From Gramella sp. Hel_I_59 (lineage in GTDB: Bacteria; Bacteroidota; Bacteroidia; Flavobacteriales; Flavobacteriaceae), in NCBI RefSeq assembly GCF_006714895.1, contig NZ_VFME01000001.1:2542001-2606000 (forward strand): a DNA stretch of 64,000 nt, in the 5' to 3' direction. The notes under the pieces were generated by a model. It was given only the letters and a program-made list of their open reading frames with translations. It searched no databases and had not been told where the DNA came from. Position numbers and translations under genes: made by a program. Position 1 is the first letter of the stretch. Each line of letters starts with the position of its first letter. Shown piece by piece: positions 1 through 64,000 of this stretch.

Positions 1-730
1 CCATTAAAAAATAAGTATATTCTAAATCCATAATTGGATATTCATATACATTTTTTTCAGCAACTTGGGTTAAAATCGTTTTGAGTATCTGTTTGGCTTC
101 AGTATAGTAGTTTGAATTATAACTTTGATCTGTATGAAAAATGTAAGGAATTGCATCGAAATATTCCTTCAATCCGAAAACTTTATTAGGTTCGTTACCT
201 AACCCAATGACTAATGAAGTAGGTTTAGTTGGTATTCCAAAATTACAGTAACCGTATAAAGGTTCGACAATTCTGTTAGGGGATTGATCGGGCTTTTCAT
301 TAACATGCTCTGCATGTGAATATCCGAACAGAATTTTTGCTTTATTTTTCTTATCAATATGAAAAATTGAATAAATTATATAAGAGTACCAATTACGGCT
401 CATGGAAGAATAATCAAGATAGATTACAGGATCATCATTTTCTGAGATAACCTTTTCAACGGCAAGAGAAATTTTATTTAAGAAAAGTGTTTCATTCTCA
501 TGCTCTTCGGCCAGATAAAATTCGAAACCTAATTGCTTATATCTCGTATCGTTCTTGATTCTATTTTTGGAATTTTTGTAGTGATCAAAACAAATTACAA
601 GTCCATTTTTTATAATTGATCGAAATTTGTTTGCTTGGAAAGTTGCCCTATTTTCAAAACCGGATGCCCCAATGAACAAATCGATTTTATTAATATTCTC
701 TAATTTTTCGAAGTGTTGTACTTTAAACAT
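1..730 (-). CDS. Unrecognised Rossmann-like protein of the accessory operon, C-terminus off the window
   Basis: An open frame runs from an ATG at 728-730 to the left edge (243 codons, no stop), so the C-terminus is missing. It follows the ATPase stop (733-735) by 2 bases and is evidently the fourth gene of the operon. The N-terminus has a hydrophobic strand and a GFENR motif (LFIGASGFENRA, about residues 18-29). Later comes a predicted strand ending in a D-Y-S-S-M-S-R motif (about residues 104-110). A beta strand followed by D/N-x-S/T-small-x-S/T-K/R recalls the nucleotide-sensing loop of CARF-type Rossmann domains, but that is inference from pattern only. I do not recognise the family. No signal peptide or membrane segment is visible. 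The base composition is AT-rich like the rest of the operon. Its place suggests a partner of the ATPase. Confidence 0.75.
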   Translation of the reverse strand, partial: MFKVQHFEKLENINKIDLFIGASGFENRATFQANKFRSIIKNGLVICFDHYKNSKNRIKNDTRYKQLGFEFYLAEEHENETLFLNKISLAVEKVISENDDPVIYLDYSSMSRNWYSYIIYSIFHIDKKNKAKILFGYSHAEHVNEKPDQSPNRIVEPLYGYCNFGIPTKPTSLVIGLGNEPNKVFGLKEYFDAIPYIFHTDQSYNSNYYTEAKQILKTILTQVAEKNVYEYPIMDLEYTYFLM

Positions 731-732
731 CT

Positions 733-2586
733 TTAGAAGATTTCAGTTTGATGATTGGTTGGTTTTTCACCTCTTAGAATAACACTTAATTTCACAAACG
801 AAATAATCCGGTTTGGTATTTTGTATCTTGGAGTAAGAAATGCTGACAATCTAAACCTTTTATTAATTACGCCTGTTTTGGACAAACTCTCGACAGGATC
901 CAAATAAACAATAGCACCTAGATGTAATGCCGTCTCTAATAATGCTACAATCTTTGCATTAATATCTACGTCTACAATAAAGGTTGTAGGTGAAGATTTT
1001 TGAAACTCGTTTGATACTAACTTTTGGAAAAAAAAGTTTCCAATTTTATCGATCAAATCAGTTGCCAAATTGAAATCCGAATTGTTTACAGTAATCGTAG
1101 AATCAGGATGATTTTTCAATAAGTTGAAATATTTCTTAGAAGCAACTGATATTACGCTGGACTGGCTATTTTTAGAAATTGGAAAATCACCCGAGTTATT
1201 TTGATTTAAAATCTCATTTATCAACCCAATTAATAACCGAGGATTACCATCACATATTTCATAAATATAAGGTACACCAAAGTGAATAGGTGGATTGCGC
1301 CTCGTTCTATTCTTATAAATCAATCGATAGATTGCATCAACCTTATATTTCAGAAAAACACTTTTCTGTAATGCTGGATCGTTTGTGAAGGGTTCGTCTG
1401 AATTAATACCTCTTTTATCTATAAATTGTTTAAATGAATCATCTATTATGGCTAATCGTTTGAAAAGGTAATACAGTGCACTTTTTTTCGCTGTAGAAGG
1501 ATATAATTGTGAATTTTTTTTATATCCTATCTGTTCCTTTTCAAAGGAATTTAAGCTGTTTAACTCATCCACTATTAGCGTATTTAATATCCATTCTCCA
1601 AATATGCTATTTACATCAAGGACACCACTGTCATATTTATTTATAATCTTTTTCTCAATTAAGCGAGCAGAAAATCTTGACCACTTATTAAGGCCCTCTT
1701 CGTCATATACCCAAAGTTTGACTGAACTAAAATCATTCCCCTGAGTAACATCTATTTCATTGTTTTCAATATCAAATAAAGGAGTAGTAGTTAACTTAAA
1801 TATAAATTTTTGGTCAACGCTTCTGAGAAACGAAACTAATTTCATTTGTAAAAACTTTGGAACTATTTCGAGCTCATCGAAGCATAGCGCCCACTTCATA
1901 TTATCTTTAAAATCAATATTTTCCTCTACTACTTTACAACCTAGCTTGGTCAGATCGAAAAATTCGTTAAAAACATAATTAGGGAGGTTTCCACGAAAAT
2001 CTTTCTGCTTACCACTAAAAATTAACTTCTTAATCAAGTTGTTAATTTGCCTAACTCGCTGTAATATTTCCAACTCTACATTATCAAGGTTAGGTATTGT
2101 GTTTGTGGGTAACTCCCAGTTACTAATTAAACCTTTACTTATTTTATACTCTTTCTGAATTTTGACCAGGGGATCTGAAACTTGGAAATCAAGAATTGAT
2201 TTAAATGTTTTACATAAAGCAATATTAATATTACAGGAAAATAAAAATTCAATAATTATTTCTACAACTGAATTTTCATTTTTAAGATGTTTCCTTAAAT
2301 AATCGAATTGGTTTTTCCATTGGATATCTGATGGTACATAAACACCAGTAAATTTAATATTATCCTTAATGGATGACGATTCTTCGTCGTTCCAGTAGGC
2401 TAATCCAGCAGGAGTAAGCATTTTCAGTAATGTTGTTTTGCCACAGCCTCTAGATCCCATCAACAACATGCTACTATCCTTGGCTAATTCACGATATTCA
2501 TCATTTACTACAAATGATTCCGAAATGTCTTTGAAGGAAAAATATCGGGCATTGAATGTATCGTACAGTAAAAGTTTATCAATCAT
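733..2586 (-). CDS. ORC/Cdc6-like AAA-type P-loop ATPase of the accessory operon
   Basis: This is a 617-residue cytoplasmic protein. It has a Walker A motif GSRGCGKT at residues 44-51 and a Walker B motif CFDELE at 235-240. A sensor-1-like stretch (FKLTTTP) follows near residue 265, and a GNPRLL motif lies near residue 455, where ORC/Cdc6-type ATPases carry sensor 2. The gap of about 185 residues between Walker A and B is long and suggests an insertion. The motifs show an ATPase; the ORC/Cdc6 assignment is inferred from the spacing and the GNPR motif, and a STAND-type ATPase is the main alternative. It starts 1 base after the phosphoesterase stop, and the next gene begins 2 bases after its own stop, so all are probably co-transcribed. 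Such ATPases are frequent motors or sensors in prokaryotic defence operons. Confidence 0.85.
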   Translation of the reverse strand: MIDKLLLYDTFNARYFSFKDISESFVVNDEYRELAKDSSMLLMGSRGCGKTTLLKMLTPAGLAYWNDEESSSIKDNIKFTGVYVPSDIQWKNQFDYLRKHLKNENSVVEIIIEFLFSCNINIALCKTFKSILDFQVSDPLVKIQKEYKISKGLISNWELPTNTIPNLDNVELEILQRVRQINNLIKKLIFSGKQKDFRGNLPNYVFNEFFDLTKLGCKVVEENIDFKDNMKWALCFDELEIVPKFLQMKLVSFLRSVDQKFIFKLTTTPLFDIENNEIDVTQGNDFSSVKLWVYDEEGLNKWSRFSARLIEKKIINKYDSGVLDVNSIFGEWILNTLIVDELNSLNSFEKEQIGYKKNSQLYPSTAKKSALYYLFKRLAIIDDSFKQFIDKRGINSDEPFTNDPALQKSVFLKYKVDAIYRLIYKNRTRRNPPIHFGVPYIYEICDGNPRLLIGLINEILNQNNSGDFPISKNSQSSVISVASKKYFNLLKNHPDSTITVNNSDFNLATDLIDKIGNFFFQKLVSNEFQKSSPTTFIVDVDINAKIVALLETALHLGAIVYLDPVESLSKTGVINKRFRLSAFLTPRYKIPNRIISFVKLSVILRGEKPTNHQTEIF

Positions 2587-2587
2587 T

Positions 2588-3718
2588 TCATCTACTGGTT
2601 AAAACAGCTGGTTTTAATGGAAATTCCGGCTGAGGAACTAAATTAAATTGCTTGTTTAATAAATCTCCCAATTTGATCAGAGTTTCTGGAGTCATGTAAT
2701 CTAATTCAGGATTTGCCAACATCACGCTTTCATACAAAACAGCATCTGAATTAAAACTATCAAAAGTTGTTTTTATCTTCTTAGCTAATGTATTTAAATT
2801 TACTCTTTCTCCAAATCCAATTTCTGGTGGAAAACGATGGTTTAATTCTACCTCCCAGCCATTTTGAATATTATATTCCCATGAAAATATTTTTCCTTTG
2901 CTTTTTGATTTTATGTCCACCACGTGAAACATTGTTTTAAAACCAGTCCCTTGTAAATTCTCAAATGAAGAGAAACTCCCACTAGCAAAGATCGTAAGAC
3001 CATCCCTCTCTACAATTCTTGGTTGATGCTTATGACCATGAATAACTAAATCGTAATTGTACCTATTTAAAATTGTCAACAATGTATCCCCGCGATCCAG
3101 TGAATCAGCGTCTCTCCAATTTTCTATATTTGAATGTTTAATTGGATGGTGATGTAGTATACATATTTTGATTTTTTGTTCATCAGAATTCAGTTCTTCT
3201 TCTATGGCTTCCAATGTTCTATGTGAAATTTCTGAAATTCCCGCACTCGCTTCATCTATATGATTGAGAACTGTATTTATCATCAGAATTTCAAAATCTT
3301 TAAATTCGTAAATACAATAGCCCTCCTGCCAGAACTTTAGGTTCGATTCTTTATCAGGTGTTGGAAAATTAATACTAAAATTCTCTATGTACTCAAATGG
3401 CTTTTCACCTACATATGTTTTTCTCGAATTTACATCATGGTTTCCAGGTATTCCAATTAAGATTTCGGCATTCATCTCATTTTTTATTCTGTTCAATCCT
3501 TCCCAAGCTGATTTAATTCCTTGCTTATAAGCTTTATCTCCTAGGTCTCCCAAACACAGGACAATATCAGAATGAGTTGACTTATCCTCACCAATTTTTT
3601 TCAAAATTGAAGAAATTGGATTCTGGTTAATAGGCACATCAGGAATATCTGAATAAAAAAAAGAACTATTACCTTTTTTTTCAGTACAGTGCAAATCACT
3701 AATTATACATAACTTCAT
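2588..3718 (-). CDS. Calcineurin-like metallophosphoesterase of the accessory operon
   Basis: The 376-residue protein carries all five calcineurin-like metal-binding blocks: D8 and H10 in SDLH, GDLGD at 57-61, GNHD at 92-95, the HHH cluster at 189-191 and GHKH at 228-231. It should therefore be an active di-metal phosphodiesterase, nuclease or phosphatase; the substrate cannot be read from sequence. A C-terminal segment of about 120 residues after the fold is unassigned. I chose the ATG at 3716-3718 because SDLH then falls where the family usually has it. A TTG at 3728-3730 overlapping the methyltransferase stop by 4 bp would add four residues. It sits between a DNA methyltransferase and an ATPase, which suggests it is the effector or signal-degrading enzyme of a defence-type operon (inference). 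Confidence 0.88.
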   Translation of the reverse strand: MKLCIISDLHCTEKKGNSSFFYSDIPDVPINQNPISSILKKIGEDKSTHSDIVLCLGDLGDKAYKQGIKSAWEGLNRIKNEMNAEILIGIPGNHDVNSRKTYVGEKPFEYIENFSINFPTPDKESNLKFWQEGYCIYEFKDFEILMINTVLNHIDEASAGISEISHRTLEAIEEELNSDEQKIKICILHHHPIKHSNIENWRDADSLDRGDTLLTILNRYNYDLVIHGHKHQPRIVERDGLTIFASGSFSSFENLQGTGFKTMFHVVDIKSKSKGKIFSWEYNIQNGWEVELNHRFPPEIGFGERVNLNTLAKKIKTTFDSFNSDAVLYESVMLANPELDYMTPETLIKLGDLLNKQFNLVPQPEFPLKPAVLTSR

Positions 3719-3726
3719 TCCAGGTA

Positions 3727-4560
3727 TCAATAGTTTTTTATAATTATTTCTGGTATTTTCTTCCTTATTTTTTTACCACTAATGCTTCTTACAGTGTCAA
3801 GCTGAATTATATTCCAATGTTTATACTGCTTCCTTATAAATTCAATATCTGGGTACGAGATAAGGACATAGGAATCGTTATTAGCCAGATTGGATGCGTA
3901 TTCTGCCAACTCTAAATGATCATTTTTTGTGAAATGATCTTTAGTATATTGACGCTGATGATTAGACCAATCATAAGGTGGATAAGGGGGATCCATGTAG
4001 ACAAAATCGTTCCTTTTAATATCTGTTACTACAGATTTATAATCTCTGGCTAATATCGTGGTATCTTGAAGTTTCAAGCTTATAGCTGAAAGATGATCGT
4101 ATGCAGGCAGACTAGGTTTGGTCTTACCTAATGGAACATTATAACTCCCTCGCTTGTTAATCCTGTACATACCATTATAATTGGTGTGAATAAGAAAAAT
4201 AAATCTACCAGCTTGTTCGTAACCAGACCTTCTAATATTTTTGTTGTAATCCTCTCGAATCTTGTAATAATATTCATGATTCCTTTCGAAACGTTTCGCG
4301 TGAAATTTTAAAAGTTCACTTATCTTTTCGAAGTTACTTTTAATGGAATTATAAGAATTTATTAATGGAAAATTTACATCAGATATAGTTGAGGAAGGAA
4401 AAGATGACTGAAAGAATAGACTTCCAGCACCTAAAAAGGGTTCAAAATAATTTGTAATGGTATTTGAAGGAAGATTGTTAATGATCTCTGTAATTAATTT
4501 CTGCTTACCACCTGCCCATCGCAAAAATGGCTTTTCAACTAAAACTTCTTTATCGATCAT
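3727..4560 (-). CDS. Dam-type (D12 class) DNA adenine N6-methyltransferase
   Basis: The protein (277 residues) has the D12-class layout: an N-terminal LRWAGGK block at 13-19, the SAM-binding motif PFLGAGS at 41-47 and the catalytic DPPY at 190-193. The family transfers methyl groups from S-adenosylmethionine to N6 of adenine, typically in short motifs such as GATC; the target here is unknown. The ATG at 4558-4560 puts the WAGGK block at the usual distance. An alternative TTG at 4573-4575 lies inside an inverted repeat that looks like an operator, so I disfavour it. It is the first gene of the minus-strand operon and ends 8 bases before the phosphoesterase ATG. No classic restriction endonuclease is visible beside it, so it either marks self DNA for the rest of the operon or is a solitary enzyme. 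Confidence 0.92.
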   Translation of the reverse strand: MIDKEVLVEKPFLRWAGGKQKLITEIINNLPSNTITNYFEPFLGAGSLFFQSSFPSSTISDVNFPLINSYNSIKSNFEKISELLKFHAKRFERNHEYYYKIREDYNKNIRRSGYEQAGRFIFLIHTNYNGMYRINKRGSYNVPLGKTKPSLPAYDHLSAISLKLQDTTILARDYKSVVTDIKRNDFVYMDPPYPPYDWSNHQRQYTKDHFTKNDHLELAEYASNLANNDSYVLISYPDIEFIRKQYKHWNIIQLDTVRSISGKKIRKKIPEIIIKNY

Positions 4561-4567
4561 GTAGAAA

Positions 4568-4586
4568 TTAAACAAAAATTGTTTAA
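4568..4586. promoter_or_regulatory. Perfect inverted repeat at the head of the accessory operon
   Basis: TTAAACAA, then AAA, then TTGTTTAA: 8-bp perfect arms immediately upstream of the methyltransferase ATG (4560). On the minus strand it contains AATTTTTG, one base off the TAnnTTTG -7 element. It therefore plausibly combines promoter and operator, as in autoregulated modification genes. The function is inferred. Confidence 0.45.
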
Positions 4587-4684
4587 GTAATTCGAAAACT
4601 TCATATTAGAATACTACAAACTTACTTGTAATTATAAGTCGCCAGCAAAATAACATATAAAAAAAGAAAAAGCTTAGTAATATT

Positions 4685-4740
4685 GCAAGAATAGCTTTCA
4701 AAAATTGAGATCTGATTGGTGATCCCTAGAATATTCTTGC
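4685..4740. repeat. Spaced inverted repeat between tRNA-Ser and the accessory operon
   Basis: GCAAGAATA (4685-4693) and TATTCTTGC (4732-4740) are perfect 9-bp arms separated by 38 bases. The right arm also overlaps the palindrome AGAATATTCT (4729-4738). It lies in the non-coding stretch between the island and the tRNA terminator. It could be a recombination-associated site or a protein-binding dyad, and chance is possible in such AT-rich DNA. Confidence 0.3.
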
Positions 4741-4800
4741 TAGAACTCATTTGATTTAAAAATGGAACAAACAACACCTAATTCAACACCTAAAAATACA

Positions 4801-4830
4801 AAGCCCCGTTATCATTGAGATACGGGGCTT
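4801..4830 (-). terminator. Intrinsic terminator of tRNA-Ser
   Basis: AAGCCCCGT (4801-4809) pairs perfectly with ACGGGGCTT (4822-4830) around a 12-base loop. Read on the minus strand, the hairpin lies just after the tRNA 3' end and is followed by TTTGTATTTTT. The plus strand also has TTTT after it, so it may work both ways. Confidence 0.75.
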
Positions 4831-4835
4831 TTCTG

Positions 4836-4920
4836 CGGAGAAAGAGGGATTCGAACCCCCGGAGGTGTGACCCTCAACAGTTTTCAAGACTGCCGCATTC
4901 GACCGCTCTGCCATTTCTCC
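4836..4920 (-). tRNA. tRNA-Ser (anticodon UGA)
   Basis: An 85-nt cloverleaf on the minus strand: acceptor stem GGAGAAA/TTTCTCC with discriminator G at 4836, a long variable arm typical of class II tRNAs, and the TTCGAAT T-loop. The anticodon loop CTTGAAA gives TGA (4884-4886), reading UCA serine codons. CCA is not encoded after the discriminator. Its 3' end faces the AT-rich accessory operon; tRNA 3' ends are common integration sites. Confidence 0.96.
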
Positions 4921-4930
4921 TGAGTGTCCT

Positions 4931-4947
4931 ATCAGCTATTTGCTGAT
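4931..4947 (-). other. Small hairpin in the tRNA-Ser 5' leader
   Basis: ATCAGC, TATTT, GCTGAT: a 6-bp stem between the promoter and the mature tRNA 5' end (4920). It could help RNase P or other leader processing; the function is inferred. Confidence 0.35.
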
Positions 4948-4955
4948 TGCGGGTG

Positions 4956-4987
4956 CAAATATAACAAGCTTTTTTAATTTTCAACAA
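4956..4987 (-). promoter_or_regulatory. Bacteroidota promoter of tRNA-Ser
   Basis: On the minus strand a -7 element TATATTTG (4956-4963) is preceded after 18 nt by a -33 TTG (4982-4984), with another TTG at 4985-4987. This matches the TTG/TAnnTTTG consensus and places the transcription start a few tens of bases before the tRNA. Confidence 0.75.
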
Positions 4988-5138
4988 CTAATTTCTAAAC
5001 TTTTTCTTCTTTTTTCGTAGCTGCTTCTATATCAGTCAATTTCATATTAATAATTTACTTTGAAAAATTCAATAGAAATTTTAGCTTCTATTTTTATTTA
5101 CTTTTCTTTCAATCTTTATACGAAATTCTAACAGAATT

Positions 5139-5765
5139 ATGGAGCAGGATTGGGCAGCTTTAAATAAGTATCGCGAAGAGAACATAAAAATTACGCAAAG
5201 TTCAATATGGCCGGAAGTAGTTTTTATGGGCGACTCAATTACAGAAGCATGGGCGAATCTTCATCCAAAATTTTTTGACAGCAACAATTATCTTGGTAGA
5301 GGTATTGGCGGCCAAACCACTCCACAAATGCTTATAAGATTCACGGCAGATGTACTAGATCTAAATCCAAAAGCAGTAGTAATTTTAGGAGGAACGAATG
5401 ATATCACCGAGAACACAGGAACCTCTTCCATCAAAATGATTACCGACAATATCAAAGCCATGGCATACCTGGCAGAAAAGAAAAATATTAAAGTGATACT
5501 AAGTTCGGTGCTTCCGGTTAACAATTATCCATGGCGACCCGGGTTGAAACCTGTTTCCAAAATAGAGGTACTGAAAGCCTGGCTTCAGAATTTCACACAA
5601 GAGAATGGATATGTCTACCTCGATTATTTTGACTCGTTGCGTGATGAAAACAAGGGACTACCGAAAAGATTTTCCGAAGATGGAGTACATCCTAATTCCA
5701 TTGCATATCGAATCATGGAACCCCTAGCTATAGAAGCCATCAAAAAAGCATTACGCAACCAGTAG
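5139..5765 (+). CDS. SGNH/GDSL-family hydrolase (esterase/lipase type)
   Basis: The 208-residue protein shows all four SGNH blocks: GDSI with nucleophile Ser33 (31-34), the oxyanion-hole glycine in GGQT (57-60), Asn87 in GTND (85-88), and the catalytic D181/H184 pair in DGVHPN. The family hydrolyses esters of lipids, acetylated sugars or other small substrates; the substrate is not readable here. I see no clear signal peptide, so it is probably cytoplasmic, unlike many Bacteroidota members that are secreted. It is a single gene, with the tRNA-Ser promoter pointing away upstream and the M28 peptidase about 195 bases downstream. Confidence 0.92.
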   Translation: MEQDWAALNKYREENIKITQSSIWPEVVFMGDSITEAWANLHPKFFDSNNYLGRGIGGQTTPQMLIRFTADVLDLNPKAVVILGGTNDITENTGTSSIKMITDNIKAMAYLAEKKNIKVILSSVLPVNNYPWRPGLKPVSKIEVLKAWLQNFTQENGYVYLDYFDSLRDENKGLPKRFSEDGVHPNSIAYRIMEPLAIEAIKKALRNQ

Positions 5766-5960
5766 AAAACTTGGAAAATACTCATCCACATGCATTTGCA
5801 TTAGTCAATAAATTTTCAGATTCTAAGTTAATTTCCTCAGTAAGTATGCAATTCAATTTAAACCTTCTGAACTTCTCTTAGTCTATTTACTAAGGGACAT
5901 TCATATCCTTTACATCAAAACCGCTATATTGGCGGCATTAATGAATAACTAATTTATAAT

Positions 5961-6983
5961 ATGAAAAAAATTTGGTTTCTGGCCTTACCTGCCCTTTTAG
6001 CCGCATGTAGCGCCCATAACAAGAAGATCGAGAATGCAGATCCTATGGAATATGCTAACACGATCACTTCCGAAGAACTTAAGGAACATCTTTATACATT
6101 TGCCAGTGATGAATTTGAAGGTCGTGAGACTGGAGAGCCTGGTCAGAAAATGGCTGCAGAATATCTTAAGAACGAATATAAAAGTCTCAACCTACCTTCT
6201 CCAATTGGCGGTGATGACTATTACCAGGAAGTACCTGTAAGTTATTTCAAAAGAGGGAATGTAAAACCGACAGAGAATGTCGTTGCATTTTTAAAAGGTT
6301 CTGAAAAGCCTGATGAGATCCTTGTTATTTCTTCTCATTACGATCATGTTGGGATGGACGATGAAGGAAATGTTTATAATGGTGCAGATGATGATGGTTC
6401 TGGTACCGTTGGGGTTCTTGAAATCGCTGAAGCTTTTGTTGAAGCCAGCAAAGATGGATACACACCAAAACGTTCTATTCTTTTCCTGAATGTAACTGGT
6501 GAAGAAAAAGGACTGGTTGGTTCTAAATTTTATACAGATGAACCAATTTTCCCACTTGCTAATACCGTAGCAAACCTTAATATCGATATGATTGGTAGAA
6601 TCGATCCTGATCATGAAGGGAAAGAAGACTACGTGTATCTAATTGGAAGTGATAAGCTAAGCACAGATCTTCATGAATTAAGTGAGAACGTAAACACTAA
6701 ATTTGTGAATATGGATCTTGACTATAAGTATAACGACGAGAACGATCCAAACAGATTTTATTACCGAAGTGATCACTATAACTTCGCAAAAAACAATATT
6801 CCGATCATTTTCTATTTTAACGGGACTCATGCCGATTATCACAAAATGACCGATACTCCAGATAAAATCGAATACGACCTGTTAGCCAAACGTGCACAAT
6901 TAGTATTTCTTACTGCCTGGGAGATCGCTAACCGTGATGAAAGAATCGTGGTTGATAAACCAATCGAAAAAGATTCAGAATAA
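5961..6983 (+). CDS. M28-family zinc aminopeptidase lipoprotein
   Basis: The 340-residue product begins with a lipoprotein signal ending at Cys16 (LLAAC), so it should be anchored in the envelope. It then carries the M28 metal ligands: HYDH (about 127-130), the bridging Asp in NGADDDGSG (about 140-148), the catalytic EE in TGEEKG (about 181), the Asp in NIDMIGR, and a late His in THADYH. M28 enzymes remove N-terminal residues from peptides using two zinc ions. Length is normal for the single-domain secreted form. It stands alone and is followed by a terminator. A role in peptide scavenging is family knowledge, not shown here. Confidence 0.93.
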   Translation: MKKIWFLALPALLAACSAHNKKIENADPMEYANTITSEELKEHLYTFASDEFEGRETGEPGQKMAAEYLKNEYKSLNLPSPIGGDDYYQEVPVSYFKRGNVKPTENVVAFLKGSEKPDEILVISSHYDHVGMDDEGNVYNGADDDGSGTVGVLEIAEAFVEASKDGYTPKRSILFLNVTGEEKGLVGSKFYTDEPIFPLANTVANLNIDMIGRIDPDHEGKEDYVYLIGSDKLSTDLHELSENVNTKFVNMDLDYKYNDENDPNRFYYRSDHYNFAKNNIPIIFYFNGTHADYHKMTDTPDKIEYDLLAKRAQLVFLTAWEIANRDERIVVDKPIEKDSE

Positions 6984-7003
6984 TTGCGGAACACATAAAA
7001 AAT

Positions 7004-7031
7004 AAAAAGCTCCTTCACAGGAGCTTTTTTT
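7004..7031 (+). terminator. Terminator between the M28 peptidase and pcm
   Basis: AAAAGCTCC and GGAGCTTTT around the loop TTCACA, with T-runs on the plus strand. Tail-to-tail position suggests it serves both genes. Confidence 0.8.
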
Positions 7032-7061
7032 ATGCTTTGATCTCAACTTTCGAGATGTTAT

Positions 7062-7703
7062 TTAGTTCTTATTCTGAAGCAGTGGTACAAATCTAAAGTT
7101 TCCGTATTCAGTTTTATCAAACTCTTTTGGAGATTTTCGAATAAACAGGGTCATGATCTGCACATCTGTTCCTACCGGGATGACCAGACGTCCCCCGACT
7201 TTTAACTGACTCAGCAGATCCATAGGAACTTCCGGCGCACCGGCCGTAACAATAATCTTGTCATAAGGGGCATATTCAGGGATTCCCTTGTAACCATCAC
7301 CAAAACTTAGATATTTAGGCCTATAACCGATCTTCGACAAAAAGGTTTTGGTCTTTTTATATAATTCTTTTTGTCTTTCAATACTAAAGACCTTCGCGCC
7401 AAGCAGACAAAGAACCGCCGTTTGATAACCACTTCCAGTTCCAACTTCCAGCACCTTTTCACCGGGTTTTACTTCTAGTAATTCAGATTGAAATGCTACC
7501 GTATAAGGTTGTGAAATAGTTTGATCTGCCGCAATGGGGAATGCCTTGTCCTGGTATGCATGATCTTCAAAACTGCTATCCATAAACAGATGCCTTGGGA
7601 TCTTTCCAATGGCAGCCAGCACTTTCTTATCGGTGATTCCCTTTTTCTCCACCGTTCTTACTAATTGCTGTCTTTTTCCCTGATGTCTGTAAGTATCTTT
7701 CAA
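7062..7703 (-). CDS. pcm: Protein-L-isoaspartate O-methyltransferase
   Basis: The 213-residue enzyme has the family's early ISQPYT-type block (TISQPYTVAF, about 81-90) and the SAM-binding motif VLEVGTGSGYQ (about 102-112), followed by an acidic/Arg region (SIERQ). It methylates isoaspartyl residues in damaged proteins to start their repair. Length is usual. It is a single gene on the minus strand, convergent with the M28 peptidase. A nearby divergent gene starts at 7840, leaving about 135 bases for both promoters. Confidence 0.93.
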   Translation of the reverse strand: MKDTYRHQGKRQQLVRTVEKKGITDKKVLAAIGKIPRHLFMDSSFEDHAYQDKAFPIAADQTISQPYTVAFQSELLEVKPGEKVLEVGTGSGYQTAVLCLLGAKVFSIERQKELYKKTKTFLSKIGYRPKYLSFGDGYKGIPEYAPYDKIIVTAGAPEVPMDLLSQLKVGGRLVIPVGTDVQIMTLFIRKSPKEFDKTEYGNFRFVPLLQNKN

Positions 7704-7788
7704 GTCCGGTTTGCTTTGTTGCGGGTATAAAATTAGGCAAAGAAGCCGACTATTCCCAAGTAATTTGCACTCCCAATTTGGCCTGTAA

Positions 7789-7822
7789 TTGTAAAGTATT
7801 TAATATCAAAATGCTATTTTTG
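7789..7822 (+). promoter_or_regulatory. Promoter of the Gfo/Idh/MocA oxidoreductase gene
   Basis: TATTTTTG (7815-7822) matches TAnnTTTG exactly, with TTG at 7789-7791, 23 nt upstream (longer than the usual 19). The -7 box overlaps a GTG at 7822, so transcription should start after that codon. This supports the ATG at 7840 as the start. Confidence 0.55.
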
Positions 7823-7839
7823 TGAAAAATGCAAAATAT

Positions 7840-8805
7840 ATGCTGAAAGCAGGGGTTCTGGGTGCAGGTCATCTCGGGAAAATTCATCTTAAATTATTAC
7901 AGCAGTCAGAAAAATATGATCTCATCGGGTTTTATGATGCGAATGCTGAAAATGCAAAAAAGATCTCAGAAGAATTTGGCTACAAAATGTATGAGAATCT
8001 GGATGAACTTATTGCAGATGCAGATGTAATCGATGTGGTCACTCCTACCCTCGCGCATTTTGATGTTGCAAAAAAAGTGATTACTGCTGGTAAACATTTA
8101 TTCATTGAAAAACCTATTACCAATACCTACGAGGAGGCGGAAGAACTTATCAAACTTGCGAAAAAGCATGAAGTAAAAGGACAGGTTGGTCACGTAGAAA
8201 GATTCAATCCTGCATTTCAGGCGGTTAAAAATCGCATTGAAAACCCAATGTTCATTGAAGCGCATCGTTTAGCTGAATTTAATCCGCGTGGGACAGATGT
8301 GCCGGTGGTGCTTGACCTTATGATCCACGATATTGATGCGGTGATGAGCGTAGTAAAATCTGAAGTAGTAAAGATCAATGCCAGCGGAGTTTCAGTAATT
8401 AGCGACACTCCAGATATTGCGAATGCGCGTATAGAGTTCGCAAATGGTTGTGTGGCAAATCTTACCGCGAGCAGGATCTCTATGAAGAACATGAGAAAAT
8501 CGAGATTCTTTCAGCGTGATGCATATATTTCAGTAGATTTTCTGGAGAAAAAATGCGAGGTCGTGAAAATGAAGGATGCTCCACAAGATCCAGATGATTT
8601 CGCAATGATCCTACAGAATGCTGAAGGAGTGAAAAAGCAGATCTATTTTGATAATCCAGATGTTTCAGCCAACAATGCCATTCTTGAAGAACTGGAAAGT
8701 TTCGCTGAAGCTATCCACAATAATACCGAACCAGTGGTTACCATGCAACAGGCGGCAAATGCCCTTAAAGTTGCCAACCAGGTGATCGCCAATTTTAATA
8801 TTTAA
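7840..8805 (+). CDS. Gfo/Idh/MocA-family NAD(P)-dependent oxidoreductase
   Basis: This 321-residue protein starts with a dinucleotide-binding loop (GVLGAGHLG) and has the family's EKP motif (FIEKPIT, about residue 90), whose lysine is usually catalytic. The C-terminal alpha/beta domain follows. Members oxidise or reduce sugars and related compounds; the substrate is not evident. I chose ATG 7840 over GTG 7822 because the GTG lies inside a -7 promoter element and the nucleotide-binding loop then begins near residue 4, as is typical. It is followed 65 bases later by an acyl-CoA dehydrogenase-type gene in the same direction. Confidence 0.9.
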   Translation: MLKAGVLGAGHLGKIHLKLLQQSEKYDLIGFYDANAENAKKISEEFGYKMYENLDELIADADVIDVVTPTLAHFDVAKKVITAGKHLFIEKPITNTYEEAEELIKLAKKHEVKGQVGHVERFNPAFQAVKNRIENPMFIEAHRLAEFNPRGTDVPVVLDLMIHDIDAVMSVVKSEVVKINASGVSVISDTPDIANARIEFANGCVANLTASRISMKNMRKSRFFQRDAYISVDFLEKKCEVVKMKDAPQDPDDFAMILQNAEGVKKQIYFDNPDVSANNAILEELESFAEAIHNNTEPVVTMQQAANALKVANQVIANFNI

Positions 8806-8870
8806 ACTAAAATACTGTTCAGGATGTTTCCGAAGCGAAGCAAACCGGAACACTTAAAATCTATATTTCT

Positions 8871-9761
8871 ATGAAGAATATTGCCGTAATAGGAGCCGGA
8901 ACGATGGGAAATGGGATCGCACATACCTTTGCCCAAAGCGGATATAAAGTAAATTTGATCGATATTTCTGAAGATAGCCTGAAACGAGGAATGGATACTA
9001 TTTCAAAGAACCTTGATCGAATGGTATCCAAAGAAAAGATCTCCGAAGATGACAAAAATAAGACCTTATCTAACGTTAGCACTTTTACCAGCATTGCTGC
9101 AGGAGTTAAAGATGTAGACCTTGTTGTAGAGGCCGCGACAGAAAACACAGACCTTAAACTGAAGATCTTTAAGGATCTTGATGCGAATACTGAAGCGAAA
9201 ACTATCCTGGCAACTAACACCAGCTCTATTTCGATTACCCAGATCGCCGCTGCAGTTTCTAATCCTGAAAGAGTTATTGGAATGCACTTTATGAATCCTG
9301 TGCCAATCATGAAGTTAGTAGAGATCATTCGCGGTTACAACACCAGCGATGAGATCACCAATACGATCATGGAGCTTTCGAAGAAATTAAATAAAGTGCC
9401 GGTAGAGGTGAATGATTACCCGGGATTTGTGGCAAACAGGATTCTAATGCCTATGATCAACGAGGCGATCGAAACTCTCTACAATGGCGTTGCAGGAGTT
9501 TACGAGATCGATACTGTGATGAAACTTGGAATGGCACATCCTATGGGACCACTGCAACTGGCAGATTTTATTGGTCTTGATGTTTGTCACTCCATTCTGG
9601 AAGTGATGTATGATGGCTTTAAAAACCCAAAATATGCACCTTGCCCACTACTTACCAATATGGTTCGCGCAGGCAAGATTGGGGTGAAATCTGGTGAAGG
9701 TTTCTATGATTATTCTGAAAGCAGAAAAGCTGAAAAAGTTTCGGAACAATTTAGCAGCTAG
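8871..9761 (+). CDS. 3-hydroxyacyl-CoA (3-hydroxybutyryl-CoA) dehydrogenase
   Basis: The 296-residue protein is a complete single-function dehydrogenase. It has an N-terminal Rossmann motif (VIGAGTMGNGIA, residues 5-16), the NTSS segment, the catalytic His in GMHFMNP (about 137-143) and a C-terminal dimerisation domain with FVANR and a DxxMKLG motif. It interconverts 3-hydroxyacyl-CoA and 3-oxoacyl-CoA with NAD(H). Hbd/PaaH-type names would fit, but the pathway cannot be told from the neighbours, none of which are beta-oxidation genes. The start is an ATG with a glycine-rich loop at the usual distance. Confidence 0.92.
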   Translation: MKNIAVIGAGTMGNGIAHTFAQSGYKVNLIDISEDSLKRGMDTISKNLDRMVSKEKISEDDKNKTLSNVSTFTSIAAGVKDVDLVVEAATENTDLKLKIFKDLDANTEAKTILATNTSSISITQIAAAVSNPERVIGMHFMNPVPIMKLVEIIRGYNTSDEITNTIMELSKKLNKVPVEVNDYPGFVANRILMPMINEAIETLYNGVAGVYEIDTVMKLGMAHPMGPLQLADFIGLDVCHSILEVMYDGFKNPKYAPCPLLTNMVRAGKIGVKSGEGFYDYSESRKAEKVSEQFSS

Positions 9762-9833
9762 AACTGCTGAAATTATTAGGGCTAAATTTCATGTTATACT
9801 GAAATATCTGCAGCCTGAAAATAGCATTTAAAA

Positions 9834-11069
9834 TTGACAAAAATACTACCTTTTAAAGCGGTTCGCCCGGCAAGAGAATTTGCCGGGCTTGTCGCATCCC
9901 GTTCATATGAGGATTATAATGAGGAGGAATTGAAGGCTCAGCTGGAATTCAATCCTTATTCATTTCTACACATCATAAATCCCGGGTATAAATTTCAGCA
10001 TGAAATTGGCGGTGAAAAGCGATTTGGAATGGTCAAGAACCGTTACCTCGAGTTTCGCGAAGACTGTACTTTTATACAGGACGAACTTCCCTCCTATTAT
10101 ATTTATAAGATTCATACCCGTGATGGGGATTGCTGCGGAATCATTGCAGCGGCAAGTGTTGAAGATTACGAAAACAACATCATCAAACGGCATGAAGATA
10201 CCATAGCGCACCGTGAAGAATTATTTAAAGAATATCTGAAGGTCGTTGGCTTTAATACAGAACCGGTACTGCTTACCTATCCAGATGATCCCGTGATCAA
10301 TGAGTTGCTGGAGGAAAGAATGAGATCAAGGCCAGAATATGAATTTGCAACGGCAAATAAAGAAATCCATTCGCTTTGGCTTATCGACGAGCCAGAAAAC
10401 ATCGAGAGGATCAGGCAACAATTTGCTGCGATCGAACAATTATATATTGCAGATGGTCATCATCGTAGTGCATCTTCCTGGTTACTGGCTAAGGAAAGCA
10501 GAGATCAAAACCCTGATCATACAGGAAAAGAAGCCTATAATTTCTTTATGAGCTACCTCATCTCTGAAAGCAACCTTCGAATTTTCGAATTCAGCCGACT
10601 CATAAAAGACCTGAACGGACATTCAAAAGAAGAATTCCTGATCCTGCTTGACGAATGGTTCAGAATAGAAAATCGAGGGATCGATATTTACAAACCTTCC
10701 AAAAAGCATCATTTTAATATGTACCTGGATGGCGAATTCTATTCTTTATATCTTCGGAAGCATAACGCGAAGTTTACAGATTCACTAAGTGAGTTGGATT
10801 CCTATATTTTGTATGAGAAGATTCTGAAGCCTATTCTGGGAATTGAGGATCTTCGTTACGACAAACGCATCGCGTATATTCATGGTCGCAATGATCTAAT
10901 TGAATTAAAAACAAGGGTAGATAGCGGGGAATTTGAAGTCGGATTTGGAATGTTACCTGCCGGTATCGAAGAAATCAAGCAAATTGCCGATGAAAATTTG
11001 ACCATGCCGCCAAAAAGTACTTATATTGAGCCGAAATTGCGAAGTGGTCTTACCATTTATGAATTTTGA
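9834..11069 (+). CDS. DUF1015-family protein
   Basis: A 411-residue cytoplasmic protein with the DUF1015 landmarks: an N-terminal PFKAVRP segment and a central ADGHHR motif (about residue 208), conserved in the family and likely part of its active or ligand site. The biochemical function is not securely known to me; in many genomes the family lies beside serine-biosynthesis genes, which are not seen here. The start is a TTG, since no in-frame ATG gives the conserved N-terminus. It is followed 63 bases later by yggS, so the two may be co-transcribed. Confidence 0.85.
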   Translation: MTKILPFKAVRPAREFAGLVASRSYEDYNEEELKAQLEFNPYSFLHIINPGYKFQHEIGGEKRFGMVKNRYLEFREDCTFIQDELPSYYIYKIHTRDGDCCGIIAAASVEDYENNIIKRHEDTIAHREELFKEYLKVVGFNTEPVLLTYPDDPVINELLEERMRSRPEYEFATANKEIHSLWLIDEPENIERIRQQFAAIEQLYIADGHHRSASSWLLAKESRDQNPDHTGKEAYNFFMSYLISESNLRIFEFSRLIKDLNGHSKEEFLILLDEWFRIENRGIDIYKPSKKHHFNMYLDGEFYSLYLRKHNAKFTDSLSELDSYILYEKILKPILGIEDLRYDKRIAYIHGRNDLIELKTRVDSGEFEVGFGMLPAGIEEIKQIADENLTMPPKSTYIEPKLRSGLTIYEF

Positions 11070-11132
11070 CTTCAGCGCAATAACCAACCTGCCCTACCAG
11101 GGATTTTATATCCTTAATTAAAGTTATAAAGG

Positions 11133-11792
11133 ATGAGTGTTTCAGAAAATATAAAAAAGTACAGAAGTGAACTTCCTGAAGATGTGAAGCTGGTCGCTAT
11201 CTCAAAGACTAAGCCTAACGAGGATCTTATGGAAGCTTACGAAGCTGGTCAACGAATTTTTGGAGAGAACAAGATCCAGGAAATGACCGATAAGTGGGAA
11301 GAACTTCCCAAAGATATCGAATGGCATATGGTTGGTCACGTACAGCGCAATAAAGTGAAGTACATGGCACCCTATGTGAACCTGATTCACGCGGTGGATA
11401 GCCTGAAATTATTAAAGGAAATCAACAAACGCGCGAAACAGAATGAACGTTCTATCGATTGTTTATTACAGATAAAGATCGCTGAAGAGGATTCAAAATT
11501 CGGGATCAGCAGGCAGGAAGCTCGTGAAATCCTGGAATCTGAAGCTTACGCCGAAATGAAATATGTGAATATCGTTGGATTGATGGGAATGGCAACATTT
11601 ACTGAAGATGAGAAACAGGTCCGCGAAGAATTTGATCGTTTGAAGTCCGCTTTCGAGGATTTTAGCCAGGATTTCCCTGAACTTCAAGAGGTCTCTATGG
11701 GTATGAGCGGTGATTATAAAATTGCCGTGGATTGCGGTTCTACCATGGTAAGAATTGGCAGCAGCATCTTTGGAGAACGCAACTATAATTAA
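11133..11792 (+). CDS. yggS: YggS-family pyridoxal-phosphate-binding protein
   Basis: The 219-residue protein is a single alanine-racemase-like barrel. The PLP lysine lies in VAISKTKP (about residue 26), with IFGENKIQE, WHMVGHVQRNK and the C-terminal MGMSGDY and VRIGSSIFG blocks. Members bind pyridoxal 5'-phosphate without a known enzymatic activity and help control its level and amino-acid/keto-acid balance. Length is typical. The next gene begins 18 bases downstream, suggesting an operon. Confidence 0.94.
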   Translation: MSVSENIKKYRSELPEDVKLVAISKTKPNEDLMEAYEAGQRIFGENKIQEMTDKWEELPKDIEWHMVGHVQRNKVKYMAPYVNLIHAVDSLKLLKEINKRAKQNERSIDCLLQIKIAEEDSKFGISRQEAREILESEAYAEMKYVNIVGLMGMATFTEDEKQVREEFDRLKSAFEDFSQDFPELQEVSMGMSGDYKIAVDCGSTMVRIGSSIFGERNYN

Positions 11793-11810
11793 AATAAGAG
11801 GAGAGAGTAT

Positions 11811-13184
11811 TTGTACGCTATACTAGACATAGAAACCACCGGTGGGAAATACAATGAGGAAGGAATCACCGAAATAGCAATTTATAAGTTCGATGGCCTT
11901 AAGGTCGTGGATCAATTCATTAGCCTGGTAAATCCAGAACAGCCTATTCAGCCGTTCGTTGTTAATTTAACCGGGATCAATAATGATATGCTACGGAATG
12001 CTCCTAAGTTCTATGAAGTAGCTAAACGAATCGTAGAAATCACTAAAGACTGTATCCTGGTCGCGCATAATGCTAAATTCGACTACCGGATTCTAAGAAC
12101 TGAATTTAGACGACTCGGCTTCGAATACGAACGCCAGAGTCTTTGCACCGTAGAACTTTCTCAGAAATTAATTCCCGGTCAGCCTTCTTATAGTTTAGGC
12201 AAGCTGGTAAGATCGCTGGGGATTCCTTTAAGTGATCGTCACAGGGCTTCAGGCGATGCACAGGCGACTATTAAATTATTTAAGATGCTTCTTGCGAAAG
12301 ATGTCGAAAAAAACATTATGAAGGAGCATGTACGAAAAGAACCAAAAAAGAATCTTGACACAAAGCTGGTTTTTATCCTGGAAGAACTTCCTTCAGAAAC
12401 CGGTGTTTATTATTTCCATAATGAGAATGGAGATATCATCTATGTTGGGAAATCGAGAAATATCAGGAAAAGAGTAAATCAGCATTTTACCAATGACAAT
12501 CCAAAGTCGCGGGAAATGCAGAAAAAGGTAGCTTCAGTATCTTTTGAACTTACCGGCAATGAGCTCATTGCACTGTTAAAAGAGAACCAGGAAATAAAAC
12601 AGATAAAACCTAAATATAACCGGGCTTTAAAAAGAGATATTTTCAGCCATGCTTTATATCATTCAGTAGACGAAAAAGGTTATATCAATTTAAAAATCGG
12701 CAAGGCTGTAAGTTCCAGGGATCGCATCACCACCTTCAGTTCTTTGCGTTCTGCGAAGAATTCTTTAACCAAATGGGTGGAGGAATATGAATTGTGTGAA
12801 AGATTATCTGGATTACACGGGGGCAATGGAAATTGCTTTGCGTATACTATCAAAAGTTGCCACGGTGCCTGCGTGGAAGAGGAACAACCGGAAACCTATA
12901 ATGAACGAGTGCGTGAACTTATTGATCGCTATTCTTACGAAAACAAGGATATGCTATTGGTAGGTCGTGGAAGAGAAGTTGATGAAAAAAGCGCTTTATT
13001 GATCGAGGATGGCGAATTTAAAGGCGTAGGTTACTTCAATCTAAATCACCAGATCAACAATCTGGACATCATCAGGTCTATTATTACACCCATGAATAAT
13101 AACCGTGATGCTGAACATATTATCCAAAGCTTTTTAAGGAAAAAGCATCAATTTAAAATCATCCAATTATCCATTCATGAGTAA
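11811..13184 (+). CDS. DnaQ-type 3'-5' exonuclease fused to a GIY-YIG nuclease domain
   Basis: The 457-residue protein has two nuclease modules. Residues about 1-165 form a DEDDh exonuclease: DIETTGG at the start (D6, E8), VAHNAKFD in the middle and HRASGDA near residue 145. Residues about 195-280 form a GIY-YIG domain like UvrC's N-terminus (GVYYFHNENG, then IYVGKSRNIRKR). The rest resembles the Cys-containing linker region of UvrC/Cho-type proteins but lacks UvrC's C-terminal nuclease. Such fusions occur in Bacteroidota and Actinobacteria and probably act in DNA repair. The start is a TTG preceded by AGGAGAG, an unusually good Shine-Dalgarno sequence for this group. It overlaps the next gene by 8 bp. 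Confidence 0.9.
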   Translation: MYAILDIETTGGKYNEEGITEIAIYKFDGLKVVDQFISLVNPEQPIQPFVVNLTGINNDMLRNAPKFYEVAKRIVEITKDCILVAHNAKFDYRILRTEFRRLGFEYERQSLCTVELSQKLIPGQPSYSLGKLVRSLGIPLSDRHRASGDAQATIKLFKMLLAKDVEKNIMKEHVRKEPKKNLDTKLVFILEELPSETGVYYFHNENGDIIYVGKSRNIRKRVNQHFTNDNPKSREMQKKVASVSFELTGNELIALLKENQEIKQIKPKYNRALKRDIFSHALYHSVDEKGYINLKIGKAVSSRDRITTFSSLRSAKNSLTKWVEEYELCERLSGLHGGNGNCFAYTIKSCHGACVEEEQPETYNERVRELIDRYSYENKDMLLVGRGREVDEKSALLIEDGEFKGVGYFNLNHQINNLDIIRSIITPMNNNRDAEHIIQSFLRKKHQFKIIQLSIHE

Positions 13185-15156
13185 ATTTTTTACGCTGGTA
13201 TTTTTATTATGTATCAGCTTTGTTCCTGCACAGAATTCTAACTATTCTACTGAAGAATTTGAAGTATCAAGAGAAGACCTTTTAGCAACTAATTACGCCC
13301 CAGACACCACGGCGCATGCTGTTTATATCTACGAGTCTGGTTTTACTGAATTTGATCCAGATGAGGATCACGATCTGGTAACCAATTATAAGGCGAAGAT
13401 CAAGATCCTGGATAAGCAGGGAATTGACTATGCAACTATTAAAGTACCATTGGGCAAGAGCAGAGAGAGCGGCAAGGTCAAGGAATTAAAAGATCTTAAA
13501 GCCCATACCTTCAAATTAGTGAACGGTCGTATCGTAAAGAGGAAAGTAGAAACATCGGCTACTTTCGAAAGCGAGCACAAGTACTACAATGAGTTTTCTT
13601 TTGCTTTTCCAGATGTAGAACCGGGAGATGTTATTCAGTTTTCATATAAGATCGTTTCCCCGTTTACATTCAATTTCAGAACCTGGGAATTTCAGGAGGA
13701 TATTCCAAAAATGCATTCGCAGTTCACGTCGAAGATTCCTGGAAATTATGAATACCACACCACGCTTACCGGAGGAAGGAAACTTCATAAACATGAAGAT
13801 AAGTTAATCGAACATTGTATAAGTTTTGGTATTACCTCATCCATGGCAGGTTGCGTAGAGACTTTGTATGTGATGAAGGATATTCCTGCTTTTATCGAGG
13901 AAGACTACATGACCAGCGAAGATAATTATATCGCCAAGATCGAGTATGAATTGAAGCAGATCACCAGAACCGATGGTTTTGAACGTAAATACACCCTAAC
14001 CTGGGATGATGCAGATAAAGAGATTAGAACTTCCAGCAACTGGGGAAAACAGTGGAAAAGAGATAATGCCGTAAAGGATGTACTTCCCGAAGCAATTAGC
14101 AGTCTTCCAAATACGCTCGAAAAAGCAAAAAAGATCTACTATTTTATTCAGGAGAATTACAAGTGGAATGGCGAATATGATATCCATGGTGATATGAACA
14201 TCAAAGATATCGTTGACAGTAAGTCCGGAAGTGTGCTTGCGATCAATAGCCTGTTGCATAATGTCTATGCTTCCGAAGAATTCAATGTGTTTCCTGTGCT
14301 GGCTTCTACCAGAAGAAACGGTTTCGCTCCAAGAGTTCACCCTGCAGTTTCAGAATACAATTACTTCTTCATTCAGCTAAAAATAGACGAAAAGGAGTAT
14401 AATCTTGATCTAACCGATGAGCAACTGGATTTTGGCCGACTTCCATTTCGCGCTCTGAATACTTATGCGCGTAAAGTAAACCTGGATGGTTCCAGTGACT
14501 GGATGTCGATCGAACCAAATGACTTCAGTAATTATGCTTTTAGAGATTCTTTAAAAGTGCACGAGGATGGTACGGCGTCTGGAACATCTAATCAGCATTT
14601 AAGCGGATACCATGCGGTGAATTTCAGAAATAAGATTAAGGAAAACGGTAAAGACAAGATATTCCTCGACCTTTCTAAAGCTCAGCAATTCACGAGATCT
14701 ACAGATATCGCGGTAGAAAACCTTGATGATGTTGAAAACGGACTCCAGATCGAATACACGCTTGAAAATGTAAGTCAGAAGATCAATGATCTTATCTATT
14801 TGAACCCCTTCAGCTTTCAGTTTTTCGAAAAGAATCCTTTTAACCTGGATGAGCGTACCTATCCTATCGACTTCGGATATAGGAATGCTTTTAGCTATTC
14901 CGCAGAAATTCATATTCCTGAAGGTTATTCAGTAAAAGAACTTCCGGAGCAAAAGGCCATCAGGTTACCGGGGAACGGAGGAGCTTTGATATTTAATGCC
15001 ATTAGTTTTTCTGAAAATGTAGTCATGGTTCAATGCCGTATGACGCTTTCCCAAACGCTCTATACGCCGGAGTACTACGACGGACTCAAAAAATTCTTTA
15101 ATGAATTGATGACAGTTCAAAGTCAGTCGCTCATTGTACTCGAGGAAAATAGCTAA
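13177..15156 (+). CDS. Secreted DUF3857/transglutaminase-like protein
   Basis: The 659-residue protein has a cleavable signal peptide (cut after about residue 18, VPA-QN). A DUF3857 beta-rich domain (about 50-220) and a transglutaminase-like core (about 285-375) follow, then a C-terminal beta region. The Cys expected of an active transglutaminase is not obvious: the segment where it should lie reads SKSGSVLAINSLL, so the enzyme is probably non-catalytic. Members are common envelope proteins of unknown role in Bacteroidota. It overlaps the exonuclease by 8 bp and ends 24 bases before the channel gene. Confidence 0.85.
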   Translation: MSKFFTLVFLLCISFVPAQNSNYSTEEFEVSREDLLATNYAPDTTAHAVYIYESGFTEFDPDEDHDLVTNYKAKIKILDKQGIDYATIKVPLGKSRESGKVKELKDLKAHTFKLVNGRIVKRKVETSATFESEHKYYNEFSFAFPDVEPGDVIQFSYKIVSPFTFNFRTWEFQEDIPKMHSQFTSKIPGNYEYHTTLTGGRKLHKHEDKLIEHCISFGITSSMAGCVETLYVMKDIPAFIEEDYMTSEDNYIAKIEYELKQITRTDGFERKYTLTWDDADKEIRTSSNWGKQWKRDNAVKDVLPEAISSLPNTLEKAKKIYYFIQENYKWNGEYDIHGDMNIKDIVDSKSGSVLAINSLLHNVYASEEFNVFPVLASTRRNGFAPRVHPAVSEYNYFFIQLKIDEKEYNLDLTDEQLDFGRLPFRALNTYARKVNLDGSSDWMSIEPNDFSNYAFRDSLKVHEDGTASGTSNQHLSGYHAVNFRNKIKENGKDKIFLDLSKAQQFTRSTDIAVENLDDVENGLQIEYTLENVSQKINDLIYLNPFSFQFFEKNPFNLDERTYPIDFGYRNAFSYSAEIHIPEGYSVKELPEQKAIRLPGNGGALIFNAISFSENVVMVQCRMTLSQTLYTPEYYDGLKKFFNELMTVQSQSLIVLEENS

Positions 15157-15180
15157 ATTAGAACCTATGAAACGTAGATT

Positions 15181-16005
15181 TTGAATAATAAAGAGAAACT
15201 TCCAGATTGGAAACGCAAACTGCATGAGGTAATTTACGAAGCCGATACTCCGGCTGGTAAAACCTTCGATGTGGCTATTTTGCTGGTTATTCTTATTAGC
15301 GTTGCGTTAGTAATGATGGAAAGCGTCTCATGGATGCTGGTTAAATACGCAACCGAATTCTATATTGCTGAATGGGTGATTACGGTGATCTTTACCATCG
15401 AGTATGTTCTAAGGATCATAACGATCAATAAACCGAAGCGTTATATCTTTAGTTTCTTCGGAATGGTGGACCTGCTTTCTACCTTACCTAGTTATATCGG
15501 GTTCCTGTTTGGAGGCGCCAACCTTTTGTTTGCCATTAGAGCATTACGTTTACTAAGGGTTTTCAGGGTGCTAAAAATTACCCGTTATGTTGGAGAGTCT
15601 CAAAAACTGATCTCTGCGCTGAAGAATTCCAAAGCTAAGATTCTTGTTTTTTTATTCGCTGTCTTGATCATTTGTATCATAGCCGGAACGTTAATGCACC
15701 TTGTTGAAGGTGAGAATGGCGGATTTAATAATATCCCTCTTTCAATTTACTGGTGTATCGTAACCTTAACTACGGTTGGATTTGGTGATATAGCTCCGGT
15801 CACGCCAGTGGGAAGATTGATCGCTTCACTAATTATGATCACAGGTTACGGAATTATCGCCGTTCCTACCGGTATCGTGAGTGCAGAATACAGCAAGGCT
15901 ACCGATGCTCCAAAAAATACGCAGGCTTGCCCAAATTGTAATGAAACAAAGCATTTGGACGATGCGGAATACTGCCATAGTTGTGGATACGAATTGAATG
16001 ACTAA
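15181..16005 (+). CDS. Voltage-gated-type potassium (cation) channel with C-terminal zinc ribbon
   Basis: The 274-residue inner-membrane protein has six predicted helices. S4 is Arg-rich (IRALRLLRVFRVLKITR, about 120-136). The pore filter is TTVGFGD (about 197-203), a Phe variant of the usual TVGYGD. After the last helix come two CxxC pairs (CPNCNE and CHSCGY, about 247-267), which look like a small zinc ribbon facing the cytoplasm. The start is a TTG 24 bases after the previous stop. It overlaps miaA by 8 bp. Potassium selectivity is inferred from the filter; the ribbon could be a regulatory or assembly module. Confidence 0.88.
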   Translation: MNNKEKLPDWKRKLHEVIYEADTPAGKTFDVAILLVILISVALVMMESVSWMLVKYATEFYIAEWVITVIFTIEYVLRIITINKPKRYIFSFFGMVDLLSTLPSYIGFLFGGANLLFAIRALRLLRVFRVLKITRYVGESQKLISALKNSKAKILVFLFAVLIICIIAGTLMHLVEGENGGFNNIPLSIYWCIVTLTTVGFGDIAPVTPVGRLIASLIMITGYGIIAVPTGIVSAEYSKATDAPKNTQACPNCNETKHLDDAEYCHSCGYELND

Positions 16006-16906
16006 AATGCTTATCAATATCGTTGGTCCTACTGCCATTGGGAAAACTGCGCTTTCGATCGAAGTTGCGAAGCTTTTCGATACTGAAATTCTGTCGGCAG
16101 ATTCACGGCAATTCTATAAAGAAATGTCCATTGGAACAGCTGTGCCCGAACCGGAAGAACTTGCAGCAGTCAATCACCATTTTATTCAGCACAGATCAAT
16201 TACTGAAGATTACAATGTCGGAGATTTCGAGAGGGAAGCATTGGCGAAACTAGATGAACTTTTCCAAGAACATCATGTGGTGGTAATGGTAGGCGGCAGC
16301 GGACTCTACACCAAAGCTGTGGTGGAAGGGCTCGATCATTTTCCCGAAGTAGATGACAGTATTCGTATTGAACTGAATGAAGAATTGTCAAATCAAGGTC
16401 TGCTATCACTTCAGCAAAAATTACAGCAGATGGATCCGGAATATTATGCGGTAGCCGATGTTCAAAATCCACATCGCCTTATTCGTGCTTTAGAAATATG
16501 TATAGGCACCGGAAAAGCATTTTCATCTTTTCTGAAGAAGAAAAAGAATGCCAGGAATTTTGAAACGATATCTGTTGGTCTTACTGCGGAAAGAGTAGCA
16601 ATATATGACCGCATTAACCGAAGGGTGGATCTAATGATCGAAAATGGACTATTAGAAGAAGCTCGAGAACTATATCCTTCCAGAAAATACAATGCTTTGA
16701 ATACGGTTGGTTACAAAGAGCTGTTCGCTTACTTTGATGAGGAATGGAATTTGGAAACTGCTGTTTCTGAAATTAAAAAGAATACCCGAAGATTTGCTAA
16801 AAGACAATTAACCTGGTTTAGAAAAGATGAAACTATTACCTGGTTTGATCGCACTACCAATTTCGATTTGATAGCAGCACACCTGCAGGAAAAGATCAAT
16901 TCTTAA
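15998..16906 (+). CDS. miaA: tRNA dimethylallyltransferase
   Basis: This 302-residue enzyme adds a dimethylallyl group to N6 of adenosine 37 in tRNAs reading U-starting codons. The P-loop GPTAIGKTAL (about 10-19), the SADSRQFYKEM segment (about 35-45), GGSGLY (about 100) and the late YNALNTVGYKEL block with RFAKRQLTWF are all present. Length is normal. It is the last gene of the plus-strand run starting near 7.8 kb, and its 3' end overlaps the convergent surface-protein gene by 11 bp. Confidence 0.96.
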   Translation: MTKMLINIVGPTAIGKTALSIEVAKLFDTEILSADSRQFYKEMSIGTAVPEPEELAAVNHHFIQHRSITEDYNVGDFEREALAKLDELFQEHHVVVMVGGSGLYTKAVVEGLDHFPEVDDSIRIELNEELSNQGLLSLQQKLQQMDPEYYAVADVQNPHRLIRALEICIGTGKAFSSFLKKKKNARNFETISVGLTAERVAIYDRINRRVDLMIENGLLEEARELYPSRKYNALNTVGYKELFAYFDEEWNLETAVSEIKKNTRRFAKRQLTWFRKDETITWFDRTTNFDLIAAHLQEKINS

Positions 16907-19900
16907 TAATAAATCGCTTAGTTTTTTCACCTTCGTTGGTAATCATTTTGACCACGTACACCGCTTCCTGCAATGGCCCAGTGCTAATTGCATATTCCCC
17001 AACGTTTGGAGCAAAATCTTTCCCGGTGATAAATCTCCCACGGTGATCGAATACTTCGATCCTGGATATAGTGACATCGAATGGGGTTGCTACTTTAAAA
17101 CTACCTTGGTTTGGATTGGGATAAATAAAGATATATTCTGAACCTTCCGTAGTGCCATTGCAAATTCCGCTTTCAGCAAAAACCTGTACTTCTACAGCAG
17201 TTGTAGTGGAATTTCCACTAGCATCGGTTGCAATCACGTTGATCTCGTTCCATCCTAGATCCTTGCAGCTAAAAGTACTTCGGCTTAATTCATAGCTAAG
17301 ATCATTGTCACAGTTATCACTAAAACTCACGATCACATCTTCTGGAGTAATTGTTGCATTTCCGGAAAGATCAAGATCGATACCAATGTTCTGAAGTTCA
17401 ATTTCGGGTTTGATTCGGTCAACCACTTCTATATTAATGACGCAAGAACCATTTTCCGCTCCTGAGTAGCTTAGTGTGACCTGATTAGCTCCAAGGTCAT
17501 CACAGTCATAAATCTCCTGATCAAGGCTAAAAGTGACTTCTGAAGCGTCGCCAGTGTACAATTCGTTAATCTGGAGCAGTGCTGTACCATTTTCATCCAG
17601 TTCGATAACATAAGTCTCCACGCACTGAAATCCTCCAGTGTCTACTGGCACAACACTGATGGTAACTGTCGTTTCAACTTCAGTAAAACCATCAAAAACA
17701 TAATATGTAAAACTGTCATCACCAATAAATCCGTCATCTGGAGTATAGACAAAAGACCCATCAGATTCGAACTCAAGAGTTCCATTAGTAACATTTTCAA
17801 CAAGCGTGGCGGTTAGTTCATCTCCATCTGCATCCATATCATTGGCCAGAACTCCTTCTTCCGCAGAAATATTTAAGGTTGTATTGACGGGTGTGGAATA
17901 GAAATCCTCGTTCGCAATAGGAATATCGTTTCCTTCTGTATCGACAGCTAAGGTCAACATGAAACTACATTCTGAAGCATTGTTAGTATTAGAGATATCA
18001 AAAGCTATAAAACTCACCTCGGTATCTTCTGAAATTTGCGTACCAGGTGCCGGATCCTGAATGATCTCTGCCAACCCGCAATTGTCACTAACCTCCAATT
18101 CGCCACGATAGTCCGGAATTGCGATACTTTCACCTTCTGCAACTACAATCATTCGATCCTCAGGACAACTAAGCATTGGCGAAGTATTGTCTTTTAGAAC
18201 CAGATCAAATGTACAGGAGTCAAATTCTCCATTAAAACTTACGTTGATTTCAATGCTCGTTGACTGTTCTATTCTCGTTCCTGGTGCTATAGATTGGGAG
18301 AAATTCGCATTAGCAGGTGAGTAAATGATAGTATTTGAAAAATCAGGTACTATATATTCACAGTTATCATCGGCTTTGATCACACTTTCATTCTGCGGAC
18401 AGTTAAGCGCAAATTCCTGAGGCTCCTCTTCCAGAGTTAATCTGTAGGTTACCTGGCACTCTTCAGTATTTCCAGCAGGATCGGTGGCTGTGATCATTAC
18501 TATATAATCCCCGGCGTTGGCATATAAAGTTCCTTCCGGCGGATCCTGAATGATCTCCAGGTCCTCGAAATCTGCGCAATTGTCTATAATGCTCAGGCGG
18601 TCGGCTATCTGAGGTAGTACGAAATTTGCATTCGCCGGGATCTCCCGCTCCTGTTTACCTGCCGGACAAATAATAAGAGGTGCGCCAACATCGCGAACGG
18701 TTACTTCTACAGTACAGGAATACTCCTCTCCGGTCTCCCTATCTGTAGCTCGAATGGGCAGGTCAAGAGTTCCGATATCCTCGCACGTGAATTGCTGAAC
18801 ATTTAGTTCAAAATCAAGATTAGAGCTATCAGACAGAATAAAGTCAGAAGTTGGAATTTCTGTAACTGATGAATTCTGAGCGTCTTCACCAATATTTACC
18901 GTAATGGTTTCGATACATTGAAAGGTCGCGGTCTGGCGGACTAGATTAACTGAAAAGGAGCACTGATCTACCACCGTATTATTAATTCGTAACTCAAATC
19001 GGACTTCAGTTTCACCAAGCTCAAAAAACTCTCCAGACGAAGGTCCTTCAGTTTGAAACAATTCTGCTTCTGAACAGTTATCCTCAAATTCTGGAGAATC
19101 AAATGTGATGATTTTACCAGTTTCTGAGGCGTCCAACAATTCTGAAATATCATTGGGACAGGAAATGAAATTAGGTTGTTCTGTACTTTCAACAGTAATA
19201 GTGAACCTACAGGTGACAGGATCATTAATTCCGTCAGAAACCTCATAAGATAGCGTGGTTGTTCCTACCGGAAATATATCGCCTGAATTTAGACCGGTAT
19301 CATCTGTCCGGGTCATTGTAAGCTCATCACCTTCAGGATCGGTCACAGTCGGTTCTTCAAATTCTACTACTGCCCCGCAAATTCCGCTGTCATTGGTAAC
19401 AGAAATATCATTAGGACACTCAATTGAAGGTGCCAGGTTTGGGGGCTGCACTTCAAATTCGAAACTGCAGTCTGAAGTAAGACCATTTAAATCTGTAGCT
19501 TCAAATGTGATAGTATGAGAACCTACGTTAAATTGTGATCCTGAAGCTAAACCTTGAGTTTGTAGAACAGATTCAATCCCACAATTATCGGTAGCACTGG
19601 GTGTATTAAAATTTACAATTGCAAAGTTCTGACCTGGTTCCGAGGGAACTGAAAAGTCAGATCGACAGGTGATATTTGGAGCTTCAGTATCCTGAACTAC
19701 GATATCAAAACTGCATGTAACCGGATCATTTGTTCCATCATTTGCCTGGAAAGTGATTGTTGTCCTTCCAACGGGAAATAAATCTCCGGAATTCAATCCA
19801 GAATTATCAATTTTTGTTACCGCCAAAGAACCACTTTCATCACTTGCCGTAGGAAGATCGAAATTGACAACCGCACCGCATTCTCCAGGATCGTTTTCTT

Positions 19901-21815
19901 CAGTAATATTTGGTGAGCAATTGTCGAAAACTGGTGGTGTGTCCTCTGCTTGCTCAGTGATCGTAACATTAAAACTACAAGTCGCAGTATTCCCAATCTT
20001 ATCTGTGATTTCAAAGGTGTTTGTAGTAGAGCCTATTGGAAACTCAGACCCTGTTGGTAGACCTGCATTCTGTATGATAGTCGTACCGGGACAATTATCA
20101 TCAAAGGTTGGATTATCGTAATTAATTACTTTTCCAGACTCCCCAAATGGTACAGTTTCATTAATGTTTGTTGGACAACTTAGAAATTTGGGGTTCTCGT
20201 TATCTTCTACAATAATATCAAAACTGCATTCGACCGGATCGTTTGTTTCATCATTTGCCTGAAAGGTGATCGTTATAGTTCCAACAGGGAACAAACTTCC
20301 TGAAACCAGGTCTGTATTTTCGTCGACTCTTGTGACTTCAACATTTCCACTTTCATCACTTGCCCTTGGAGTATCAAATGTTACTACGGCTCCACATTCA
20401 CCGGGATCGTTATTTTCAGTTATATTTGGTGAGCAATTCTCGAATTCTGGTGGTGTGTCTTCAATTTCAGAGCCATTAACAGTAATTTTAAAAGTACACC
20501 TGGCTTTATTTCCACAAAGATCTGTAGCTTCAAATACGACATTATAAACACCTTCGGTTTTACGCTCACCCGATTCCGGCCCGGCAATAATTTCTACCTC
20601 AACATTATTTTGATCTGTAGCAATTGGTATCGAATAAGTGACCTCAACCTCATTTTCTCCCTCAGCAATTTCCAACACTAAATTCTCAGGACAATTAATT
20701 ATTGGATCTTCCTCATCAAAACCTGGAGTTCGCTTGTAAATTTCGAGGTCAAATTCAAATTCCTCCGGTAAATACCCGAATATTGTATTTCTACCATCAG
20801 CATAAGCATTGTCAACATACATTCGGTCACAATTACCAAAAGCAAGATCAACGGGAAATTCAATTCTTTCCGTTACGTTTCTTTCAAAATTTTCAGTATG
20901 ATCATAAATTCTGATGAAATAAGAATTATCATCTATCCCATCATCTATCTCTTCAGCAATATCCTGAATTTCTCCAAACCTTAAATTTTCAAAATTTATA
21001 AATTGACTGAAGTCAATTCTACCTGCATACTCAACTACATGTATATAACCAAATGAATCTATATTTATACTTCCGGGGGATTGAACATTCGGTAACGAAC
21101 CAGTTATATCTAAATTGCTATCTAAAGTCAAGACTGCGGGATCATCTCCACCTTCCTGACTCAAATAAACCTTCTTTTCTGCACTAACAGCAATTCTATA
21201 TGGTCGTATTACGCTTTTATTTTGTGCAATTCTAACCCCGTTTTGATTGTAGACGCTTACTCTGCTAAGTTCATCACCTTCACAACCATTACCAGGAGGG
21301 TTATATTCAGCTACATATATATTACCTTCACTATCTACATCAATTCCGAGTGGTCGATAAAGTCCGGTGTATATAATTCTATCTAAATTGCCACCAGGCT
21401 CGAAAATCTTTATTTTACCGTTCTCGGAACAAGAACTATCTTCAGAATAATCTGCAACATAAAAAAAGCCTTCATTATCAATTACGAAATCCAGCGGACT
21501 ACTAAGTCCATTTATAAAATTAGATCTAACGATTGTACCATCGGAATTTCTTTTCTGAATTCCATTTCCGAAGGTTAATATGTACAGAAAGTTATCTGGT
21601 GATACATCAATACTAATAGGAATTTCGTCAGTATCTAAGCTCGTTAAAGTCTGATCAACAAGGTCAACTTTATTCAGCCAATTATAGGAAGGAACTGTCT
21701 GAGATGGATCCTGCCCAAAACTATTGCTACTAAAAAATAAAATTAGGAATAAGCTAATGCAGACTTTTCTGAGAAAAGAACTCTTATGGTAGGGTATATC
21801 TGCTGCATTTATCAA
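16896..21815 (-). CDS. Giant secreted HYR-repeat surface protein with type IX sorting domain
   Basis: This product of about 1639 residues has a signal peptide ending SNSFGQ and an NHL-like propeller region (about 40-370 of the mature order, with repeated IDSFGYIHV-type strands). About ten HYR-type immunoglobulin-like repeats follow (motif CPxxI, then VxFxxPxAxDxxG, then VGxTTITF, then CSF). Next come one cadherin-like repeat (GVLANDMDADGDELT), two more Cys-rich modules and a C-terminal type IX sorting domain (YPNPNQGSF to KRFIIKN). It is thus exported and probably anchored on the cell surface as an adhesin or binding protein. I chose the TTG at 21813-21815; a longer form from ATG 21878 would put about 40 residues before the signal core and would cross a hairpin. 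Its 3' end overlaps miaA by 11 bp. Confidence 0.85.
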   Translation of the reverse strand: MINAADIPYHKSSFLRKVCISLFLILFFSSNSFGQDPSQTVPSYNWLNKVDLVDQTLTSLDTDEIPISIDVSPDNFLYILTFGNGIQKRNSDGTIVRSNFINGLSSPLDFVIDNEGFFYVADYSEDSSCSENGKIKIFEPGGNLDRIIYTGLYRPLGIDVDSEGNIYVAEYNPPGNGCEGDELSRVSVYNQNGVRIAQNKSVIRPYRIAVSAEKKVYLSQEGGDDPAVLTLDSNLDITGSLPNVQSPGSINIDSFGYIHVVEYAGRIDFSQFINFENLRFGEIQDIAEEIDDGIDDNSYFIRIYDHTENFERNVTERIEFPVDLAFGNCDRMYVDNAYADGRNTIFGYLPEEFEFDLEIYKRTPGFDEEDPIINCPENLVLEIAEGENEVEVTYSIPIATDQNNVEVEIIAGPESGERKTEGVYNVVFEATDLCGNKARCTFKITVNGSEIEDTPPEFENCSPNITENNDPGECGAVVTFDTPRASDESGNVEVTRVDENTDLVSGSLFPVGTITITFQANDETNDPVECSFDIIVEDNENPKFLSCPTNINETVPFGESGKVINYDNPTFDDNCPGTTIIQNAGLPTGSEFPIGSTTNTFEITDKIGNTATCSFNVTITEQAEDTPPVFDNCSPNITEENDPGECGAVVNFDLPTASDESGSLAVTKIDNSGLNSGDLFPVGRTTITFQANDGTNDPVTCSFDIVVQDTEAPNITCRSDFSVPSEPGQNFAIVNFNTPSATDNCGIESVLQTQGLASGSQFNVGSHTITFEATDLNGLTSDCSFEFEVQPPNLAPSIECPNDISVTNDSGICGAVVEFEEPTVTDPEGDELTMTRTDDTGLNSGDIFPVGTTTLSYEVSDGINDPVTCRFTITVESTEQPNFISCPNDISELLDASETGKIITFDSPEFEDNCSEAELFQTEGPSSGEFFELGETEVRFELRINNTVVDQCSFSVNLVRQTATFQCIETITVNIGEDAQNSSVTEIPTSDFILSDSSNLDFELNVQQFTCEDIGTLDLPIRATDRETGEEYSCTVEVTVRDVGAPLIICPAGKQEREIPANANFVLPQIADRLSIIDNCADFEDLEIIQDPPEGTLYANAGDYIVMITATDPAGNTEECQVTYRLTLEEEPQEFALNCPQNESVIKADDNCEYIVPDFSNTIIYSPANANFSQSIAPGTRIEQSTSIEINVSFNGEFDSCTFDLVLKDNTSPMLSCPEDRMIVVAEGESIAIPDYRGELEVSDNCGLAEIIQDPAPGTQISEDTEVSFIAFDISNTNNASECSFMLTLAVDTEGNDIPIANEDFYSTPVNTTLNISAEEGVLANDMDADGDELTATLVENVTNGTLEFESDGSFVYTPDDGFIGDDSFTYYVFDGFTEVETTVTISVVPVDTGGFQCVETYVIELDENGTALLQINELYTGDASEVTFSLDQEIYDCDDLGANQVTLSYSGAENGSCVINIEVVDRIKPEIELQNIGIDLDLSGNATITPEDVIVSFSDNCDNDLSYELSRSTFSCKDLGWNEINVIATDASGNSTTTAVEVQVFAESGICNGTTEGSEYIFIYPNPNQGSFKVATPFDVTISRIEVFDHRGRFITGKDFAPNVGEYAISTGPLQEAVYVVKMITNEGEKTKRFIIKN
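19702..19943 (-). repeat. HYR unit, copy A of a long-range duplication
   Basis: This segment is strikingly similar at the DNA level to 20215-20459, at an offset of 513-516 bp (two HYR units). Shared blocks include ATATCAAAACTGCAT at one end and CTGGTGGTGTGTC at the other. It suggests duplication of a two-repeat block within the surface-protein gene. Confidence 0.75.
20215..20459 (-). repeat. HYR unit, copy B of a long-range duplication
   Basis: Partner of 19702-19943. The translated units both read PGECGAVV and later NDPV-CSFDI, differing by scattered substitutions and one codon. Such repeats are candidate sites for slippage or recombination that changes protein length. Confidence 0.75.
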
Positions 21816-21820
21816 TCTAG

Positions 21821-21838
21821 GGCATTTTATGGAATGCC
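21821..21838 (-). other. Hairpin just upstream of the preferred start of the surface protein
   Basis: GGCATT (21821-21826) pairs with AATGCC (21833-21838). It lies 6 bases upstream of the TTG at 21815 and would be inside the coding region if the far upstream ATG (21878) were used. On the minus strand a TATCTTTA (one base off the -7 consensus) precedes it. This supports the shorter start. Confidence 0.35.
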
Positions 21839-21920
21839 GTAAAGATACATATTGTAAGAAAACCGCTCTTATTTTCATGTTAAGAATGCGGCGGTAAGTA
21901 AAATTCCGTAGTTAAAGAAA

Positions 21921-21985
21921 CTTTTCGATAGCTCGAAAAGCCTATCACGAGAAATGATACCGCATCATAACGAGCGTTATGATGC
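21921..21985. repeat. Three consecutive inverted repeats between rprY and the surface protein
   Basis: CTTTTCGA-TAGC-TCGAAAAG (21921-21940), TATCA-N7-TGATA (21943-21959) and GCATCATAACG-AG-CGTTATGATGC (21962-21985) sit within 65 bases. The first and third have perfect 8- and 11-bp arms. They lie downstream of rprY and upstream of the surface-protein gene, both on the minus strand. They may be terminators for rprY, although no long T-run follows, or operators for the surface gene. Confidence 0.6.
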
Positions 21986-22014
21986 AGCACATCCCGGAAA
22001 CTGAATAATTTGTA

Positions 22015-22737
22015 TTATGCTTCGGTCTCTTCCTTGTTTTTTATAACAAGTCTAAAACCTTCACCGTGGATATTCAGAATTTCCACATTTTCATCTTTCT
22101 TAAGATACTTTCTTAATTTGGCGATATAAACATCCATACTTCTAGAAGTAAAGTAGTTATCGTCTCTCCATATCTTAGTCAAGGCTAGCTCTCTAGGCAT
22201 CAGATCATTCTCATGCAGAGCAAGTAGTCTTAATAATTCGTTTTCTTTTGGAGAAAGCTTCTGAGGCTCTTCATCTCTAAAAGTTAAGAATCTAAGTTTT
22301 GAATTCAGGTGGAAACCACCAATTTCGAATTCAAATTGTTTAGAATCTGCAACGCTATCTGTAGCTTTACGCTGCATGATCGCCTTGATCTTCATTAAAA
22401 GTACTTCAGAATCAAAAGGTTTGTTTAGATAATCATCTGCTCCAACCTTGTAACCTTTTAATACATCTTCTTTCATGGCTTTAGCCGTTAAAAAGATGAT
22501 CGGCACTTCTTCGTTCTTCTCACGAATCTCTTTAGCAAGAGTAAAACCATCTTTATAAGGCATCATCACATCCAGGATACAAAGATCGAAATCATCTTTT
22601 TTGAATTTCTCGAATCCTTCCATACCATTTTTGGCGTGAGTCACCTCGTAATCGTTCATCGCAAGGTAGTCTTTAAGGACAGTTCCAAAATTTGGATCAT
22701 CCTCTACTAATAGAATTTTTTTGTTTTCAGTTTCCAT
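22015..22737 (-). CDS. rprY: OmpR-family response regulator, RprY-like
   Basis: The 240-residue protein has a receiver domain (acidic pair in VEDD near residues 11-14, phospho-Asp in CILDVMMP about residue 56, switch Thr in FLTAK, Lys in NKPFD) and a C-terminal winged-helix DNA-binding domain (LSPKENELLRLL to GEGFRL). It should bind DNA as a dimer on direct repeats after phosphorylation by the kinase encoded just upstream (3-base gap). The similarity to RprY of Bacteroides is recognised from sequence pattern; the regulated genes are unknown. Three inverted repeats follow the stop. Confidence 0.88.
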   Translation of the reverse strand: METENKKILLVEDDPNFGTVLKDYLAMNDYEVTHAKNGMEGFEKFKKDDFDLCILDVMMPYKDGFTLAKEIREKNEEVPIIFLTAKAMKEDVLKGYKVGADDYLNKPFDSEVLLMKIKAIMQRKATDSVADSKQFEFEIGGFHLNSKLRFLTFRDEEPQKLSPKENELLRLLALHENDLMPRELALTKIWRDDNYFTSRSMDVYIAKLRKYLKKDENVEILNIHGEGFRLVIKNKEETEA

Positions 22738-22740
22738 ATT

Positions 22741-24318
22741 TTAAGATATTAGTGGTAATTTAATGATGAAGGTACTACCCTTCCCTTTTTCGCTGGTTAC
22801 GGTTATCTGTCCATGATGGTCATCCACGATCTGTCTGGCATAAGCCAATCCAAGTCCGTGACCCTTTACATTATGGATATCACCGGTATGTTCACGATAA
22901 AATTTTTCAAATATTTTCTTTTGAACCAGTTTAGTCATTCCAACTCCCTGGTCTCTTATTTCACAATAGATATAATTCTTAACGTTCGTAGTATAAATAT
23001 CGATCTTCGGCGCTTCTTCTGAATATTTGATCGCGTTATCCAAAATATTTACAACAACATTCGTAAAATGATCCTGATTTGCAAGAACCGAAGAGCGTAA
23101 AGCTCCAAAATGGGTCTGTACATAACCGCCACGGTCTTCTATAATTAGCTCTACATGCGTGATGGCATCAAGAATAATATCGTGCAACTGGTGTCTTTCC
23201 TTCTTAAGATCCAGCTCGTTTTTCTCCAGTTTCGAAATCCTTAGAACGTTTTCAACCTGGGCGTGCATTCTCTTATTCTCATCCCTGATCATCTGTAAGT
23301 ATCTATTCACCTTAGAACTATCTTCGATCACTTTCGGATTCTTGATCGCGTCCAGAGCCAGATTTATCGTCGCAATAGGAGTCTTGAACTCATGCGTCAT
23401 ATTGTTGATAAAGTCCGTCTTGATCTGCGAAATCTGTCTCTGTTTAATCAACTGTGATAAAGCACTTGAATAAGCGATCACAATGATCAATGTAAAAATG
23501 ATCGACAGACAAGCCATTAATATAACCGAAGAAAGAACTGCCTCTTTTCTGTTCGTAAGATTTACCAGTAATTGATAACCGCTTCTTCCTGCAGAATCTA
23601 CAAAAAGTGGAACTGCGTAAGTTGCCGGGTGATCCAGACTGAAATTCTCTGAATGTACCGTAGTGGCTATGGAATTATTGAAGATCCCAAATTCAAATGC
23701 GGTCTTTAAATTTCTCTCTGCAAGCTGCTCTTCCAGTAATTCCCTGATCTTATCTTCCGAAACCCTGTTATGAATAGGAATTCTAACTACCAGTTCTGAA
23801 ATCGCAGATCTAAGAATATCTTTCTCCACCTCTTCCATCCTGGAAAGTCTCTCAATATGCTCAATTCTCTGCCTTGCACTTAAATTCCCACCTTCAAGAT
23901 TATTCTCCTGAACAATATCTGTCACCTTTTTATTGATCATTTTGGTGAACTTGATACTATCTTCAGCAAACTGTAAAAAACCTGAGGAAACCTTATAATC
24001 TTCTTCTAAAATGGTTTCAGAATTAAAATAAGTTTCGTTCCTGTTTTCGTCCTTGTTTGTGTAGAAATATTCAGTAAGCGTGCGGTCACTTAGCGTGCTA
24101 TTGATACTATCCGGATTCTTGAACTGAAAATAGTAACGCTCAAATTCAGAATTCTGAATTTCTTCGGAAACCTTTATTAGTGCCTGTTTGGCGTTATAGG
24201 AGAATTGTTCTTCCCTGTCATCGATCGTACTTTTTATCCAATATCCCTGAACGAATATGATGCCTATTAAAGACAAGCTCATCAGCGCTACGAGAAGGAC
24301 AAAAAGCTTCTTATTCAT
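22741..24318 (-). CDS. rprX: Sensor histidine kinase, RprX-like
   Basis: The 525-residue kinase has an N-terminal membrane helix (about 7-27), a periplasmic region of about 240 residues, a second helix (about 265-290), the phosphoacceptor block MTHEFKTP (His about 313), and a HATPase domain with N (NILDNAIKYS), G1 (RDQGVGM) and G2 (GHGLGLAYA) boxes. It senses an unknown envelope signal and phosphorylates the following response regulator. A -7 element ends 6 bases before its ATG, so the transcript has almost no leader, and TTAAC repeats lie just upstream. Confidence 0.92.
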   Translation of the reverse strand: MNKKLFVLLVALMSLSLIGIIFVQGYWIKSTIDDREEQFSYNAKQALIKVSEEIQNSEFERYYFQFKNPDSINSTLSDRTLTEYFYTNKDENRNETYFNSETILEEDYKVSSGFLQFAEDSIKFTKMINKKVTDIVQENNLEGGNLSARQRIEHIERLSRMEEVEKDILRSAISELVVRIPIHNRVSEDKIRELLEEQLAERNLKTAFEFGIFNNSIATTVHSENFSLDHPATYAVPLFVDSAGRSGYQLLVNLTNRKEAVLSSVILMACLSIIFTLIIVIAYSSALSQLIKQRQISQIKTDFINNMTHEFKTPIATINLALDAIKNPKVIEDSSKVNRYLQMIRDENKRMHAQVENVLRISKLEKNELDLKKERHQLHDIILDAITHVELIIEDRGGYVQTHFGALRSSVLANQDHFTNVVVNILDNAIKYSEEAPKIDIYTTNVKNYIYCEIRDQGVGMTKLVQKKIFEKFYREHTGDIHNVKGHGLGLAYARQIVDDHHGQITVTSEKGKGSTFIIKLPLIS

Positions 24319-24323
24319 GCGGT

Positions 24324-24331
24324 CAAAAGTA
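24324..24331 (-). promoter_or_regulatory. -7 promoter element of the rprX-rprY operon
   Basis: On the minus strand TACTTTTG matches TAnnTTTG. No TTG sits at the ideal -33 distance, which would fit a promoter needing an activator. The predicted transcription start falls at or beside the rprX ATG (24316-24318). Confidence 0.5.
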
Positions 24332-24336
24332 ATATT

Positions 24337-24375
24337 TTAACATTTAGAGCTTAAGCTGTTTAACCAAATGTTAAC
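24337..24375. promoter_or_regulatory. Nested dyad and TTAAC direct repeats upstream of rprX
   Basis: TTAACATTT (24337-24345) and AAATGTTAA (24366-24374) form a perfect 9-bp dyad enclosing the palindrome AGCTTAAGCT (24348-24357). On the same DNA, TTAAC occurs at 24337, 24360 and 24371; the last two are exactly 11 bp apart, the spacing typical of OmpR/PhoB-family sites. RprY autoregulation is inferred. Confidence 0.45.
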
Positions 24376-24385
24376 AGAACTTCCT

Positions 24386-24976
24386 TCAATTTTCGCGTGC
24401 TTTTAAGATTTGGATATGGATATCACTAACCTGTAGTTTAGTTTGCTGTAAATCCTTGTTTTCTATAAGAAAATCGGCCAGTTCAGCTTTCTTTTCATCA
24501 GGCCACTGGTGACCCATTCTGGCTTCGATTTCCTCTACCGTACTATCATCTCTTTTCTGAAGTCTTCCAATTTTTAACTTATGTAGAGCAGTTACCAGTA
24601 TGCTGAGATCGCATTTCTTATAACCTCCGGCTTCAAAAAGAATAGCTGCCTCGTAAATGATATATTCTGAAGTTTGCTTTGAAACCCAATCTTGAAAGTC
24701 GCTAGCAACTGCCGGGTGTATAATAGCATTCAGTTTTTCCAGCAGTTCCTTATCGTTAAACACTTTATTTGCGATATACTTTCTATCAGGAACTTTATCC
24801 TTGTATGCAGCTGCACCTAACAATTCGCTAACTTTTTCTCTTATATCTGAACTTTCTGCCAGCAATCTTTTCCCGGCATCGTCTGCAATATAGACCGGGA
24901 TACCCAGATCTTTAAAAAAACCTGCCACCGTAGTTTTCCCACTTCCAATACCTCCGGTAAGTCCTACTATTTTCAT
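24386..24976 (-). CDS. coaE: Dephospho-CoA kinase
   Basis: A 196-residue P-loop kinase with GLTGGIGSGKTTV (residues 5-17), the adjacent IADDAGK segment (about 30-36) and the NAIIHPAV block (about 86-93). It phosphorylates the 3'-hydroxyl of dephospho-CoA in the last step of coenzyme A synthesis; coaBC, an earlier step, lies about 6 kb away on the same strand. Its start overlaps the YbbR-domain gene by 4 bp, so they are translationally coupled. Confidence 0.95.
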   Translation of the reverse strand: MKIVGLTGGIGSGKTTVAGFFKDLGIPVYIADDAGKRLLAESSDIREKVSELLGAAAYKDKVPDRKYIANKVFNDKELLEKLNAIIHPAVASDFQDWVSKQTSEYIIYEAAILFEAGGYKKCDLSILVTALHKLKIGRLQKRDDSTVEEIEARMGHQWPDEKKAELADFLIENKDLQQTKLQVSDIHIQILKAREN

Positions 24977-25923
24977 CGTTTGATCACAAATTGAATCCTA
25001 CGTTCATTTAACCGAATGTTGTTTACAAATTTCGGCTTGCTTTTGATCTGTGCGATCATATAGTCATCACCTTCCTTCACACTTTTATAATCACAGACTA
25101 CGGAAAAATCAGAAGCTCCAACTTTTTCAAATTCTTCTAGGTTTACCTGGTAATACACGACAACAGACTTCGGGAAGTATGCCAGGTTAAGATTATCTGG
25201 AACGTTAATGACCTCTACCGGGATTTCAGCTTTTCCTTCAGTAAATTTTTCAACTTCCTGCGTATACCGTATGCTATTTTCATAGAAACTTAATTCACCA
25301 TAGCCCGTAGTGTCCAGTTTAACACTCCCGTCAAGATCTGAATTTACATTCTGCAGTTTTTTCTTTAAAGTAGGTATCGAACTTAAATTGGCAATCACTT
25401 CTTCGGGTCCACTAACTTTTACTGAATCGGGAACCAGTTGAAGAGGCTCATCTGCCGAATAACCTACGGCGTAACTCACCTCAATATTCGAGATGATCTT
25501 CAGCATTTTTTCTTTCTTAAATTGAAAAGGAATCACGATCTCATTCTGGATGATCCTTGAATCTTCCAGGGTCACCTTCAGTTGCTGTTCAATCACCGTG
25601 ATATGATTTTCAATAGAATAGATCAGGTTCTTATCATTTTCAGTAGCTTCGGAAAGATCTATATCAAGCTTTGGATTGAATATTTTATAATAATAGATAC
25701 TGAAGCCATTATCCTGAAGTTGAAGATCCACATGATCGGGTCGCTCTTCAGAAATACTTTTATCCAGGGGAACATTGAGATAATTAACCGGAACTTCGAT
25801 CACCTGAGTATACGTCTTAGAAAACTGTACCAGCACCCACACGATCGCAGAAAAGATCAGGAAAAAACCGAATGTCTTTATGCTTGATTTCTTGAACCTT
25901 CTTCTTCTATTCCTGGTTGCCAT
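24973..25923 (-). CDS. YbbR/CdaR-like domain membrane protein
   Basis: The 316-residue protein has a Lys/Arg-rich cytoplasmic start, one membrane helix (about 15-32) and then extracytoplasmic repeats resembling YbbR domains (VPVNYLNVP near 38-46; IEVSYAVGYSAD; AEIPVEVINVP near 222-232). YbbR proteins in Firmicutes regulate a diadenylate cyclase, but none is encoded here, so a role is not assigned. It overlaps coaE by 4 bp and the upstream glycosyltransferase gene by 17 bp. Confidence 0.8.
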   Translation of the reverse strand: MATRNRRRRFKKSSIKTFGFFLIFSAIVWVLVQFSKTYTQVIEVPVNYLNVPLDKSISEERPDHVDLQLQDNGFSIYYYKIFNPKLDIDLSEATENDKNLIYSIENHITVIEQQLKVTLEDSRIIQNEIVIPFQFKKEKMLKIISNIEVSYAVGYSADEPLQLVPDSVKVSGPEEVIANLSSIPTLKKKLQNVNSDLDGSVKLDTTGYGELSFYENSIRYTQEVEKFTEGKAEIPVEVINVPDNLNLAYFPKSVVVYYQVNLEEFEKVGASDFSVVCDYKSVKEGDDYMIAQIKSKPKFVNNIRLNERRIQFVIKR

Positions 25924-26926
25924 GCTTTTTGAAAAATAATTGTGGAAATGCTTCTTCCGGTTCCTGCTTCTGAATATTTATATGAAAATTGGACACTATA
26001 AAACCATAGCCATATCCTGAAAACTGGATAATCACCGCTTTTACAGCCAATAATCCAATATATAGACTTTTATTTCGTATCGCTGCATCCACAGCAATAA
26101 TTAGGAAATAAATAAGATAACAGCCTGTAAAGAAACTAAAACCCGCATATAAAAAGATGATAGAGAGTATGAGTCCTATCATGAATAATGAAGGAAACCA
26201 ATAAGTGATCTTCGCAGATCCAGGATGCCATTTGTTCAAAACTGGCCGCACCATCCCGAACTTCTTAACTTGTACAAAAAACTTTTTCCAGTCTATTCGT
26301 CGTTTATGAAATACCCGCGCCTTCGGGATCAAACAACTTTTAACCCCCGATTTCTCTAACCTCAGGCTCAAATCTGGATCTTCTCCGGGATGTATTCTAC
26401 CAAATCCATCACTGATTTCAAATGCCTTCTTGCTTAAGCCCATATTGAAACTGCGGGGCTGGAATTCATCTACAGCTTTCTTTCCTCCGCGTATTCCACC
26501 AGTGGTAAACAAAGATGTCATACTGTAATCTATAGCCTTCTGAGTGTTCGAAAAGGATTCATGAGCAGCATCTGGCCCTCCAAAACAATCGTAAAAACTG
26601 GAAGATAAAAATTGATGAACCTCTTCGAGATAATCTTCAGGCATCAGCACGTCTGAATCCAGAATTAGGAAATATGGAGCCTGGGCTTTTCTCATTCCAT
26701 AATTCCTGCTATCGCCTGGCCCTGAGTTTTCTTTGTTGTAATAACTTAAAAATAATCGATCCTGAAACTCTGCAACAACAGCTTCCGAAGAATTTGTAGA
26801 GCCATCTTCAACGATCACCACTTCAAATGGAACCGGCGCACGCATCTTTAGCATGCTCTGCAATAACTCCCTGATCTCGTCAGGTCTGTTATAAACAGGG
26901 ATCACAAATGAATATTCTGGCTGCAT
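25907..26926 (-). CDS. Family 2 glycosyltransferase, membrane-bound
   Basis: A 339-residue GT-A enzyme with FVIPVYNRPDEI (residues 6-17), the VEDGS motif near 40, the metal-binding DSD (ILDSDVLMP, about 92-100) and a late EDPDLSLR block (about 186). Two or three hydrophobic helices near the C-terminus (about 240-310) anchor it in the membrane. It transfers a sugar from a nucleotide donor to an unknown envelope acceptor. It overlaps the YbbR-domain gene by 17 bp, and fabI upstream has its own terminator. Confidence 0.9.
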   Translation of the reverse strand: MQPEYSFVIPVYNRPDEIRELLQSMLKMRAPVPFEVVIVEDGSTNSSEAVVAEFQDRLFLSYYNKENSGPGDSRNYGMRKAQAPYFLILDSDVLMPEDYLEEVHQFLSSSFYDCFGGPDAAHESFSNTQKAIDYSMTSLFTTGGIRGGKKAVDEFQPRSFNMGLSKKAFEISDGFGRIHPGEDPDLSLRLEKSGVKSCLIPKARVFHKRRIDWKKFFVQVKKFGMVRPVLNKWHPGSAKITYWFPSLFMIGLILSIIFLYAGFSFFTGCYLIYFLIIAVDAAIRNKSLYIGLLAVKAVIIQFSGYGYGFIVSNFHINIQKQEPEEAFPQLFFKKHGNQE

Positions 26927-26944
26927 CTTGATTATTTAAAATAG

Positions 26945-26985
26945 AACTGCCGGAAGCCGAACATAATGTTCAGGTTCCGGCAGTT
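26945..26985 (-). terminator. fabI terminator, long nested hairpin
   Basis: AACTGCCGGAA (26945-26955) pairs with TTCCGGCAGTT (26975-26985). An inner GAACAT/ATGTTC palindrome fills most of the loop, giving an extended stem. Weak T-rich sequence follows on the minus strand. Confidence 0.7.
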
Positions 26986-27001
26986 TATGTATGGACTTTA
27001 A

Positions 27002-27823
27002 TTATTCTGAATCTTCAACGAAATTTTCCATGACCTCCTGGCTAACTCCCGTATTCGAGAATCCACCATCATGATATAGATTTTGAAGAGTTACCTTTTT
27101 AGTAAGATCTGAGAATAAAGTCAGGGTGTAATCTGCACACTCCAAAGCGGTGGCATTTCCAAGTGGAGACATTTTTTCTGCAAATGCAATAAAACCATCG
27201 AAGCCTTTAACTCCAGTTCCTGCTGTAGTTGGCGTTGGAGATTGAGAAATGGTATTCACTCTCACTTTTTTATCCTTTCCGAAGAAATAACCGAAACTAC
27301 GCGCAATAGACTCCAGATATGCCTTGTTATCTGCCATATCGTTATAGTCCGGGAATACACGTTGTGCCGCCATATAACTTAGCGCTACGATGCTTCCCCA
27401 CTCGTTCATGGCATCTTTCTTATACAATACCTGCATGGTTTTATGGAAAGAAACTGCAGAAACATCCCAACCTTTGGTCGTGAAGTCGTAGTTCATATCT
27501 GTATAATGTTTTCCTTTACGAACATTCACAGACATCCCGATAGAATGAAGAACGAAGTCGATCTTCCCTCCAAGGATCTCCATGGACTTCTCTACTAGGT
27601 TTTCAAGATCTTCTACTTTGGTAGCATCTGCAGGAATGATCTCAGAACCGGTTTTTTCAGCCAGTTGTTTAATACTTCCCATTCTCATTGCGATTGGAGC
27701 ATTCGTTAGCACAAAAGTTCCACCTTCTTCGTGAACTCTTTCCGCTGTTTTCCAGGCAATTGAATTTTCGTCCAATGCACCAAATATGATTCCTCTTTTA
27801 CCTTTTAGCAGGTTATATGACAT
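27002..27823 (-). CDS. fabI: Enoyl-[acyl-carrier-protein] reductase (NADH)
   Basis: The 273-residue short-chain dehydrogenase has the FabI layout: an N-terminal KGKRGIIFGALDENSIAW segment, HSIGM near residue 92, SYMAAQRVFPDYN (about 148-160), and the catalytic pair Y-x6-K in YNDMADNK. It reduces the trans-2-enoyl-ACP double bond in the last step of fatty-acid elongation and is the target of triclosan-type inhibitors. Length is usual. It stands alone between recN and the glycosyltransferase, with a strong terminator. Confidence 0.95.
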   Translation of the reverse strand: MSYNLLKGKRGIIFGALDENSIAWKTAERVHEEGGTFVLTNAPIAMRMGSIKQLAEKTGSEIIPADATKVEDLENLVEKSMEILGGKIDFVLHSIGMSVNVRKGKHYTDMNYDFTTKGWDVSAVSFHKTMQVLYKKDAMNEWGSIVALSYMAAQRVFPDYNDMADNKAYLESIARSFGYFFGKDKKVRVNTISQSPTPTTAGTGVKGFDGFIAFAEKMSPLGNATALECADYTLTLFSDLTKKVTLQNLYHDGGFSNTGVSQEVMENFVEDSE

Positions 27824-27910
27824 GTGATTTAATTTTTGTGGTTGTTAAGCCTGTAAATATAGCAAAGTTGAAATAAATCCCCCGCCTTTTAAGCTTCAGA
27901 TGATATGGTA

Positions 27911-29563
27911 TCAATTCAACAGGGCTTTTGCATGTGCACGTGCAGAATCACTTCCGCTAGTACCTCCAAGCATCATCGCCAGTTCATCGATTCTTTGATC
28001 CTGTTCCAGTTTTACGATCTTAGTTTGAGTTGCAACCTCGCTGTCTTCTTTAAATATCTTAAAATGTGAACTTCCCTTACCGGCTATTTGTGGTAAATGG
28101 GTGATCGCGATCACCTGCATATTAGCACCCATTCTCGCTAGAATCTCACCCATTTTATGGGCAATATCACCAGAAACACCAGTATCAATTTCATCAAATA
28201 TGATCGTTGGTAGTTTACTTTGTGCTGCAAGTATGCTTTTCACTGCCAGCATGATTCTGGAAAGTTCTCCACCTGATGCTGCTTTCTTGATCTCTTTAAA
28301 ACTACCACCTTTATTCGCCGCCAGGAACCATTCGAGCTTATCACTCCCATTACTCAGGAATTCTGGTGTAGTACTAAGTTCTATGTTGAGCCTTGCATTC
28401 GGCATTCCCAGGTCTTTAAGTATGATTTCCGTTTGCTCTATAAATGCCGGGGTAATTTTTAAACGATTCTTATGTAGTTTTTCTGCAGTTGCAGATATAA
28501 TGGTGAATTGCTTTTTGATCGCTTTCTCAGCTTCTTCCAAAGCGGCTTCCGCATTTTCTGTTACTGAAACTTTCTGCTGAAGATCTTCAGCTATTTGCAG
28601 TAGTTCTTCTACACTTTCAGCATTATGCTTTTTTTGTAAATTATAGATCACCTGCAATTGCTGATTCACCTTTTCCAGCTCTTCAGGATTTGCTTCCACA
28701 GCTTCCAGTGCATCTGTCATTTCTGCTTCAAGATCGTCTAATTCTATGATCGCGCTTTGTAGTCTTTCATGAAAATCATCATAGATTCCAGAGAATTTGG
28801 CGATTCTTGAAATATGGGATCGAGCCGACTTTAATGTCTCCAGGCTCCCTATTTCTTCCTGCTGAATTGAGCTTAAAGCAGCGCTAAGATTTTCAGTAAG
28901 TTCCTCTACATTGTTTAAAGCCTCATATCTTTCTTCAAGATCTTCCAGCATTCCTGATTTTAAACCTGCTTCTTGCAGTTCATTCAGAAGAAAAAGATTG
29001 TAATCGTATTCTTTCGATGCTTGCGCCTGTTCTTCTTTAAGCTCTTCAAATCTCTTCTGAAATTTACGATACTCCTTTAATTCGGCTTTATACTGAAGTA
29101 TACTTGCTTCATTTTTCGCGATCGTATCAATGACATTAAATTGATAATCGACATTTCCCAGACTTAGGGTCTCATGCTGACTATGAATATCGATAAGGGA
29201 AGTTCCCAGCTTCTGCAAAGAAGTAATCTTTACCGGTGTATCGTTGATAAACGCACGGGATTTCCCGGAAGGTAAAATTTCACGCCGAATGATACTGGTT
29301 TGCTCATAATCCAGATCCTCTTTTTCAAAGAATTGCTGTAACTCATAATCTTTGATACTAAAATGACCTTCGATAACGCATTTCTTCTCAGTATTTCTAA
29401 TACTACTGAAGTCTGCGCGATCTCCCAGCAACAACCCAAGTGCACCAAGCATGATAGATTTACCGGCACCGGTTTCCCCGGTTATGATCGTAAAACCAGA
29501 TTGAAGATCCATCGTGATATCTTCAATAAGCGCGTAATTCTTTATGGAAAGAGATGTAAGCAA
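27911..29563 (-). CDS. recN: DNA repair protein RecN
   Basis: The 550-residue SMC-like ATPase starts with MLTSLSIKNYALIEDI and a Walker A motif GETGAGKS (about 29-36). It has a long coiled-coil centre (about 160-370) and a C-terminal ABC signature (GGELSRIMLA, about 433) with Walker B IIFDEIDTGVSG. RecN acts at double-strand breaks, holding DNA ends and sister duplexes for recombination. Length is normal. It is the last gene of the run bamD-rpoZ-coaBC-DUF4835-recN, with a 58-base gap from the DUF4835 gene. Confidence 0.96.
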   Translation of the reverse strand: MLTSLSIKNYALIEDITMDLQSGFTIITGETGAGKSIMLGALGLLLGDRADFSSIRNTEKKCVIEGHFSIKDYELQQFFEKEDLDYEQTSIIRREILPSGKSRAFINDTPVKITSLQKLGTSLIDIHSQHETLSLGNVDYQFNVIDTIAKNEASILQYKAELKEYRKFQKRFEELKEEQAQASKEYDYNLFLLNELQEAGLKSGMLEDLEERYEALNNVEELTENLSAALSSIQQEEIGSLETLKSARSHISRIAKFSGIYDDFHERLQSAIIELDDLEAEMTDALEAVEANPEELEKVNQQLQVIYNLQKKHNAESVEELLQIAEDLQQKVSVTENAEAALEEAEKAIKKQFTIISATAEKLHKNRLKITPAFIEQTEIILKDLGMPNARLNIELSTTPEFLSNGSDKLEWFLAANKGGSFKEIKKAASGGELSRIMLAVKSILAAQSKLPTIIFDEIDTGVSGDIAHKMGEILARMGANMQVIAITHLPQIAGKGSSHFKIFKEDSEVATQTKIVKLEQDQRIDELAMMLGGTSGSDSARAHAKALLN

Positions 29564-29621
29564 TTCGGTTAAAATTTGTGCTAAATATACGAGAGAAAAT
29601 ACTCGTAATCAACCAAAATTC

Positions 29622-30512
29622 CTACTGAATATTTCGCCAGCTACGGGCATACCTGGCTGCGATATTATTCAGTGTTTGGATAAGTTCATTCTTCGCAGGA
29701 TAAGCCGGCCCTCCGGTATAGACAGAAGCAATCTCATCTGCCTTGGAGTCAAAGAAAGCACGAAGCAACAAAGAGTTATTTCTGCGATTGTTCATCACTT
29801 CCAGCTTATTCAAAGATTCGGCAATTGCAGTTTTCCCGGCCATTAAATCAGCGTGCATGACATCGAGACCTAACCTGTGATAATCGTAAAGTGCTTCCCG
29901 GTATTCTGCATAGGTGTTCGCTAGTAAATCTGCATTCAGCCTGAAACGCGAACGTTGACCGTCTGAGCCTCTCCAGCCTTGGGAGTTTCCCTGCTGGGCA
30001 GTTGTAACGATCCTGTTGGCTTCCTCGAAGAAAGCTGTTCCACCTTCTGGAGCAAAGGTATCTGCATCAAGTCCAAGAATGGTATATACGTAAAAGGAAA
30101 TTACAGAAACCAGATTATTAGTGTAAGTATTCTGACTATAATTTAAAGGCTGATACTCCCGGTAACTAAAACTGAATTGTTCGTCATTAAAATTAAAAAC
30201 CGGAGTGATCATACTGGTTCCATAAACCGGTCTGGAAGATTGGATCTGGATAGTGCCATTAAAGCTCTCTCCTTCAAAACTATTAATCGTAATGAACATG
30301 CTACAATTAATACGTTCATGATCCTGTAAGCGTCTGTCTGTCCAGGTAGTCTGGTTAATAAACTCATTCAGCGATCTTTCCAGCGTCTTAAATACAGAAA
30401 GATTGGCCTGCCCTGTTTGCTCTGCGTTCACCACTACCTCGCAACTTAATTGCTGTGCAATTCCCGAATAGGAAATTATGGTGAACAGTACTAGAAAGGC
30501 AATTCTACGCAT
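29622..30512 (-). CDS. DUF4835-family exported protein
   Basis: The 296-residue protein begins with a signal peptide (cleavage after about residue 19, GIAQQ). It continues with the family pattern of SCEVVVNAEQTGQAN, FINQTTW and a late WRNIQ end. The function is not known to me. The family sits in this same place, between coaBC and recN, across Flavobacteriia. Its start overlaps coaBC by 8 bp, which implies coupled translation. No metal-binding or catalytic motif is evident. Confidence 0.85.
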   Translation of the reverse strand: MRRIAFLVLFTIISYSGIAQQLSCEVVVNAEQTGQANLSVFKTLERSLNEFINQTTWTDRRLQDHERINCSMFITINSFEGESFNGTIQIQSSRPVYGTSMITPVFNFNDEQFSFSYREYQPLNYSQNTYTNNLVSVISFYVYTILGLDADTFAPEGGTAFFEEANRIVTTAQQGNSQGWRGSDGQRSRFRLNADLLANTYAEYREALYDYHRLGLDVMHADLMAGKTAIAESLNKLEVMNNRRNNSLLLRAFFDSKADEIASVYTGGPAYPAKNELIQTLNNIAARYARSWRNIQ

Positions 30513-31713
30513 GATACATTTTAATTATTTCTGTAATGATATCCTGAGCAACTTCGGTTTTACTTTTAAGGTCAAATTCCAGTTTTCTATCTGGATAAAT
30601 GATCCTGATCTTATTGGTATCTCCTTTAAAACCTGCACCGGTATCCTGAAGGGAATTTAAGACAATAAAATCTAGATTTTTCTTTTCCAGCTTTTTTCTT
30701 GCATTCTCTTCCTCATTATTGGTCTCTAAAGCGAAACCTACCAACTTCTGATCTTTCTTAATAGCTCCCAGAGAAGCAAGAATATCTTCAGTTTTGGTTA
30801 ATTCCAGGTTTAGGGAAGGATCGTTCTTTTTGATCTTTTGATCTGCAACTGTCTTAGGCCTGTAATCGGCTACAGCTGCCGCAGCAATAAAAACATCGGT
30901 GTTTTCAAACTCCGCATGAGCAGCTTCGTACATATCCCTGGTACTTACAACTCTTTTAAGTTCAATATTAGCATGCGAGATATCAAGATGTGTAGGACCT
31001 GCAATTAATACAACATCAGCGCCAGCTTCTGCCGCCTTTAAAGCAATTGCGAAGCCCATTTTGCCACTGGAATGATTTCCAATAAATCGTACAGGGTCTA
31101 TGGCTTCATAAGTTGGTCCTGCAGTAATTACAATTTTCTTGTTCCGAAGTGGAAGATCTTTAGACAGATGATCTTCAATAAAGCTAATGATCTCTTCTGG
31201 CTCTGCCATTCTACCTTTTCCTGAAAGTCCGCTAGCCAGTTCGCCCGTTCCTGCAGGAATCATGATATTTCCATATTCCTGTAGCGTTTCAAAACTTTTG
31301 GCAGTAGATGGATGTTTATACATGTCAAGATCCATTGCCGGAGCAAAGAAAACTTCACATTTAGCTGAAAGATAAGTAGCAAGCAATATGTTATCGCTGT
31401 TCCCCGAAGCCATTTTAGAGAGAGTGCTCGCTGTGGCTGGGGCTAAAAGCATGAAATCGGCCCAAAGGCCGAGTTCCACGTGGTTGTTCCATTGTTCATT
31501 CTCATCCTCTTCACTAGTAAACGAAGAATAGACTTCATTCTTGGAAAGAGTTGAAAGTGTAAGCGGAGTGATAAATTCTTTTGCAGCCTGGGTCATAACA
31601 ACCCTCACCTCTGCACCAGACTTCACAAATAGCCGTACCAGTGAAGCAGTTTTGTAGGCAGCAATACCTCCGGTAATGCCGAGTAAAACTTTTTTGCCTT
31701 GAAGTACAGACAT
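30505..31713 (-). CDS. coaBC: Bifunctional phosphopantothenoylcysteine decarboxylase/synthetase
   Basis: The 402-residue fusion has an N-terminal FMN flavoprotein (CoaC: GITGGIAAYK at 12-21, catalytic His in NNHVELGLWAD about 77, PAMDLDMY about 125) and a C-terminal synthetase (CoaB: ITAGPTYE about 196, GNHSSGKMG about 213, then AAAVADYRPK). It makes 4'-phosphopantetheine in coenzyme A synthesis. It starts 15 bases after rpoZ and overlaps the DUF4835 gene by 8 bp. Confidence 0.96.
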   Translation of the reverse strand: MSVLQGKKVLLGITGGIAAYKTASLVRLFVKSGAEVRVVMTQAAKEFITPLTLSTLSKNEVYSSFTSEEDENEQWNNHVELGLWADFMLLAPATASTLSKMASGNSDNILLATYLSAKCEVFFAPAMDLDMYKHPSTAKSFETLQEYGNIMIPAGTGELASGLSGKGRMAEPEEIISFIEDHLSKDLPLRNKKIVITAGPTYEAIDPVRFIGNHSSGKMGFAIALKAAEAGADVVLIAGPTHLDISHANIELKRVVSTRDMYEAAHAEFENTDVFIAAAAVADYRPKTVADQKIKKNDPSLNLELTKTEDILASLGAIKKDQKLVGFALETNNEEENARKKLEKKNLDFIVLNSLQDTGAGFKGDTNKIRIIYPDRKLEFDLKSKTEVAQDIITEIIKMYHA

Positions 31714-31728
31714 ATCAGTTAACCGATT

Positions 31729-32058
31729 CTATTCTTCGGTTTCCATAGTGTTTCTCCAGTAGATCTTGTCATCAAGCCACTCCTGGATCGCAAGTGATTG
31801 CGGTTTTGGTAGTTTTTCGTAGAATTTTGAAACCTCGATCTGCTCTTTGTTTTCAAAAATCTCGTCAAGAGAATCGTTATAAGTGGCGAACTCATCAAGC
31901 TTTTCTAGAAGCTCTTTTTTGATCTCACCATTAATCTGTCCAGCTCTTTTCGCTACGATAGATATCGCCTCGTAAATGTTTCCGGTAGGTGCATCTACTT
32001 CATTTTTGTTGATAGTAGTTGTGTTAACCGGGGCATCAATTTTTTTAAAATCCATCAT
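31729..32058 (-). CDS. rpoZ: RNA polymerase omega subunit, Bacteroidota type
   Basis: A 109-residue protein with an omega-like core (GNIYEAISIVAKRAGQIN, about 26-43) and an acidic C-terminal tail. The omega subunit helps assemble RNA polymerase around beta'. The Bacteroidota form is divergent and is often annotated only as a hypothetical or DUF protein. The position between bamD (7-base gap) and coaBC matches related genomes and supports the call. Confidence 0.85.
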   Translation of the reverse strand: MMDFKKIDAPVNTTTINKNEVDAPTGNIYEAISIVAKRAGQINGEIKKELLEKLDEFATYNDSLDEIFENKEQIEVSKFYEKLPKPQSLAIQEWLDDKIYWRNTMETEE

Positions 32059-32065
32059 TCCTTTA

Positions 32066-32875
32066 TTAAAAATTCTCTAACCTTTTATCAATTTCCATCA
32101 TGGAAGTCTCAGAGTCCTGAGTAAACTCTCCTTCTGGATAGTATTTATTGTAGGAATTATAAAATTCCCTGGCATTTTCAAGTCTTTCCTGCATCAAAAC
32201 TTCAAAACTATTGATCGCCAGCTGGTAAGCTGAATCGTATCGATAGTAATATGCAGCTTCTCTAAACGGAGATCCAGGATATTCTGCAATGAAGTTATTG
32301 AAAGAGGCGATTGCCGCCTTATAATATCTGGTCTTGTGATACTGCTTTGCGATCTCGTATGCTTTCTTCTCCAGCTTCACTCGCAACTCTGTCGCGTAAT
32401 CATTTGCTGAATCTACAAATTCTCCTTCCGGATACTTATTTAGATAAACCTGAAGTTCTTCGATCGCTTTTCTGGTATCGGTTTGGTCCAGGTTAAAGCG
32501 CGGAGAACGATTGTAATAGCTAACCGCCGATTTATACTCGGCCTCTTCTACCTTCTGGCTATTTGGATACAATTGTACAAAACGTTCAAAATTGAAAGGC
32601 GCATTATAATAATCACCTAATTGGTAATACGTATCTCCAAGAATGTAAACAAGGCGTTCACCCTGAGGTTTTCCTCGATACTCCGGCTCGATCTGCTCCA
32701 ATAATCGCAAAGCCTTACGTAGCTTTCCATTATCGTCTTCTTCTTTACCTTCGGTATATAATTCCTCTGCAGCCGTATATTTAGGCGCAGTTTCCTCATT
32801 TTTAAGCAATGACTGATATTCACTACAAGATATAGTGACCATCAACAGGCCTAGAGCGAGAATTCCTTTTTTCAT
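32066..32875 (-). CDS. bamD: Outer-membrane assembly lipoprotein BamD
   Basis: I start it at the ATG of 32873-32875, giving 269 residues that begin with a lipoprotein signal and lipobox VTISC (Cys about 17); an upstream ATG would add ten residues before the signal. The mature part is a series of TPR-like repeats (for example YYQLGDYYNAPFNFERFV and YYKAAIASFNNFIAEYPGS). BamD is the essential lipoprotein partner of BamA in inserting beta-barrel proteins. It is the first gene of the operon running to recN. Confidence 0.93.
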   Translation of the reverse strand: MKKGILALGLLMVTISCSEYQSLLKNEETAPKYTAAEELYTEGKEEDDNGKLRKALRLLEQIEPEYRGKPQGERLVYILGDTYYQLGDYYNAPFNFERFVQLYPNSQKVEEAEYKSAVSYYNRSPRFNLDQTDTRKAIEELQVYLNKYPEGEFVDSANDYATELRVKLEKKAYEIAKQYHKTRYYKAAIASFNNFIAEYPGSPFREAAYYYRYDSAYQLAINSFEVLMQERLENAREFYNSYNKYYPEGEFTQDSETSMMEIDKRLENF

Positions 32876-32918
32876 GATACGTAAAAACATCTGGCAAAAA
32901 TACATTTTTTGTTAGTAT

Positions 32919-32984
32919 AAAAAAAACTTTCCTAATCTACTCAAATAACCCTGTTTACGGGCATTTATTGTATCAGGAAAGTCT
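32919..32984 (-). terminator. Probable dapA terminator
   Basis: ACTTTCCT (32926-32933) and AGGAAAGT (32975-32982) pair on either side of a loop that has its own CCC/GGG pairing. On the minus strand eight T follow. Confidence 0.55.
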
Positions 32985-33013
32985 TTTAAAATTTATTTTT
33001 ACTTCAGTTTAGA

Positions 33014-33889
33014 CTAGAAACTTTCAACGAAGGCTGAAATTCTAGTATATAGACCATCGGTCGCTTCTACTAAAGGTAGTCGCAAATTATTTTTAACCAG
33101 AGATCTTTTATGTAGCATAGCTTTGATTCCAGCTGGATTGCCTTCAGCAAAGATCATGTCAATGGAAGGTGCTATGCGGTAATGTAATTTGTAAGCTTCT
33201 CTAACTTCTCCTTTTAATCCCAGACGTACCATTTCTGAAAATTCTTTAGGCAAGCCCTGACCAATTACCGAGATCACACCTTTCCCGCCAGCCAGTGTCA
33301 TTGGTAAGGTGATCATATCATCTCCTGAAATAACAAGGAAATCTTCAGGAACAAGTGAGATCAATTTCATAGCCTGCACCATATCTCCAGCGGCTTCTTT
33401 TACACCAATGACATTTTTAAAATCTCTGGCGATCCTGTTGATGGTTTCCGGCAGGATGTTACTTGCAGTTCTACCCGGTACATTGTATAGAATAACCGGT
33501 AGTGGTGAAGCTTCAGCTACTGCCTTAAAATGACGGTAAATTCCTTCCTGTGTCGGTTTGTTGTAAAATGGAGATACTGATAGTATTGCATCAAAACCTT
33601 CCAGATCTTCTGAGATAAGTTCTTCAACGAGCCCCGCCGTATCATTACCTCCCATTCCAAGTACTAAAGGTAGTTTACCCTGGTTTGCCTCTTTGATCAC
33701 AGTTTTTACAAGCTCCTTTTCTTTCTTACTAAGGGTTGCACTCTCTGCAGTGGTCCCTAGAACCACCAGGTATTCGATCCCATTTTCTATCTGATCCTTC
33801 ACTAATGCTGAAAGAGCGTTTGTATCTACACTAAGATCATCATTAAAAGGAGTAACCAGCGCTACTCCGGTACCAATAAAAGCTTCCAT
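33014..33889 (-). CDS. dapA: 4-hydroxy-tetrahydrodipicolinate synthase
   Basis: The 291-residue barrel enzyme has GTTAES (about 45-50), the catalytic Tyr in YNVPGR (about 134) and the Schiff-base Lys in GVKEAAGD (about 163). It condenses pyruvate with aspartate semialdehyde in the lysine/diaminopimelate pathway; dapF of the same pathway lies near 51 kb. Its ATG overlaps the stop of the small upstream gene by one base, so the two are coupled. Confidence 0.96.
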
Positions 33890-34395
33890 TACTTTTTATT
33901 TTTTAATATTTTATAATACCTGATCAATTCTGCTTCAAGAAGAGAAGGATCATTTTCAAAAATTTCTACATCCAGGATCGAAAAAGGATCCGGGGATTTA
34001 CCAATCAAAAATGTTGCCCCAGATCTTAAAGCCACATAATTTGAAAGCAAAGTTTCTTCGCCGCTTATAACGATCGCTGATCCAAATTCATATTCCAAAA
34101 GCGCCAGCAGATCCTTGTTTTTAATTTCGCCATCAAGACCTAAGTCTTTAAAACTAACTTGCCACAGATCTTTATCATCTAAATCACGAACACTTCCGCA
34201 GATCACAACATCAAAAGCATTTGCAGGCAGACCTAAACTTTTCCAAAGATTCTGAAGATTCTTATAGACTTCAAAATTATCTTCAGAAATAACCAGCAAT
34301 ACCCGGTTTGAAGTATTCGTAGCAAATTGCCTCTTCTTCTTCAGTTTATCAATGGCTTTCTTTAGCTGAACCGATTTTATTTTATTCGTGATCAT
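33889..34395 (-). CDS. Small cytoplasmic protein of unknown function upstream of dapA
   Basis: A 168-residue protein with a Lys-rich N-terminus and alternating beta/alpha hydrophobic pattern ([44 protein letters not shown]). It ends with a Lys-rich tail. I do not recognise the family securely; it may be the flavobacterial family catalogued as DUF6913, and its place before dapA appears conserved in relatives. No catalytic motif is evident. The one-base overlap with dapA indicates co-expression. Confidence 0.75.
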
Positions 34396-34516
34396 TCAAT
34401 GATTTCGGAGGGCAAATGTAAATAATTTCTATAAGCAAACTATGTCTTGAGGTGGCTTCCGAAGACAAGATTCTGCAGATTAAACAGCTTTCTATAATTT
34501 GTAAAATTTTAAACCA

Positions 34517-34603
34517 ATGATGCAAAGCCTGAAAAGCTATTTTCCATGGCAGAAGAAAAGAAAGCAAGGAATAATGATGGATAGGTTTACACGCACTCTT
34601 TGA
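34517..34603 (+). CDS. Possible small basic protein (28 residues)
   Basis: ATG-ATG start, Lys/Arg-rich middle (WQKKRKQG), TGA stop. A promoter-like TATAATTTG lies about 20 bases upstream. It is too short for statistics and could be chance; conservation would decide. Confidence 0.2.
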   Translation: MMQSLKSYFPWQKKRKQGIMMDRFTRTL

Positions 34604-34722
34604 GTAAAGTCATAACTTAAGAATGAAGGTCTTGGAAATTCAACAGCACTAACTACGAACCAAATCTTTATAATTTTTCGCTTATAAATAACCTGAACAC
34701 ATGACTCACCGGCTAATCTTGT

Positions 34723-34730
34723 TATATTTG
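34723..34730 (+). promoter_or_regulatory. -7 promoter element of the split 5'-nucleotidase operon
   Basis: TATATTTG matches TAnnTTTG. The predicted start of transcription (about 34735) leaves almost no leader for the ATG at 34738 and about 15 bases for the ATG at 34750. No clear -33 TTG is present. Confidence 0.5.
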
Positions 34731-34749
34731 AAAAGTAATGCGAAATGGA

Positions 34750-35505
34750 ATGAAACACCTTACCACGATCATATTTGCTTCAGTACTAATGCTGAGCTCC
34801 TGTAAAACTGAATTCAAACATTTAGAGCAGGTAGATGGAAAAAGAATTGCTGTGGACAATAGTATTGAAGAAGATTCAGAGATTGCTGAATTTATCGCTC
34901 CATACAAGGAACACCTTAACGAAACTCTTGATTCACCTCTTAGCTACAACCCTTCATTTCTTTCCAAAAGCGACGGAGACCTCAATACGGCTATTGGCAA
35001 CCTGATGGCAGATGCACTGATGGAACAGGTGAACCCTGTATTCGAAAAAAATACCGGAAACAGTATAGATATGGTTTTACTGAATCATGGTGGAATACGT
35101 GCAGAAATTCCTGTTGGAAATGTTAACACCCGGACTGCGTACCAGATAATGCCCTTTGAAAATGAAGTGGTCATCGCTGAGCTGAAAGGTGAAAAAATGC
35201 TGGAGATGATGGATTACCTCAGCAAAGCCAAAACTGCACATCCGGTAAGCGGAATCAGGATTATCGCTGACGGCAGTTATATGATCAAAAATGTGACGAT
35301 CAACGAACAGCAGATTTTAAAAGACAGCACCTATTTTGTTGCGACATCAGATTATCTAGTTGGTGGTGGTGATAACATGAAATTCTTCGCCGATCCTGTA
35401 AGTATCCATTCCAGTGAGTACAAGATTCGCAATGTGATGATAGACTACTTTAGTAAAACTGATACGATTAGAAGTGTGATCGATGATCGCTATATAAGAC
35501 AGTAA
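34750..35505 (+). CDS. 5'-nucleotidase C-terminal-domain lipoprotein (half of a split enzyme)
   Basis: The 251-residue protein has a lipoprotein signal (LMLSSC) and then only the substrate-binding C-terminal domain of 5'-nucleotidases. It carries the GNLMADAL block (about 82-89), NHGGIRAEIPVG (about 111-122), the aromatic FENEVV region and YLVGGGDNM. The metal-binding catalytic half is encoded by the next gene, one base downstream. Together they probably hydrolyse nucleotides or related phosphates in the periplasm. An ATG at 34738 would add four residues; I prefer 34750 for the signal and the promoter position. Confidence 0.88.
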   Translation: MKHLTTIIFASVLMLSSCKTEFKHLEQVDGKRIAVDNSIEEDSEIAEFIAPYKEHLNETLDSPLSYNPSFLSKSDGDLNTAIGNLMADALMEQVNPVFEKNTGNSIDMVLLNHGGIRAEIPVGNVNTRTAYQIMPFENEVVIAELKGEKMLEMMDYLSKAKTAHPVSGIRIIADGSYMIKNVTINEQQILKDSTYFVATSDYLVGGGDNMKFFADPVSIHSSEYKIRNVMIDYFSKTDTIRSVIDDRYIRQ

Positions 35506-35506
35506 C

Positions 35507-36412
35507 ATGAAGAGAAGAGATTTTATTCAGAATACGGCTGCCGCAACAGCATTAGTGAGTCTGGGCGGACTATCAGCTTTATCATTTAAACCTGAAAGAC
35601 AACAGATCACGATCCTGCATACCAATGATGTACATAGCCATATTGAGGCGTTTGGTCCAGATGCAGGTAGAAATGCGAATCTTGGAGGCGTTGCCAGAAG
35701 AGCTACTCTGGTAGAGAAAATCCGTAGAGAAAACCCTAATACATTGTTGCTGGATGCCGGAGATATTTTCCAGGGCACTCCCTACTTCAATTTCTATGGT
35801 GGTGAACTGGAATTCAAATTGATGAGCATGCTAAAGTATGATGCTGCAACTCTTGGAAACCACGATTTTGATAATGGGATCGACGGTTTATATGCCCAGC
35901 TACCACATGCAGAGTTTCCCTTTGTAATATCAAATTATGACTTCAGCAATACCATCATGGATGGGAAAACTGATAAGTTCCGCACTTTCACTAAAGATGG
36001 TATAAAGATCGGCGTTTTTGGCGTTGGGATCGAATTGCAGGGATTGGTAAGCAACAAACTTTACAAGGAAACTGAATATTTAGATCCAATCGAGATCGCT
36101 ACCGATATGAGCCGGATTCTTAAGGATGAAGAAAATTGTGACCTGGTAATTTGTCTGTCACATCTTGGCTACAAATATTCATCTCAAAAGATCGGGGATA
36201 TTAAACTGGCGAGAGCTACAGAAAACATTGACCTTATCATTGGAGGACATACCCATACGTTTCTTGATAAACCGACTGTGGAAACCAATAAGGCAGGAAA
36301 CCCAGTCCTAGTGAACCAGGTTGGCTGTTATGGCGTGTATCTGGGCAGAGTTGATTTCTTCTTTCAAAATGGAAAAAAATCTTCCGCAGACGGTGTAAAG
36401 CTTGCGGTATAA
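35507..36412 (+). CDS. Metallophosphatase, 5'-nucleotidase N-terminal domain with Tat signal
   Basis: The 301-residue protein begins with a twin-arginine signal (KRRDFIQN, then a hydrophobic stretch), so it is probably exported folded with its metals. The catalytic blocks are HTNDVHSHIE (about 38-47), DAGDIFQG (about 81-88), LGNHDFDNG (about 116-124), CLSHLG (about 218) and GGHTHT (about 245). It lacks the C-terminal substrate-binding domain, which is the preceding gene. Its gap from that gene is one base, indicating co-translation. Confidence 0.92.
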   Translation: MKRRDFIQNTAAATALVSLGGLSALSFKPERQQITILHTNDVHSHIEAFGPDAGRNANLGGVARRATLVEKIRRENPNTLLLDAGDIFQGTPYFNFYGGELEFKLMSMLKYDAATLGNHDFDNGIDGLYAQLPHAEFPFVISNYDFSNTIMDGKTDKFRTFTKDGIKIGVFGVGIELQGLVSNKLYKETEYLDPIEIATDMSRILKDEENCDLVICLSHLGYKYSSQKIGDIKLARATENIDLIIGGHTHTFLDKPTVETNKAGNPVLVNQVGCYGVYLGRVDFFFQNGKKSSADGVKLAV

Positions 36413-37084
36413 TTATTTTATTGGAAAGTCGAAATATTGATAAGGAAAGGGTTCGGCATTTAGAGTATAATGCCACCATTCTTCAGAATAACTTCGGAAA
36501 CCATTTTTAAGCATCACTGTTCTTAAAAGCTCCCTGTTTTCTTTTTGTTCTGAAGTGACCGAAGTTGAACGATGATGAGATATTTCTCCGAAAAAATCGT
36601 AGGCACCACCCATATCCAATTCCTTACAGGTGTTCGCGTTTACCAAAGTAAGATCTACAGTGCCACCCCTGGAATGTCCAGATTTTGAGGCGATATACCC
36701 AAGTTCGAACAGCCTGCTTTTTTTAACATCAGGATAAAATTCATTTTTTGCCAGGGTATCCCCGGGTTTTCGAGCCCATACTACAAACTCATTAACGGCA
36801 GTCTGAGGTCGGTAAGCATCGAAAACCTTTAGCATCAAATCCTTCTGAATAAGTTCTTGCTGTACATTTTTTAAGGCTTCCGCAGCTTTTGTCGTCAGAA
36901 TGATCCGCGCTGACTCATATCCGGGAACTGGTCTTCCTGTAAAATTATGCTCACCTGCATAACGTACTTCTTCGATCGCAAATGGTAGCACGTCTTTCAG
37001 GTATACAAAATCTTCAGGGATGGACTGTGCCCTGCAAAAGAAACCAGTTTGCATAAAAATCAGAAGAAAGAAAAACTTTTTCAC
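36413..37084 (-). CDS. M15-family D-alanyl-D-alanine dipeptidase (VanX/DdpX type), exported
   Basis: A 223-residue enzyme with a signal peptide (about 1-19, ending CRAQS), the metal-binding block SGHSRGGTVDL (about 138-148, His and Asp) and the C-terminal EEWWHY (Glu and His). It cleaves D-Ala-D-Ala dipeptide. In species without vancomycin resistance genes this usually serves peptidoglycan recycling rather than resistance, and no vanA/H genes lie here. It ends next to the phosphatase gene (convergent, no gap) and is 6 bases after ligA. Confidence 0.9.
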   Translation of the reverse strand: MKKFFFLLIFMQTGFFCRAQSIPEDFVYLKDVLPFAIEEVRYAGEHNFTGRPVPGYESARIILTTKAAEALKNVQQELIQKDLMLKVFDAYRPQTAVNEFVVWARKPGDTLAKNEFYPDVKKSRLFELGYIASKSGHSRGGTVDLTLVNANTCKELDMGGAYDFFGEISHHRSTSVTSEQKENRELLRTVMLKNGFRSYSEEWWHYTLNAEPFPYQYFDFPIK

Positions 37085-37090
37085 AGCATT

Positions 37091-39100
<2,010 letters not shown>

Positions 39101-39769
39101 TTATTCGGAAATTGTTACTGTATCATTCTCGAACTTCAGCTGAAATTTATCATTTTCATGCTCGAAGTCCAGTTTAAAATCTGAAGGATCTGCGTTATCA
39201 TTGGTAGGAAACCACTCCTTATTATGCTTGTTTACGACAATAAATAAGCCTGAATCTTCTCCAATTGCGCAAAAATGCTCGTAATCTCCGTCATATTTAT
39301 GCAGATCACTTTCAACATTCAATTGCTTAAAAACTTTCTTGATATTAGATGTCGCCATACCTATCTCTGCAATTCCTACGATATTTTCAGCAGTAAAAAC
39401 TCCAAGCTCAGGTTTGCTAAAATTTCTGCGAGAGATAAACTCTACAATGTTTCGATCTTTATCATAAAAATAAACCGACTTCGCATTCCAGTTACTGAAA
39501 TCGATGATCTGCTCATCATTATACTTTAGAACCGGAACTACTGTTTTCAACCAGTTAAGCGCCTCCTGTTCCTGCTCATCTGGTATATGAAAAGCGAAGT
39601 GCGTTGGCACACTATTTTCCCTAAATTCGAATCTTAGAATTGAAAATCCGCATTGTACTTCAAAACTATCTTCTTCATAATTGATAATCTCCATTCCAAG
39701 ATCATCTTTGTAAAATGAGTATTGACGTGCGACATCTGAAGTGTATAGACAAAGTTTATGGATCTTCAT
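39101..39769 (-). CDS. VOC-fold (glyoxalase/bleomycin-resistance-type) protein
   Basis: A 222-residue protein whose first half is a VOC domain (LCLYTSDVARQYSFYKDDLGM at the start; FHIPDEQEQEALNWL; VYFYDKDRNIVEFI near 98-111). The second half looks like a degenerate second VOC unit (GIAEIGMATSNIKKVFKQL). Enzymes of this fold use metals for many reactions and the substrate is not evident. It lies one base from the LOG-family gene upstream and near ligA, so it may be co-transcribed with them. Confidence 0.85.
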   Translation of the reverse strand: MKIHKLCLYTSDVARQYSFYKDDLGMEIINYEEDSFEVQCGFSILRFEFRENSVPTHFAFHIPDEQEQEALNWLKTVVPVLKYNDEQIIDFSNWNAKSVYFYDKDRNIVEFISRRNFSKPELGVFTAENIVGIAEIGMATSNIKKVFKQLNVESDLHKYDGDYEHFCAIGEDSGLFIVVNKHNKEWFPTNDNADPSDFKLDFEHENDKFQLKFENDTVTISE

Positions 39770-39770
39770 A

Positions 39771-40373
39771 TCAGGTTTGGTTTTTATTCATCCATTTAGG
39801 AACTGGCCTGGCTTTATAATTATGCATCAGCTTCAGTAATTCTTCCATATTATCAGCCACCAGTAAGATCTCAAGATTCTCCTCTTTCAGCAGACCCTTG
39901 GCGGTCATTTTTTTAAGCATACTAAGAAGGTCGTCATAGAATCCATTAATATTCAGCAAACCAATAGGCTTACGATGCAAACCAAGCTGAGCCCAGGTAA
40001 CGATCTCGAATAACTCCTCCAGCGTACCAAAACCTCCGGGCAAGGTGATAAAAGCATCGCTAAGTTCGTTCATGGTCAATTTACGCTCGTGCATATCCTT
40101 AGTAGTAATTAACCTGTCCAAACCTGTATGCACTACCTCCTTGGTCTTTAAAAATTCCGGAATAACTCCGGTTGCGAATCCTCCGTTTTCCATGACTCCT
40201 TCGGCAACCTGACCCATTAAACCCAATTTACTGCCACCATAGATAAGCCGAATATCTCTCCTTGCGAGCTCTTCGCCTACTACGCGGGCTGTTTTAAATA
40301 TTTCTGGATCTACTCCGTCGCTACTCGCGCAGAAGACCGCTACATTTTCAATAATGTTATAATTCTCCTCCAT
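39771..40373 (-). CDS. LOG-family (TIGR00730) nucleotide 5'-monophosphate phosphoribohydrolase
   Basis: The 200-residue Rossmann-like protein has LIYGGSKLGLMG (about 39-50) and the family's PGGFGTLEELFE motif (about 110-121). Members hydrolyse the glycosidic bond of nucleoside monophosphates, including cytokinin-like ones; a role in nucleotide salvage is likely here. Its start overlaps prmC by 17 bp, so both are translated from one message. Confidence 0.92.
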   Translation of the reverse strand: MEENYNIIENVAVFCASSDGVDPEIFKTARVVGEELARRDIRLIYGGSKLGLMGQVAEGVMENGGFATGVIPEFLKTKEVVHTGLDRLITTKDMHERKLTMNELSDAFITLPGGFGTLEELFEIVTWAQLGLHRKPIGLLNINGFYDDLLSMLKKMTAKGLLKEENLEILLVADNMEELLKLMHNYKARPVPKWMNKNQT

Positions 40374-41220
40374 TAGTTCTAATTGCTTTTAGCATTCGGT
40401 CGTTCCCAAAAATATCCTTTTTTAATTCTGCTTCAAAACCAAATCCCTGTACTAACTGCAAAGTTTCTTCACCCAGATACTGGTTGATCTCGAAATATAA
40501 ACTCCCGCCAATTTTGAGGTTTTTTGCAGCCAGTTCGCTTATTTTCCTGTAAAAAATGAGTGCATCTTCATTGTTCACATATAATGCAAGTGCAGGCTCG
40601 TGATCAAGCACATTGGAATGCATCTCCTTCTTTTCCAGATTACGCACATAGGGCGGGTTGGAAACGATGAGATCATATTCCTGCTCCAGATCTTCAGTTT
40701 CCAGAATATCCTTCAATTGAAAATTTACGTCTACGTCATTGATCTTAGCATTAAAAACAGCAATTTTTAATGCTTCTTCTGAAACGTCCCAGGAATGTAC
40801 TTCCGCAGTATTTAAATTTTTCGCCAGGCTTACCGGGATACAACCACTACCCGATCCAATATCCAGGATCCTGATGGATTTCTCTTCCGAAGCAAGGTCC
40901 TCAAGAATCCATAATACCAGCTCTTCAGTTTCCGGTCTGGGTATAAGTACATCCTTGCTTACTTTGAACCTGAGTCCGTAGAATTCTGTCTCTTCCAGAA
41001 TATGTTGAATAGGCTCATATTTCTTTAGCCTCAGTAATGTCTCCTTAAATTGCTCCCTTTGCGCTTCTGAAAGCTCATATTTAGGTTCGAGCGCCAGGTT
41101 AATTCTTGTTTTTCCCAGATAATGCTGCGTCAATAAAAAATAGAAGGATTGCACTTCAGTTTCAGGATAAAAATCTGAAAGTTCTTCAAAAAATACTTTT
41201 TTAAAATCTGATAATTGCAT
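40357..41220 (-). CDS. prmC: Release-factor glutamine N5-methyltransferase
   Basis: I use the ATG at 41218-41220 (287 residues); the longer open frame would run into the upstream gene. The N-terminal helical domain is followed by IPRPETEEL (about 117-125), a SAM motif (ILDIGSGSGCIPVSLA, about 140) and the catalytic NPPY (SNPPYVR, about 210). It methylates the glutamine of the GGQ motif in release factors. The GNAT gene's stop lies 13 bases upstream, and the LOG gene overlaps the 3' end. Confidence 0.94.
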   Translation of the reverse strand: MQLSDFKKVFFEELSDFYPETEVQSFYFLLTQHYLGKTRINLALEPKYELSEAQREQFKETLLRLKKYEPIQHILEETEFYGLRFKVSKDVLIPRPETEELVLWILEDLASEEKSIRILDIGSGSGCIPVSLAKNLNTAEVHSWDVSEEALKIAVFNAKINDVDVNFQLKDILETEDLEQEYDLIVSNPPYVRNLEKKEMHSNVLDHEPALALYVNNEDALIFYRKISELAAKNLKIGGSLYFEINQYLGEETLQLVQGFGFEAELKKDIFGNDRMLKAIRTNGGEL

Positions 41221-41233
41221 CAATTTTCCGGCT

Positions 41234-41719
41234 TTACAGATCTCTAAGCATATAAACTGTACAGTTGTAATGACCGGTATCACCTACGGGCTTTTCCACA
41301 GTTTCAAATCCGCTCTTATGATAAAGTTTACGAGCATTTTCCATGTAGGGAAGTGTTTCTATATAACATTTCTCAAAAGAATGCTGCCTGCCAAAATCCA
41401 TACAGGTATTGATCATTTTCGTCCCAATTCCTCTACCCCGTGCTTCAGGCAGGAAATACATTTTCTGAAGTTCACAAATGGGTTCTTCAGTTCCTCTTAA
41501 AGCAGCAATGCCAGCTCCACCAATAACCTTATTGTTCTCTTCGACTATAAAATATGCCTTTCTATCACCGTCATATTCCGCAGTCATATCGTCCAGAGCT
41601 TTGTCCTCATACGCAGTTCCAACCTTAGGAACTCCCATTTCCACCAACACACTTTGGATTAAATGCTTAACCTGCTGATTATCTTCGGCTTTAATTTCCC
41701 GAATTTTCCATGTATCCAT
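41234..41719 (-). CDS. GNAT-family N-acetyltransferase
   Basis: A 161-residue protein with an acetyl-CoA-binding loop QKMYFLPEARGRGIGTKMI (RGRGIG near 94-99) and a preceding GGAGIAAL strand. It transfers acetyl groups to an amine of unknown substrate. It starts 28 bases from the divergent ribD, so the two share a very short promoter region, and it lies just upstream of prmC. Confidence 0.88.
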   Translation of the reverse strand: MDTWKIREIKAEDNQQVKHLIQSVLVEMGVPKVGTAYEDKALDDMTAEYDGDRKAYFIVEENNKVIGGAGIAALRGTEEPICELQKMYFLPEARGRGIGTKMINTCMDFGRQHSFEKCYIETLPYMENARKLYHKSGFETVEKPVGDTGHYNCTVYMLRDL

Positions 41720-41735
41720 TCTGCCTAATTAATTC

Positions 41736-41743
41736 TATTTTTG
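41736..41743 (+). promoter_or_regulatory. -7 promoter element of ribD
   Basis: TATTTTTG matches TAnnTTTG and ends 4 bases before the ribD GTG (41748), so the predicted message begins at or near the start codon. No -33 TTG at the right distance was found. Confidence 0.5.
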
Positions 41744-41747
41744 TGCT

Positions 41748-42797
41748 GTGAATATACACGAAAAATACATTAAACGCTGTATACAACTAGCCGAAAACGG
41801 GCTTGGAAGCACCTATCCCAATCCGCTGGTAGGCAGCGTGATCGTTCATAAAGACAGGATTATTGGCGAAGGATGGCACCAGAAAGCGGGAGAAGCTCAT
41901 GCCGAGGTAAATGCTATTAATTCGGTGCAGGATCAGGAGCTCTTAAAAGATTCCACTATTTATGTAAGTCTGGAACCCTGCAGTCATTTTGGAAAAACTC
42001 CACCCTGCAGTGACCTTATAATCGATCGGGGAATCCCAAAGGTTGTGATTGGTACGATGGACCCATTTGCAAAAGTTGCTGGCCGCGGAATTAAGAAATT
42101 ACTGGAGGCTGGAAAAGAAGTTCAGGTTGGGATTCTTGAAGAGGAATGTAATGCGCTCAACAAACGGTTTTTTACTTTCCACAAAAAACAAAGACCTTAC
42201 ATTATTCTGAAATGGGCCCAGACCCGGGACCTGTTTCTCGCTCCTAAAACTAAAGACACCAATCGACCGGTATGGATTTCGAACAGGTATAGCAAACAGC
42301 TGGTGCATAAATGGCGTAGTGAAGAAAGCGGGATCCTGGTAGGTACGGGAACTGCAAAGGCAGATGATCCTCGCTTAGATGTTAGAAACTGGTCGGGAAC
42401 TCCGCCTGTTCGACTGGTTATTGACAGGGAATTGAAACTTCCCAAAGATCTGGCACTTTTCGATCTCACAATTAGAACGATCGTTCTAAATGAAAAACTG
42501 AGTGTAAAAGAACAAGAAAACCTTGTTTATCAGAAGATTGAATTTTCAGAAAATATCGCCGAGGAAATTTGCACAATCTGCTATGAACAGGAGATCCAAT
42601 CGCTTCTCGTGGAAGGTGGAGCCAATATTTTAAAGCAATTTATAACTTCAAACCTTTGGGATGAAGCGCGTGTTTTTACAGGTGACAACTACTTTGGTGA
42701 TGGTGTTAAAGCTCCGAAACTAGATTTAAAACCAGCTTCTACACATCAAATTGAAGCAGATCTTTTAGAAATCTTCAGAAATAACGACAATGATTAA
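41748..42797 (+). CDS. ribD: Bifunctional diaminohydroxyphosphoribosylaminopyrimidine deaminase/reductase
   Basis: The 349-residue protein has an N-terminal zinc deaminase (HAEVNAI near 50-56 and PCSHFGKTPPC near 75-85) and a C-terminal reductase (LVGTGTAKADDPRLDVR near 200, LLVEGG near 287). It makes a riboflavin-pathway intermediate from the GTP-derived pyrimidine. The start is a GTG, the only one giving the usual N-terminus. The leader is too short for an FMN riboswitch. It overlaps the HAD gene by 8 bp. Confidence 0.94.
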   Translation: MNIHEKYIKRCIQLAENGLGSTYPNPLVGSVIVHKDRIIGEGWHQKAGEAHAEVNAINSVQDQELLKDSTIYVSLEPCSHFGKTPPCSDLIIDRGIPKVVIGTMDPFAKVAGRGIKKLLEAGKEVQVGILEEECNALNKRFFTFHKKQRPYIILKWAQTRDLFLAPKTKDTNRPVWISNRYSKQLVHKWRSEESGILVGTGTAKADDPRLDVRNWSGTPPVRLVIDRELKLPKDLALFDLTIRTIVLNEKLSVKEQENLVYQKIEFSENIAEEICTICYEQEIQSLLVEGGANILKQFITSNLWDEARVFTGDNYFGDGVKAPKLDLKPASTHQIEADLLEIFRNNDND

Positions 42798-43398
42798 GAC
42801 CATAATATTTGATTTCGGGGATGTGTTTATCAATCTCGATAAAGCTGCAACTCAGCAAAACCTGAAGCAGATACAGATAGAAGAATTGCCAGAACATATA
42901 CATAGCCGCAATCGAGATTACGAACAAGGATTTGTAACCTCAGACGAAATATCAAACATCTACCGAACTGAATTTCCACAATTACAGCATTCAGATTTTC
43001 TAAATTCCTGGAATTCAATTTTGCTGGATTTCCCGGAATACCGACTTCAGTTTCTTCAGAAATTAGCAAAAAAAAAGAAGTTTGAACTCATTTTACTGAG
43101 CAATACCAATGAAAATCATATTGAAAATATAAAGTCAAGAATTTCATTTTTCGAGGAGTTTAAAAGCTGTTTTGATGCATTTTACCTATCACACGAAATA
43201 GGAATGCGCAAGCCGAATCCTGAGATATTTGAATTTGTGCTTGAGCAACATAAGCTCAATGCAGAGGAATGCCTGTTTATAGATGATACTGCTGAAAATA
43301 CCCAGGCTGCGGCCGCATTGGGAATGCACGTATGGAATCTTGAACCAACCCGCGAGGACGTGATCGATCTATTCACCACTAAAAAAGAACTATTTTGA
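42790..43398 (+). CDS. HAD-superfamily phosphatase-like hydrolase
   Basis: A 202-residue HAD-IA protein: motif I FDFGDVFIN (the first Asp, about residue 8, is the nucleophile; the second acid is at GD), motif II LLSNTNE, motif III GMRKPNPEIF (Lys) and motif IV FIDDTAEN. The substrate is unknown. Sitting between ribD and a transporter, it could be the missing phosphatase of riboflavin synthesis, but that is only inference from position. It overlaps ribD by 8 bp and the next gene by 4 bp (TTGA). Confidence 0.88.
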   Translation: MIKTIIFDFGDVFINLDKAATQQNLKQIQIEELPEHIHSRNRDYEQGFVTSDEISNIYRTEFPQLQHSDFLNSWNSILLDFPEYRLQFLQKLAKKKKFELILLSNTNENHIENIKSRISFFEEFKSCFDAFYLSHEIGMRKPNPEIFEFVLEQHKLNAEECLFIDDTAENTQAAAALGMHVWNLEPTREDVIDLFTTKKELF

Positions 43399-44267
43399 TC
43401 TACCTGCTTTTAAGCGTTCTTTCTTCCACGATCATTTTTATCGTATTCAGACTTTACAAAAAATACGAGGTAAATACATTGCAGGCGATCGTAATCAATT
43501 ATTTTATCGCCTGTGCTGTAGGATTTTTTGGATTTATTGAAGGCTCAGATTTTACTGAGGTTCCTTCTGAAAAATGGTTTCCCGGGGCTTTGATGCTTGG
43601 AGTGCTATTTATCACCGTTTTTAACCTCGCAGCGATCACCACCCAGAAAAGCGGACTATCAGTAGTAGCAGTAGCCACCAAGATGTCGGTCGCTATTCCT
43701 GTTTTCTGCGGAATATTCCTCTACAATGAAAGCACCGGAGTACTGAAGATTGCCGGAATTTTACTTGCATTAGTGGCAGTATACCTAACCTCCATTAAAA
43801 CCAAAGATGGAATTAGTATAAAATGGCAAAATCTTATTTTTCCACTGCTCGTATTTCTGGGAAGCGGAATTATTGATACCAGTTTAAAATTCCTCGAAAC
43901 CAATTATGTGTCGAAAACCGATGTAGGCCTGTTTAGTTCGACCATCTTCGCAACGGCTGGATTTCTGGGTGTGCTGGTGATGATTTACCAGGCGGTTCGG
44001 GGCGAGTTAAAATTTCAGTTTCAAAATTTACTTGGCGGCATAGCATTGGGAGTACCAAATTACTTCTCGATTTACTTCCTTGTTCTGGCATTGCGCAGTG
44101 AAGGATACGAGAGCTCAACTATATTTACGATCAATCACGTGAGTATAGTCGCACTTTCAACAATCGTGGGAATCGTGCTTTTTAAAGAAAAACTTATTCG
44201 GAAAAACTGGATAGGCCTTATTCTAGCTATGATTAGTATAATTCTAGTAGCGAATTCAGCCATATGA
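43395..44267 (+). CDS. EamA/DMT-family membrane transporter
   Basis: A 290-residue inner-membrane protein with about ten hydrophobic helices in two EamA-like halves (first helix from residue 1; inner repeat from about 150). It exports or imports an unknown small metabolite. The start is a TTG overlapping the previous stop as TTGA, so it is coupled to the HAD gene. It overlaps the YigZ-type gene by 4 bp. Confidence 0.85.
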   Translation: MIYLLLSVLSSTIIFIVFRLYKKYEVNTLQAIVINYFIACAVGFFGFIEGSDFTEVPSEKWFPGALMLGVLFITVFNLAAITTQKSGLSVVAVATKMSVAIPVFCGIFLYNESTGVLKIAGILLALVAVYLTSIKTKDGISIKWQNLIFPLLVFLGSGIIDTSLKFLETNYVSKTDVGLFSSTIFATAGFLGVLVMIYQAVRGELKFQFQNLLGGIALGVPNYFSIYFLVLALRSEGYESSTIFTINHVSIVALSTIVGIVLFKEKLIRKNWIGLILAMISIILVANSAI

Positions 44268-44881
44268 AAGACACATATCAAACTATTACTGAAGCCTCCC
44301 CGGAAGTATTATTTAAGGATCGTAATTCTAAATTCTTTGGATATGCATTTCCAATTAAAACTGAAGAAGAGGCGGCAAAACATCTGGAAGAATTACGTGC
44401 ATCCCACCACAAAGCGAGACACTGGTGTTACGCCTGGCAAACAGGTAAAGCCGAAGAAGATCACCACTATCGTGCAAATGATGATGGAGAGCCATCAAAC
44501 TCAGCAGGAATGCCAATCTATGGGCAGATACAAAGCTTTGATGTCACCAATATTCTCATAGTCGTAGTTCGATATTTCGGCGGAGTAAAGTTAGGAGTTG
44601 GCGGACTCATTAATGCCTATAAAACTGCAGCGCAAATGGCTCTGGAATCTTCAAATATTCTGAAGCGAACGATCGACGAGGTTTTCGTAATAAAATTTGA
44701 TTATCCCGAAATGAACAAAGTCATGCAGGTGATCAAAAAAAACAATTTGAACGTCATTGACCAAAAACTGGAACTGGATTGCAAAATATATATTGCGGTT
44801 CGAAAAAGTGATGTCGAAAGCATTTATACTAAGTTCGACAATACCTATAAAGTTGAGATTTCAGGATTGGAAGATCAATAA
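44264..44881 (+). CDS. YigZ/IMPACT-family protein
   Basis: A 205-residue protein with the IMPACT N-terminal core: DGEPSNSAGMPIYGQI (about 72-87), then VVRYFGGVKLGVGGLINAY (about 99-117). The C-terminal ferredoxin-like domain follows. The family is widespread; eukaryotic IMPACT regulates Gcn2, but the bacterial role is unclear. It overlaps the transporter by 4 bp (ATGA) and ends 6 bp inside the convergent thioesterase gene. Confidence 0.93.
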   Translation: MKDTYQTITEASPEVLFKDRNSKFFGYAFPIKTEEEAAKHLEELRASHHKARHWCYAWQTGKAEEDHHYRANDDGEPSNSAGMPIYGQIQSFDVTNILIVVVRYFGGVKLGVGGLINAYKTAAQMALESSNILKRTIDEVFVIKFDYPEMNKVMQVIKKNNLNVIDQKLELDCKIYIAVRKSDVESIYTKFDNTYKVEISGLEDQ

Positions 44882-45273
44882 CCAAGTGCCTCTAACATAT
44901 ATTTTGGACACCTAACCGGCTTCCTCGTTTTGGCATCCATAAACACGAGTACAGTGTAGCCAGTAGTTACCAGATTTCCCTGTTCATTGTAGAGAGAATA
45001 GTCAAAGATAATTTTAACATTTGGCTCTTGGCGAAGGCGCGTTTCTATCCTGATATTTTCATCAAAAGTAACCGGTTTGTGATATTTTAAATTTAATTCG
45101 AATACCGGCAACATTATCCCTTCCTCTTCCATACTTTTGTAAGAGATGCCAAGTGTATCTAGCCAGTTAAGTCTAGCAATTTCAAGGTATTGCGGATAAA
45201 TACTATGATGTACCACTCCCATTTGATCGGTTTCGGCATATCGTACTTTAACAGAAGTTTCGTGTGATTTCAT
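44875..45273 (-). CDS. 4HBT/YbgC-type acyl-CoA thioesterase
   Basis: I use the ATG at 45271-45273 (132 residues), which puts the hotdog-fold start at residue 8 (VRYAETDQMGVVHHS, with the catalytic Asp in ETDQMG). The rest shows the usual hotdog strands (NIRIETRL, VKIIFDYSLYNE). It hydrolyses short or aromatic acyl-CoAs, the exact substrate being unknown. It is convergent with the YigZ-type gene (overlap 7 bp) and divergent from dnaA. Confidence 0.9.
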   Translation of the reverse strand: MKSHETSVKVRYAETDQMGVVHHSIYPQYLEIARLNWLDTLGISYKSMEEEGIMLPVFELNLKYHKPVTFDENIRIETRLRQEPNVKIIFDYSLYNEQGNLVTTGYTVLVFMDAKTRKPVRCPKYMLEALGY

Positions 45274-45478
45274 GTAATTTTTGTCGCCTTTCACAGAAAG
45301 GTTTTTTATATTCAGGCTCAGAATCAAGTATGCAATAATTTTTCTTAAAATTCAACCCAAATTTGGTTTTTTTATTAGATAATTTGTTCACATATTTGCT
45401 TTGCTCAAGTTGGAGATCTGTATGCTTCATAAGCCACTTTAGAACTTTCTACTAACCTAAAATAACGTCTAACTAATA

Positions 45479-46906
45479 ATGTCAAAAACTGCGCAATCGG
45501 TTTGGAATAACTGTCTGTCTTTTATTCAGGATAACATTACACCTCAAGCTTACAAAACATGGTTTGAACCTATCCAAGCAGTGAAACTAACGGATTGTGC
45601 CTTGAGTATCCAGGTGCCTTCTAAATTTTTCTACGAATGGCTGGAAGAACATTATGTGAAATTATTAAAGGTTTCCCTTACACGTGAACTAGGAGATAAG
45701 GCGAAATTGGTTTATGTGATCAAAATGGAGAATACCTATGGTAATAAGCTACCATTTACAGAGAAGATCCCAAGTACCCAAAGGTCGCATATGGCTTCTC
45801 AGGAAGTAGATGTGCCAGTAAAGAACAAAAGCCCGGAACTTAAGAATCCTTTCATTATTCCTGGAATTCGTAATGTTAAGATCGAATCTCAGCTGAATCC
45901 TAATTACAACTTTGATAATTTTCTTGAGGGTGAATCAAACCGACTTGCCCGTTCGGCTGGACTCGCTGTTGCGAATAAGCCCGGAGGGACTTCCTTTAAC
46001 CCTTTATTGATATTTGGTGGTGTAGGACTCGGGAAAACGCATCTGGCGCATGCTATAGGCGTGGAGATCAAGGATAAATACCCGGAGAAAACAGTTCTTT
46101 ATATTTCTGCGGAAAAATTTACCCAGCAATACATTGAATCTGTTAAGAAGAATAATCGTAATGATTTTATTCACTTCTACCAGATCATAGATGTACTGGT
46201 GGTTGATGACATTCAGTTATTATCTGGGAAAGCAGGAACACAGGATGTATTTTTCCATATTTTCAACCATTTACATCAAAACGGGAAACAGGTCATCTTA
46301 ACAAGTGACAAGGCTCCGGTAGATATGCAGGATATTGAACAACGCCTGCTGTCAAGATTTAAATGGGGACTATCTGCTGAACTTCAAAATCCTGATTTTG
46401 AAACCCGCGTTTCTATTATTAAAAATAAACTTTATCGTGATGGTGTTGAGATGCCTGAAGATATCGTGGAATTCCTGGCTAATAATATCAAAACCAACAT
46501 AAGGGAACTGGAAGGTGCAATTATTTCTTTAATTGCTCATTCCTCTTTCAATAAGAAAGACATCACTCTGGAACTGGCGAAAAAGATCGTAGATAACTAC
46601 GTGAAAAACACCAAGCGTGAAGTTTCCATAGACTATATTCAGAAGGTTGTAAGTGATTACTTTCAAATGGATGTAGATACTTTACAATCCAAAACGAGAA
46701 AACGCCATATTGTACAAGCCAGACAACTGGCAATGTTCTTTGCGAAGAAATTCACCAAAGCATCACTGGCTAGTATTGGTTCTCAAATTGGAAGCAGGGA
46801 TCATGCTACCGTTCTACATGCGTGTAAGACCGTAGATAATCTTGCCTCCACAGATAAGCAATTCAAGAAATTTGTTGAAGACCTCAACAAAAAGCTCACT
46901 CTATAA
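45479..46906 (+). CDS. dnaA: Chromosomal replication initiator DnaA
   Basis: The 475-residue protein has domain I (about 1-75), a linker, the AAA+ domain with Walker A GGVGLGKT (about 180-187) and Walker B VLVVDDIQ (about 240-247), and a C-terminal DnaA-box-binding domain with the signature GSRDHATVLHA (about 438-448). It opens the origin and regulates replication. The upstream region (45274-45478) has no cluster of TTATCCACA-type boxes, so the origin is not evidently here. It is followed 12 bases later by the LMW phosphatase. Confidence 0.98.
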   Translation: MSKTAQSVWNNCLSFIQDNITPQAYKTWFEPIQAVKLTDCALSIQVPSKFFYEWLEEHYVKLLKVSLTRELGDKAKLVYVIKMENTYGNKLPFTEKIPSTQRSHMASQEVDVPVKNKSPELKNPFIIPGIRNVKIESQLNPNYNFDNFLEGESNRLARSAGLAVANKPGGTSFNPLLIFGGVGLGKTHLAHAIGVEIKDKYPEKTVLYISAEKFTQQYIESVKKNNRNDFIHFYQIIDVLVVDDIQLLSGKAGTQDVFFHIFNHLHQNGKQVILTSDKAPVDMQDIEQRLLSRFKWGLSAELQNPDFETRVSIIKNKLYRDGVEMPEDIVEFLANNIKTNIRELEGAIISLIAHSSFNKKDITLELAKKIVDNYVKNTKREVSIDYIQKVVSDYFQMDVDTLQSKTRKRHIVQARQLAMFFAKKFTKASLASIGSQIGSRDHATVLHACKTVDNLASTDKQFKKFVEDLNKKLTL

Positions 46907-46918
46907 AATTATATGTTT

Positions 46919-47386
46919 ATGAAAACCAGGGTATTGATGGTGTGTCTCGGGAATATCTGCAGATCGCCGCTGGCCGAGGGTATTCTTAAATCTAAAGTTG
47001 ATCCTGAAAAGGTTTTTGTGGATTCCGCAGGAACCGGAGACTGGCATGTTGATTCTGAACCAGATAAAAGATCGATCGCCATTGCTAGTAAGAATGGTCT
47101 AGATATTTCTCAGCAAAGAGGAAGACAATTCAGTAAAAAAGATTTCCAGGACTTCGATCATATTTTCGTAATGGATAATTCCAATTTTAAGGACGTGATC
47201 GCCATGGCAGAAACTGATGAGGAACGCCAGAAAGTACATTTGATACTTGAGGAAATATTCCCTTCAGAAAATGTGGACGTTCCAGATCCATATCATGGAG
47301 GTGATCAGGGTTTTGAAAATGTATATATGATGCTGGATGAAGCAACAGATGAACTAAAAAGCAAACTTGAATCCGGCGAATTATGA
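46919..47386 (+). CDS. Low-molecular-weight protein-tyrosine phosphatase
   Basis: A 155-residue enzyme with the P-loop CLGNICRSP (nucleophile Cys about residue 10) and the general-acid loop DPYHGG (about 123-128). It dephosphorylates tyrosine residues, in bacteria often on capsule- or envelope-related kinases. An ATG at 46913 would add two residues; I prefer 46919. It overlaps the RsmI-like gene by 4 bp. Confidence 0.93.
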   Translation: MKTRVLMVCLGNICRSPLAEGILKSKVDPEKVFVDSAGTGDWHVDSEPDKRSIAIASKNGLDISQQRGRQFSKKDFQDFDHIFVMDNSNFKDVIAMAETDEERQKVHLILEEIFPSENVDVPDPYHGGDQGFENVYMMLDEATDELKSKLESGEL

Positions 47387-48111
47387 GTTCTTATGCTTCA
47401 AATTCAGGTAAACTGTACCTGATACCAGTTGGTCTGGGCGCTTCAGACGCAAATAAAGTTTTCCCGGGTATCAATGCTGAAATCATTTCGAACATTGATG
47501 ATTTCATTGTTGAGAATGAAAAGACTGCCAGAAGATTTATCAAAGAGATCCTTCCTGAAAAATCACAAGCCTCACTTAAACTTTCAGCTTTAAATAAATT
47601 TACAGAAGCCACAGAAATTCCAACATTTCTTGATGCTGCGAAAGCTGGAAAAGACATGGGACTCATGAGTGAAGCGGGATGTCCTGGCGTGGCAGATCCA
47701 GGCGCCGAGATCGTAAGACTGGCCCATGACGCCAACATTCAAGTTGTTCCCATGGTAGGTCCCAGTTCTATTCTACTTGCAATGATGGCTAGCGGAATGA
47801 ATGGTCAAAGCTTTACCTTTAATGGCTATCTTCCTATCGATAAAAAAGAAAAGAAGAACGAACTCAAAAACCTGGAAAGAATTTCAGCTGAAAAAAATCA
47901 GGCTCAGATATTTATAGAAACGCCGTACAGGAATAATAAGTTTCTGGAAGATCTAATTCAAACACTACATCCAACTACCAGGATCTGCGTTGCGTGCGAT
48001 CTTACTCTCAGTACTGAATTCATTAAAACGGCAACGGCTACGGATTGGAAAAACATAAAAGCCGACCTCCATAAGAGACCGGCTATATTTATTATCCAGA
48101 AGGATCTGTAA
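47383..48111 (+). CDS. RsmI-like tetrapyrrole-methylase-fold SAM methyltransferase (divergent paralogue)
   Basis: A 242-residue protein with the tetrapyrrole/corrin methylase fold: GKLYLIPVGLGASD at the start, MSEAGCPGVADPGAEIV (about 93-109), VGPSSILLAMMASGM (about 125-139) and FIETPYRNN (about 177). True RsmI usually begins with a PIGNLxD motif, which is absent, so this is more likely a paralogue that may methylate another substrate. It overlaps the phosphatase gene by 4 bp (ATGA). Confidence 0.85.
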   Translation: MSSYASNSGKLYLIPVGLGASDANKVFPGINAEIISNIDDFIVENEKTARRFIKEILPEKSQASLKLSALNKFTEATEIPTFLDAAKAGKDMGLMSEAGCPGVADPGAEIVRLAHDANIQVVPMVGPSSILLAMMASGMNGQSFTFNGYLPIDKKEKKNELKNLERISAEKNQAQIFIETPYRNNKFLEDLIQTLHPTTRICVACDLTLSTEFIKTATATDWKNIKADLHKRPAIFIIQKDL

Positions 48112-48113
48112 TT

Positions 48114-48785
48114 TTAAGCTTCGTTTAGATTGTCGAAATCTACTCGTGCATTTTTAGTAGTCGTTACAAAAGATGTATCGTAACCACCAAAACGTTTCAT
48201 GTAAGTTTTGACCGTAGTTCCAAATGCGTCACTGAAAGCCTGTGCTCCCCAGCTACGTAAATATTTCTTCACACTTCCAGGTCCCGCTAAATGTGCTGCG
48301 GCAAGAATCCCAGACTCAGTTACTATTACACCGTTGATATTTTTACCAACAAATCGTTTGATATCGCGCTGCAAGATCCACTTATTTCTGGATGCATTAG
48401 CATAAAAGGCAGCTTCCTGCAAAGCTGGTGAATTCAAAAAACCCATGGTATCGTAGACACCAACCAATTCTAAAGTTCCTTTACCAAACTGATACTTTCC
48501 TAGATAACCAAACTCGTTTATAGATTTGTAATCACCACGAGATTCTTTGAAAGCCAGGGCTTCCTTAAAACCAACATAGGATTTCCCAAGAAACGGAGAA
48601 GTCGTTGAAAGTTGAAATTCGGGTTCGATCTCATCACGTACATCAGGAACTGTATAATCAAGTTCCAGATCGTAAGTTGAATAATCTTCCAAATCAAGAT
48701 TTGCAGCTTTTTTCGTTGAAAAACTAAAAAAAATAGAGCCTGCTGCAAGAGGCAAGATTGAAAATTTTGCAATTTTCTTTCTCAT
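48114..48785 (-). CDS. Exported lysozyme-like-fold (transglycosylase-related) protein
   Basis: A 223-residue protein with an N-terminal hydrophobic signal (about 8-24), a linker of about 45 residues and then a lysozyme-like start: FKEALAFKESRGDYKSINEFG and GYLGKYQFG (about 70-100). The Glu in ESRGDY is the likely catalytic acid. Further, LAAAHLAGPGSVKKYL resembles the fold's later helices. It probably acts on peptidoglycan; direct evidence is lacking. It lies convergent with the RsmI-like gene, 2 bases apart. Confidence 0.72.
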   Translation of the reverse strand: MRKKIAKFSILPLAAGSIFFSFSTKKAANLDLEDYSTYDLELDYTVPDVRDEIEPEFQLSTTSPFLGKSYVGFKEALAFKESRGDYKSINEFGYLGKYQFGKGTLELVGVYDTMGFLNSPALQEAAFYANASRNKWILQRDIKRFVGKNINGVIVTESGILAAAHLAGPGSVKKYLRSWGAQAFSDAFGTTVKTYMKRFGGYDTSFVTTTKNARVDFDNLNEA

Positions 48786-48981
48786 TACATGTGTTTTTGA
48801 GAAGTTAATGGTGGTTCAATTATTTGAAATTCACCCTCCTCATATTCGCGGCGCAAATGTACGATATTTTTTAATAAACTGACCTACAGTATGTTAAAGC
48901 TTATCTAAAGTATTAAAGGAATTAACTTTTATGTAACTTATTGTGGTTCAACAAGTTAAACATTCCGTAAGAAATTAGCTA

Positions 48982-50025
48982 CTAACGCCTTATTCCCTGC
49001 TTGTTGATCCAACGCACATATTCCTGCTTATTTCGGTTATGTTGCGCTAAGTTTTTAGCAAATTTATGGTAGCCGAAATTTTCAACATTTGCTACGAAAT
49101 AAAAATAATCGTGATCCTCGTAATTTAGTACCGCATTGATAGATGAAATATCGGGCATCCAGATTGGTCCCGGCGGCAGCGTAGAATATTTATAAGTGTT
49201 ATAAGGTGAATCTATTTCCAGATCTTTATAAAGAACTCGTTTGATGATCGTATCAAAATTCTGAGTTTGTCTCTTAATGGCATAAATGACTGTTGGATCT
49301 GCATCCAGCTTCCATCCATTTTTGAATCGGTTCATATAAACTCCGGCCACTCTAGGACGCTCATCAACCTTTGCTGTTTCTTTTTGAACGATTGAAGCAA
49401 TGGTGATCACTTCAGATGGAGTTAAACCAATTTGTTCAGCCTTCTCTAACTTTTCAGCAGTCCAGAACCTGTCGTATTCCTTTTTCATTCGCTGCTGAAA
49501 TTCTTCCGCAGAAGTATTCCAGTAAAATTCATACTGGTTTGGTATGTACATTCCTAAACCTGTGTTCTCATCTAAATCATTTTCAGCTAGAAATTTAGGA
49601 TTTTTAAAGGCTTTCAACAACTCCACACTATCCGCTTCGATTTGCTGAGATATCCTACCCGCCAGATTTTCCAGACGTTCCTGGTTATTGAAAATTACCT
49701 TTACCGGATTGTTTCCAACTCTCAACCTGTTCACCAGATCATTATTATTCATCCCTTTTTCGATAGTATATCTTCCTGGTCTGACTTTAGAAGCATAACC
49801 TTTCTTCTCTGCCACCAGTCTAAAGGACTCTTTGTCTTTAATATAAGGATCCAGCGTATCAAGAACCGATTGGAATGTAGCGCCAGTTGGAATATACACT
49901 ACTTTCTCTGAATCCTCCATTTTAATATTTGAGGTGAAGATGCTATTGTATATATAGTAACTAAAAATACCTGCGCCAATTAAACCCAGAATCGCAATTG
50001 CCAGAATAATTTTCTTAATGTACAT
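48982..50025 (-). CDS. mltG: Endolytic murein transglycosylase MltG
   Basis: A 347-residue single-pass membrane protein (helix about 7-27) with a LysM-like region (about 45-105) and the YceG catalytic domain. The conserved Glu lies in IVQKETAKVDERPRVAGVYMNR (about 213-234), followed by DADPTVIYA and NTYKYSTLPPGPI. It cuts nascent glycan strands and controls their length. It overlaps the upstream acetyltransferase by 11 bp, so they form an operon with dapF. Confidence 0.95.
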   Translation of the reverse strand: MYIKKIILAIAILGLIGAGIFSYYIYNSIFTSNIKMEDSEKVVYIPTGATFQSVLDTLDPYIKDKESFRLVAEKKGYASKVRPGRYTIEKGMNNNDLVNRLRVGNNPVKVIFNNQERLENLAGRISQQIEADSVELLKAFKNPKFLAENDLDENTGLGMYIPNQYEFYWNTSAEEFQQRMKKEYDRFWTAEKLEKAEQIGLTPSEVITIASIVQKETAKVDERPRVAGVYMNRFKNGWKLDADPTVIYAIKRQTQNFDTIIKRVLYKDLEIDSPYNTYKYSTLPPGPIWMPDISSINAVLNYEDHDYFYFVANVENFGYHKFAKNLAQHNRNKQEYVRWINKQGIRR

Positions 50026-50545
50026 CGTTGATCAATTGATAAAGTATTTCATCTTTATATTCCCCATTATGCATGCTCCAATCTTTCTTTAAGCCTACTT
50101 TTCTAAAGCCATTCTTTTCAAAGACCTTCTTACTGTCTTCGTTGCCTTCAGTTACATTTGCGTAAACCTGGTGTAATCCCAGGTGAGTAAAACAGAAATC
50201 GCATAACAACGAAAGACTTTCTCTTCCATAGCCTTTTTTACGATCTTTGGGATCTGCGATCAGGATACCAAGTGCAGCACGCTGATCCTTAATATCAAGA
50301 TCGAAAACGTCGATAAGACCTACAGCTCTACCCCTTTTCGTACAGATAACGAGTCTTAACTGTTTAATATCATAGATATCACGGTGTGCATTCTCAATAT
50401 ACTGGCGAATCAAGAATTTGGAATATGGAGTCTGCGTCGAACTTACTTCCCAGAAATTCTCATTATTTTCAATTTCATGAACAAAATCCAGATCTTCCGG
50501 CTCCAGCGCTCTTAGGAATATTTTCTTTCCATTTAATGTTAACAT
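50015..50545 (-). CDS. RimJ/RimL-type GNAT acetyltransferase
   Basis: A 176-residue protein with a GNAT acetyl-CoA loop (DPKDRKKGYGRESL, about 95-108) and typical LRALEPEDLDFVHE start. The last part (HQVYANVTEGNEDSKKVFEKNGF) is the standard RimL-type end. It acetylates N-termini or small amines; the substrate is unknown. It overlaps mltG by 11 bp and dapF by 7 bp. Confidence 0.9.
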   Translation of the reverse strand: MLTLNGKKIFLRALEPEDLDFVHEIENNENFWEVSSTQTPYSKFLIRQYIENAHRDIYDIKQLRLVICTKRGRAVGLIDVFDLDIKDQRAALGILIADPKDRKKGYGRESLSLLCDFCFTHLGLHQVYANVTEGNEDSKKVFEKNGFRKVGLKKDWSMHNGEYKDEILYQLINDVH

Positions 50546-51327
50546 ACAATTTCACCTTTAAAAACCTGAACAGCCGGCCCCGTTAGCCAGATATTTTCAA
50601 ATCCTGAACCTGTTTTCTCGAACTTTACTTCCAAAGAACCTCCAGGTGTTTCAAGCTTAACTTCTTTATTCTGGATCTTACCAGTTTGGTAGGCCGCGAT
50701 TGCCACTGCTGTAACTCCAGTACCACAGGAAAAGGTCTCATCCTCTACTCCGCGTTCATAAGTACGTACCTTTAGAACCCCATCATTGATTTGCTGCACA
50801 AAATTTACATTAGTGCCATTATTATCTTTATACATTTCAGAATATCGAATTTCTGAACCCTTCTGCCGAACGTCTTCAGATTGCACATCTTCCACAAAAA
50901 CTACGTGATGCGGCGAACCAGTATCCAGGAAACTATATTCCTCCTGAAGCTTGAGATCCGTCACATTCTGCATTTTCAAACTTACAATACCTTCGCTGAT
51001 CGTAGCTTTGTGCGGCCCATCTATTGCAGTAAACCGGGCGGTTTTTTCAACTATTCCCAGGTAGTTCGCAAAAGCGACCAGACAGCGTCCTCCATTCCCA
51101 CACATGCTACTTGGATTACCGTCTGCGTTGAAATAGACCATTTTAAAATCGTCTTCAGCAGCATCAGGTTCCTCGAGCAGGATGAGTCCGTCACCCCCAA
51201 TTCCGAATCTTCTGTCACACAGCTGTTTGATCAATTTGGTATTATTTTTGGATACTTTAAGATCACGGTTATCGATCATGACAAAATCGTTCCCGGTGCC
51301 CTGGTATTTATAGAATTCTAGATTCAT
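50539..51327 (-). CDS. dapF: Diaminopimelate epimerase
   Basis: I use the ATG at 51325-51327 (262 residues) because it yields the standard start (FYKYQGTGNDFV). The two catalytic cysteines lie in SSMCGNGGR (about 70) and FSCGTGVTA (about 203). The enzyme epimerises LL- to meso-diaminopimelate for peptidoglycan and lysine. It overlaps the acetyltransferase gene by 7 bp and appears to start the minus-strand operon to mltG. Confidence 0.96.
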   Translation of the reverse strand: MNLEFYKYQGTGNDFVMIDNRDLKVSKNNTKLIKQLCDRRFGIGGDGLILLEEPDAAEDDFKMVYFNADGNPSSMCGNGGRCLVAFANYLGIVEKTARFTAIDGPHKATISEGIVSLKMQNVTDLKLQEEYSFLDTGSPHHVVFVEDVQSEDVRQKGSEIRYSEMYKDNNGTNVNFVQQINDGVLKVRTYERGVEDETFSCGTGVTAVAIAAYQTGKIQNKEVKLETPGGSLEVKFEKTGSGFENIWLTGPAVQVFKGEIVC

Positions 51328-51459
51328 TTCTTCATTTTCAAGAGGCGCGAATATACGATTTTGAACAGAAATCATAGCCTGTTAAATGGTCGTTAAAAAT
51401 CGCAATTTGAATACTAAGTTGGAAAAATTAAAGGTTAAATAATCAAATAACATCCGAAA

Positions 51460-52860
51460 ATGAAAAAAATAGCAAATCTAATTCTGGCCTCTGCCCTTGG
51501 TGGCGCCATGACCCTGGGAAGTTATAAGTTACTGGTAGAAGATGATAATATTACTTCCTACGAAAACAATAGTGAAACAACAGAGAGTTTCCTTCCTGTT
51601 AGCAATACTCCAAATTACGGGACAAATGTTGATTTTACAGATGCTGCTGAAAAAACCACACATGCTGTGGTTCACGTAAAGAACGTAGCGGTATTTAAAG
51701 GAGGACCAAGAAGTATCTGGGAATATAATCCTTATGGTACTGAAGGTGGTCGCGCTTTACAGGGTGCGGGTTCTGGTGTAATTATAACTCCTGATGGTTA
51801 TATCGTTACGAATAACCATGTTATTAAAGGAGCGAGTGAAATCGAGGTAACTCTGAATAATAATAAAACATACACTGCCGAAGTGATTGGTAGTGATCCT
51901 GCTTTTGACATCGCACTTATAAAAGTTGAGCCGGAAGGTGAACTGGATTATATTCCGTTTGGAGATTCAGACAACGCTGAAATTGGAGAATGGGTTCTTG
52001 CAGTTGGAAACCCTTTCAATTTAAAGTCCACAGTTACTGCAGGGATCGTAAGTGCAAAAGCTAGAGATCTGAATGTTAATGACAGTTCACCACAATCATT
52101 TATACAGACAGATGCCGCCATTAACCCTGGTAACAGCGGTGGAGCTCTTGTAAATATCAACGGTGAATTAATTGGTATCAATACAGCGATCACCTCTCCA
52201 AGCGGTAGCTATATTGGATATGCTTTTGCTGTACCTTCCAATAATGCCAGAAAGATCGTTGAAGACATTATGGAATACGGAGACGTGCAAAAAGGAATTC
52301 TTGGAATTAGAGGCGGGACCATAAATGAACAAATTTCTAATGACCGTAACCTCAACATTTCGCAGGGTGTAATCGTTGGAGCAGTTACTCCTGGAAGTGG
52401 TGCAGAAAAATCTGGAATTCAGGAATTCGACGTTATTAGAAAGATCGATGATATCAAGATCGCAAAGTTCTCAGATCTTACCGGATACATTAATTCGAAG
52501 AGACCCGGAGATATAGTAAAGGTACAATTGATACGAAACGGAGAATCTAAAACCGTTGATATCGAGCTTACCAAACTTGAAACTTATTCGCTCCCTACAC
52601 TTGGCTTTGAAGTTGCAAATACTACCAAAGAAGAGCTTGAAAAGTATAATGCACCCAACGGCGTTCGTATTAGTAGAATGCTTACCGATGATCTTCCTTC
52701 TTCAGAATTAATTGGCGGGATCATATCTGAAATCAATAATAAGGAAGTCAATTCTATTGGAGATGTCGAACAAATCATGGAGAACAGAAAAAAATCCAAT
52801 CCTATCGTTGTTACTTATCATAATCTAAAAGGTGAAAAGCAACGTATGATCTGGAGATAA
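51460..52860 (+). CDS. HtrA/DegP-type periplasmic serine protease
   Basis: The 466-residue protein has an N-terminal export segment (about 1-22), a trypsin-like domain with His in TNNHVIKG (about 118-125), Asp in AFDIALIKV (about 150) and Ser in NPGNSGGALV (about 226-235), and two PDZ domains (about 280-380 and 390-466). It degrades or refolds misfolded envelope proteins under stress. It stands alone with its own terminator. Confidence 0.95.
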   Translation: MKKIANLILASALGGAMTLGSYKLLVEDDNITSYENNSETTESFLPVSNTPNYGTNVDFTDAAEKTTHAVVHVKNVAVFKGGPRSIWEYNPYGTEGGRALQGAGSGVIITPDGYIVTNNHVIKGASEIEVTLNNNKTYTAEVIGSDPAFDIALIKVEPEGELDYIPFGDSDNAEIGEWVLAVGNPFNLKSTVTAGIVSAKARDLNVNDSSPQSFIQTDAAINPGNSGGALVNINGELIGINTAITSPSGSYIGYAFAVPSNNARKIVEDIMEYGDVQKGILGIRGGTINEQISNDRNLNISQGVIVGAVTPGSGAEKSGIQEFDVIRKIDDIKIAKFSDLTGYINSKRPGDIVKVQLIRNGESKTVDIELTKLETYSLPTLGFEVANTTKEELEKYNAPNGVRISRMLTDDLPSSELIGGIISEINNKEVNSIGDVEQIMENRKKSNPIVVTYHNLKGEKQRMIWR

Positions 52861-52878
52861 GAAATATTCCAAACAGTC

Positions 52879-52909
52879 AAAAAGCCCTTCAGAATTGAAG
52901 GGTTTTTTT
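52879..52909 (+). terminator. Terminator of the HtrA-type gene
   Basis: CCCTTC-AGAATT-GAAGGG, extended by A/T pairs and followed by seven T. Confidence 0.85.
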
Positions 52910-52944
52910 ATGTCAAAAACCTTTACGAAAACGTTTGAAATATA

Positions 52945-52952
52945 TACTTTTG
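52945..52952 (+). promoter_or_regulatory. -7 promoter element of the long-form GAPDH gene
   Basis: TACTTTTG matches TAnnTTTG. The message would begin near 52957, downstream of an in-frame ATG at 52935, which supports the ATG at 52980 as the start. No -33 TTG was found at the right distance. Confidence 0.5.
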
Positions 52953-52979
52953 CCGGAAATTATAACATCACAACACAAA

Positions 52980-54428
52980 ATGGACTTTAATAAAGTTTAC
53001 GAAAAAGAACTTTCATTCCAGGCAGATCGTCGCAAAGCAACGGTTGAATTTATCAATATCGTTAGCGACCTGTGGTATGACAAATCGATCGAACTCGTTT
53101 TATTCAGAAATCAGTTGATAAATAAAAATGTTAGCGATATTCTGGACCTTCATGAATACGCAGGAGAATTTGTAGGAAAACCTATATCGATCTTTGATTC
53201 GGTAGAGATCGCAAAGGCAATTCAGGGATTGAATCTTCCACCTGCAAAGCTGGACATTGGAAAACTTACCTACGAATATCATCTTGACGGTCAAACTCAT
53301 AATAATGCGATGGCATTTGTGAGTAGCAAACTGAGTGATGCTAAACTGAACGAAGTGGTTACTCCAAAAGATGTTGTGCTATATGGCTTCGGAAGAATTG
53401 GAAGACTGGTTGCTCGCGAATTGATGACCAGAACCGGGAAAGGAAACCAGCTTAGACTTAGAGCAATCGTAACCCGTGGAAACGTAGACCAGAGTGTTCT
53501 GGAAAAACGTGCTTCATTACTAAAGAGCGATTCCGTTCACGGACCCTTCAGCGGAACTGTAAATGTAGACGCTGAAAATTCAGCATTGATCATCAACGGG
53601 ACTACCGTTCATATGATTTCAGCAAACCAGCCGGAAGATATTGATTATACTCAATATGGTATCAATCATGCTCTCGTGATCGATAATACTGGTGCTTTTA
53701 GAGATAAGGAAGCGCTTACGAGACATTTGAGTTCTAAAGGAGCTGCAAAAGTTCTTTTGACTGCACCTGGAAAAGGTATTCCAAATATCGTTCATGGTGT
53801 AAACCAGAAGGAGCACGATCCAGATAGCGTTGATATTTTCTCAGCTGCATCCTGTACTACTAATGCTATTACTCCAGTTCTAAAAGCTGTTCAGGATTCT
53901 TTTGGTGTGGTACATGGTCATCTTGAAACTATTCATGCTTATACGAATGACCAGAACCTGGTCGATAATATGCATAGCAAATATCGTCGTGGAAGAGCTG
54001 CAGGGCTTAATATGGTGATTACTGAAACCGGAGCAGGGAAAGCAGTTTCCAAAGCACTGCCTGTTTTTGAAGGAAAACTAACTTCAAATGCGATACGAGT
54101 ACCTGTGCCTAATGGTTCTCTTGCTATTCTGAATCTTCAAGTTGAAAAAGAAACCAGCCTTGAGGAAGTTAACTCGATCCTTAAAAAATACGCACTGGAA
54201 GGTGAACTTGTTGAGCAAATACAATATTCTGTAGATAATGAACTGGTATCTTCAGACATTATAGGCTCTTCTGCCCCGGCGATCTATGATAGCAATGCTA
54301 CTATTGTATCTGCAGATGGGAAAAATGTGATCCTATATATATGGTATGATAACGAATATGGATACAGCCACCAGGTAATAAGACTGGCAAAATACATCGC
54401 AAAAGTTAGGAGATTCACCTATTACTAG
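52980..54428 (+). CDS. gap: Glyceraldehyde-3-phosphate dehydrogenase, long form
   Basis: A 482-residue protein, about 150 residues longer than ordinary GAPDH. Residues about 1-130 are an extra N-terminal helical region; then come GFGRIGRLVAREL (about 137-149) for NAD(P) binding, the catalytic Cys in SAASCTTNAI (about 290), and the late WYDNEYGYS block. It interconverts glyceraldehyde 3-phosphate and 1,3-bisphosphoglycerate. The start at ATG 52980 follows the -7 box; an upstream ATG at 52935 would lie before the transcription start. It is a single gene with a strong terminator. Confidence 0.92.
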   Translation: MDFNKVYEKELSFQADRRKATVEFINIVSDLWYDKSIELVLFRNQLINKNVSDILDLHEYAGEFVGKPISIFDSVEIAKAIQGLNLPPAKLDIGKLTYEYHLDGQTHNNAMAFVSSKLSDAKLNEVVTPKDVVLYGFGRIGRLVARELMTRTGKGNQLRLRAIVTRGNVDQSVLEKRASLLKSDSVHGPFSGTVNVDAENSALIINGTTVHMISANQPEDIDYTQYGINHALVIDNTGAFRDKEALTRHLSSKGAAKVLLTAPGKGIPNIVHGVNQKEHDPDSVDIFSAASCTTNAITPVLKAVQDSFGVVHGHLETIHAYTNDQNLVDNMHSKYRRGRAAGLNMVITETGAGKAVSKALPVFEGKLTSNAIRVPVPNGSLAILNLQVEKETSLEEVNSILKKYALEGELVEQIQYSVDNELVSSDIIGSSAPAIYDSNATIVSADGKNVILYIWYDNEYGYSHQVIRLAKYIAKVRRFTYY

Positions 54429-54454
54429 AATCTGAAAATTTTTAAACATTTAGA

Positions 54455-54479
54455 CCCTGCCATTGGCAGGGTTTTTTTA
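54455..54479 (+). terminator. Terminator of gap
   Basis: CCCTGCC-ATT-GGCAGGG followed by seven T. Confidence 0.9.
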
Positions 54480-54630
54480 TTTTTGCGGCGGTTTAATCCT
54501 AATAATAAACTGACTCAAAAGAATTTAAAAGCACGAATAGGCGAATTTCTGTCCGAAAATCTGAAATATACTAACTCTATTTTTCGCCCGTTGATGTGTA
54601 TTAACCCAAACAATTTCAATTACCTAAAAG

Positions 54631-55227
54631 ATGAGTAACAAAATTTACATTGTAGCTGCTTTTGTTATTGCTAGTGTATTTCAGATGAATGCCCAGACAG
54701 ACAGCCTTAAAACAGACACGCCCATACAGGACGAGTTTACAAGCTTGATCAAGGAATCCAACAATTATCAGGGTTATAAGGTTGTGGATTATGATAAGCT
54801 TATAGAACTTAGAAATACGACCCGGAGTTATATCACCGAGCTAAAAGAAGAGATCGTAGTTCAGAAAAATACAGTAGATCAACAAAACGATGAGATTCAG
54901 CAGCTAAAAGCAGATCTGGATTCTACGCAACAGGACTTGCAAAGAGTAACCGAAGAAAAGGATGCTTTGATGTTTTTGGGAATGCCATTTTCCAAAGGTG
55001 GATACAAGGCTATGATGTGGGGAATCGTTGGTGCTCTGGTTGTGATCCTTCTAATTATATTCTTCAGATATAAAAGCTCACATGCGGCGACAAAAGATGC
55101 TCAGCAAAAGCTGGATGAAACTGAAAAGGAATTTGACACCTATAGAAGTAAGGCTCTTGAAAAGGAACAACGCCTTGGAAGAATGCTACAGGACGAAAGA
55201 AATAAGTCGAATAACCCGAACATCTAA
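54631..55227 (+). CDS. Membrane coiled-coil protein upstream of trmD
   Basis: A 198-residue protein with a signal peptide (about 1-21, QMNAQ), a heptad-rich coiled coil (about 65-112), a membrane helix (about 130-146) and a second coiled coil to the end. It has no methyltransferase motif, although genes in this position are often labelled tRNA methyltransferase by neighbourhood transfer. The function is unknown. It is 21 bases upstream of trmD and probably co-transcribed. Confidence 0.8.
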   Translation: MSNKIYIVAAFVIASVFQMNAQTDSLKTDTPIQDEFTSLIKESNNYQGYKVVDYDKLIELRNTTRSYITELKEEIVVQKNTVDQQNDEIQQLKADLDSTQQDLQRVTEEKDALMFLGMPFSKGGYKAMMWGIVGALVVILLIIFFRYKSSHAATKDAQQKLDETEKEFDTYRSKALEKEQRLGRMLQDERNKSNNPNI

Positions 55228-55248
55228 TAAAGATTCAGTTCTACAGAA

Positions 55249-55929
55249 ATGCGTATAGATATCATTACCGTTGTTCCAGATATTTTAAAGAGTCCTTTTG
55301 AGGCTTCTATCCTGGAACGGGCAATCAAAAAAGGTCTCGTAGAGATCCACCTGCACAATTTAAGAGATTACGTTAGTGATAACTATAAGCAAATAGATGA
55401 CTATCAATTTGGTGGTGGTGCAGGAATGGTAATGATGATCGAACCTATAGACAAATGTATTTCAAAACTAAAGTCTGAACGAGAGTACCAGGAAGTGATC
55501 TATATGACTCCAGATGGTGAAAGACTTGAGCAGAGAACCGCGAACAGTTTATCTCTACATGAAAACCTTATTATTTTATGTGGTCATTATAAAGGAGTAG
55601 ATCAACGAGTACGTGATCAATTCATTACCAAAGAGATTAGTATTGGAGATTACGTATTATCTGGTGGTGAATTAGGTGCAGCGGTGCTTTGTGATTCGAT
55701 CATTCGATTGATTCCAGGAGTTCTGGGAAATGAAACTTCTGCATTAACAGATTCATTTCAGGATGATTTGCTTGCTCCCCCTGTTTACACCAGACCTGCG
55801 GAATATAAGGGCTGGAAAGTACCGGAGATCCTTACCAGTGGTAATTTTCCAAAGATAGAAGCATGGCGTGAAGATCAGGCCTATGAACGCACGAAAGCAC
55901 TTCGACCTGATCTTTTGAAGGATGATTAA
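55249..55929 (+). CDS. trmD: tRNA (guanine-37-N1)-methyltransferase
   Basis: The 226-residue SPOUT-class enzyme has [13 protein letters not shown] (about 51-63), [10 protein letters not shown] (about 112-121) and the knot sequence [14 protein letters not shown] (about 132-145). It methylates N1 of guanosine 37 in tRNAs reading CNN and related codons, preventing frameshifts. Length is normal. rplS follows 117 bases downstream but has its own promoter. Confidence 0.97.
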
Positions 55930-55946
55930 TTTTTTCAAATTCAGGC

Positions 55947-55976
55947 TTGTAGAATAATATTATTTAATTAATTTTG
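55947..55976 (+). promoter_or_regulatory. Promoter of rplS
   Basis: TTG (55947-55949), 19 nt, TAATTTTG (55969-55976): an exact match to the Bacteroidota consensus. It leaves a leader of about 65 bases before the rplS ATG (56047). Confidence 0.85.
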
Positions 55977-56046
55977 CACTCATTCTAAAATAACCTCTGG
56001 CGAGAAACGTGCATGTTGTTTTTGAATTTACTTTAAACTATTAAGA

Positions 56047-56400
56047 ATGGAATCGTTAGTAAAATTTGTTCAGGACGAATTCGTATCAAGAAAAGATCTA
56101 CCTGAATTTTCAGCAGGAGATACTATTACTGTTTATTACGAAATTACAGAGGGTCAGAAAACAAGAACACAGTTCTTTAGAGGTGTTGTTATCCAGTTAA
56201 GAGGAACAGGATCATCTCAAACCTTCACTATTAGAAAGATGAGTGGAACTGTTGGAGTGGAAAGAATTTTCCCGATCAACCTTCCGGCGATTCAAAAAAT
56301 TGAGATCAATAAGAAAGGTAAAGTTAGAAGAGCTAGAATTTTCTACTTTAGAGAACTTACTGGTAAGAAAGCCCGTATCAAAGAAGCTATCAGAAGATAA
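56047..56400 (+). CDS. rplS: Ribosomal protein bL19
   Basis: The 117-residue protein has the standard L19 blocks: FSAGDTITVYYEITEG (about 22-37), FRGVVIQLRGTGSSQTFTIRK (about 44-64) and a C-terminal KVRRARIFYFRE. It sits at the 30S-50S interface. Length is normal. A consensus promoter and a leader of about 65 bases precede it, and a strong terminator follows. trmD just upstream is its usual neighbour. Confidence 0.98.
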   Translation: MESLVKFVQDEFVSRKDLPEFSAGDTITVYYEITEGQKTRTQFFRGVVIQLRGTGSSQTFTIRKMSGTVGVERIFPINLPAIQKIEINKKGKVRRARIFYFRELTGKKARIKEAIRR

Positions 56401-56421
56401 TTCTTTCTCATACAAATATTT

Positions 56422-56453
56422 AAAAGCCCCGGTTCTTCCGGGGCTTTTTTTGT
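56422..56453 (+). terminator. Terminator of rplS
   Basis: AAAAGCCCCGG-TTCTT-CCGGGGCTTTT followed by further T. Confidence 0.92.
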
Positions 56454-56559
56454 TTAAATCATTTACTATCAAAAAGTTAAAGTCTTTTCAGAATAGGATT
56501 ATAATAGTTATCTTTAAGTAAGAGATTTGAAATGACAAAAGGATTTTTAGATCTTGAAG

Positions 56560-56582
56560 GAAGTAAAGAGTTTTTTTACTTC
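56560..56582 (+). other. Hairpin in the rplS-icd intergenic region
   Basis: GAAGTAAA (56560-56567) and TTTACTTC (56575-56582) with a 7-base loop. Perfect 8-bp stem, T-rich loop. The role is unknown. Confidence 0.4.
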
Positions 56583-56748
56583 TAGAGTTTGAAATTTTCT
56601 ATATAACATTAGTGTTTTGGACATCAAAACCAGTTTGAAAGATTTCTTATTCGGTCATATTTTCTAATAGAATTTATGATTTTCTGGAAGCAGTGATGAT
56701 TCGATTGAGTTTTAGCTTAGTTTAAAAATGGATCAATTACAGTTTCTG

Positions 56749-56789
56749 AAGCCATTTCATTTTAATTATAAGATGAAATGGCTTTTTTT
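56749..56789 (+). terminator. Orphan intrinsic terminator with no gene upstream
   Basis: AAGCCATTTCAT (56749-56760) pairs perfectly with ATGAAATGGCTT (56773-56784), ending in a run of T. rplS already has its own terminator 300 bases earlier, so this one likely ends a separate small transcript. Confidence 0.8.
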
Positions 56790-56879
56790 ATGCTTTAAAT
56801 TAAGATCTCTTAACAGCTCATCATCCATTGACTCCTAGGAAAAAAGAGTGAAAATCTGTATATTGCGCGTATGACGATG

Positions 56880-56897
56880 CCCTGGAATGTTCCAGGG
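56880..56897 (+). promoter_or_regulatory. Hairpin in the icd leader
   Basis: CCCTGGAA-TG-TTCCAGGG, a perfect 8-bp stem followed by TTTCTTTG, ending 36 bases before the icd ATG. A TATATTGC (one base off TAnnTTTG) lies about 20 bases upstream. It may be an attenuator or a stabilising 5' structure. Confidence 0.5.
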
Positions 56898-56933
56898 TTT
56901 TCTTTGAACTTATTGCAATCAAAAACAAAATAA

Positions 56934-59162
<2,229 letters not shown>

Positions 59163-59185
59163 GTCATCAGAGTATAATTGATATC

Positions 59186-59216
59186 AAAGCCTCGTCATAG
59201 ACGGGGCTTTTTTTAT
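59186..59216. terminator. Bidirectional terminator between icd and the DEAD-like gene
   Basis: AAAGCCTCGT-CATAG-ACGGGGCTTT (one T-G wobble), followed by seven T on the plus strand; the convergent gene stops at 59213. Confidence 0.85.
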
Positions 59217-59827
59217 TTCATTTTGATGATCTGGGCGCGGTCCATAAATTGTTCCTGTAAGCGCTCCATTTTTGGTTCCATCGTTTCACCAAATACAAGG
59301 TATTGGCATTTCGAAATACTTAGAGGAATTCTGAGGATATGATTTAAATGACCTCCACGTGAAATAAATTCGGCATCTTCAATAATGAACATCTTGAGTT
59401 GACCCAGGTGTATTCCCGTCATTGAAAACAATTTGCTCAACCTTTGAGGGGTAGCAATCACGATATCAACTCCATAATAGATCGCATCTTTTTGATCGTC
59501 GATATTCTGTTCGTCGTAAGCAGAATAAACTCTAAGATCAGTTTCAGAAGTAAAATCTCTGAACTTTTCTTCGAGACTCAATGCGGCCTCTTTGTTTCTT
59601 ACAAAGATCAAAGCTCTTGGAGAATCTTCAAATGCTTCAGCATTTAATTGCTGTATTACACTTATGATAAGTGCAGTGGTTTTACCGCTGCCTATGGGTG
59701 CGATCATGTAAAGATCTGCTCCACTTTTAATTTTAGGTAATGCCTTCTTCTGAAAAGCGTTGGCAGATTCCAATCCCATTTCCTGTAAAGTGGATTTTAG
59801 AACAGGGTTCAGTTTTTTAAATGACAT
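59213..59827 (-). CDS. Single-domain DEAD-box-like protein with degenerate motif II
   Basis: The 204-residue protein covers only the first RecA domain of a DEAD-box helicase. It has a Q-motif-like start (ANAFQKKALPKI), Walker A APIGSGKT (about 43-50), Ia (ALIFVRNKEAA), Ib (IVIATPQRLSKL) and motif II as EDAE rather than DEAD. Motif III region reads VFGET instead of SAT. The second RecA domain is absent, so normal unwinding is unlikely; it may be a regulator or RNA-binding relative. It is convergent with icd. The frame ends cleanly, so this is not an obvious frameshift. Confidence 0.85.
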   Translation of the reverse strand: MSFKKLNPVLKSTLQEMGLESANAFQKKALPKIKSGADLYMIAPIGSGKTTALIISVIQQLNAEAFEDSPRALIFVRNKEAALSLEEKFRDFTSETDLRVYSAYDEQNIDDQKDAIYYGVDIVIATPQRLSKLFSMTGIHLGQLKMFIIEDAEFISRGGHLNHILRIPLSISKCQYLVFGETMEPKMERLQEQFMDRAQIIKMK

Positions 59828-60002
59828 ACTTAAAATTTTGTTAGTTCAAGATCAGCCTTGGCCGATCGCAAAGTTCGACATTTTGCTCAAATAGTCGGTC
59901 ACTAAAGCAAAAAGCTTTGATTGCCTTCAATCAGCTATTTAATCTTTCGTTAAAGCTATCAGGAAATTAGAACAGGCTATTCACTTTGCTGAAATTTGCA
60001 TA

Positions 60003-61229
60003 ATGCAGAAAATTTCAGAAGAGCGAGACAAAAAACAGGAGTTTATTATACTTCTCGTTTTGGGAACTTTGATCGCTTTAGGCCCTTTCTCTATCGACGC
60101 GTACTTACCTGGTTTCGAAAGTATAGCCCGGGATTTTAATACTACGATTAGCCAGATTGGTTTAACACTTACCAGTTACTTTATAGGAATCTCGCTTGGA
60201 CAATTGGGCTATGGCCCAATAATGGACAAATACGGTAGAAAAAGGCCATTACTTATTGGGCTTGGTATTTATTTTCTAGCAGCATTAAGCTGTATGTATT
60301 CACCAGATCTTACCTGGCTCATTATATCCCGATTCTTTCTAGCACTTGGAGCCGCAGGTGGTATGGTAGCAGCGAAAGCCATTGTACGTGATGTTTTCCC
60401 GGTAAACGAAGTAGCAGGTGCGATATCTGTGCTTATGTTGATCATGGGCGGTGCCCCAATCATTGCTCCTACGGTAGGAAGTTTTATCATAGATGCGATG
60501 GGCTGGGAAATGATCTTTCTATTTTTAGCAATTTTTAGTGTTTTGATGATATTGAGTGTAACAAAACTTCTTCCAGAAAGTAAAACACCAGACAGGGCAG
60601 TTAATTTAAGACCAAAACAGGTTGCAGTTAATTACTTTAAAATACTTACTCATCATAAATTCTGGAGCTTTTCAATGGCCGGGAGTTTTGCTATTGGAGC
60701 AATGTTCGCATATATTTCAGGAGCTCCAAAACTGTTTATGGAAAATTTTGATCTCACTCAGAAAGAATTTGGAATCCTTTTCGGTATTAATGCGGCAGGT
60801 CTTATCCTCGGAAGTCAAATCAACCGACTTTTTCTTAAAAAGTACACTCCATTCCAGATCACGATATTTAATAGTGTGATCCTCTTAGTACTCTCTGTCT
60901 TATTTCTGTTAAATACAATAGCAGGATTTGGATTGGTGATCACAGCAGTTCTATTATTCCTTATGCTATTTTTACTGGGTTTTCAAAATCCGAATACTAC
61001 CGCATTATCCTTAGAACCATTCGAAGCTAAGGCTGGTAGAGCTTCCGCATTAATAGGTAGTTTAAAAATGATCCTGGGTGCATTGACATCTTTCGCTATA
61101 AGTCAGTTTCATACTTCAAGTACACTTCCCCTGGCAATCATTCTACTAGTTTGTTTCGCAATCAGTTTCGCACTCTTGTTTCAATTTTCTAGTAAGGAGA
61201 AAAAAGCATTGAAGTTCAGTGAAGTATAA
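60003..61229 (+). CDS. Bcr/CflA-type drug-efflux MFS transporter
   Basis: A 408-residue membrane protein with about twelve helices. The first loop has the MFS signature GPIMDKYGRKRPLL (about 64-77), and the family's FSIDAYLPGF lies near residue 24-33. It exports small compounds by proton antiport; the substrate cannot be told. It is divergent from the DEAD-like gene; the 175 bases between hold TGATTG-CCTT-CAATCA (59918-59933) and an imperfect GATC...GATC dyad. The TonB receptor gene starts 40 bases downstream. Confidence 0.92.
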   Translation: MQKISEERDKKQEFIILLVLGTLIALGPFSIDAYLPGFESIARDFNTTISQIGLTLTSYFIGISLGQLGYGPIMDKYGRKRPLLIGLGIYFLAALSCMYSPDLTWLIISRFFLALGAAGGMVAAKAIVRDVFPVNEVAGAISVLMLIMGGAPIIAPTVGSFIIDAMGWEMIFLFLAIFSVLMILSVTKLLPESKTPDRAVNLRPKQVAVNYFKILTHHKFWSFSMAGSFAIGAMFAYISGAPKLFMENFDLTQKEFGILFGINAAGLILGSQINRLFLKKYTPFQITIFNSVILLVLSVLFLLNTIAGFGLVITAVLLFLMLFLLGFQNPNTTALSLEPFEAKAGRASALIGSLKMILGALTSFAISQFHTSSTLPLAIILLVCFAISFALLFQFSSKEKKALKFSEV

Positions 61230-61269
61230 TTTTTGGAATTCCACGTTATAGCCTATTTTTATTGAAAAA

Positions 61270-63639
61270 TTGAAATTGCGACTTTTAAGTTTTCTACTAC
61301 TAGTCATCCTACCTTTCATTGCGTTCTCACAAGAGTATACTTTAAGCGGTAGAGTGATCGACAAAAGCAGTAACGAAACCCTTATCGGGGTTAATCTTAT
61401 TTTCCCAGATCTAGCAACCGGCGTGGTCACGAATGATTATGGTTATTATTCGATCAAACTTCCAGCTGGTAAGCACAGGGTCATTCTTACCTATATTGGT
61501 TACGCGAATGCTGAAGATGAAGTGAACATTTCAGATGATACTCAACAGAACTTTCAACTTTCAGAAGCTTCTGAAAGTCTGGATGAAGTAGTCATAACAA
61601 ATGATATAGAAGCCCTTAACATTAAAAAACCAGAGATGAGTGTTAACCGACTCTCCATTGGAACTATAAAAAAGATCCCAGTGGTGTTCGGAGAAGTTGA
61701 TGTAGTAAGAAGTCTATTATTATTACCTGGTGTTTCTAATGCTGGTGAAGGTTCCTCTGGCTTCAATGTGCGTGGAGGCGCAGTAGATCAGAATTTAATT
61801 TTGCTGGATGAAGCTACCATTTATAATTCCTCACATTTATTCGGATTATTTTCAGTTTTCAATCCAGATGCAATTAAGGATCTTAAGTTATACAAGGGCG
61901 GAATTCCTGCGGAATATGGAGGTCGTGTTTCTTCGGTTCTGGATATTTATCAGCGTGATGGAAATAGCCGGGAATTCAAAATGCAGGGAGGAATTGGTGC
62001 GATTTCCAGCCGTCTTCTAGCTGAAGGTCCTATAGTTAAAGATAAAGGAAGTTTTCTAGTTGGTGCAAGAAGTTCTTATGCTCATCTATTTCTGAAGTTA
62101 ACAGACAATGACAACTCTGCTTATTTCTATGATCTGAACACCAAATTAAGTTATGAACTGGATGAAAGCAATAAGCTGCTTTTAAGTGGTTATTTTGGTC
62201 GGGATGTTTTCAATATTAGTCAGAATTTTGAGAATACCTACGGGAATGCAGTAGTCAACCTGAGATGGAACCATGTATTTTCAGATAATATTTTCACAAA
62301 TCTATCTGCAATTTATAGTGATTACTACTACGGACTAAATCTGAACTTTGTTGGATTTAACTGGGATAGCGGCATTAGAAATCTTAATCTCAAGTATGAT
62401 TTCAACCATTATATTTCAGAGAATTTCGAGCTGAAGTACGGGATGCATAATACTTATTACAAGTTCAATCCCGGGGAAATAGAACCTATCGATGAAACTT
62501 CGGGAATCAATTACTTCAAACTGAATGATAAATATGCTCTTGAAAATGCCTTTTACATTTCAGCTGAACATAAATTTTCAGAAAAGCTTTCCGCAGAATA
62601 TGGAATGAGGCTGAGTAATTTTTTCAGATTGGGTCAGAATGAATTCAATACATACGCCAATGATGAACCAGTTGCGTACAATCCCAGAACTGGAATTTAT
62701 AGTGAAGCTGATATTCTTGAAAGCAGAGATGTTTCGCGCGGAGAATCACTTGAAACTTTTACCAATTTTGAACCAAGACTGGCCATCGCCTATAATTTTG
62801 CAGAGGACCAGTCTGTAAAAGTTTCTTATAACCGGATGGCTCAGTATTTACATTTAATTTCAAATACCAGCAGTCCCACTCCGTTAGATGTTTGGACTCC
62901 TAGTGGCCCTTATGTAAAGCCACAACTACTGGATCAATATGCAGTAGGCTATTTCAGGAATTTTAATAATGGAGATTATAGCCTGGAAATTGAAAGCTTT
63001 TATAAGGATATTCAAAACAGAATAGATTACATAGATGGTGCGAATTTAATCGCCAACAATGCTATTGAGCGAGTAGTTCTTAACGGAGAAGCAAGAGCTT
63101 ACGGACTCGAACTACTGTTACGCAAGAACGAGGGACGATTCACAGGATGGCTGGCTTACACCCTATCGAGATCTGAGCAGAGAACGCCGGGCAGAAACTC
63201 TCAGGAAATAGGAATAAATAATGGTGACTGGTATAAGACGAATTTTGATAAGCCACATGACGTAACTATTACCGGTAGCTATGATCTAAACGAGAACTGG
63301 GATCTCAATGCTAATTTTATTTACCAGACCGGGCTAGCTACTACATTTCCGAATGCACAGTACGAATATGAAGATGTGAATATTCCTGTTTATGGTGCAA
63401 GAAATGAGGATAGACTTCCATCTTATCATCGTTTGGATCTTTCGGCAACCTATTATCCTAAAAAGAATAAGGGTCGAAAATTGCAAAGCTCATGGAATTT
63501 CGGAATTTATAATGTGTACAATCGCCAGAACGCTTATTCGATTACGTTCCGTGAAAATATGGATACTGGGAGAAATGAAGCTGTAAGACTAACGCTCTTC
63601 GGGATCATCCCATCGGTAACTTATAATTTTAAATTTTAG
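61270..63639 (+). CDS. TonB-dependent outer-membrane receptor with carboxypeptidase-like N-domain
   Basis: The 789-residue protein has a signal peptide (about 1-18, FSQE), a CarboxypepD-reg-like beta domain (about 20-105: LSGRVIDKSSNETLIGVNL), a plug domain (about 115-225, with FNVRGGAVDQNLILLDE) and a beta-barrel of about 550 residues ending in F (YNFKF). It imports an unknown ligand. The start is a TTG. It is followed two bases later by the DUF4249-type lipoprotein gene, a common pairing in Bacteroidota; it has no SusD partner here. Confidence 0.93.
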   Translation: MKLRLLSFLLLVILPFIAFSQEYTLSGRVIDKSSNETLIGVNLIFPDLATGVVTNDYGYYSIKLPAGKHRVILTYIGYANAEDEVNISDDTQQNFQLSEASESLDEVVITNDIEALNIKKPEMSVNRLSIGTIKKIPVVFGEVDVVRSLLLLPGVSNAGEGSSGFNVRGGAVDQNLILLDEATIYNSSHLFGLFSVFNPDAIKDLKLYKGGIPAEYGGRVSSVLDIYQRDGNSREFKMQGGIGAISSRLLAEGPIVKDKGSFLVGARSSYAHLFLKLTDNDNSAYFYDLNTKLSYELDESNKLLLSGYFGRDVFNISQNFENTYGNAVVNLRWNHVFSDNIFTNLSAIYSDYYYGLNLNFVGFNWDSGIRNLNLKYDFNHYISENFELKYGMHNTYYKFNPGEIEPIDETSGINYFKLNDKYALENAFYISAEHKFSEKLSAEYGMRLSNFFRLGQNEFNTYANDEPVAYNPRTGIYSEADILESRDVSRGESLETFTNFEPRLAIAYNFAEDQSVKVSYNRMAQYLHLISNTSSPTPLDVWTPSGPYVKPQLLDQYAVGYFRNFNNGDYSLEIESFYKDIQNRIDYIDGANLIANNAIERVVLNGEARAYGLELLLRKNEGRFTGWLAYTLSRSEQRTPGRNSQEIGINNGDWYKTNFDKPHDVTITGSYDLNENWDLNANFIYQTGLATTFPNAQYEYEDVNIPVYGARNEDRLPSYHRLDLSATYYPKKNKGRKLQSSWNFGIYNVYNRQNAYSITFRENMDTGRNEAVRLTLFGIIPSVTYNFKF

Positions 63640-63641
63640 AA

Positions 63642-64000
63642 ATGAGATTCTATAAATCCTTTTTGACCGTAATTGCACTTCTGGGGTTCATCTCCTGCGA
63701 AGAAGTCGTAGATATCGACCTGGAAGAGTCTGAACCAAAATTAGTGGTGGAAGCTTCTATCATCTGGATTAAAGGAACAGATGGCAATCGTCAGGAAATT
63801 AGGTTAAGTACAACGAGTCCTTTCTATGAAGAAGAACTACGGCCAGTGACAAATGCTATAATAGCGGTCACTTCTGAAAATGGTAGTAGATATGAATTTA
63901 TTCATGATGAGAATGGCATATACTTAAACGAAGAATTTCAACCTATTCTTGATCTGGAATATGAACTCGAATTAAATTATAATGATCAGGTTTATACTGC
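63642..64000 (+). CDS. DUF4249-type lipoprotein, C-terminus off the window
   Basis: From the ATG at 63642 the frame stays open to the right edge (119 codons). It begins with a lipoprotein signal (LLGFISC, Cys about 20) followed by an acidic stretch (EEVVDIDLEE), then KLVVEASI and a strand-rich region (IRLSTTSPFYEEE) typical of DUF4249. The acidic residues after Cys suggest surface exposure. It directly follows the TonB receptor gene and is probably its substrate-binding or accessory lipoprotein (inference). Confidence 0.85.
   Translation, partial: MRFYKSFLTVIALLGFISCEEVVDIDLEESEPKLVVEASIIWIKGTDGNRQEIRLSTTSPFYEEELRPVTNAIIAVTSENGSRYEFIHDENGIYLNEEFQPILDLEYELELNYNDQVYT

Follow-up and report, generated by a model that had tools for sequence, protein, structure and literature searches.

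We identified an operon of four minus-strand genes at one end of a 64,000-nucleotide window from Gramella sp. Hel_I_59 (contig NZ_VFME01000001.1, positions 2,542,001 to 2,606,000). The genes encode a Dam-family (D12) adenine-N6 DNA methyltransferase (MT), a metallophosphatase of the calcineurin-like phosphoesterase type (PE), an ORC/Cdc6-like AAA+ ATPase (ORC) and a tandem-CARF (CARF6) protein (gene D). The operon is real and recurrent, and we infer that defence is its most likely function. We hold with about even confidence that it is a mobile, methylation-licensed defence system combining a self mark (MT), ORC, a CARF gate and a nucleotide effector (PE).

The MT occupies positions 3727–4575 (likely ATG at 4560), followed on the minus strand by PE at 2588–3730 (likely ATG at 3718), ORC at 733–2586 (617 amino acids) and gene D at 1–730 (ORF 2–730). 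Gene D is truncated by the window edge; the whole gene continues to genome position 2541792 (L002:11792–12730, minus strand) and encodes 312 amino acids. With the two ATG codons, which were read from the sequence, the spacers between the four ORFs are 8, 1 and 2 bases, the tight packing described in the original prediction. The AT-richness that it reported is also apparent, the GC content being 0.309–0.333 across bases 1–5000 versus 0.35–0.435 in the remaining kilobases of the window, with one exception. This sole other AT-rich kilobase is 56001–57000 (GC 0.316). The tRNA gene noted nearby is tRNA-Ser(tga), at 4835–4920 on the minus strand (ARAGORN). The operon is single-copy in this genome.

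The tRNA gene is the integration target of a mobile element. A 15-bp direct repeat of its 3' end (4834–4848) has a second copy at genome position 2526534, about 20.3 kb away, and a Phage_integrase gene (PF00589, 1.2e-17) begins about 150 bases inside this far copy. The interval bounded by the two copies contains, besides the operon, genes for a MobB relaxase and a ParE-like toxin, a type I restriction-modification system of the EcoAI type and a PD-(D/E)XK gene. The operon is thus cargo of this element of about 20.3 kb, which is integrative and probably mobilisable. Family-model scans found no restriction nuclease among the four operon proteins, in line with the earlier observation that the visible part contained no standard restriction endonuclease. 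The PD-(D/E)XK and type I genes lie past base 1 on the opposite strand, where hsdR, hsdM and hsdS and then the PD-(D/E)XK_4 gene (L002:5481–11757, genome 2535481–2541757) run convergent with the operon.

Recurrence of the four families in unrelated genomes, the survey proposed with the original prediction, was observed both on chromosomes and on plasmids. The survey was seeded with gene D alone, so the co-occurrence count is independent of the partner genes, and it yielded 49 loci in named genomes. ORC lies beside gene D at 30 of these. The order MT-PE-ORC-gene D, on the same strand throughout, recurs in 22 of the 49 loci found via gene D only, and the arrangement thus exceeds chance. Another four loci carry PE-ORC-gene D without MT, and four further ORC loci (L011, L018, L041, L045) are close to a contig edge. 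Of the 19 loci without ORC, L013 and L047 border the end of a contig and L015 is fragmentary. Judging from record titles, the ORC-bearing loci span Bacteroidota, Pseudomonadota, Nitrospirota, Thermodesulfobacteriota, Verrucomicrobia and Planctomycetota. Five plasmid records match the window ORC; of the four examined, those from Sinorhizobium, Cupriavidus and Methylobacterium carry all four genes and that from Pseudoalteromonas lacks MT. In most operons the genes overlap or almost touch. The four proteins have correlated pairwise distances (r 0.80–0.955, as high in 0 of 2000 permutations) in a Mantel set of 31 operons, or 27 for MT, including the nearby divergent MT of locus L096. This correlation shows joint inheritance, not interaction. 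Locus L048, in which PE is split into two ORFs, was excluded from the Mantel set and included in the tree.

The four-gene set is rare across the genomes searched. Full-length PF24389, the ORC family, occurs in 4 of 395 Bacteroidota genomes, and a gene D homologue adjoins it in all four. With the gene D profile, four of the 395 gave a match (one weakly); the homologue in genome G259 was missed by it and recovered by a family HMM on the ORFs of that genome. Among 99 relatives its one match was the window's own genome; similarly, the ORC of the Enterobacter operon matched only its own genome among 369 of its class. None of 50,697 phage records contained a match to gene D. In IMG/VR a short gene D-like ORF was found on two contigs, and the window ORC was unmatched there; the idea that phages carry the operon was discarded. 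The three-gene stretch from Enterobacter had no near match by megablast in 20,395 E. coli records, and the Enterobacter ORC had none among plasmids.

Profile searches of all four proteins, together with the completion of gene D past base 1, assigned a family to each and upheld the first three proposed identities. ORC matches PF24389 (ORC-CDC6-like) at 3.4e-99 over residues 8–593, with 333.6 bits against a cut-off of 27, and is a full-length member of this family. Its Walker A residues G44, G47, K50 and T51 and Walker B residues D237-E238 are conserved in 31 of 31 proteins, and G49 in 30. The fourth protein had been described as an unknown Rossmann-like protein, a label that needs correction. 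Searches of Pfam and NCBIfam at E 0.1 left the complete gene D product unmatched, but the part within the window is recognised by CARF6 models of PADLOC (best 1.4e-34), as are all eight relatives scanned, and the fold is that of a CARF/SAVED-like, tandem-CARF protein. Conserved residues lie in the loops following strands 1 and 4 of both halves. These are the places where CARF proteins bind ligand, suggesting a putative nucleotide-binding function.

PE matches PF00149 (Metallophos) at 7.4e-16 and has a C-terminal wHTH-like segment. Against PF24408 (wHTH-Calcineurin_assc) the segment scores 25.1 bits in the window, below the cut-off of 27, which is passed in three of seven relatives. With this combination PE would correspond to what we take to be a 'Calcineurin-CE' type effector. 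The closest proteins by fold are Rv0805, Lmo2642 and SMPDL3A, and by sequence 2xmo, a nucleotidase and Rv0805. Rv0805 cleaves cyclic nucleotides. Cleavage of cyclic nucleotides is also stated for SMPDL3A in PMC13092281.

Comparison of relatives shows that PE is an exchangeable part of the operon. In G259 the order is an N6_N4-type MT, PRTase-CE (7.4e-62), ORC and CARF6, and in G352 it is MT, a kinase-ORC fusion and CARF6. In G175 an MT-like ORF, judged by eye, is followed by a single protein of 1236 residues that combines kinase, ORC and CARF6 parts, and a PADLOC fusion model, CARF_STK_AAA, matches locus L098 (3.1e-35). The constant frame is MT, an ORC-type ATPase and CARF6, and PE occupies the place that another candidate effector has in G259. 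The suggestion that the phosphoesterase is the effector fits this pattern, since PRTase-CE substitutes for PE in that relative. Alternatively, PE could be an off-switch that destroys the nucleotide activating the CARF protein, as ring nucleases and SMPDL3A do, with ORC or the CARF protein causing the damage. Its resemblance to cyclic-nucleotide cleavers such as Rv0805 and SMPDL3A and its co-encoding with a CARF sensor are consistent with this. However, PE is gone where PRTase-CE or a kinase substitutes while ORC and CARF6 stay, which an effector fits better, and phage defence by the systems DS-8 and DS-9 is lost in metallophosphatase mutants, according to PMC13092281. We therefore consider an off-switch unlikely.

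It is more doubtful still that PE is an SbcD/Mre11-like DNA nuclease, which would make the operon a restriction-modification system of an unusual kind, directed against unmethylated DNA. In favour of this reading, the PE from Enterobacter is matched (2.3e-9) by a single PADLOC model tagged 'Effector / Endonuclease', but the relatives of PE by sequence and by fold listed above rank it lower. We prefer PE as an effector acting on nucleotides.

The MT matches TIGR00571 (dam) at 7.7e-68, its 229.1 bits exceeding the curated cut-off of 114.85, and PF02086 at 2e-50. Its closest structures are DpnM (2dpm, 1.9e-48) and E. coli Dam (2g1p, 7.9e-35). The DPPY motif is conserved in 27 of 27 MTs, and so are the counterparts of R124 and P134 of E. 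coli Dam, presumably base-contact positions. From the family and from its replacement by other Dam-family MTs, GATC is the probable target. The genome from which the window comes has three more Dam-like genes, at 2924628, 3399153 and 3401372, with scores of 95–96 bits, below the cut-off.

Six operons lack MT: those of Paraglaciecola, Shewanella, Enterobacter, Serratia, the Pseudoalteromonas plasmid and the Bacteroidota genome G233. On the ORC tree these absences amount to three changes, forced by well-supported branches, with the Pseudoalteromonas and G233 rows long-branched. A second Dam-family MT over the cut-off is present in five of five MT-less genomes tested, four of them from one clade, versus two of 21 MT-bearing genomes (Fisher p 3.2e-4, or 0.024 with the gammaproteobacteria collapsed to one). 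The comparison covered MT-bearing genomes other than those of operons L009 and L031 and, for the four plasmid hosts, the plasmid records alone; G404 and L004, which share coordinates and are apparently the same genome, were entered once. The background frequency of such an MT is 58 of 59 genomes in the Paraglaciecola family, where one is consequently expected regardless of the operon, and 22 of 148 in Bacteroidota. G233 encodes, about 3 kb away from its MT-less operon, an MT closely similar to DpnM (7.9e-75). Read most simply, these data would mean that the operon requires a mark, presumably GATC methylation, and that its own MT is dispensable. The claim that the MT marks self DNA fits in so far as MT is absent where another Dam-family MT is present in the genomes tested; GATC as the motif of the mark is a likely addition to it.

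The DpnM-like MT of G233 overlaps a DUF6996/DUF6997 gene (L096:2–1682), and the two are a candidate restriction-modification pair. A role of the DUF6996/DUF6997 protein as a GATC restriction enzyme was considered and dropped because no relative in the PDB bore it out. In the Pseudoalteromonas plasmid operon, a 614-residue protein with no Pfam match (L093:2889–4733) is at the place of MT, with an HNH gene upstream.

In the mechanism we propose, the self mark would be methylation by the MT of a GATC-like site in host DNA, and ORC would probably assemble on unmarked DNA or respond to some other invader signal. Gene D may then gate the response through a nucleotide ligand, and PE, from its operon place and its resemblance to cyclic-nucleotide phosphodiesterases, would be the effector, acting on free or cyclic nucleotides and not cutting DNA. 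Where another Dam-family MT exists, the operon could dispense with its own. A more specific proposal, which we advance only tentatively, is that this is a novel methylation-directed immunity in which an ORC-like AAA+ ATPase, coupled to a CARF sensor, reads a Dam/GATC mark. DNA without the mark would be penalised not by cleavage but by the removal of nucleotides or of a signal made from them, and host Dam would be borrowed as the antidote, after which MT is dropped.

Least probable among the alternatives, in our judgement, is that the operon has no part in immunity and instead serves mobile elements in replication, partition or addiction, by means of Dam methylation and an ORC-type ATPase. An ORC/Cdc6-like ATPase together with Dam is reminiscent of replication control, and the operon is found on an integrated element and on plasmids. 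Known defence genes are also few around it: among 109 neighbours scanned of 160 listed, generally the nearest two per side, nine PADLOC models matched, with one member each, and genes of mobile elements top the neighbour Pfam table among the 25 of 99 families listed, so that the setting lends weak support to a defence island. However, neighbourhoods differ between loci, and no common replication partner was seen among them. Methylation-based addiction would lose its hold in Dam-positive hosts, yet MT-less operons occur there. Furthermore, conflict systems typically show such a combination of interchangeable parts (PE, PRTase-CE, kinase) with a CARF protein, and we retain defence as the preferred function.

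The CARF6 label is said to go back to Makarova et al. 2020, and Nicastro et al. 2023 reportedly predicted nucleotide-targeting immune systems with Calcineurin-CE and PRTase-CE. PF24389, PF24390 (PRTase-CE) and PF24408 presumably stem from the latter work, and all three match in this operon or its relatives. The PADLOC models are component models, and no match seen names a system of MT, PE, ORC and CARF6. In PADLOC 2.0, NCBIfam 20.0 and the literature searched, which comprised papers other than these two, the four-gene set was not found as a named unit. The description of the operon as undescribed thus holds at most for the named unit, because the part families already exist in Pfam and PADLOC.

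The operon shares features with several known systems. The MT family and the self-mark logic resemble type II restriction-modification (DpnII), but an ATPase, a CARF protein and a phosphatase take the place of a restriction nuclease, so the operon is not of that type. The fold of gene D is like the SAVED and CARF sensors of CBASS and type III CRISPR. Unlike those, the window CARF protein is unfused to an effector, and neither the operon nor the seven upstream genes that were scanned yielded a CD-NTase, a Cas10 or a recognised cyclase that could supply a CARF ligand, which sets the operon apart from CBASS. The essential metallophosphatases of DS-8 and DS-9 are of the same enzyme class as PE, whereas the partners described in PMC13092281, a NACHT protein in DS-8 and a HAD phosphatase in DS-9, differ. 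Scores are also far below the NCBIfam cut-offs, with 65.5 bits for the window PE and 105.1 for the Enterobacter PE against 420 for DS9_1, and 38.2 for the Enterobacter PE against 790 for DS8.

If the proposed function is true, methylation-based self recognition and CARF-gated nucleotide targeting, usually separate immune principles, would be united in one operon, with effectors (PE, PRTase-CE, kinase) exchanged upon a constant MT/ORC/CARF frame. MT-less forms should then rely on host Dam, which provides a simple test, and CARF6 proteins would gain operon partners and hence a testable function.

The fold of gene D is not restricted to this operon, as 19 of the 49 homologues have no ORC nearby, many of them adjoining metabolic genes. 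Such loci in Bacteroidota are L012, L014, L016, L019–L024, L029, L030, L032, L038, L039, L042 and L043. Many of these adjoin recurrent, metabolic-looking genes, at L012 those for a biotin carboxylase and an acyltransferase of the 2-oxoacid dehydrogenase type. It is possible that the Bacteroidota loci represent a chromosomal, single-gene CARF6 branch with a different role.
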